Source: a virus
Strand: one strand, 5' to 3'
Length of the DNA stretch: 28,783 nucleotides
IMG/VR virus record: IMGVR_UViG_3300028388_002525
Location: 1 to 28,783 of that record
The notes under the pieces were generated by a model that saw only the letters and a program-made list of their open reading frames with translations, did no database searches and was not told where the DNA came from. This document shows positions 1-28,783 of this stretch, piece by piece. Numbering within the stretch: position 1 is the first letter of the stretch; every line of letters begins with the position of its first letter. Both the position numbers and the translations under genes were made by a program.

Positions 1-38
1 CCGTACTGATCCACTTCCGCGGAAGTGGATCAGTACGG
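1..38. repeat. Perfect 38-base palindrome at the window edge
   Basis: Bases 1-19 are the exact reverse complement of bases 20-38, with no loop (centre CCGCGG; outer bases CCGTACTGAT / ATCAGTACGG). The right arm is the coding start of the visible decoration-protein frame. The left arm puts a stop codon into that frame. A loopless palindrome sitting exactly at the first base is best explained by a fold-back or assembly artefact at a contig end, not by a regulatory site. Confidence 0.9.
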
Positions 39-312
39 GTTCATCAAGCCCGGTGTGCTCCTGAAGTCGACTGGCGTACTCGCCGACGGAACGGTTTCGG
101 AGTACATCTACGGGGGCGTGGTCGAGGCCACCAAGATCCACACCGACAACACGACTCTGGCGGGCGTCACGCAGGATGTGGACGTGGCGGTTGCCATGTT
201 CTGCCTGCTCAACCGGGACGTGTTGGAGGATTCGCTGGGACGTGCGCTCACGGCGAACGAGCTTGCTGCGGTGAATGCCGCAGGATCTCATGTCGCCCTC
301 ACCCTGACCTGA
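25..312 (+). CDS. Head decoration protein, 5' truncated
   Basis: The open frame encodes about 95 residues of a small phage head decoration (gpD-like) protein that binds and stabilises the capsid surface. The call rests on its place directly before a gpE-type major capsid protein, and on the pattern of a short N-terminal 'KPGVLLKSTG' stretch, a central 'GVVEATKIHTDNT' and a C-terminal 'LNRDVLEDSLGRALTANE', which resembles such proteins. The GTG at 25 lies inside the right arm of the edge palindrome and has no convincing ribosome site, so the true start is probably upstream and lost. It ends 12 bases before the capsid gene, which has its own AGGAG site, so the two are cotranscribed. The family is inferred from pattern and context. 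Confidence 0.65.
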   Translation: MDQYGFIKPGVLLKSTGVLADGTVSEYIYGGVVEATKIHTDNTTLAGVTQDVDVAVAMFCLLNRDVLEDSLGRALTANELAAVNAAGSHVALTLT

Positions 313-324
313 TAGGAGATCATA

Positions 325-1386
325 ATGGATTTCACTTGGCTTGCTGAAGAAGAGAGCCTGTCTCCTGTCGCTCTGACGGTGCTCGCGCAGACCGTCGACC
401 CGACGGATCAGGGCAGGCTCCTGTGGGACATCTTCATGCCCCGCAGGGATGTGGACCAGACCCGCATCGATTCCCTGACCACCCAGGATGTCCGGATCAC
501 TGCCGATAGGCGTGAATGGAACCAGCGTGGTCGACTGATCAACCTCGTCACACCGCCCCGTAAGCGGATCGAATGGATTCCGATCGAGGCGTACTTCAAG
601 ATCGAAGAGCAGGAGATCAACGACCTGCTGAACGAGGTTCGCGGAAACCGCGACATCTTCCGCACTGTGGTCGGTGCTCGTATCCCGGCACGGACGGAAA
701 TGCTCGCGATGGCGAACTGGCGGCGACTGGAGGTCGATGTCTTCCAGGCATGGATCAACGGTCAGGTTACGACCATGAACCCGCAGAGTGGTACGACCTA
801 CACCATCGACTACGGCTTCGACGCCAATCGGTATCAGACGGCGGGTACGGCGTGGAATGATGGTGCCGTGAACGCGTACAACGAGTTCATGGCGTGGTGG
901 GAAGATGCGTACGAGGCGTGCGGACCGCTGGCTGGCGCGATGATGCGTCTGGCTACGCGCAACGCGATCGTCGCGGACGCGCCGAACCCGATGCCCGGTG
1001 CGAGTGCCGCACTGACGGCCACCATCACTCAGGTGGAGCAGCGCATCCAGGACGAGACGGGACGTCCCTTCCGGTTCTACATCAACGAGAACACGGTCGA
1101 GACCTACAACGACGGTGGCGTGGCTCGCACCTCGGTGAAGGTCTTCCCGGCTCAGAAGGTTGCGGCGGTTCCGGCAGGTGAGTCTGTCGGTAACGTGGCC
1201 TTCGCTCCGGTCTCGCGTGCCTACGAGCTCACCTCGCAGGTTCCGGACGCTGGAGTGGATCTCCGTGGAATCACGATCTACCACGAGGTCAGCAACGGAG
1301 GACGCGAGCTGGTCGTGGAAGGCCAGTTCAACCCCATGCCCGATCCGAACGAGCAGGTTCTGTACGTGATCGACGCCGGGGTCTGA
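325..1386 (+). CDS. Major capsid protein (lambda gpE family)
   Basis: This 353-residue protein is the main shell subunit of the head. Its length and pattern fit the gpE-type major capsid family: an N-terminal 'DIFMPRRDVDQTRIDSL', then 'TPPRKRIEWIPIEAYFKIEEQEIN', a long helix with 'RGNRDIFRTVVGARIPARTEMLAMANWRRLEVDVFQ', and a C-terminal 'FNPMPDPNEQVLYVIDAGV'. The start ATG follows TAGGAGATCATA, a good ribosome site. It lies right after the decoration gene and before a stable hairpin (1403-1428) that may cut downstream expression. Codon use is markedly rich in G/C third positions compared with the connector genes that follow, as expected for a highly expressed gene. Confidence is high. Confidence 0.92.
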   Translation: MDFTWLAEEESLSPVALTVLAQTVDPTDQGRLLWDIFMPRRDVDQTRIDSLTTQDVRITADRREWNQRGRLINLVTPPRKRIEWIPIEAYFKIEEQEINDLLNEVRGNRDIFRTVVGARIPARTEMLAMANWRRLEVDVFQAWINGQVTTMNPQSGTTYTIDYGFDANRYQTAGTAWNDGAVNAYNEFMAWWEDAYEACGPLAGAMMRLATRNAIVADAPNPMPGASAALTATITQVEQRIQDETGRPFRFYINENTVETYNDGGVARTSVKVFPAQKVAAVPAGESVGNVAFAPVSRAYELTSQVPDAGVDLRGITIYHEVSNGGRELVVEGQFNPMPDPNEQVLYVIDAGV

Positions 1387-1402
1387 TGACCACAAGTGAG
1401 GA

Positions 1403-1428
1403 GGGTGGGGTCGATAATGGCCCCACCC
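1403..1428 (+). terminator. Hairpin after the capsid gene, no U-tract
   Basis: GGGTGGGG (1403-1410) pairs perfectly with CCCCACCC (1421-1428) around a 10-base loop. GAGGAG just before and CTCCTC (1435-1440) just after could extend the pairing with a bulge. There is no run of T after the stem, so it is more likely a partial terminator or RNA-stabilising stem that raises capsid over connector expression than a full stop. The same 8-base stem sequence recurs in the hairpin at 23946-23971. Confidence 0.55.
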
Positions 1429-1456
1429 GAATCACTCCTCCATATGGAACAACTAC

Positions 1457-1813
1457 ATGAAGATTAACAAGCCGGTTCGCTTCAAAGCTGTACTGTATCG
1501 CGTGGAGGTCCAGATGGACGCCGAAGCGCTTCAAGTGATTCTGGACGACGAGACAGCACAGAAGCTGGAAGAACGCGGCATCATCGAAGGGTACAACGGG
1601 ACGGCTTCCAAGAAGGAGCCGAAGGACCAAGCGCCCGTTAAGAAGTCTGGACCACTTCCCGAGGATTTTCCTGGGCTCAAGGCGCTGTCGGCGGCGGGGG
1701 TCGAAACGTACGAAGATTTGTCCGCCATGGACAAGGAGTCCGTGTTGGAGATCCCCGGTATCGGTGCGTCAACCTACGAAGACATCGCCAACGCTGTTCT
1801 GATCCGGGAGTAA
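1457..1813 (+). CDS. Helix-hairpin-helix head-tail adaptor-type protein
   Basis: This 118-residue protein has two parts. Residues 1-50 are a short beta-rich start ('KPVRFKAVLYRVEVQMDAE'), followed by a charged linker (about 48-65) and a C-terminal helix-hairpin-helix fold (about 68-118) with 'LKALSAAGVETYEDLSAMDKESVLEIPGIG'-like spacing and the signature PGIGASTYEDI. HhH domains usually contact nucleic acid backbones or mediate packing. In phages they occur at this genome position, after the capsid gene, in short head-tail joining proteins. A structural or DNA-exit role is inferred from position. Only a weak GGA lies before the ATG. Confidence 0.55.
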   Translation: MKINKPVRFKAVLYRVEVQMDAEALQVILDDETAQKLEERGIIEGYNGTASKKEPKDQAPVKKSGPLPEDFPGLKALSAAGVETYEDLSAMDKESVLEIPGIGASTYEDIANAVLIRE

Positions 1814-1816
1814 TAC

Positions 1817-2245
1817 ATGGCCGTCTCCGCTTCTGACGTACTGGCACCGGGAGGACCGATCGAAAAGACGCTCTTTCCCGGAGAAGGAGACGGTACTTCT
1901 GGTTCTGACCTTCACAACCGCGTGGTCGAAACAATCACCAAGGCATCGGTGAAAGCTTCGGCAGACGGTATCACAACACAGGTAGATGATGCAGTGCTCC
2001 ACTGGACACTGCATACACTCTACAAAGCCGCGTTCATCTTGGCGGTCAGTCGACCTGCACAAGAAGACGCGCAAATGGAAGTCATTGGTTCTATCCGTTT
2101 CGACAAAGATCAGCGAGACGGGTTGCGTGAACTGGCGTCCTACCACGAAGACGCTTACCTTGGCATTGTGGACACCGAATCTGGAACGGGAACACATGCG
2201 AAAGGGCTTCCTTCTTATCAGACGAAACAGGATTTTGACTGGTGA
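1817..2245 (+). CDS. Putative head-tail connector protein
   Basis: This protein of 142 residues has a largely helical middle ('DDAVLHWTLHTLYKAAFILAVSRPAQ') and no catalytic motif. I do not recognise a specific family from sequence alone. It is the second short gene after the capsid gene, where siphoviruses usually encode a connector (adaptor) that docks on the portal. Its ATG is four bases after the previous stop and follows GGGAG. Its stop overlaps the next GTG as GTGA, which points to coupled translation. The role is assigned by gene order. Confidence 0.5.
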   Translation: MAVSASDVLAPGGPIEKTLFPGEGDGTSGSDLHNRVVETITKASVKASADGITTQVDDAVLHWTLHTLYKAAFILAVSRPAQEDAQMEVIGSIRFDKDQRDGLRELASYHEDAYLGIVDTESGTGTHAKGLPSYQTKQDFDW

Positions 2246-2601
2246 GGTCCTATCCGTCGGCCTATGCCCGGTTCCATGAGCGCCTGACAGCAAGTGGGGC
2301 TCAAGTCGTGTTCACACAACGTGTGGAAACGTCTTACAACCCGGTGACGGATACGAATGTCGTTGAAACGCAGAAGATATACGGACTCGCCGTGGAAATC
2401 CCGGCAAATCCGGAAGTCTTCAAGAACCTGGAGCTTGTGGTATCGGTCAACAAAATACTCTATTTCTCTCCAAACACGGTCGGCCAGATCCCGCAAGTCA
2501 ACGCTACTGTGGAATGGGCGGATACCACGTTCACGGTAAAGGAAGTGATGCCGATCGCTCCTTTAGGGGAAGCCATCGCGGCACGGGTGGTGCTTGAGTA
2601 A
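2242..2601 (+). CDS. Putative head closure (stopper) protein
   Basis: The product has 119 residues and is rich in beta strands, with a GTG start that overlaps the previous stop (GTGA). The stretch 'YGLAVEIPANPEVFKNLELVVSVNKILYFSPNTVG' followed by 'VEWADTTFTVKEVMPIAPLGE' reads like the small beta-barrel head closure proteins, which ask for a position-dependent 'W.g..y.V..v.p' ending. Position between connector and gp10-like protein supports this. Its stop overlaps the next start as TAATG. The function is inferred from fold-like pattern and order, not from a unique motif. Confidence 0.5.
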   Translation: MRSYPSAYARFHERLTASGAQVVFTQRVETSYNPVTDTNVVETQKIYGLAVEIPANPEVFKNLELVVSVNKILYFSPNTVGQIPQVNATVEWADTTFTVKEVMPIAPLGEAIAARVVLE

Positions 2602-3095
2602 TGCCATTCCGACCGCCGCGCAAGAGCTTTTCAAGGCAGCTTACAGAATGGGTGATTGACGTTAACAAGCGCTTCGCCGTGTGCGAAGCTGGAATTAAGG
2701 CTCATGTGTTTCATTCTGTTGTCAACGGTAGCCCCGTAACGGGTGCTCCTGGACAACCTGTGGATAGCGGTGTATTGATCATGTCTTGGAAGCGATCAGA
2801 CGGTATTCCACTACAGCCACCGAGCGCAGTCGCCGCCGCCACGAAGTCCATGGCCGGGAAGAAGAACCACAGGTTCACGGACGTAATGATCTTTTCCGAT
2901 CCACTGAACTTTGTGGACAAAGGTGAAGGGTACTACGCTCCCGTAGTTGAGCACAACCTGTACAACTACAATCTGCGTTCGCCTGTTGGCGGCTTCCACA
3001 GTGTGAAGTTGACTGTGAGTAATGCGGATCGGATTTTTGCGGCTGAGCTAGAAAAAGCAAAAGCACTCGTTCCGGATAAGGATTACTCCAAATGA
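2601..3095 (+). CDS. HK97 gp10-like tail completion (neck) protein
   Basis: This is a 164-residue protein with the pattern typical of gp10-like neck proteins: an N-terminal amphipathic helix ('LTEWVIDVNKRFAVCEAGIKA'), then a 'SPVTGAPGQPVDSGVLIMSW' segment (the usual 'tPvdtGrLr.SW'), and a later 'YYAPVVEHN' (the usual 'Ya..vE.G'). These proteins complete the head-tail junction. It begins on the TAATG overlap with the previous gene and ends on an ATGA overlap with the tail terminator gene, so the connector genes form one tightly coupled unit. Confidence 0.65.
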   Translation: MPFRPPRKSFSRQLTEWVIDVNKRFAVCEAGIKAHVFHSVVNGSPVTGAPGQPVDSGVLIMSWKRSDGIPLQPPSAVAAATKSMAGKKNHRFTDVMIFSDPLNFVDKGEGYYAPVVEHNLYNYNLRSPVGGFHSVKLTVSNADRIFAAELEKAKALVPDKDYSK

Positions 3096-3745
3096 ACCAT
3101 TTTCGGGCCATGGTGGCACTGCGACAGCGCCTCCAGAACACCGTCGTCGCCGAAACTGGCACGGGTACCTTTGGTAGTACAGGAACAGGCTTTATCCGGC
3201 TGACGGGCAGCTTTGTCGACGACGGGTTTGCCCCCGGCATGGAGGTTGTTGCAACGGGGTTTGCAGATGCGGGTCCATTCGTGATCAGTAATGTAGAAGC
3301 CACGCAAATTACAATCCGTGAAACCAATAGGGCTGAAATAACAGACTCGGGACGATCATTGAGTGTTGGTATCCCAAGTCTTGTAGCATGGGAGAACAAG
3401 AAGTTCACCCCCGTGGATAATCGTTGGTATTTAGAAGAAGATTTTGTTCCAGGTCCAACGTTTCAAGTTACTGTAGGATTGTTTGCAGAACTTGAGCACA
3501 GAATGCAGTACGTCTTAAAACTGTATGGTCTTGCAGGGGAAGGCATCAAAGCACTATACAGTGTATCAGAGGCCATACTGGCACAGTTTCCTCCGAGACT
3601 GGCTCTCACGATGTCGGATGGCACCCTACTTCGGGTACGGAGTAATCCCGCGCCTACTCGAGGACAGGTCCTACCACAAGAAGCGGGTCGGGCAGTGATC
3701 GTTGTGGACATTCCGTTGTTCGCACGCACAGACAACTCAATCTAA
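3092..3745 (+). CDS. Tail terminator protein with an inserted domain
   Basis: This 217-residue protein precedes the tail tube gene, where the tail terminator lies. The C-terminal two-thirds (about 97-217) carry the usual pattern of this family: 'VAWENKKFTPVDNRWYLEEDFVPG', a middle 'GIKALYSVSEAILAQFPP', and a closing 'GQVLPQEAGRAVIVVDIPLFART'. Residues about 21-95 are extra: a Gly/Thr-rich beta segment ('GTGTFGSTGTGFIRLTGSF', 'GFAPGMEVVATGF') lies between the first helix and the core. Terminators in this family are usually near 130-150 residues, so the insertion accounts for the added length. The start overlaps the previous stop (ATGA). Confidence 0.6.
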   Translation: MNHFRAMVALRQRLQNTVVAETGTGTFGSTGTGFIRLTGSFVDDGFAPGMEVVATGFADAGPFVISNVEATQITIRETNRAEITDSGRSLSVGIPSLVAWENKKFTPVDNRWYLEEDFVPGPTFQVTVGLFAELEHRMQYVLKLYGLAGEGIKALYSVSEAILAQFPPRLALTMSDGTLLRVRSNPAPTRGQVLPQEAGRAVIVVDIPLFARTDNSI

Positions 3746-3754
3746 GGAGGAAAC

Positions 3755-4753
3755 ATGCCCACGCAGACAGCGGCCAATGTGCTCGCCGCACTGGCCCGTG
3801 AAGCCGACATTGACACCCCCGCACCGAGTGGTGCAGGTGCCGAACGTATCCGCATGGTGGACAGCCCCGGGCTGAAGATGATGCGGTCGCAGATCGCTTC
3901 TGAAGAGCGTCGTCCGGACAGGCTTCAGCATATCGGGCGTCTCGGCGGTAAGGAAATCAGCGGATCCTTCGAAACTGAAGTCAACCCCGGCGGTGCATTC
4001 GATCTTCTGCTGGAGTCTCTGGCTCGCGGAACGTGGGGTGCACTCGGCACGAATGCGAGCGTGTCCGCCGGGACTCAGGTCCAGGAAGTAGCGACCCCGG
4101 CCGATCCTATCTACACGTCGTATTCGATCGAGCAGTACGACGAAGACATCGATGCTTCGGAACTGTTTACTGGATGCCGTGTGACTGGCGCACAGTTCAG
4201 CCTTCAGCCGAACAACATGTCTCGTGCGACGTGGAACTTCATGGGGAGGGATCGGCAGATCATTGCGCCGGCTTCCGCTCCTCATTTCACGAACCCCGCA
4301 TCGCCAGATGGTATCCCGCTGATCGCCGACGATTCCTCGATCGACTATGCGGGAAGCGCCGTTACCACCATCACGGGGATCGACATCGACGTCTCCATCA
4401 ACGCGGCGATTCAGCCTGTCATCGGCACGTTCATCACTCCGGACGTGTACATGAACATGCTGACGGTTTCTGGAACCATTTCGGCAGTGCGGGAAAGCCT
4501 GGACGAGCTCACCGCTTTCGATGCCGAGACGGAGTTCGCCATTCGTGTGAACATGTCGGCACCGGGAGCGGACCCCAAGCTCACCTTCGGGATCTACATG
4601 CCGCGTGTCAAGATCGGTGAAATTGATGCGCCGTTCCTTGGCGGCGATGCCGCAAAGGTCGAGTCTCGGTCCTTCACGGCGCACCCGACTCAGGGCGCTA
4701 GTGACGCGATCTACTTCTACACGAGCACCGGATCGCCAATCGCGGTGGTCTGA
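3755..4753 (+). CDS. Major tail tube protein
   Basis: The 332-residue product is the subunit that polymerises into the tail tube. The evidence is its place between tail terminator and tail chaperones, a size right for tube proteins, a very strong ribosome site (AAGGAGGAAACATG), and tube-like segments such as 'GRLGGKEISGSFETEVNPGGAFDLLLESLARGTW', 'YTSYSIEQYDEDIDASELFTGCRVTGAQFSL' and 'VDVSINAA'-type beta strands. Codon use is GC-rich in third positions like the capsid gene, a sign of high expression. A structured intergenic segment follows (4754-4857). Confidence 0.85.
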   Translation: MPTQTAANVLAALAREADIDTPAPSGAGAERIRMVDSPGLKMMRSQIASEERRPDRLQHIGRLGGKEISGSFETEVNPGGAFDLLLESLARGTWGALGTNASVSAGTQVQEVATPADPIYTSYSIEQYDEDIDASELFTGCRVTGAQFSLQPNNMSRATWNFMGRDRQIIAPASAPHFTNPASPDGIPLIADDSSIDYAGSAVTTITGIDIDVSINAAIQPVIGTFITPDVYMNMLTVSGTISAVRESLDELTAFDAETEFAIRVNMSAPGADPKLTFGIYMPRVKIGEIDAPFLGGDAAKVESRSFTAHPTQGASDAIYFYTSTGSPIAVV

Positions 4754-4797
4754 TGTATTTAGGGGAAGGCCCCATGAGTCGTCAGGGTGGTGGCCAA

Positions 4798-4843
4798 GTG
4801 AGAGGAGTAGGCGGGGACTCTTCTCGTGCATCGGTTCTCTCAC
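4798..4843 (+). promoter_or_regulatory. Structured RNA leader before the tail chaperone gene
   Basis: GTGAGAG (4798-4804) pairs with CTCTCAC (4837-4843). Inside, GAGT (4805-4808) pairs with ACTC (4817-4820). A smaller GGGGAAGGCCCC lies just upstream (about 4762-4773). The stem ends 15 bases before the chaperone ATG and just before its GGAG site. It could lower expression after the tube gene or guard the transcript end. The pairing is seen; the role is inferred. Confidence 0.4.
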
Positions 4844-4857
4844 AAACGGAGCATTAA

Positions 4858-5286
4858 ATGTCATTCGATATCAAAAAGCAGAAGGAGCTTCACGGGAAGC
4901 TCAACGAAGAGGCCATGGTACACCTTCGCGGACCTGATGATCAGTACATGTATTATCAGGAAGAAGAAGGCGGCGAGGAAAAGCCTGTGGCCATCTTCGT
5001 CGTGGGTGCGCACTCCGAAAGGTGGCGGCGGGTGGAAGACAAGCAGCGCCGCCGCCGACTCAAGCCCAAGAACATGACCGCCGAACAGGCGCATGAAGAT
5101 GTGCTTGAGCGTATTGTGCACTGCACGATGGATTGGCAAGGTATCAACAACGACGGGAATCCGCTTCCTTTCTCTAGGGGTGCAGTCAAGATGATCTACA
5201 AGGAGTTCCCGTTCGTTCTCGATCAGGTCGCGGAGTTTATCAACGAGCCGACCAATTTTTTCGAGAACAGCTCGGATGGGCAGTAG
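4858..5286 (+). CDS. Tail assembly chaperone (gpG-like)
   Basis: This is a 142-residue helical, charged protein encoded between the tail tube and tape measure genes, the fixed place of the gpG-type tail chaperone. It coats the tape measure during tail assembly. The C-terminal part has the helical segment 'AVKMIYKEFPFVLDQVAEFI' typical of these proteins. It stops shortly after an in-frame T_TTT_TTC slippery heptamer (5256-5262). The ATG follows ACGGAGCATTAA. Most ribosomes are expected to make this short form, and a minority shift to make the longer GT form. Confidence 0.8.
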   Translation: MSFDIKKQKELHGKLNEEAMVHLRGPDDQYMYYQEEEGGEEKPVAIFVVGAHSERWRRVEDKQRRRRLKPKNMTAEQAHEDVLERIVHCTMDWQGINNDGNPLPFSRGAVKMIYKEFPFVLDQVAEFINEPTNFFENSSDGQ

Positions 5287-5693
5287 AACACGTCCGGGCT
5301 GTTGAGATCCTTTCCCAAACGGATAAGAATGGCGTCAGCCAGTATGAGCATCTTCAAGCAGCTGCAAACAGGGGCGATGTAAACGCGATCCGATCATTGG
5401 AGATTCCCGAATGTCCACAAGGTATGGAGTATCTTGTGGAGTGGGCATATTTGCTCCGTGGGAGAAGCGGTGGAATAGGAATGGCGGGTGTAGCTCCTGT
5501 ATCTTTTCGTGAGATTGAAGCGTGGGCGCGTCTCATGGATATCGGTGAGCTACACCCGCTTGAAGTAGAGGCGATTGTAGTTTTGGATGCAGCGATGATT
5601 TCCACCAACAACAGCGCTTCAGAGCCTACACCCGAAGAGCGTAGTATATTGGGGGAGAAAGCTTGGCCACAGCGCAAGGAAATGAATAAATGA
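4858..5693 (+). CDS. Tail assembly chaperone GT, -1 frameshift fusion
   Basis: A -1 shift on T_TTT_TTC at 5256-5262 moves ribosomes from the gpG frame into a frame that is open from 5262 to 5693, giving a fusion of about 278 residues (135 from G plus 143). The joined part reads on without stops through 'EQLGWAVEHVRAVEILSQ' and contains a conserved-looking tail end ('AYLLRGRSGGIGMAGVAPVSF', 'ELHPLEVEAIVVLDAAMI'), the typical T-like half. No good start with a ribosome site exists for this half on its own, which supports the shift. In lambda-like phages the GT form recruits the tube subunit to the tape measure. The stop overlaps the tape measure ATG (ATGA). Confidence 0.85.
5256..5262 (+). promoter_or_regulatory. 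Slippery heptamer for -1 frameshift
   Basis: The heptamer T_TTT_TTC lies in frame with the gpG gene (codons AAT TTT TTC). It matches the X_XXY_YYZ rule exactly, 24 bases before the zero-frame stop. The -1 frame is open across the site. No obvious pseudoknot was found by eye. Confidence 0.85.
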
Positions 5694-8600
5694 TTGGTGG
5701 GCTTCTTTTTGGCAGTGGTTCCGCCGGAGCTGTTCTGCACATTGGGGTTCGTGCAGGACACGCCAACGATGCTCTGACGAAGTTTACAACCCGTGCTCAT
5801 AACGCGGGTAAGGCTACAGAGCATTTTGAGCGCACCACGCGCAACCTGACGAATAGCCTCGGTATCCTGGGGACATTCTTTGGTGTGCGGCAGATGATTG
5901 AATATGCCGACACATGGACGCTCATCAACTCCCGCATCAAGCTTGTTACGAAATCTTCAGAACAGGCGAGAGCAGTTCAAATGCGGCTTGCAGACATTGC
6001 GGCCAGTACCCGTAATGATCTTGCGGCTACATCCGTTCTGTATACCCGTGTCGCACTGAACGCGGATCAGTTGGGTCGTAGCCATGAAGAGCTTCTGACC
6101 GTTGTTGAATCTGTGAATGCGGCAATGCTCGTATCTGGCGCGACGGGTGTGGAGGCCGCGCAGTCCATCCGACAGCTTGCTCAGGCGCTCGGTTCTGGTC
6201 GCCTTCAGGGTGACGAGTTCCGTACCACGATGGAAGCCATGCCCATGGTGGCGCGTGCTATCTCGGATGAGATGGGCGTGGAGCTTGGTGATCTCTACAA
6301 GTTGTCCGCGGAAGGATTGATTGATGTGCAGACGGTTATCGATGCACTGATCAATTCCAACGGCAAACTTGTGGACATGGCGAAGGACATGGCGTGGACC
6401 ACAGACCAAGCCATGAAGGTCATCAAGACACGCGCAACGCAATTGATCGGTATTCTGAACATGACGTTCGGAGCTACCCGAAGTCTTGCGATGGCGTTTC
6501 TGTGGTTGGCAGATAACATCGCAAAAGTTTTCTCTTTGCTCACTGCATTGACTGCCGCAGGGATCGCGTACCGGGTTGCGATGAACGGAATGATCCGCGT
6601 ACAAGCGACGATTGCCGCTTACTTTGCGTTGACCAAAAAGAATGGACTAGCGGTCATCGCCGTCAACAGTATAATGACGGCGGCACGGAGTGTTCGCGAC
6701 TTCTTTTTGCTTGCTACGGCCATTCGGAGAACCGCGGACGCTATGGCGCTCTTGCAGGTTGTTTCCATGGGTGCCATGAAGGCAATTGCTGTGATCGCCG
6801 CGTTTGGTGCCGGATACGTGGCATACCAGATGGTCGCGGAAAAGATTGCAGAAGCAACCCGTGAATGGGCAGAAGCACAAGGCGACCTGACCGACAAGCT
6901 GGGTGAAGGCGGCCTTGACAATGCAGATGAGGAAGCTTTGCGCAGGGCTTTGGAAGTTCGGCGCGAGATTCAAGACAACTGGCGCGAACTGTTTCAGACA
7001 ATGGGCAGTCTTTCCGCCGCGAATGAACTGCAAGAAAAGCAGTTGGAGGCGCATTACGAGTGGATCGACAAGATCGTTGATCTTAACCGTCGTCGGGAAG
7101 ATGGTGAGTTGAATGATCAACAGTACGAGGAGCTCCGTGCTCAAGCAGAGGTGTGGCGGGAAATGACCATGCTCGTAAATACCTACGAGCAAGAGCTTGA
7201 AGATGCACGCGAAGTCCTCAAAAAGCACGAAGACACAATCAAGCGGTTTGCAGATAACCTTCAGCGTGGCCTTGGAGACGCCATCTTCCAAGGTATGCAG
7301 GAAGGAATCGATAAACTACAAGACTTTTTTGACGTGATTCGCGACATGTTCTTTAGACTGCTCGCAGATATCACGGCAGCGAAGTTCATGGAAACGACAA
7401 GAGGATCCCTCGAGTCTTTCCTGAGTAATTTTATCGGTAACGAAGAAGAGCGCCGTATGGCAGGTCAGCGGATCTCGGAAATTGCGGGTATCGGAAGATC
7501 CTACGGTGGGCGAGCGGTCCATGGATTGACGGACCGACAAAAGGACATGCTCGAAAAGCAGTACAATAGCTTCTTGAAAAATATGCCTACTACCGTAGAC
7601 GAAGATAAGCTCGGCAAGGCCATCGGAAAGTATGCGGGTCCGGCGTTGGCTGGTGTCATCATTGGTACGGGCATCGGTCAGATGACTTCCAACAACACAT
7701 TGGGAGCGTTGGGTGGAGCCGCTGGCGGTGCGATGGCCGGGTTCGCGTCTGCTGGTCCCGTCGGTGCTCTTGTCGGTGGATTTACGGGTGCCGTTTCTGG
7801 ATTGATTGGAAGTAATGAGCGCCAACGTCAAGAAGCTGAACGACTGCGCCGTCGGATGGAGGCGTTGCAGATTACAATCGAGGCGAACAACCGTCGGCTG
7901 GAAGAACTGCGAGCAGACTTCTTGGGCGGAAACACAATGTCTGCGCTCGTGAAAGACTTCTACGAAGCTGTCAAGTCTTTGCGTCCGAACACCCAGCGCG
8001 ACATGTGGGAAGTGGGTAACCTGGATCTTCCGTTCTACACGAAGATGAGCGCAGACATGAAGGAAGTCTTCGGTAGAATGGCACAAGAGCTTGGTATCAA
8101 GATTTTCGATGAAGAAGGTCGTGTTATCATCGAGGCTATGAAGCAGCTCCAAGAGGCAGTGGAGCTCACTGTGCGGGCGATGCTGGAGTTCGGTACAAGC
8201 ATTGATGAACTACGTAGCAAGCAAGACTACTACAACACTATTTTTGGAATCGAAGATTCTGGCATGAGCGATGCCTACAACCTGCTGATGCAGGGTGCCC
8301 CCGAGCTTATGAAGCAAATGGGGCTGGCCAACCTGGATCTTTCTTCTGCGGCGGCACGAGAGACACTCCGTGAAGGGTTCAAAGAAATCTTCCGGTTGAT
8401 CGAGTCCGGGGGACTGACACTTGACCTGCTGGGTGCATTCGGAGATAAGAATGAGTTGCTGGACGCCATTGTGGCCGTAATCGACGCCTTCGGCGCACTG
8501 GAACAAGAGTTGTACGACATCACGACCGATTTCCCTCGCGCAATGGACCTGATGTACTATCAGCAGAAGTTCGGTACATACGGGTTGAGCGATCGCAACA

Positions 8601-8791
8601 CGTTCCCAAGAACCGACCCCGGCGATATCCCGGATGTCGGCGGAACTTACTTCACTGTGGACAATATCAATATCACCACGGACGGTACGGAAAGCGGGGA
8701 AGACATCCTGCGGAAGATTCAGTCTGCTGCGTTTGCGAAGCGTCGGGCAGGTGGTTTTGTCAGTATGGGTGATCGGGAGGGTTCGTTTTGA
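5690..8791 (+). CDS. Tape measure protein
   Basis: This 1033-residue protein sets tail length and is carried inside the tube. The N-terminal tape-measure domain (about 45-260) includes 'NSRIKLVTKSSEQARAVQ', 'LQGDEFRTTMEAMPMVARAI' and 'LGDLYKLSAEGLIDVQTVIDAL', a well-known block. Hydrophobic stretches lie near 281-296 and 362-385, long charged helices at about 385-545, and a Gly/Ala-rich membrane-like zone at about 645-705. The ATG overlaps the GT stop (ATGA). At about 0.15 nm per helical residue the tail would be near 150 nm, an inference from length. It ends in a TTG/TGA overlap with the tail tip gene. Confidence 0.92.
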   Translation: MIGGLLFGSGSAGAVLHIGVRAGHANDALTKFTTRAHNAGKATEHFERTTRNLTNSLGILGTFFGVRQMIEYADTWTLINSRIKLVTKSSEQARAVQMRLADIAASTRNDLAATSVLYTRVALNADQLGRSHEELLTVVESVNAAMLVSGATGVEAAQSIRQLAQALGSGRLQGDEFRTTMEAMPMVARAISDEMGVELGDLYKLSAEGLIDVQTVIDALINSNGKLVDMAKDMAWTTDQAMKVIKTRATQLIGILNMTFGATRSLAMAFLWLADNIAKVFSLLTALTAAGIAYRVAMNGMIRVQATIAAYFALTKKNGLAVIAVNSIMTAARSVRDFFLLATAIRRTADAMALLQVVSMGAMKAIAVIAAFGAGYVAYQMVAEKIAEATREWAEAQGDLTDKLGEGGLDNADEEALRRALEVRREIQDNWRELFQTMGSLSAANELQEKQLEAHYEWIDKIVDLNRRREDGELNDQQYEELRAQAEVWREMTMLVNTYEQELEDAREVLKKHEDTIKRFADNLQRGLGDAIFQGMQEGIDKLQDFFDVIRDMFFRLLADITAAKFMETTRGSLESFLSNFIGNEEERRMAGQRISEIAGIGRSYGGRAVHGLTDRQKDMLEKQYNSFLKNMPTTVDEDKLGKAIGKYAGPALAGVIIGTGIGQMTSNNTLGALGGAAGGAMAGFASAGPVGALVGGFTGAVSGLIGSNERQRQEAERLRRRMEALQITIEANNRRLEELRADFLGGNTMSALVKDFYEAVKSLRPNTQRDMWEVGNLDLPFYTKMSADMKEVFGRMAQELGIKIFDEEGRVIIEAMKQLQEAVELTVRAMLEFGTSIDELRSKQDYYNTIFGIEDSGMSDAYNLLMQGAPELMKQMGLANLDLSSAAARETLREGFKEIFRLIESGGLTLDLLGAFGDKNELLDAIVAVIDAFGALEQELYDITTDFPRAMDLMYYQQKFGTYGLSDRNTFPRTDPGDIPDVGGTYFTVDNINITTDGTESGEDILRKIQSAAFAKRRAGGFVSMGDREGSF

Positions 8792-11700
8792 GGTCCGGAC
8801 TTGATGCGGGCACGCTGAGCCTTTACACGGGCGGATCATACGACTCCCATTTTCGGGTAGCTGTCGAGAATGGTAGCGGTACTATGATCAACGTGGACGG
8901 CAGATACACTCAGTTGTCCGTGAACCTTCCTAACGCGAACGAGCCTATTGGTTCGGCAAGTATTCAGTTTATCCGTGAGTTGACAGCAACGGGTGTTTCG
9001 GACAGTCTTGCTCCCACAGTTACAGGGAGTGATGATAACGTACTGGATGACAACACAACATACTCGCCGCTGATCCAGATTGGTCGCGAAGTATCTATTG
9101 AGGTTGCGATCACTGCCGTAGGTGGAGCACGCCCTTCGCCAGCGTCGACCACATGGTACGAGATATTTCGCGGCATCATCAGTGCAGTAGATTGGGGTAA
9201 GCGCGACAGCCATGTGCTCAACGTGGACATCAGCGGGCTTGCCGCTATTCTGCAACGCGCAAAGAGTGAGTCGCCTTACGTCTACACTCAAGGATCTTCG
9301 CTGGAAAGTGTTGCTCAAGACATATTGACCAACAACGGCTTCGCAACATGGCCCGTAAGCTTCTCGCAAGCCACCGGGAAAGTGCTCCCGAATGATTACG
9401 CTCCCGGTTATCAGAAAACTGTGTGGGAGCAGTTGTGGGCCGTAGCGGAGAGCATGGGGTGGATCTGTTACCATCGGTACACGGGACAGAACACCTACAG
9501 TCTGGAGTTCTTTCCACCGGCGCGTGAGAAGGTGTCCACGGACATGACTGCGAAGGTGTACGATTACCAAAAGCTCAGTATCGATGAAGAGGAGATCCGG
9601 AATGTGGGTTACCTGCTTTACTTCGACAGTGAAGGAAAGCAGCAGCTGATTGGTCCGGCAGAGGATACAGTCAGCATGAACCAGTACGGGGGCAGTCGTT
9701 CTTTCCGCCGCCCATTCTGGATTCGGTTGGAACTTGATTCACCTGTGCGCACGTTGGCGGGCGCGACGGATATGCTCAACGCGGCACTGTCCGATGTGTC
9801 CGCGCCGGACATGTTCGGGGTTGCGAAGACTCCTCCGCTCTACTTTGCGGAACCGTCACTGGATTTGTACAACTTCGATTCGATTGACGAGTTCTACGAT
9901 GTTGGTCAAACGCTGGCCCCCTTCACTGTAAGCATCAACGTTCGCGCCAATAAGGAACCGATTTCTCGTGTAGGGGTCCGTGGCGTACCCTCCATGGGGT
10001 CGGAAACATGGCGTAGGTTGGGCCGTGAACCGCTCGACCCGGACATGGCACGGGGATATGCGTATCAGGCTCTCGCCAGCGATGGCAGCGTCGAGCTTTA
10101 CATCGGGGATGGAGGCGATCCGTGGACGAACGCGATCTACTGGGACGTCACGGTTGCGGACGATACTTCAGGCGGTTTCCCGGCAGTCGACGAAACGTCC
10201 AACGAATTGCTTGACAACCAATTCCCTTGGGTCGGTATTCTGCAAGATGAATTCGGCGATCCCATATATCCGGACAACGGGCAAGTGTCCCTGCTACGTG
10301 CTCGGTGTTGGAGCGACCAGCATGGGTGGGGCGAAGACATCCGGCATGTGCTCAACATCAACGCGGCGGCGAATCAGTTTCGCACGTCTCTTTCAAGCTT
10401 CAGAGAAAAAAACAGAACTGAAACCACTGTTACGTATGAGTTTCAGCTCGGCATCGACGTAGATGAAGTTTGGGTGTACAAGGCGGTTCTCGATATTCCG
10501 TCTACGGACGTGTGGACAACGGTTTTAACGGATACGCCGGACGTATACAACAACACGCTCACAGAACTTACGTTCGACATCCCGCCCGCCGGGAAGGCGC
10601 TGTACGTCTGGATTCAGCCAAAAACTCCGGCGGGAGCAAACGGCCCCGTCCGCAACGTCGTTGTGCTCCCGAACGAATTGCCTGTTGACACGCTTCTTAA
10701 CCTGTCCGTCGAAGTTAACCAAGCGGACGGTTCCGTTGTGTGGGCAGTATCTTCTGCCGAGGGATCACAGTCCTTGCGGTATGCGTACACCGTCGGGGAT
10801 GAGAATGTACTGGCTCCCGATGTATCCGCGGTGGAGACTGGAAGCGTAGAAACAATCGATTCTTTCGATACGTACACGCTCCCCGCCGGGACTGTGGGCC
10901 TTGGGCAAACGATCGTCATACGGGCAGTAGGGTACACGAACATTAACGGAACTGGCTCGGACGGGCTTGCCACGTCGCACAGTCCGGCAATCGAGGGCCG
11001 GGGTCAGCGGCTGAAAATACGAACGCCCACGCTGACGCTCCAAAACGAGTCTGAAACAACAACTACCGGAACAAGCGAAGTCTTGGTTCGGGATCCTGAC
11101 GCCATCGCGGACAACCTATACTATAGGACAAAGTCTGGAGCAGATGCTTGGTCTGCGTGGACGTTGTCGCAAGCCGCTCCAGGAGACAACACAACGTACA
11201 CTGCGAATGTGACACTTGTAGAAGGACATGTGTCTTTCATCCAGTGGCGTTTGGACTACACCCACAACACGACTCCTGGATTCGTGTTGGCCACAGCGCC
11301 CGGTTTCGATTTCGGCATCGTGCCGGACGGTTCTGTTGTTGGCGTAATCGACGAAACAGATGGAACTGTTTCCGCTTCCCTTAATGGGGGCTTTGACACA
11401 ACGGCGTGGAAGGTTGGGGCGGATACAAACCAACTTAACCTTGACTATGCCGATATTGATCTTGTAACACCGATCCAAGGCCGACGCCTTAAGCCTGCTC
11501 AAGTTGGGACTCTCTTCTCGGCGCAGTATGGGGAGCGGGTCTACATAGCGGCGATCCCTGTCGGCCCCAACGGTGAGCAGTCGGAAGAGTTGATTTGGGA
11601 CGAGGTCGTCTACAAAGAGATCGCTCCAACACTCCTTGTGGACACAGAAACAGAAGGTGCTACGGTCGGGACGTTCGGGGTCCTTGTTGACGACCCCGGC

Positions 11701-13380
11701 GGACAAGCAGACCTGCTTCAGTACCGTAGCAAGATCGGTCCGGCTTCGTGGTCTTCTTGGACTAACGTCACAACCAACCCAACGGATCAGGGAACATATT
11801 CACAAACGGTGACTCTGGTTGAAGGTCACTTGTCTTACGTGGAGTTTCGGCTTCGATATGTGATCTCCAACAACCTTCAGTATGTATCCCTGAAGTCCAG
11901 TGGGTTCGATAAAGGTCGTGTTCCAGACGGAAGTGCCCAAGTAACGATCAACGACAGCGGGGACGCTTCGGCGATTCTTACGGGTGGCTATGACACGACC
12001 GAGTGGCGGTATGCCGCAAGCACGTCGGCATATCCAGATCCTTCCGCGGAAATACCCGTCGCGGGAAGGTCGCTGAACCCGACGGATATCGGCACGTTGT
12101 TCGCAGCTGTGGACCCCGGAACGACCGTGTACGTGGCGGCGATCCCGCGTGCTACGGACGGCACGGAAGGACCGGAGATCCGGGCAGAGGCTACGTATCT
12201 GCGCGATAAACAGCCACCCGAACTCACTGTGGTTACAGAGAGTGAAAACCAGAGCACACTTGTAGGGACATTTGAAGTTGAGCTTCAAGATCCGGATAAT
12301 GTCACTACATCCATTCAATACCGCACCAAAGAAGGCCCGAGTGCATGGACTGCGTATGCTTCTGCTGGAACACCCGGAAACGGTACGCAATACACCCGCA
12401 CTGTCAACATGGTGGACGGGCATATATCCTTCATTGAGTTCAAGGCTACGTACACGCTTCGCGGGAGCACACAAACGACCGTATTGAAGTCTTCTGGCTT
12501 CTCACCTGGATTCACGCCTGACGGTACCGTGGTGCCCACAGTGTCGGATACCGGGGTTGTGTCCGCGACCCTTTCCGGCAACGTGGATACTGCAAAGTGG
12601 AAGGTTTCGGTAAGCACTTCTGCGTACCCGAATGCGACTACTGTGGACGCGGCAACTCCGATCACAGGTCGCAACTTAACGCCATCGGATGTAGGTACAT
12701 TGGTGACGTTGAGCAGTGGGCAGACAGCTTACATTACGGCTCGCCCTCTGTCTTCTGGTAATGTGGAAGGACCTCTTGTGTACGGAGAGATCCTTTTTAC
12801 AGAAGGATCGGATCCAGGCGACGGGGACACCGGAAACTACGTCAAGATCCTTGGTCACGAATGGGTCTTCGCCACTGCCACAACGCGGAAGCTGAAGCTG
12901 TTCATTGAGGCTGGTCCGCTCACGAACAACCTGAACGTTAATTACACTGAGCCGACTACACTCGGATCAAACCTTCTGACTGGACAAGACGTCGACTGTG
13001 ACGTTGATCTGGACGGCCCCGGCCCGTTCTCTGGAGACGTTCTTGTGAAGGCCAGTGGCGGGACGGACGTTGCTTGGGACCTCGGGGACGCCGCCCCAAC
13101 GATCACTCTCGAGCCCCAAAAGGCCGACTCTACTCTTGGAACACTCAAGTATCTTCACCTTCAGAGCGTAGGCGATGATCCCGCAGGATCGGCTCGCACA
13201 AAGGCTCAAGGCGGGACGACGTACTTCCCAACGGATATCACTGCGGCTTCTTCTAAAGGCGTGGATGTCAACACTTCTGGAGAGCTCGAGGTAAAGCCGT
13301 CAGACTTCATTACGGTCTCCGTTTCAGACCCGTCCGGTGTTCCTGGAACAGGCGAAGGTTCGCTTTGGGTAAAGGTCTGA
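8788..13380 (+). CDS. Large tail tip / baseplate protein with three long repeats
   Basis: This 1530-residue protein follows the tape measure, where the tail tip (distal tail / hub) protein lies. Residues 1-600 carry the tip-like region: an early beta domain on an element such as 'FRVAVENGSGTMINVDGRY', then 'SLESVAQDILTNNGFATWP' and 'TVWEQLWAVAESMGWICYHRY', which resemble the hub fold that opens the tube. A linker with FN3-like strands (about 620-740) leads to three tandem repeats of about 198 residues (about 745-944, 945-1141, 1142-1340), each holding 'YRTK.GP..W..W', 'VEGH.S.I.FR' and 'GF..G.VPDGS' motifs. The C-terminal 190 residues are a separate Ser/Gly/Thr-rich part. The TTG start overlaps the previous stop and follows GGGAGG. 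Confidence 0.75.
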   Translation: MRSGLDAGTLSLYTGGSYDSHFRVAVENGSGTMINVDGRYTQLSVNLPNANEPIGSASIQFIRELTATGVSDSLAPTVTGSDDNVLDDNTTYSPLIQIGREVSIEVAITAVGGARPSPASTTWYEIFRGIISAVDWGKRDSHVLNVDISGLAAILQRAKSESPYVYTQGSSLESVAQDILTNNGFATWPVSFSQATGKVLPNDYAPGYQKTVWEQLWAVAESMGWICYHRYTGQNTYSLEFFPPAREKVSTDMTAKVYDYQKLSIDEEEIRNVGYLLYFDSEGKQQLIGPAEDTVSMNQYGGSRSFRRPFWIRLELDSPVRTLAGATDMLNAALSDVSAPDMFGVAKTPPLYFAEPSLDLYNFDSIDEFYDVGQTLAPFTVSINVRANKEPISRVGVRGVPSMGSETWRRLGREPLDPDMARGYAYQALASDGSVELYIGDGGDPWTNAIYWDVTVADDTSGGFPAVDETSNELLDNQFPWVGILQDEFGDPIYPDNGQVSLLRARCWSDQHGWGEDIRHVLNINAAANQFRTSLSSFREKNRTETTVTYEFQLGIDVDEVWVYKAVLDIPSTDVWTTVLTDTPDVYNNTLTELTFDIPPAGKALYVWIQPKTPAGANGPVRNVVVLPNELPVDTLLNLSVEVNQADGSVVWAVSSAEGSQSLRYAYTVGDENVLAPDVSAVETGSVETIDSFDTYTLPAGTVGLGQTIVIRAVGYTNINGTGSDGLATSHSPAIEGRGQRLKIRTPTLTLQNESETTTTGTSEVLVRDPDAIADNLYYRTKSGADAWSAWTLSQAAPGDNTTYTANVTLVEGHVSFIQWRLDYTHNTTPGFVLATAPGFDFGIVPDGSVVGVIDETDGTVSASLNGGFDTTAWKVGADTNQLNLDYADIDLVTPIQGRRLKPAQVGTLFSAQYGERVYIAAIPVGPNGEQSEELIWDEVVYKEIAPTLLVDTETEGATVGTFGVLVDDPGGQADLLQYRSKIGPASWSSWTNVTTNPTDQGTYSQTVTLVEGHLSYVEFRLRYVISNNLQYVSLKSSGFDKGRVPDGSAQVTINDSGDASAILTGGYDTTEWRYAASTSAYPDPSAEIPVAGRSLNPTDIGTLFAAVDPGTTVYVAAIPRATDGTEGPEIRAEATYLRDKQPPELTVVTESENQSTLVGTFEVELQDPDNVTTSIQYRTKEGPSAWTAYASAGTPGNGTQYTRTVNMVDGHISFIEFKATYTLRGSTQTTVLKSSGFSPGFTPDGTVVPTVSDTGVVSATLSGNVDTAKWKVSVSTSAYPNATTVDAATPITGRNLTPSDVGTLVTLSSGQTAYITARPLSSGNVEGPLVYGEILFTEGSDPGDGDTGNYVKILGHEWVFATATTRKLKLFIEAGPLTNNLNVNYTEPTTLGSNLLTGQDVDCDVDLDGPGPFSGDVLVKASGGTDVAWDLGDAAPTITLEPQKADSTLGTLKYLHLQSVGDDPAGSARTKAQGGTTYFPTDITAASSKGVDVNTSGELEVKPSDFITVSVSDPSGVPGTGEGSLWVKV
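11020..12806 (+). repeat. Three tandem ~198-residue protein repeats in the tail tip gene
   Basis: Three diverged copies start near 11022, 11622 and 12213. Shared landmarks in each are 'W..W' after 'YR[ST]K.GP/GA', 'V[ED]GH[VLI]S[FY][IV]', 'GF[DS].G.[VT]PDG[ST]', 'DT[TA].W[KR]' and 'GR.L.P..[VI]GTL'. The DNA is diverged, so these are old duplications kept at the protein level, not recent ones. Confidence 0.8.
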
Positions 13381-13383
13381 ATC

Positions 13384-15231
13384 GTGTGGGTCTGGAATGG
13401 GTCCGCGTGGGTGGAAGCAGTTCAGCCCTCCGTATACGATGGCGGTACGTGGAAGGACGCCATCGAGATTTGGGTCTACGACAACGGAGCATGGCGATCC
13501 GTGTGGGCGGCGGGACCGTCCGCACCGCCCTCCGGCCTCACGTTGACGGAACAATCGACATGTATCTTCGCAGACCCGACTCCCGACTACCGCGTCCTCG
13601 TTGAGTGGACGAACGGCGACGTCGAGGCCACGACGGAAGTTCGCCGTGGGGGCGTCCTCGTCCACACCGCCACGGCAGGGGCTACTTCCTGGCTCGACGA
13701 CACACCGGGGACCGGATCGGTATCCTACGAGATCCGCCACGTAAAGAACGGCATCGACTCGACGTCGGCGTCCGACACGATTAGCGTCTCGACCCTGGCG
13801 TGCGCCCCCGCCGGAGATCCGACCCCCGGCACATTCCTCCCCTCAAAGTCCTGCACTTTGGGGGATCCGAACCCGAACTACGAACTCACTCTGAACTGGA
13901 CGAACGCTGACGCCTACTCCGAGACACAGATTCGGAGGGACGGTGTAGTGATTCATTATGCCGCCGCCGGGGTGACACAGTGGGTCGACACGAACGCAGA
14001 AGGAGGGCTTCACACCTACCGGTTCACGCACCGATACAACGGTGTGTTCTCGGGGGCTGTGAACCAGGGTTACAACATTATCGAGCTCAACTGTGCGCCC
14101 ACCGGAGCGCCAACGATCGGCACCCTCTCCCCTTCGTCTTCCTGCACCCTCGGAAACTCCACACCGGAGTATCAGGTCACGGTCAATTGGACGAACGCGG
14201 ATTCCTTCTCTTCGACCGAGATTCGCCGGGGTGGAGTGCTCGTCCACACCGCCAATCCTGGGATCACCCAATGGGTAGACACGGTGGCGTCCAGCGGGCT
14301 CAACTCGTACGCCCTCCGGCACACCTACAACAATGTCGACTCGACGGACGACACGAAGAACGTCACCGTCACTTCGATTCCATGTGCCCCCACCGGGTCC
14401 CCTTCAAACCTTGTGGCCACAGACGCTTCAAGTTGCGGTTCGGGTTGTGTGAGCACGTATGAGGTGGATCTGTCTTGGACGAACGGAGACGCAACCTCAA
14501 CAACGAACATCTACCGGGGCGGTGTTTTCGTCACCTCTGTTGGGTCAGGTGTAAGCACATACACGGACACGGGGCCGTCTTCGGCTGCCACGTATAACTA
14601 CGAAGTGAAGCACGAATACAATGACGTCGAGTCTTCGGGTGCCACAGATTCTGTTGTGGTCGCGAATCCTTGTGTTGTTCCTCAAGCTCCTGTCATTTCG
14701 GTCTACGCCACAAGCTCTACCAATGTGCGGATCGAAATTGCTGACCCCGGCGGTATTTCTTCGTGGAAGATTTACAGGGACGGTTCTGGTACTCCATTGA
14801 CCACATTGAATGATCCGACCACAACGTATGACGACAGCGGAAGAACGGCAGAAACGGAATATTGCTACGATGTAGAAGCTATTGATAGCAATGGCTGTAC
14901 TTCCGCACAATCTTCTGGCTGTGCCACAACGCCAGCCGCTTCTTCGACTGCGCCGACTAGTTTTGCAGCGACTCAGGATCAAACTGCGTGCCCGGACATT
15001 TCTATTGATCTCTCCTGGGATCTAGGCGGAAACACCACTACCTCCCTCGTCTTGGATTACTCCACGAACGGTGGCACGTCGTGGACAAACATCACCACCC
15101 TCTCTGCCGGGTCGACAACGTATAATAACCACGATCCAAATGTTGAAGACCAATCTGTCCAGTACCGCATTCGCTTCAGTGATGAAAGTGAGTATGCGAA
15201 CACAACAATCTTCCCAGTGTGTTATATCTAG
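13384..15231 (+). CDS. Tail fibre-like protein of six Ig/FN3-like domains
   Basis: This 615-residue protein has a GTG start three bases after the tail tip gene. Residues 1-42 hold a Trp/Gly repeat ('WVWNGSAWV', 'VYDNGAWRSVW') often seen at the start of phage tail proteins. Six domains of about 90-97 residues follow (46-144, 145-241, 242-338, 339-434, 435-522, 523-615), each with strands around 'V.[WV]WTN.D......I.RGGV'. The first four share Cys pairs at 60/140, 157/237, 254/334 and 351/430. It probably decorates the tail tip and helps host contact. The domain type is read from strand pattern and is not assigned to a named family. Confidence 0.6.
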   Translation: MWVWNGSAWVEAVQPSVYDGGTWKDAIEIWVYDNGAWRSVWAAGPSAPPSGLTLTEQSTCIFADPTPDYRVLVEWTNGDVEATTEVRRGGVLVHTATAGATSWLDDTPGTGSVSYEIRHVKNGIDSTSASDTISVSTLACAPAGDPTPGTFLPSKSCTLGDPNPNYELTLNWTNADAYSETQIRRDGVVIHYAAAGVTQWVDTNAEGGLHTYRFTHRYNGVFSGAVNQGYNIIELNCAPTGAPTIGTLSPSSSCTLGNSTPEYQVTVNWTNADSFSSTEIRRGGVLVHTANPGITQWVDTVASSGLNSYALRHTYNNVDSTDDTKNVTVTSIPCAPTGSPSNLVATDASSCGSGCVSTYEVDLSWTNGDATSTTNIYRGGVFVTSVGSGVSTYTDTGPSSAATYNYEVKHEYNDVESSGATDSVVVANPCVVPQAPVISVYATSSTNVRIEIADPGGISSWKIYRDGSGTPLTTLNDPTTTYDDSGRTAETEYCYDVEAIDSNGCTSAQSSGCATTPAASSTAPTSFAATQDQTACPDISIDLSWDLGGNTTTSLVLDYSTNGGTSWTNITTLSAGSTTYNNHDPNVEDQSVQYRIRFSDESEYANTTIFPVCYI

Positions 15232-15240
15232 TATTTATAC

Positions 15241-15270
15241 TTGTATTTTTGTGCACTCACGTACGATATT
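15241..15270 (+). promoter_or_regulatory. Possible + strand promoter before the membrane-protein genes
   Basis: TTGTAT (15241-15246) and GATATT (15265-15270) are 18 bases apart, the same spacer as the three - strand promoters, in the AT-rich 67-base gap before the gene at 15299. The hexamers are weak matches, so this is tentative. Confidence 0.3.
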
Positions 15271-15298
15271 AGTCTAACACACATGTCTTGGAGGGGTT

Positions 15299-15799
15299 GT
15301 GGCTTCGCATATTGAATGGTTAAATTGGACGGGTGACTTTAAGCTGTGCTCTCCTACAGCTTCAGATAAAAATGAGGTTATGGATTATATGAGAGAGCAC
15401 GGATACGAAGGAGATCAAGACATAAGTGGAATTACTATCAGGAGCACAACTGTTCAAAAAGCCGCCGCATGGCTTTTGGGCATACTGCTTCTTACACTGA
15501 TAGGTGTCGTTGGTTGGATGGGCCGGGATGTTGTAACGGAGCTTCGCAGTCTTCGTATAGAAGTAAAAGAAGAGCTTGCACCGATCCGCACAGACATTAA
15601 CGAGTTGAAAGCACGAATGGGTGCGCTTGAAGTTACGATTGTTGGCGCAGAGATTCCGACAATGCGCGACAAGATTCAACTGCTCGAGATTTTTCGAGCA
15701 ACCATGGAAAACACCGCATTGACAAGAAACGACCCATTTGTCGTGGATCTAGTTCGGCGCCTCCGTGAACTTGAGAACAATCATGCCCCCGGAAATTAA
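15299..15799 (+). CDS. Membrane-anchored coiled-coil protein
   Basis: This is a protein of 166 residues with one clear transmembrane helix (about 55-75, 'AAAWLLGILLLTLIGVVGW'), a short N-terminal soluble part and a heptad-like C-terminal region (about 80-140, 'RIEVKEELAPIRTDINELKARMGALEV'). I do not recognise a family. GTG follows GGAGGGGTT, a strong site. It opens a run of three small genes after the tail fibre, where lysis genes often lie, so a holin or spanin-like role is possible but not shown. No signal peptide is seen. Confidence 0.5.
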   Translation: MASHIEWLNWTGDFKLCSPTASDKNEVMDYMREHGYEGDQDISGITIRSTTVQKAAAWLLGILLLTLIGVVGWMGRDVVTELRSLRIEVKEELAPIRTDINELKARMGALEVTIVGAEIPTMRDKIQLLEIFRATMENTALTRNDPFVVDLVRRLRELENNHAPGN

Positions 15800-15983
15800 A
15801 CAAAAGATTAAGAGCCGTCGACTCGACATACTGGCACTGATCGTTACGTTAGCTGGAGCCGTCTACTGGCTTGTGGTCAATCCGGCTGAACGCACAGGGG
15901 CATGGGTGATGATGATCGGTGCCGGGCTCCTAGACCGCAATATGCTTCTAAAAGGAAAAAATGGACCCGCACAAGATTCCTGA
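15783..15983 (+). CDS. Small two-helix membrane protein, candidate holin
   Basis: The product has 66 residues from the ATG at 15783, with a positively charged N-terminus ('PPEIKQKIKSRRLD') followed by two hydrophobic helices ('ILALIVTLAGAVYWLVV' about 18-34, and 'GAWVMMIGAGLLDRNMLL' about 40-58) separated by a short loop. Small size, two helices and a charged N-terminus fit class II holins, but the sequence does not identify one. The ATG was preferred over upstream TTG codons. It overlaps the previous gene by 17 bases and the next by 23. Confidence 0.45.
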   Translation: MPPEIKQKIKSRRLDILALIVTLAGAVYWLVVNPAERTGAWVMMIGAGLLDRNMLLKGKNGPAQDS

Positions 15984-16374
15984 TCCTGTTTTTCGCGAGA
16001 TCAAACTAGACGCTCCAGGTTTCCAGCTGGACTTGCAGATCCCCGAAACAGTTAAGCCGCTCCTTACAGCTGATGAAGAAGCGCCTAGCCTTGGGGATCG
16101 CATCAAAACCCTGTGGTCGGTCGTCCGTGTTGTGGCTGAAGATGTCGTGGTCGTTGTAGAACGGATCGCAACATCAGAGTCCGGTAAGCAGAAGAAAAAG
16201 ATTGCGGTTCAGACTGTGCTCGATTGGTTGAAGCAAGTGGAAGGAAAGTTTGATTGGATTCCTTCCTGGATGGAAAGCATTGTGTTCTACGGGTTGAAAC
16301 TGGCTCTTGGGATCATCGTAGAACGGGCGTTCGGCAACATGTTGGCCTTGGGCGAGGTTAACAAGGGCCACTAA
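15961..16374 (+). CDS. Unidentified small protein of the lysis-region cluster
   Basis: This 137-residue protein has an acidic, soluble N-terminal half ('TVKPLLTADEEAPSLGDRIKT') and two amphipathic or weakly hydrophobic segments ('LWSVVRVVAEDVVVVVERI' about 51-69, and 'MESIVFYGLKLALGIIVERAFG' about 104-125). I do not recognise a family. A GGA lies before its ATG. It is the last + strand gene before the terminator. Its position and membrane-active looks suggest it works with the two proteins before it; this is inference. Confidence 0.4.
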   Translation: MDPHKIPDPVFREIKLDAPGFQLDLQIPETVKPLLTADEEAPSLGDRIKTLWSVVRVVAEDVVVVVERIATSESGKQKKKIAVQTVLDWLKQVEGKFDWIPSWMESIVFYGLKLALGIIVERAFGNMLALGEVNKGH

Positions 16375-16429
16375 AGGCGACAACGCGCCGCTATCACTGC
16401 TATAAGGCAGTTCGTAGGCATAAAGGTAA

Positions 16430-16473
16430 GGGGGCAAGGCCACACGCGAAACGTGGCACCTTGCCCCCTTTTT
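16430..16473 (+). terminator. Strong intrinsic terminator between converging gene blocks
   Basis: GGGGGCAAGG (16430-16439) pairs with CCTTGCCCCC (16459-16468), with an inner CCAC/GTGG pair, followed by TTTTT on the + strand. It ends the structural operon 55 bases after the last + gene. On the - strand the 3' side is CTTACCTTTA, so it may also act as a weaker terminator for the - strand genes, which converge here. Confidence 0.85.
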
Positions 16474-16476
16474 GTG

Positions 16477-16740
16477 TTACGCTACCGAAAGAACTCTAGT
16501 AGCTGTGCGGCGTTGAATGGTTTCACCCGGAAGGAGCCGAACCTTTCGCAACCTCGGGGGTCCAACCCATATCTCCCAGTGCGGTTCTCCGTGCTCGGGC
16601 GTCACCGGAACTTTCCGGCAACAGAATCCAGCAGCCCAATACTCCGCCTGAGCGAGAGAAGCAGTGCGGTAGTCGTCCAGCTTTTCGGAGAGCACAAAGG
16701 TGTACTTTCCGAAGTCCCGGACGGTGTTGAGCTGGGGCAT
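16477..16740 (-). CDS. Small hypothetical phage protein
   Basis: This protein of 87 residues has no recognised domain. It is basic at the C-terminus ('RKVRLLPGETIQRRTATR') and contains two adjacent cysteines ('GFCCRKVPV'). The ATG follows GAGGAGTAATCC, a ribosome site inside the end of the previous gene, three bases after that stop. It is the last gene of the - strand block, ending at the shared terminator. Its function is unknown. Confidence 0.55.
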   Translation of the reverse strand: MPQLNTVRDFGKYTFVLSEKLDDYRTASLAQAEYWAAGFCCRKVPVTPEHGEPHWEIWVGPPRLRKVRLLPGETIQRRTATRVLSVA

Positions 16741-16743
16741 GGA

Positions 16744-17022
16744 TTACTCCTCGTCGGCGTCGTCGGTTGCCACGCTCACCTTGTAGAAGCGAACCTCGGT
16801 GTCACTGATCTTACGACCCTTCACAGTGGCGGTAGGCTCGTTTCGCTTGCACCACTCCCGACCCGACGTGCCCACACTGTTGAGGATACGACCAGCTTCG
16901 CGTCCGTCCTCTTCCGGGTTGATTGCAAACGAACCGACATCCGGCTCCATTTCTGCCCACGGGTATCCGCGAAGAGACGCGGAACTCTGCGGCATGGGAA
17001 CATTCTCCTCGACCTCGTACAT
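16744..17022 (-). CDS. Small phage protein with 'RGYPW..M..VGSFA' motif
   Basis: The product has 92 residues. The N-terminal 'MPQSSASLRGYPWAEMEPDVGSFAI' segment followed by a 'GTSGREWCKR' region resembles a widespread family of small phage proteins of unknown function ('YPF..M..GdSF.vp' and later 'g..f..r' elements). No enzyme motif is visible. AAGGAG precedes the ATG, and the promoter at 17064-17093 drives it independently of the polymerase gene. The C-terminus is acidic. Confidence 0.6.
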   Translation of the reverse strand: MYEVEENVPMPQSSASLRGYPWAEMEPDVGSFAINPEEDGREAGRILNSVGTSGREWCKRNEPTATVKGRKISDTEVRFYKVSVATDDADEE

Positions 17023-17063
17023 TGTGTTCTCCTTGGTGTGTGTGTTGTACTACTATGTAACGT

Positions 17064-17093
17064 AAAGTACACTAATCTTCACGTAGACGTCAA
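17064..17093 (-). promoter_or_regulatory. Sigma70-like promoter P1 before the small-gene pair
   Basis: On the - strand, TTGACG (17088-17093) and TACTTT (17064-17069) are spaced by 18 bases. The -35 begins just after the polymerase stop. It shares the TTGAC core and 18-base spacer with the promoters at 24793-24822 and 25587-25616, which adds support. Confidence 0.5.
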
Positions 17094-17098
17094 GGGGT

Positions 17099-19069
17099 TT
17101 AGGTAACCTGACCCCAAGACGGACCGATTTCCATGTCCGCTTTAATGGGAACACTACATTGGATAGCGTTTTCCATTACGTCCACGATATCCGCAAACAC
17201 GTGATCCACACCACCGGGGTCACTGAAGTCAAGCTCGTCGTGCACAGTGAGCAAGGGAACACCGATCTCGTCAAAGTGCCCGCCCTCCCAACACTTCAAC
17301 ATGGCCATTTTGATCAGGTCGGCCGCTGAACCCTGTAAACGTCTGTTCAAAGACTTGTGGACATAGGCTCTACGCACGCTACGGTACAATCGTATTGCTT
17401 TGTCGAAGGGCAACGGCGTGGCAGCTTCATCGTACCGTTGGGGCACCCAATAGTCAAACCGCGATCGGCGACCCATGATGGTAGTTATGAAGCCCGTGTT
17501 TTCTGCCACAGTAATGTGATCGTCCATCGTACTGCGAAGAAACGGCGCGGCTTTATGGATCGTATCCAAAAGTTCGGAAGCTTCTTTCGTGTTCAGTTGA
17601 AGCAGTGAAGCAAGTGCAGCAATTCCCATGCCATACGCCACCCCGAAGTTGACATTCTTTACGGACGTCCTTTCTAGTTCCCGGTGGGCCACGTTTTTGA
17701 TAATGTCCCGAACTAGGTTGTGGAAGTCCGTGTTTGGATCTTTTTTATACTGCATACGTACTTCTTCGCTACCCGGACCTGACGCATAGTGTGCAAGGTA
17801 TCTGTACTCAATCTGGCTGTAGTCGATTTTTCGCCAGCCAACGTGTCCTTCGTCGGGAACAAAGCAGGTCCGAATAAGTTGACCCTCTTCTGTTCGGCTT
17901 GGAATATTCTGAAGATTGGGGTTACTGGATGAAAAACGTCCAGAGCGAGCGCCGTAGCGCCTTCCCCGAAGTTGGTTAAACGAGCAGTAGAGCCTACTGT
18001 CGACGTGACTGTCCAGTATGTACCCACGAATGAACGTATTGAGCAGCTTTTCGTATTCCCTCTTGTGGCCAATGAGATCAACAAACGGGTGTTTGACCTT
18101 TTTTAGCACAGCCTTTTTGAAGCTTGGATTACCTTTCTTCGTAACACCCCACTGAAGCCCGAGGTGTTTGAAGGCGCGCTTCATATCACTGGCCTTGTCC
18201 GGGTTCACGGGGAACCCGACCATATGTGCAATGGCTTCATTAACGTCGGCCAGCTTATCTTCAAACGTAGACTGTAGTTCTTCTGCGCGGTCCAGATCAA
18301 TTTGCACGCCACGGTAGCGCATTTCGATCATAAGGTAGATTAACTTGCACTCCATTTCGTATACGTCGAGAAGTTTTTCCTTTTCCAGGATAGGCCACTG
18401 CTTCTCAAAAACACGAAACGGCAAGTCTACGTCACTTTCTGCATACGGACCCACAAGGCGAGGTGGTGCTCTCCAGATATTCTTCCGTTGGTCTGTTGTT
18501 CCCCCGGTATAGTAGGCATCGCACCATTCGTACAACTGATTACTTTCCTTACCTTCATCCAGATAACGTTGGCCCAATGCTTCAAGCGCCACGTTCGCAT
18601 CTTCACGGATCAGTGCTTCAGCAAACTGCACGTCGTGGAGCCGGCCTTTCAGGTGGACACCCTCTTCGCGTAGCCAACCGACATCGTATGTGATGTTGGC
18701 ACCGAGGATCGAGGTGCCGGGGTCCGTTAAATGATCCCGTGCCCACGCCAGTACGTGTTCCGGGTTCATGTTGGTCTCGGGTTCCACCGTATGGCGCATC
18801 GGGAAATACCACCGATCGCCTTCGGGCGTGCCTACGGCGATGCCCACAAGGTGCCCTTGCCCTCGCGCCCAACCGGGTCCGGCGTCTGCGTTGATCCCCT
18901 CGTCCTTGGTTTCTACGTCTACAGCCAGAGCCTTGGCACCGCGCAGGTTCGGGAACTCCGCGGGAGGTTCCCATCCTGTATCCGGAATATCCGGCATGAC
19001 CCTTGCATGGCGTTCTCCCGGCACACGCGGTTCGTCTTCCCAAAACAGCCCGATGTCGTCATCCCTCAT
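17099..19069 (-). CDS. Family A DNA polymerase with 3'-5' exonuclease domain
   Basis: This 656-residue replicative polymerase lacks the 5' nuclease domain. The exonuclease domain (about 45-220) shows motif I 'AVDVET' (D51, E53), motif II 'NITYD' (D129) and motif III 'YAESD' (Y209, D213). The polymerase domain has motif A 'DYSQIEYR' (D417), motif B 'RTSVKNVNFGVAYG' (R467, K471, F475, Y479) and motif C 'VHDE' (D611, E612). All catalytic residues are present. The start overlaps the clamp gene stop by 11 bases and has GGGAG upstream, so it is coupled to the clamp. It copies the phage genome, probably held by the adjacent clamp. Confidence 0.95.
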   Translation of the reverse strand: MRDDDIGLFWEDEPRVPGERHARVMPDIPDTGWEPPAEFPNLRGAKALAVDVETKDEGINADAGPGWARGQGHLVGIAVGTPEGDRWYFPMRHTVEPETNMNPEHVLAWARDHLTDPGTSILGANITYDVGWLREEGVHLKGRLHDVQFAEALIREDANVALEALGQRYLDEGKESNQLYEWCDAYYTGGTTDQRKNIWRAPPRLVGPYAESDVDLPFRVFEKQWPILEKEKLLDVYEMECKLIYLMIEMRYRGVQIDLDRAEELQSTFEDKLADVNEAIAHMVGFPVNPDKASDMKRAFKHLGLQWGVTKKGNPSFKKAVLKKVKHPFVDLIGHKREYEKLLNTFIRGYILDSHVDSRLYCSFNQLRGRRYGARSGRFSSSNPNLQNIPSRTEEGQLIRTCFVPDEGHVGWRKIDYSQIEYRYLAHYASGPGSEEVRMQYKKDPNTDFHNLVRDIIKNVAHRELERTSVKNVNFGVAYGMGIAALASLLQLNTKEASELLDTIHKAAPFLRSTMDDHITVAENTGFITTIMGRRSRFDYWVPQRYDEAATPLPFDKAIRLYRSVRRAYVHKSLNRRLQGSAADLIKMAMLKCWEGGHFDEIGVPLLTVHDELDFSDPGGVDHVFADIVDVMENAIQCSVPIKADMEIGPSWGQVT

Positions 19070-20072
19070 GGGTCTCCCGCATACCTAGGATCACACCCCG
19101 CACCTTGTGGCCATAGAACGGACATGGGTTCGGGTGCCGGGTAAAGTCTGCTTGCACAGCAACGTTCTTCAGTAATGCCAGCATGTTGACATTGAATACA
19201 CCGTGGTCCCCCATCCCTTCCACTTCGACAGTAGCACCTTCCCCTTCCTCCGGAAAAGTCATCATAGCATTTTCCCGAAAGTATATGGCGTTCGTTTCCA
19301 TTGTGAAGGGACGTAGGTCTTCCAGAAGGTCGAACAGTTCTTCTCGGATCTCCGTTGGCGTTGCATCTGCCGAAGCTTTATCCAGCAGTGCACCTACGTC
19401 TGGCCAGTCCGAATTGAGCAGTTGGCTACGAAGCCAGCGACCGCCTTCAAAATGGAACGTGACTGTATTCTTCGAGAGTTGAACACGCAGTGGTTCTTGT
19501 CCAATTCGTTTCAGTTCTTTGATCGCAGAAGCAGGTATGTTGATGTCCGGAAGGTTTTCGCCGATCCAATACTCCGCTAGGATTACGTTGTTTGTCGCGT
19601 ACGCGGATTGGTTCCTAAGTAAGATCCCCATTGCCCACGGGCGGGAGGCGTCTGTACTGACGAACCGTTCTAGTACCGCCAGTGCTTCTAGGAAGCTTCC
19701 GGCAAGTTCCACATCTTCCCCGGAAGGTTCGACAGTGTCCAGTAGGTCCACGTCTTCACTGCATTCGATGTACGCACGAAAACGTCCAGATTTGACGGCG
19801 AGCCTCCCACCCGGTGTCACATGAAGCGCAGTGGAATTTCCCCCACAACGCTCAATGGCCTTCACAAACTTTTCTGCATTCGGGGCGGCAACCAAGTCCA
19901 AATCAATTGGGCTGGACAATGCGATGGTTCCGTTGTACCCCATGATCCTACCGTCGCGGATCAGAAAGTGTTTCAGTTCCGGTTGGAAGCTCTTAGTCGA
20001 GACAGCACCCTTTACGAACTTGAGTGCATCAATCATGGATGGTTGCCGTAATCCAGTCCATAGCTTCTGCAT
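19059..20072 (-). CDS. Beta-type DNA polymerase sliding clamp
   Basis: This 337-residue protein resembles bacterial/phage beta clamps: 'ALKFVKGAVSTKS' near the N-terminus, 'GRIMGYNGTIALSSPI', 'ALAVLERFVSTDASRPWAMGILLRN' and a three-part layout, which matches the ring-forming clamp that keeps the polymerase on DNA. It is slightly shorter than bacterial DnaN (about 366). The ATG at 20072 is nine bases after the previous stop and lacks a clear ribosome site, so translation may depend on coupling; an internal ATG at 20036 is an alternative start. It overlaps the polymerase gene. Confidence 0.85.
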   Translation of the reverse strand: MQKLWTGLRQPSMIDALKFVKGAVSTKSFQPELKHFLIRDGRIMGYNGTIALSSPIDLDLVAAPNAEKFVKAIERCGGNSTALHVTPGGRLAVKSGRFRAYIECSEDVDLLDTVEPSGEDVELAGSFLEALAVLERFVSTDASRPWAMGILLRNQSAYATNNVILAEYWIGENLPDINIPASAIKELKRIGQEPLRVQLSKNTVTFHFEGGRWLRSQLLNSDWPDVGALLDKASADATPTEIREELFDLLEDLRPFTMETNAIYFRENAMMTFPEEGEGATVEVEGMGDHGVFNVNMLALLKNVAVQADFTRHPNPCPFYGHKVRGVILGMRETHEG

Positions 20073-20081
20073 ACCCGGACA

Positions 20082-20402
20082 CTAAAGCCATGGACTTGCA
20101 CGGACACGCGGAGGATGCAGAATCGCCACGATGGGTATCCCGAGTGTCCACGCATAGTACATTTCCATACTTGTCCCTACCGAGGGCCTTAAGCAGTTCA
20201 CGACTACAACGTCGCTCATCTGAATGTCCCTTTTGTCCATACAAATGATTTCGTTGATGTTCGCGTCTAGGTCGCCCCGGTAATCCCTCCGCATCGGATC
20301 AAGACACTTCTTTTCACCGAAGAATCTTTTGAAGGCTTCGCGCCAGTTTTTTGCTTCGGAGTCGCTCGTTTCAAACATAGGGCCAGCCAGATAAATCTTC
20401 AT
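20082..20402 (-). CDS. Nucleoside 2-deoxyribosyltransferase-like protein
   Basis: The product has 106 residues with the family pattern: 'YLAGPMFE' at the start, 'WREAFKRFF', 'IICMDKRDIQMSDVVVVN' and 'PSVGTSMEMYYAW' with E80 in the place of the catalytic nucleophile, then 'GIPIVAIL' and 'SPWL'. Enzymes of this fold swap the base on a deoxyribose, or act as related nucleotide N-glycosidases. It is short for the family but the core motifs are complete. The start overlaps the DpdA stop (TAATG), which puts it in the DNA base-modification operon. A role in supplying or clearing deoxynucleosides with a modified base is inferred. Confidence 0.7.
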   Translation of the reverse strand: MKIYLAGPMFETSDSEAKNWREAFKRFFGEKKCLDPMRRDYRGDLDANINEIICMDKRDIQMSDVVVVNCLRPSVGTSMEMYYAWTLGIPIVAILHPPRVRASPWL

Positions 20403-21247
20403 TAGAAAAGCTTCGGTTGGGGTGCAGTAAACGTTTTATCTTCAGGCTGCATTTCACCCATCATGTTATAGGTTATGATGTTGAAACACTTCCGAGACCA
20501 GTGACTCTTGCGGAGTCTTTCTAAGTCAAAGCCAAGGTCTTCAATAAAACCTGTTACAGCGCTTGGTGCACGATCGGAGACAGAGAGCATACCCCACTGT
20601 GGGAAGAAGATATTCCCGATTCCTCCAAGCTGTACCCATGACGAAGAGTCTACCGAGTACCAAGGGTACCGCGACATCAGTTTGAAGCTTGTCAGTCCAA
20701 ACCCGTGCACTTTGATCTTGGCTGTTCCATCCGGGTTGGTCAGGTGCTTTTGCCAGATTTGGTCGAGCCAGACTTTCAGCTGAGAACTACTGATCGGTAC
20801 CATGCCGCCAATCGTAATGTAGTCGTAATTGGCGACGTAGTATTCTAGCACCTCGTCAGGTTCGCCGTAGTGGAAACACGGTAAAGGCTGAACACCTTTA
20901 GATTCCATGTATTTTTGATTGCGCCATGTACCATTGTGGTCACCGATGGCATCAAGAACACTGGCAAACTGTATGAAGTCTTGGTTTTCCTTGACGTACT
21001 CAATGTATTCGTCGATGTCGATGTGTGCTCCCTTCGTGTAAGAAGAGAACGCACCGGAGTCCAAAAAGATTTCTCTGCCAGACTCTCTGATCCGCTTTAC
21101 CATGCGGTCGACGTGGCAATAATGGTATGAGTCCAGAATCCACGGAACACTTTTGAGTGCCTTACGTTCGACCTCGTCTAGACGGTTCCACACCGTACTA
21201 CCTTCGACAAAGTCGTTGTAGATCAATGCGGCGAGGTATACCCGCAT
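20402..21247 (-). CDS. dpdA: DpdA-like 7-deazaguanine DNA transglycosylase
   Basis: This 281-residue relative of tRNA-guanine transglycosylase exchanges guanine in DNA for a 7-deazaguanine base. Evidence: 'FLDSGAFS' (D63, the general base position), 'FASVLDAIGD' (D99), 'YITIGGMVP', 'VHGFGLTS' and 'YSVDSSSW' (D200, the nucleophile position). No zinc-binding C-terminal cluster of the tRNA enzymes is seen, and the protein is short, as in phage DpdA. It lies one base after the GTP cyclohydrolase stop and beside QueC, QueD and QueE, the supply enzymes for its substrate. The DNA target is inferred from this context. Confidence 0.85.
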   Translation of the reverse strand: MRVYLAALIYNDFVEGSTVWNRLDEVERKALKSVPWILDSYHYCHVDRMVKRIRESGREIFLDSGAFSSYTKGAHIDIDEYIEYVKENQDFIQFASVLDAIGDHNGTWRNQKYMESKGVQPLPCFHYGEPDEVLEYYVANYDYITIGGMVPISSSQLKVWLDQIWQKHLTNPDGTAKIKVHGFGLTSFKLMSRYPWYSVDSSSWVQLGGIGNIFFPQWGMLSVSDRAPSAVTGFIEDLGFDLERLRKSHWSRKCFNIITYNMMGEMQPEDKTFTAPQPKLF

Positions 21248-21248
21248 A

Positions 21249-21791
21249 TCACTTTACGCTCGAAAGAAACTCTGCGCGTACCGCCGGGTCGGCACGGAAC
21301 ACCCCACGCAAAACGTTTGTAATCGTTGCTGTGCCGGGTTTTTGTATGCCCCTACTCTCCATGCACATGTGGCGTGCCGAAACGCTTACAGCGGCCCCCC
21401 GTGGCTTTAGGTGGGCCATTAGAGCGTCCGCCACCTGTTGCGTTAAACGTTCCTGGACCTGTAGGCGTCGAGCGTACACTTCCAGAAGCCGTGCAAACTT
21501 GGAGAGCCCGAGGATTCTGCCGTTGGGGATGTACGCGATGTGTGCGTGCCCGAAGAAAGGTGCCATGTGGTGCTCACAATGGCTGTAGAATGGGATGTCG
21601 CGCACAAGTATCATTTCGTCGTACGCTTCGCCACCATCGGCGAATGTCGTAAGTACGTCGGCAGGATCCATTGTGTACCCTTTGAACCACTCCTTGTACG
21701 CTTTGGTGACTCTGCGTGGCGTGTCGACGAGCCCTTCCCTTGCGGGGTCTTCCCCAATGTACTTGATGATGTCGTGTATGTGTGCCCTCAT
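21249..21791 (-). CDS. folE: GTP cyclohydrolase I
   Basis: This 180-residue enzyme converts GTP to dihydroneopterin triphosphate, the first step of queuosine-type deazaguanine synthesis. Zinc ligands are all visible: C72 and H75 in 'HCEHHMAPFFG' and C143 in 'ARHMCMESRG'; the family signature 'GRILGLSKFARLLEVYARRLQVQE' follows the first. The ATG at 21791 forms an ATGA overlap with the QueD stop and has AAGGTGG upstream, so this start is chosen over further-upstream codons. It is the first enzyme of the pathway by chemistry but the fifth gene by order. Confidence 0.95.
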   Translation of the reverse strand: MRAHIHDIIKYIGEDPAREGLVDTPRRVTKAYKEWFKGYTMDPADVLTTFADGGEAYDEMILVRDIPFYSHCEHHMAPFFGHAHIAYIPNGRILGLSKFARLLEVYARRLQVQERLTQQVADALMAHLKPRGAAVSVSARHMCMESRGIQKPGTATITNVLRGVFRADPAVRAEFLSSVK

Positions 21792-22225
21792 GCGTCCACC
21801 TTTGTATAGCTGGCGGAGCACTTTCGAGTCTCTTCGATGCGTACCTTGCGGAGCGTTACATCTGTGTCCCTCAGCTGATGCGGCCCCACCACGTTCACAA
21901 GGAACTCTGCCATGTTCTCCGCGGTGGGATTGAACGGCACGACTTTTACGCTCATCATAAACATCGGGTGTGCGTCACGAAGCCTTTCCAGGAGGGGATC
22001 TTGCGCCCAGATCAGCATCTTGTGGTCCCAATTGTCTTCGAGCCACATGCACAGGTGAGACTTGATCACACCAAAGTCGACGACACGGCCCACTTTATCT
22101 AGATGCGGCGTTTCGCACATGAAGTGAACGCGGTAATTGTGCCCGTGAAGATTGCGGCACTTGTTCTCATGGCCGACAACCCTGTGGCCAGCGGAGATGT
22201 CGTGGTACCTTTCTGCGGTGATCAT
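21788..22225 (-). CDS. queD: 6-carboxy-tetrahydropterin synthase
   Basis: This 145-residue enzyme turns dihydroneopterin triphosphate into 6-carboxy-5,6,7,8-tetrahydropterin. The zinc histidines are H14 ('ISAGHR') and H27/H29 in 'LHGHNY'; the catalytic Cys is C23 ('NKCRNLHGH'). Other family marks are 'GRVVDFGVIK', 'NWDHKMLI', 'PTAENMAEFL' and 'VRIEETRKCSASY' (E131). Length is slightly above the usual 120. Its ATG overlaps the QueC stop (ATGA), and its stop overlaps the folE ATG. It could not be told from eukaryotic PTPS by motif alone, but the operon fixes it as QueD. Confidence 0.92.
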   Translation of the reverse strand: MITAERYHDISAGHRVVGHENKCRNLHGHNYRVHFMCETPHLDKVGRVVDFGVIKSHLCMWLEDNWDHKMLIWAQDPLLERLRDAHPMFMMSVKVVPFNPTAENMAEFLVNVVGPHQLRDTDVTLRKVRIEETRKCSASYTKVDA

Positions 22226-23043
22226 ACGCCGTGCTCCTCCATCCAGTTTATCGCCAATTTTACCAGATCCATGTACATGCGCATGTAGTGCGTTCCGTAA
22301 TTCATCGAACGCGGCAATTCTTCTATGTGGCCTTCCAGGAACGCGCGAAGAATGAGCGGGTCGGGCAACTTCGCTTCTTCAAACCCTTTTGCACGGAGCA
22401 GTGTAGCGTGGTCCTTTCCTGTAGGCGGATACTGTCCGTCGTAGGCGGTGTGAGTCATTGCCAACGCGGGGACTCCAGTAGTGTACTCGAACGCCATCTT
22501 GCACGTTTCGGCTTTGTTCAGATCCAACAAAGGGGTCCAGATTTTGCACGGGCGCAACGTACCGGGCTCGCCAGTGAAGGTACCGGCGTTCATGGCTTGT
22601 TCGATCGTCATAATGAACTTTAGGCGACAGTCCGGATACCCGCCGTAATCTTCCTGGCTCACACCCGTCACGAGATTGCGGGCACCGAGCACATAGGCTC
22701 TGTTCGCCGCCACAGTGAGGAAAAGCTGATTCCGCATGGGCACGAACGTTTTTTCGATCCCGTCAGGCATGTTGTTTGGATCTTCGTACTGCTCCAGTTC
22801 TTCGTCGGACACAAGTGGAGAGGTGCCTTGAAGGATGCCTTTTGGAAACGTAATGACCTCGTGGCTGTCGGCTTCCAGGAAACGCGCCACGTTACGAGCG
22901 GAGTCGATCTCACGCTTATGGCGTTGCCCGTAGTCGAACGTAACGCAATGAACCTTTGCGAACTTCTTCTTGGCCCACAACAGGCATGTGGTCGAATCTT
23001 GCCCTCCGGAAAGGATGACAACGCAATCAGACTTCTCGTGCAT
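22222..23043 (-). CDS. queC: QueC-like 7-deazaguanine synthetase lacking its zinc site
   Basis: This 273-residue protein is of the QueC family, which converts 7-carboxy-7-deazaguanine to preQ0 with ATP and ammonia through an amide intermediate. It keeps the PP-loop 'SGGQDS' (12-17), 'FDYGQRHKREI' and 'VSQEDYGGYPDCR'. In the usual 'T.SCY.G...CG.C..C..R..GF' zinc segment it reads 'THTAYDGQYPPTGKDHATLLRAKGF', with A200, T208, D211 and T214 where the four Cys should be. About 40 residues extend past the usual end. The ATG at 23043 follows AGGAG and is preferred over upstream codons. It overlaps the zinc-ribbon gene by 17 bases. Confidence 0.85.
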   Translation of the reverse strand: MHEKSDCVVILSGGQDSTTCLLWAKKKFAKVHCVTFDYGQRHKREIDSARNVARFLEADSHEVITFPKGILQGTSPLVSDEELEQYEDPNNMPDGIEKTFVPMRNQLFLTVAANRAYVLGARNLVTGVSQEDYGGYPDCRLKFIMTIEQAMNAGTFTGEPGTLRPCKIWTPLLDLNKAETCKMAFEYTTGVPALAMTHTAYDGQYPPTGKDHATLLRAKGFEEAKLPDPLILRAFLEGHIEELPRSMNYGTHYMRMYMDLVKLAINWMEEHGV

Positions 23044-23224
23044 CGTGGGCTCCTGTGTTTGTGATTGAAGAATGCGGCCCGATGTCCCGACGCCACTTGT
23101 GTGCTGTGATGTGAAGCGGCGTGCACCCCATGGGGCAGTAAGCATCGGGAGGTGGCCTATTGTGTTCATCGTAGATCACAAAACGTGTGGAGCAGACAGA
23201 GCACGTATACTCGTATGCTTTCAT
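23027..23224 (-). CDS. Small zinc-ribbon protein between queE and queC
   Basis: The product has 65 residues with 'CSVC' (C8, C11) and 'CPMGC' (C30, C34) about 20 residues apart, enough for one zinc-ribbon knuckle. The rest is basic ('HKWRRD'). I do not recognise a family beyond the small zinc-ribbon type. Its ATG overlaps the QueE stop (ATGA) and its end overlaps QueC, so it is surely part of the modification operon. It is not a standard queuosine gene. A partner role for QueC, whose own zinc site is lost, is possible; only the position supports this. Confidence 0.6.
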   Translation of the reverse strand: MKAYEYTCSVCSTRFVIYDEHNRPPPDAYCPMGCTPLHITAHKWRRDIGPHSSITNTGAHDAREV

Positions 23225-23916
23225 GGTAGGCCGATCTCCTTGTGTACTTGAATGCCGAGTATGTAGTTTTTGTGCTCCATCACAGAAGCGGCGGCGGCCT
23301 TCAGGTTGGCCATGTTTTCTGCTGGATCTTTGGCATCCATTGGGTTCACGTAAATCTGTCCACGGTGCCCTTCGGGGGGTCTGGCCACACGGTCCCGATG
23401 ACCTGTCGTGTGCCCGAGTGCCATGAGCGGCAAACCGTCGTCTGCAACTTGGTCTGCTTCCAGAACATACTTGAAGCAGTTTGCACGGACGGCGGTCTGT
23501 TTGTTGATCTTCGCGGTCTTTGGGCTCACCACCACATATGTGGCCAACGGTAGGCGATCCGGTGGCGGGAGGGTGCCGTTGGTCTCTACCTGAACGTCGT
23601 AGCCGAACAGTAGAAGCCTTCCAGCAAGTAGGGAGATGTTCTGCCGAAACGGTTCACCTCCCGTAATGACCACAAGGTTCCCGTGTTGGAGCTCTTCTAC
23701 GGCGCGGGCGATGTCCTCGTAGTCCATGAGGTACTTCTTACTGGTGTAGTCCGTGTCGCACCACGGGCACTGAAGATTGCAACCGTACAGTCGAACAAAA
23801 ACGGCGGCGTGTCCGGTGAAGGGTCCTTCACCTTGAATAGTCGGAAAGATGGAGTGTACTAGGAGGGAACCATCTTCCCGGTGGTCCTTCGCGATTGGCT
23901 CTTGTGTATTGAGCAT
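23221..23916 (-). CDS. queE: 7-carboxy-7-deazaguanine synthase (radical SAM)
   Basis: This 231-residue enzyme makes 7-carboxy-7-deazaguanine from the QueD product. The iron-sulfur motif is CxxxCxxC in 'YGCNLQCPWCDT' (C46, C50, C53), followed by 'VVITGGEP' (86-89) for SAM binding. The start 'SIFPTIQGEGPFTGHAAVFVRL' and the end 'ILGIQVHKEIGLP' match QueE. The ATG at 23916 follows CAGGGA and lies past a strong hairpin, so it is preferred over an open frame that runs 46 codons further upstream through that hairpin. It is the first gene of the deazaguanine run in transcription order. Confidence 0.92.
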   Translation of the reverse strand: MLNTQEPIAKDHREDGSLLVHSIFPTIQGEGPFTGHAAVFVRLYGCNLQCPWCDTDYTSKKYLMDYEDIARAVEELQHGNLVVITGGEPFRQNISLLAGRLLLFGYDVQVETNGTLPPPDRLPLATYVVVSPKTAKINKQTAVRANCFKYVLEADQVADDGLPLMALGHTTGHRDRVARPPEGHRGQIYVNPMDAKDPAENMANLKAAAASVMEHKNYILGIQVHKEIGLP

Positions 23917-23945
23917 TGAATCCCTGTGGGTGTGGGAAACGGATA

Positions 23946-23971
23946 GGGGGTGGGGTGTGAACCCCACCCCC
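23946..23971 (-). terminator. G/C hairpin in the leader of queE
   Basis: GGGGGTGGGG (23946-23955) pairs with CCCCACCCCC (23962-23971) around a six-base loop in the gap between the preceding gene and queE. No T-run follows on the - strand, so it may be a partial terminator, an RNA stabiliser or an attenuator. It sits 30 bases before the queE start. Confidence 0.55.
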
Positions 23972-23986
23972 TTCCGGATGCATGTG

Positions 23987-24307
23987 TTAGTCGTCGGACT
24001 CGACTTCAGCCTCTTCCGTGTCCGCGTCCACCTTCGCCCGGCGGCCAGGAGCATTGGCTCCAGTCAGCCCGTGGAACTTCCTCCACCGTCCGAACTGCGT
24101 GGTGCAGGTCGAAGGGTTCCCACCCTCCTGATCCACGTACACATCGATAACTTCCTTGCGCTGTGCGGGCTCACCCTTCGCCTCGCTGATCTCGTCCGCG
24201 ATCTCCCACACGCGACCCGTCATCGTTCCGGCTCGAGGACGGCGAATGCCGTTGCGCTCCGGTGCCACAGGCTTCTGCTCCTGTTCCTTCTTTTCCGTAT
24301 CGGCCAT
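23987..24307 (-). CDS. Protein with shared C-terminal 'VW.I.DE' domain, copy 3
   Basis: This 106-residue protein has an acidic/polar N-terminus and an acidic tail ('DADTEEAEVESDD'). Its middle (about 31-77, 'GRVWEIADEISEAKGEP' and 'STCTTQFGRWRKF') is a diverged copy of the domain found at the C-termini of the next two genes upstream. The start at 24307 has GGAGG five bases before it; an ATG at 24319 with AAGGAG further away is the alternative. The function is unknown. The helix-rich pattern and basic C-terminal block would suit DNA binding, which is inference. Confidence 0.55.
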   Translation of the reverse strand: MADTEKKEQEQKPVAPERNGIRRPRAGTMTGRVWEIADEISEAKGEPAQRKEVIDVYVDQEGGNPSTCTTQFGRWRKFHGLTGANAPGRRAKVDADTEEAEVESDD

Positions 24308-24362
24308 GGTAGCCTCCATATTGGTTGCTTCTCCTTTGAGAGGGCGGGAGAAGCTGTCGCCC

Positions 24363-24761
24363 TTATTTATTCTTCTTCCACTTGTAATACTGAGTCTTTG
24401 CCGTGTTCCGGTTGATGCCTTCTTCTTCCGCCTTGGCCAGGATGGCTTTGCGGTTTCCATCCATCTCATCGCAGATAGCCCACACACGCTTTACCGGGCT
24501 GACTACCGTGCTTGCGTTCGGGTTGTTCTCTCGACTGCCGTAGGTTTGTTCCAGGTATTCTTTGTCCGTACAAGGTTCGACGAGCGTACCGAGGGACCAC
24601 GTGACGTCGTTGTCCCACCCATCTCCGAGGGCCTTGGGGACGCGAACAATGGCACTGGCGGCTCCGCAATACTTAAGCTGACCGTATTGCGCTCCCTCGT
24701 TGCGCCACGGGCACCGGAACGTGGCCCCGTTGGGAAGAGTGGATATGGGTACGAGTTCCAT
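24363..24761 (-). CDS. Protein with shared C-terminal 'VW.I.DE' domain, copy 2
   Basis: This protein of 132 residues has an N-terminal part (about 1-80) with no recognised family, including 'FRCPWR' and 'GTLVEPCTDKEYL'. The C-terminal 40 residues ('RVWAICDEMDGNRKAILAKA', 'GINRNTAKTQYYKWKK') match the end of the SprT-like protein in the gene before and the middle of the gene after. AAAGGAGCC precedes the ATG, and promoter P2 lies just upstream. A paralogous accessory domain thus occurs in three neighbouring genes with different N-terminal parts. Confidence 0.6.
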   Translation of the reverse strand: MELVPISTLPNGATFRCPWRNEGAQYGQLKYCGAASAIVRVPKALGDGWDNDVTWSLGTLVEPCTDKEYLEQTYGSRENNPNASTVVSPVKRVWAICDEMDGNRKAILAKAEEEGINRNTAKTQYYKWKKNK

Positions 24762-24792
24762 TTTGGCTCCTTTGAAAACGTGTCGGGACTAC

Positions 24793-24822
24793 ACAATACA
24801 GATATGTTCAGCTACCTGTCAA
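24793..24822 (-). promoter_or_regulatory. Sigma70-like promoter P2
   Basis: On the - strand, TTGACA (24817-24822, a perfect -35) and TATTGT (24793-24798) are spaced 18 bases apart, followed shortly by TAGT. The -35 lies inside the end of the SprT-like gene. AAAGGAGCC and ATG follow downstream. It is the strongest of the three similar promoters and probably drives the gene at 24363 and the deazaguanine operon after it. Confidence 0.65.
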
Positions 24823-25555
24823 CAGACTTTTTCCATTTACTGTATTGCGTAGAAGCGGTGTTGCGGTTGATGCCTTTTTTCACGCACTCTGCGATGACTT
24901 CTTTACGTGTTACGTTTGGGTTCGAACGCCACATCATTCCTGCAATGATCCAGACCATTTTTGTAGGGCCGATCCCTGTGCGCGACTTAACTGTGCTCGC
25001 CGCCACCTTCTTAACACGGGGTCCGGCTTGCGTGCGAACCACGCCCGTGACCTTGCCGAAAGGTTCACCGTGGTCAGCGGCAATGACGTTACGATAGATC
25101 GCAAAGTAAGGATGGCCCGCTCGGCGTTTGTCAGACGTAGCGCCAATGGGTGTGAAGCCAACGGCACGGCCAACAGCTTTCCACTCTTTGTTGTGCTTGC
25201 ACGTCCCGACAAACTTCCATGTCCACATGTGCCCGAGCTCATGCAGAATGAGATCAAGCAGTTGGCTTTCGCAAGTTTTCTCGAGGTGATGCGGGTTGTA
25301 GATGATCTTGCCGCGCTGAACGTATGCGGTGGCATGAAGGCGAATCTTGCGGTGCTTGCCGTCGAGTGCGTGTTCTAACCCGGCCAGCCACTCCCGAAGG
25401 TTCTGTTTGTCCGGGTACGGGTACTTGGACAAGGTCCGGTACGCCTGAATGCCTTTGGCCGTTTGGATCTTTTGCAACCGTTCTGCCTTCTGCATAAAGA
25501 TCGTTTCGGCTTGGCACAGCAACGGTACAAAACGCTGTGCTGCTGTTTCGTCCAT
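24812..25555 (-). CDS. SprT-like zinc metalloprotease with added C-terminal domain
   Basis: This 247-residue protein carries 'LILHELGHMW' with HELGH at 105-109 and a third likely ligand H121 in 'CKHNKEW', the SprT/Spartan-type zinc protease signature. Such proteases in phages and cells often cut proteins stuck on DNA. Residues about 199-244 ('VWIIAGMMWRSNPNVTRKEV', 'GINRNTASTQYSKWKK') form the domain shared with the next two genes, so the protein is a fusion. AAAGGAGCCAAC precedes the ATG, and promoter P3 lies upstream. The substrate is unknown. Confidence 0.8.
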   Translation of the reverse strand: MDETAAQRFVPLLCQAETIFMQKAERLQKIQTAKGIQAYRTLSKYPYPDKQNLREWLAGLEHALDGKHRKIRLHATAYVQRGKIIYNPHHLEKTCESQLLDLILHELGHMWTWKFVGTCKHNKEWKAVGRAVGFTPIGATSDKRRAGHPYFAIYRNVIAADHGEPFGKVTGVVRTQAGPRVKKVAASTVKSRTGIGPTKMVWIIAGMMWRSNPNVTRKEVIAECVKKGINRNTASTQYSKWKKSVDR

Positions 25556-25586
25556 GTTGGCTCCTTTGTGTGGGTGGTGTACTACA

Positions 25587-25616
25587 AAGGTAACATGAAC
25601 ATACAGGGTAGGTCAA
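25587..25616 (-). promoter_or_regulatory. Sigma70-like promoter P3
   Basis: On the - strand, TTGACC (25611-25616) and TACCTT (25587-25592) are spaced 18 bases apart, then TG and TAGT follow, as in P2. The -35 touches the end of the preceding gene. It drives the SprT-like gene. Confidence 0.55.
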
Positions 25617-25813
25617 GTGGGTTGGGGATCCCACTCTTCACAGCCCACGACAACAACATGCAGTGGAGGCTGTTGGCCCCACAAATCGCACACTCGTTCT
25701 TCCAGAAGAAACTTCTTGCACGACACACAGCTACTGATCAGACCGTCGTCCCGAAGCTTGAGTGTGAGCTTATGCTGATAAAGCGGCGAACCTGGCTTAA
25801 TCGTCGAACTCAT
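25613..25813 (-). CDS. Small cysteine-containing protein after the helicase
   Basis: The product has 66 residues from the ATG at 25813, with 'CVSC' and later single cysteines ('RVCDLWG', 'VGCEEW'), which may hold a metal. I do not recognise a family. It overlaps the helicase end by 17 bases in another frame and has GGAG ten bases before the ATG; a TTG at 25822 is an alternative start. It fills the gap before the SprT-like gene and ends inside P3. Confidence 0.5.
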   Translation of the reverse strand: MSSTIKPGSPLYQHKLTLKLRDDGLISSCVSCKKFLLEERVCDLWGQQPPLHVVVVGCEEWDPQPT

Positions 25814-27563
25814 AACCAACAATCTCCGGATATTTGCCTTTTTCGATCACACTAATGGCGCTAGGGACTTTCAGTTCCTTTACGGCGGACATACCCGTAT
25901 GGGTGTCTGGAGGAACTCCCCACGGGGACCGGGCCATCCACCACTTGTGGGCAATGTGAGTCGCATAGCCACCATGGTCCAAGCACACGTACTCGCGGAA
26001 CATGCGCAGACCACAGAAATAGGTGACCCGCATAGAGTCTGGCTTCCCTTCCTTCTTGTGGATCGCGTATGTTACCTTGGTGACGTTGAGTTTATTCGGC
26101 GTAGGTGTCGTGCCAGCGATAAGCTCTTGAATGCTGGCCATGCTCGTAAACTTGACGTTTTTCGGGAATGGCTCTTGGCATTCCGGGTTCTCGCACACAC
26201 GAGCAGAAGCATGGCTGTATGCTCCACACTTTTCGCATAGGCGCACAGGAGGAACACCGGGAGCACCCTTCCCTTTTTGCTTCGGCAACACTGGATCATT
26301 AATAGGACCGAGACGCTTTGTGTTGCCCGCAAAGTCGAGAACCAAGCAGTTGTCTTTTCCTTTCGCGGGCCGGGTACCACGGCCGAGCATCTGGACCCAC
26401 AGTACAGGTGAAGCGGTTGGCCGGAGCATTACGATGCAATCAATGTCCGGAAAGTCGAACCCTGTAGTCAGGATGTTGTTGTTCACCACGGCACGGAGGC
26501 GACCTGCTTTGAAGTCGCGAATAACCTGATCGCGATCTTCGTCTTTCATCTTACTGTGCACAGCTGCCGCAGGTATATGAAAATGATCGTTCAAGAAGTC
26601 TGCAATGTGCTCTGCGTGCGCAATCCCCGTTGCGAAGATAAGCCAGTGCTTCCGGTTGTGTGCTTGAGCAACTGTCTCCTTCAACGCCGCAATGGTCACT
26701 TTTGCTTCGTCGACTTGGATCTGAAGGTCTTTCAGTACAAAGTCACCACGAGACATCCGAACCTTACTGACGTCCAACGCGGCCACGGTTTGCTTCGGAA
26801 TCAACGGGGCAATCCACCCTTGTTCGATCAGCCAGTTGAAACTGTTTCTATCCGTAAGGTCGAACGCTATATCCGTGAAGATACCTTGGTCGGTGTCGGT
26901 CAGCATTCCCTGACCCAACCTGTACGGGGTTGCACTGAAGCCAATTACTTTAAGCTTCGGGTTTACTTCGCGCAGTTTATTGATAAACGTGCGGTACATT
27001 GTGCTCCCTTTCGGGCTCACAAGGTGGCACTCGTCAATCAAAATAAGGTGTACCATGCCGAATTTTTCCGGCTTCGTGTACACCGAATTGATACCAGCAA
27101 AGACTACATCGTCCTTGTGGTCTCTTCGATCCAAACCCGCACTGTAGATCCCGGCGGGGGCCGTTGGCCACATATCGAGCAGTGCCTTAAAGTCCTGTTC
27201 GATCAGCTCCTTGCGGTGTGTCAGGAGCATGGCCTGAGTGCCGGGGTATTGGGTCAGCGCCTTTTTGAGGAACCCGCCAATGACATAGCTCTTTCCTGTT
27301 CCTGTGGGAAGCGCCACGATCGGGTTTCCATCTTTCTTGGTAAAATACTCGAACAACTTGTCAACGGAAGCTTGCTGATAGTCGCGGAGTGTGATCTTTA
27401 CCACGTCTGTATTCCGTTTGCTTTGCTCCAGATTTTGAAGACCCAATCGAGAATCTTGGGTATCATTGGTTGGCTCCTTTTCTTCAATAAACGGATACGG
27501 ATAATCCAAGCTTACCGGACGCCAACGATCTTGTTCCTTGTCGTAAGCGTAGCAGTGGTTCAT
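25797..27563 (-). CDS. SF2 DEAD/DEAH-type helicase with zinc finger
   Basis: This 588-residue helicase has Walker A 'PTGTGKS' (86-92), motif II 'DECH' (177-180), motif III 'SAT' (210-212) and motif VI 'QMLGRGTRP' (391-399), then a four-Cys zinc finger (C443, C446, C457, C462) and a C-terminal domain ending 'KYPEIVGYEFDD'. It likely unwinds DNA in replication or recombination together with the adjacent nuclease. The ATG overlaps the nuclease stop (ATGA). Residues 1-53 are unlike the rest and precede the usual start-like 'VVKITLRDYQQ'; a GTG at 27404 is an in-frame alternative start. Confidence 0.85.
   Translation of the reverse strand: MNHCYAYDKEQDRWRPVSLDYPYPFIEEKEPTNDTQDSRLGLQNLEQSKRNTDVVKITLRDYQQASVDKLFEYFTKKDGNPIVALPTGTGKSYVIGGFLKKALTQYPGTQAMLLTHRKELIEQDFKALLDMWPTAPAGIYSAGLDRRDHKDDVVFAGINSVYTKPEKFGMVHLILIDECHLVSPKGSTMYRTFINKLREVNPKLKVIGFSATPYRLGQGMLTDTDQGIFTDIAFDLTDRNSFNWLIEQGWIAPLIPKQTVAALDVSKVRMSRGDFVLKDLQIQVDEAKVTIAALKETVAQAHNRKHWLIFATGIAHAEHIADFLNDHFHIPAAAVHSKMKDEDRDQVIRDFKAGRLRAVVNNNILTTGFDFPDIDCIVMLRPTASPVLWVQMLGRGTRPAKGKDNCLVLDFAGNTKRLGPINDPVLPKQKGKGAPGVPPVRLCEKCGAYSHASARVCENPECQEPFPKNVKFTSMASIQELIAGTTPTPNKLNVTKVTYAIHKKEGKPDSMRVTYFCGLRMFREYVCLDHGGYATHIAHKWWMARSPWGVPPDTHTGMSAVKELKVPSAISVIEKGKYPEIVGYEFDD
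27398..27466 (-). CDS. 22-codon ORF with strong ribosome site inside the helicase gene
   Basis: ATG at 27466 follows AAAAGGAGCC, the same ribosome site type (AAAGGAGCCAA) as the genes at 24761 and 25555, but reads a different frame from the helicase and ends at TAA 27398-27400. That stop overlaps an in-frame helicase GTG (27404) closely. It could be a leader peptide that couples translation to a shorter helicase. It may also be chance. The peptide has no recognised family. Confidence 0.35.
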   Translation of the reverse strand: MIPKILDWVFKIWSKANGIQTW

Positions 27564-28396
27564 TCTTCAAGAATCTCGTCGTGATTCACGCAACCGAGTT
27601 CTTGTTCCTTGATTGTAAGTATGTGGTTAAACAACAGGCATTCCCACTGGCCGTTGTCCACAGGTTCGGCGTTTACGCACGTTCGGCAGTTCTTCGCCTT
27701 GTTTTCGTTATGGTGGCATATCTCGTAATAGTCGCACCACTTGCATTTGTAGTAAGCAGGTGACTCAGAAATCTTCGGCGGGGGAGACGGCGCAAAGATA
27801 ATCTTGGCGGCTCGATCAATGTACTTGAGCGCAACGGACTCGTCGTACTCTACGATCAACGGGTCCATGTCGTCATTGTCTTTTGCCACTGGAATGTACA
27901 GTGCCGCCGGAAGCTCTTCGTAGTGCATGTAGATTTGCATCTGAACTACATGCTCCCACTTGTGTTTGGCCAGTCCCTTTTTTTGAAGCTGGGCGTAAGA
28001 TTTGGAACTGTAGGTCTTGTACTCGCCCAAGATCCATGTCAAACGAAACTCGGGAACGTCGTACAGCTTGGAGTCAAGAGATCCGCCGAAGTGCCCGCCA
28101 TGATCTAAAATGCGGAACTGTTTCCCGGTTTCTGGATCTTCTTCTAATACATGAACACCGGAACGGCGCAACATCTGGACCAGTGCAGGTTCTTCCCTAT
28201 GCCCACGATTGAACAATCGCAGTAACCGGGCATCATGCGCGATTCGCTTTGCCCACCGAAATGTGTACCAGAGTTGACGGGCACACTCTTTTCCGATAAT
28301 AGAAGCGCCAAGATGATTGCGCCAACCTTTCCCTTGCGAAGCTTCTATTTCTCTATCAATGACCTTTTTGGTCTTCTCCGCAGGGTAAATCTTCAC
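27560..28396 (-). CDS. Cas4-like PD-(D/E)XK nuclease
   Basis: This 278-residue nuclease shows the PD-(D/E)XK core: D108 in 'FGGSLDSKLY', E125 and K127 in 'LGEYKTYS', Q152 in 'HVVQMQIYM', with 'RGHREE' before. C38 and the later C218, C221 and C227 ('CKWCDYYEIC') match the arrangement of an iron-sulfur cluster in Cas4/AddB-type nucleases. A further set (C237, C240, C253, C269) may bind zinc or another cluster. It starts with GTG (28396), overlapping the previous stop (GTGA), and is followed by the helicase. The two likely act as a DNA end-processing pair; that role is inferred. Confidence 0.85.
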   Translation of the reverse strand: MKIYPAEKTKKVIDREIEASQGKGWRNHLGASIIGKECARQLWYTFRWAKRIAHDARLLRLFNRGHREEPALVQMLRRSGVHVLEEDPETGKQFRILDHGGHFGGSLDSKLYDVPEFRLTWILGEYKTYSSKSYAQLQKKGLAKHKWEHVVQMQIYMHYEELPAALYIPVAKDNDDMDPLIVEYDESVALKYIDRAAKIIFAPSPPPKISESPAYYKCKWCDYYEICHHNENKAKNCRTCVNAEPVDNGQWECLLFNHILTIKEQELGCVNHDEILEE

Positions 28397-28605
28397 TCAA
28401 TCAATCCTTTGGCAACGACATCCAAATGAATGCGGAATTCTGCAAGAGCAGACTTTAATGCATGAGGTTGTTCTTTTTCGCTGTCGAATTTTGATTCTCT
28501 TGACTTCCACCCGCATTCACATCGCACAAAGTACGTTCCGTAATCATGCGCAATGCGAGCCACACGCTTGTATATCCGAGGTTTTCTGCGGCAAGTGAGA
28601 GTCAT
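28393..28605 (-). CDS. Small CxC zinc-binding-type protein
   Basis: This 70-residue protein contains 'VRCECGWKSRE' followed by several His residues ('EQPHALKSAL', 'FRIHLDV'), a pattern of short phage zinc proteins where 'C.CGW.S' pairs with a later His. The N-terminus is basic. The ATG at 28605 is preferred to a TTG at 28611, since neither has a strong ribosome site. It ends in a GTGA overlap with the nuclease start. The function is unknown. Confidence 0.5.
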   Translation of the reverse strand: MTLTCRRKPRIYKRVARIAHDYGTYFVRCECGWKSRESKFDSEKEQPHALKSALAEFRIHLDVVAKGLIE

Positions 28606-28630
28606 AGTCAATCCATTGTGGTAAACGCGA

Positions 28631-28717
28631 TGCCGGGGTAGGGACTCGAACCCTACAGGGGACTTGCGTCCCGCCTTGATCCCGAAAAGGAGCCAACCGA
28701 AACGGGCATACCCGGGA
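28631..28717 (-). tRNA. Degenerate class II tRNA-like element
   Basis: On the - strand the 3' end carries a perfect T-arm (TAGGG-TTCGAGT-CCCTA at 28639-28655), the acceptor strand CCCCGGC plus A, and a long variable arm (GGGAC-GCAA-GTCCC), as in Leu/Ser/Tyr tRNAs. With the 5' end at 28717 it is 87 bases long. The D-stem (GCC/GGC) fits, but the acceptor has mismatches (TCCCGGG against CCCCGGC), and the anticodon arm is poor and has no normal U33. It is probably decayed or non-canonical. No CCA is encoded. Confidence 0.4.
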
Positions 28718-28783
28718 CCTGCTAGTTCAGCTTACCGCTTCCACGGCGGCACACTGGAACTTTCTTCCTGTGCCGGGGTCTCC
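28718..28783. other. Right-edge segment, no gene seen
   Basis: This 66-base stretch shows no convincing open frame. The last 13 bases begin with TGCCGGGGT, also present at 28631-28639 at the end of the tRNA-like element. It could be the edge of another tRNA, but the conserved T-arm C is missing if read that way, so no tRNA is called. The sequence is cut by the window edge. Confidence 0.5.

Follow-up and report, generated by a model that had tools for sequence, protein, structure and literature searches.

A zinc-less QueC-family variant in a viral preQ0 operon, most likely still a preQ0 synthase

The window analysed here, a 28,783-base virus record from IMG/VR, carries a preQ0-pathway operon on its minus strand in which the QueC-family protein lacks the cysteines of the zinc site. 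This raises the question of whether such a protein can still work as a QueC, and whether its product would be the nitrile preQ0 or the amide that precedes it. We consider it most likely that the protein is still an active preQ0 synthase that functions without zinc, and that its product would feed the DNA transglycosylase DpdA encoded in the same operon.

QueC family membership and the replaced zinc knuckle

The operon encodes, in order, QueE, QueC, QueD, FolE, DpdA, a nucleoside-deoxyribosyltransferase-like protein, a DnaN-like protein and a PolA-like polymerase, and thus links the window queC to queD, queE and folE (Table 1). A near-identical gene order was found in Stenotrophomonas phage Bhz54, Microcystis phage Me-ZS1, Rhizobium phages and others. 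The deoxyribosyltransferase-like protein is a possible second route for modified deoxynucleosides; similar ORFs occur in Edwardsiella phage ZHS and Aminobacter phage Erebus.

Table 1. Coordinates of the operon genes discussed and of features within QueC
Feature	Position	Strand	Remarks
QueE, radical SAM 7-carboxy-7-deazaguanine synthase	23221..24054	-	CxxxCxxC kept; actual start is probably internal
65-aa ORF with four Cys (TCSVC...YCPMGC, zinc-ribbon-like)	23027-23224	-	directly upstream of QueC, overlaps QueC start
QueC-family PP-loop protein without zinc cysteines	22222..23043	-	273 aa; read 23043..22222 from an ATG start, AGGAG 8 nt upstream
Former zinc knuckle, residues 198-221, HTAYDGQYPPTGKDHATLLRAKGF	22381..22452	-	D211-T214 at start of predicted helix 212-223
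Cys-position codon, A200	22444-22446	-	
Cys-position codon, T208	22420-22422	-	
Cys-position codon, D211	22411-22413	-	
Cys-position codon, T214	22402-22404	-	
C-terminal arm, residues 224-273	22225..22374	-	PDPL..R..., LP...NY, terminal helix; predicted ordered
QueD, 6-carboxytetrahydropterin synthase	21788..22225	-	His/Cys motif intact
FolE, GTP cyclohydrolase I	21249..21821	-	zinc ligand motifs (CEHH, second Cys) intact
DpdA-like DNA 7-deazaguanine transglycosylase	20402..21247	-	phrog_887, E=1.4e-72; kin of DpdA from phage Iggy and others
Nucleoside 2-deoxyribosyltransferase-like protein	20082-20402	-	between DpdA and DnaN

The window protein matches the Pfam QueC family (PF06508) with E=2.7e-53, its only other Pfam match being a PP-loop match to Asn_synthase, and it passes the QueC equivalog model TIGR00364 of NCBIfam (score 175.6 bits, cut-off 150.3). 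The first-pass annotation had described the PP-loop and the remaining QueC motifs as intact, and alignment confirmed this. The SGGxDS PP-loop is present as SGGQDS (S12-S17) and is invariant across the cysteine-less clade; YGQRHxxE (Y38, Q40, H42, E45, following YxQxHxxE), VPMRN (V101, P102, R104, N105, following VPxRN), YPDC (Y136-C139), K177 and Y201 are all kept. Mutation of Y35, R99, Y131 or Y189 kills E. coli QueC (PMC13329287). These four residues align with Y38, R104, Y136 and Y201 of the window protein. The C(x)8CxxCxxC zinc motif is absent, so a strict label of canonical QueC fails and we assign the protein to the QueC family as a zinc-less variant.

Alignment with the crystallised proteins 2PG3 and 3BL5 and with four-Cys relatives, of which the closest (L087) is about 56-57% identical to the window QueC, placed A200, T208, D211 and T214 at the positions of the four zinc cysteines, as first noted. 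No cysteine occurs in residues 196-218, and the sequence lends no support to cysteines elsewhere in the chain having taken over the same site. Since comparable replacements occur in about 90 further sequences, a sequencing error can be excluded. The flanking motif HT.Y.G..PP...H...LR..GF is in part ancestral, being found already in four-Cys relatives such as L086 (THTCYKGEYPPCGHCHACLLRQKGF). The change therefore consists of four substitutions and a C-terminal arm. The extension suspected at the outset is real: the median length is 267 aa in cysteine-less and 231 aa in four-Cys proteins, and the LP..NY part and the final helix are missing from close four-Cys relatives such as L087. Zinc thrift was rejected as the driver of the loss, since FolE and QueD in the same operon retain their zinc motifs.

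The AlphaFold2 model of the window QueC has a pLDDT of 95.3 and a pTM of 0.92, and a Foldseek search with it gave the QueC structures 2PG3 and 3BL5 as the best solved matches, followed by Cap9 (9NTO, rank 4). In the model, helix 212-223 begins directly past D211; the matching helix of L087 (residues 205-216) begins directly past Cys204. A classical capping box combines Asp or Asn at the helix N-cap with Thr, Ser or Asn at the third residue after it. Given where the predicted helix starts, the CxxC metal clamp therefore appears to have been turned into a helix-capping box, a reading of contacts from predicted secondary structure. The Asp or Asn would be the N-cap and the Thr, Ser or Asn the N3 residue of a box replacing the CxxC half of the knuckle, while the first cysteine would give way to a small residue and the second position would be free to vary. 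With such a box in place, the loop bearing the catalytic Tyr201 could keep its shape without a metal, perhaps aided by the conserved C-terminal arm.

Spread among viruses and in bacteria

A tblastn search with a 58-residue segment found it in 43 public phage records. A single-sequence scan of viral contigs returned no relatives, and an alignment-based scan did recover them. The Cys positions were scored in 176 QueC sequences drawn from bacterial genomes, phages and IMG/VR contigs; because the 80 IMG/VR loci had been selected for their similarity, they give no measure of prevalence. The well-matching viral relatives are without the cysteines except L015, L016, L078, L079, L086, L087 and L097. 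In a set of 91 viral-type sequences, among them the window protein and one from a bacterial single-cell contig (L099), 90 lack all four cysteines and one keeps only the first. The latter (L075, 6004-6855) reads C, N, N, S at the zinc positions and is possibly an intermediate state. In every one of the 91, CxxC is replaced by [D/N]xx[T/S/N]; position 1 is S or A, apart from one G and one C, position 2 is filled by 11 different residues, and H212 is invariant. The operon context is widely kept, with FolE in 83, QueD in 81, DpdA in 75 and QueE in 73 of 89 cysteine-less viral loci. The form is thus common (43 phage records; 89 viral loci), and the impression of a singular protein was mistaken. The annotation had also allowed that it might be both common and known among related phages; the first holds and the second does not, as annotators call the form canonical QueC, in one case in print (PMC7472734).

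For the phage forms without the cysteines, one common origin for all was not rejected (AU p=0.89). In a quick tree, a few four-Cys viral sequences are interleaved among the cysteine-less ones, so that regain of the cysteines or multiple loss is possible. Two viral-type loci deserve separate mention. Contig L099 (119 kb) of a Candidatus Hydrogenedens single cell has a phage-type cysteine-less QueC (5986-6720) and may be viral or cellular. Vibrio phage GR7B (L016, 3986-5576) has two adjacent QueC-family genes, one for a four-Cys protein with an enlarged knuckle loop and one for a divergent 234-aa protein.

A second cysteine-less form was found in nine Bacteroidota/Rhodothermota genomes (L139, L175, L191-L197), namely Adhaeribacter aerolatus (L139), a Rhodothermus MAG (L175) and seven others. 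Its 'DNPAS' motif, (H/M/I)TDYNG...WG.G.LDN(P/Q)AS.LR..G(Y/F), has N..S at the former CxxC, a replacement resembling a capping box, with Pro at the N1 position (window position 212) in eight of the nine. The bacterial proteins share the loss of the four cysteines with the window QueC but are only about 40% identical to it, and they differ in having Asp at the first Cys position and extra loop residues and in lacking the C-terminal arm. They form their own supported group in the tree. A shared origin with the phage form was not rejected (AU p=0.23), and independent loss in bacteria is therefore likely but unproved. Because the bacterial form is a distinct sequence type, it offers analogous, not direct, evidence on the phage enzyme.

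The cysteine-less protein is the sole full-length QueC in all nine genomes, eight of which encode TGT. QueF is encoded in eight, lying within about 1.2 kb of queC in seven; it was looked for and not found in A. aerolatus. In the established pathway QueF reduces the nitrile preQ0, so the bacterial cysteine-less QueC must be capable of producing the nitrile unless preQ0 is imported. A stretch of A. aerolatus (L139, 5476-11883) resembles a bacterial island for DNA modification or defence: QueD and the cysteine-less QueC are followed there by DUF6884, NurA, a HerA-like ATPase and a TGT/DpdA-like protein. Roseofilum halophilum (L101, 5995-7119) encodes a 375-aa protein in which a four-Cys QueC domain is fused to a QueF domain (Pfam).

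Probable product of the cysteine-less QueC and rival explanations

Because the cysteine replacement is common to a large phage group and some bacteria, zinc seems to be replaceable in QueC, with the normal product most likely still made. The zinc-free enzyme would convert 7-carboxy-7-deazaguanine into preQ0 at the cost of two ATPs, and DpdA would exchange preQ0 into the phage DNA, which would thereby be protected from restriction. It appears unlikely that the loss is coupled to a change in chemistry or in the use of partners, such as amide release or obligate hand-over to DpdA, which would make the phage proteins a functionally distinct clade.

The first-pass annotation had proposed that the enzyme without zinc may halt at the amide, in which case the phage DNA would carry dADG. 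The amide is a real QueC intermediate, dADG is known from some phage DNA (PMC6884629, PMC8306585), and the 28.8-kb fragment has neither a downstream amidotransferase nor QueF. However, genes of the QueF family, which needs the nitrile, co-occur with cysteine-less QueC: 19 of the 89 viral loci have a separate QueF-family ORF (of the small QueF-L-like kind in three of the 19), and QueF-encoding bacteria have the analogous form as their only QueC. Furthermore, the residues reported as essential for preQ0 formation are all kept. Phage Iggy is reported to be dPreQ0-modified (Olsen 2023, as cited in PMC11008142). Its QueC is cysteine-less. Presumably the Iggy host makes preQ0 too, and the dPreQ0 could then draw on the host supply, which weakens Iggy as support. 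The DNA of Campylobacter phages CP220 and CPt10 was reported to contain dADG (PMC8306585), but the QueC of their relative CP21 retains the four cysteines. We consider a halt at the amide improbable. Four cysteines are likewise kept in the QueC of CAjan, a dPreQ0 phage. The cysteine status of CAjan, Iggy and CP21 shows that zinc status does not track the base, and the idea of predicting the DNA base from it was therefore rejected.

The QueC might instead be a degenerate, inactive or scaffolding relic in a phage that relies on host preQ0. The motif cited as the family hallmark is gone, and phages with DpdA only are able to use host preQ0 (PMC6884629, PMC8306585). Against this, the closest pairs that are informative have dN/dS values of 0.09-0.26, indicating purifying selection; the catalytic residues are invariant despite wide divergence in the cysteine-less clade; and the place in the preQ0 operon is conserved. 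The role of the bacterial form as sole QueC in QueF-encoding genomes argues, by analogy, in the same direction. A relic is accordingly improbable too, and the suggestion that the cysteines were lost under selection rather than by decay is borne out by the dN/dS values, the invariant catalytic residues and the uniform use of [D/N] and [T/S/N] at positions 3 and 4.

Another metal or ligand set (D211, H212, H198 or others) could stand in for the four cysteines, as the invariant H212 and the constant Asp or Asn at 211 might suggest. However, the histidines at 198 and 212 (H198, H212) are present together with the four cysteines in the close relatives L086, L087 and L097 and are therefore not new ligands. 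Asn at 211 and Ser or Ala at 200 are poor ligands, and the bacterial form mostly has Pro at 212. Substitute ligands thus seem very unlikely. The 65-aa protein encoded upstream might supply a zinc knuckle in trans: it has CxxC and CxxxC motifs, its ORF overlaps the QueC start, and small Cys-rich ORFs lie at the equivalent place in Iggy, PBPA162, L024 and L089. This is extremely unlikely and was rejected as a general explanation, since such an ORF is missing from the great majority of the roughly 90 cysteine-less relatives, among which QueC often directly adjoins QueE, and the window ORF has no match in the Pfam or PHROG families.

Known relatives and implications

The preferred reading, a zinc-free preQ0 synthase, can be set against the known systems. 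Canonical QueC (PF06508/TIGR00364; E. coli, B. subtilis 3BL5, Pectobacterium 2PG3) shares with the window protein the PP-loop, YxQxHxxE, VPxRN, YPDC, the Lys and the Tyr, as well as the fold and the QueD, QueE and FolE neighbours; the window protein differs in lacking C(x)8CxxCxxC and in its extra ordered C-terminal arm. The QueC proteins of phages Iggy, PBPA162, RHEph05, R5C, Pan1 and MMDA13 have the same [DN]xx[TSN] cysteine-less knuckle, the C-terminal arm and a preQ0 operon with DpdA. They are 45-63% identical to the window protein, some with QueF or a longer tail, and are annotated as ordinary QueC. The anti-phage defence proteins QatC and Cap9 share the fold and the ATP site and retain a zinc motif (PMC13329287). 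They sit with QatA/B/D or CD-NTase partners, whereas the window QueC sits with the preQ0 pathway and DpdA, and no such defence partners were found around it. Gat-QueC (phage 9g, archaea) likewise brings a QueC domain to DNA-modifying phages but has a glutamine amidotransferase domain and four cysteines (L204); the 273-aa window protein has neither, and Pfam detected no fused amidotransferase domain in it.

A 2026 map of the QueC family names the zinc motif as the hallmark of the canonical cluster, and its available part contains no description of a zinc-less phage clade (PMC13329287). The cysteine-less phage group is apparently undescribed in the literature searched, coverage of which was incomplete. 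A site treated as a hallmark of QueC is yet replaced in a large phage clade and in a probably separate bacterial one. In both, the replacement resembles a helix-capping sequence, which predicts that the metal is structural and dispensable. Natural pairs such as the four-Cys L087 and the window QueC make this dispensability directly testable. Annotators should not screen for QueC function by the four cysteines, nor use them to predict the DNA base.
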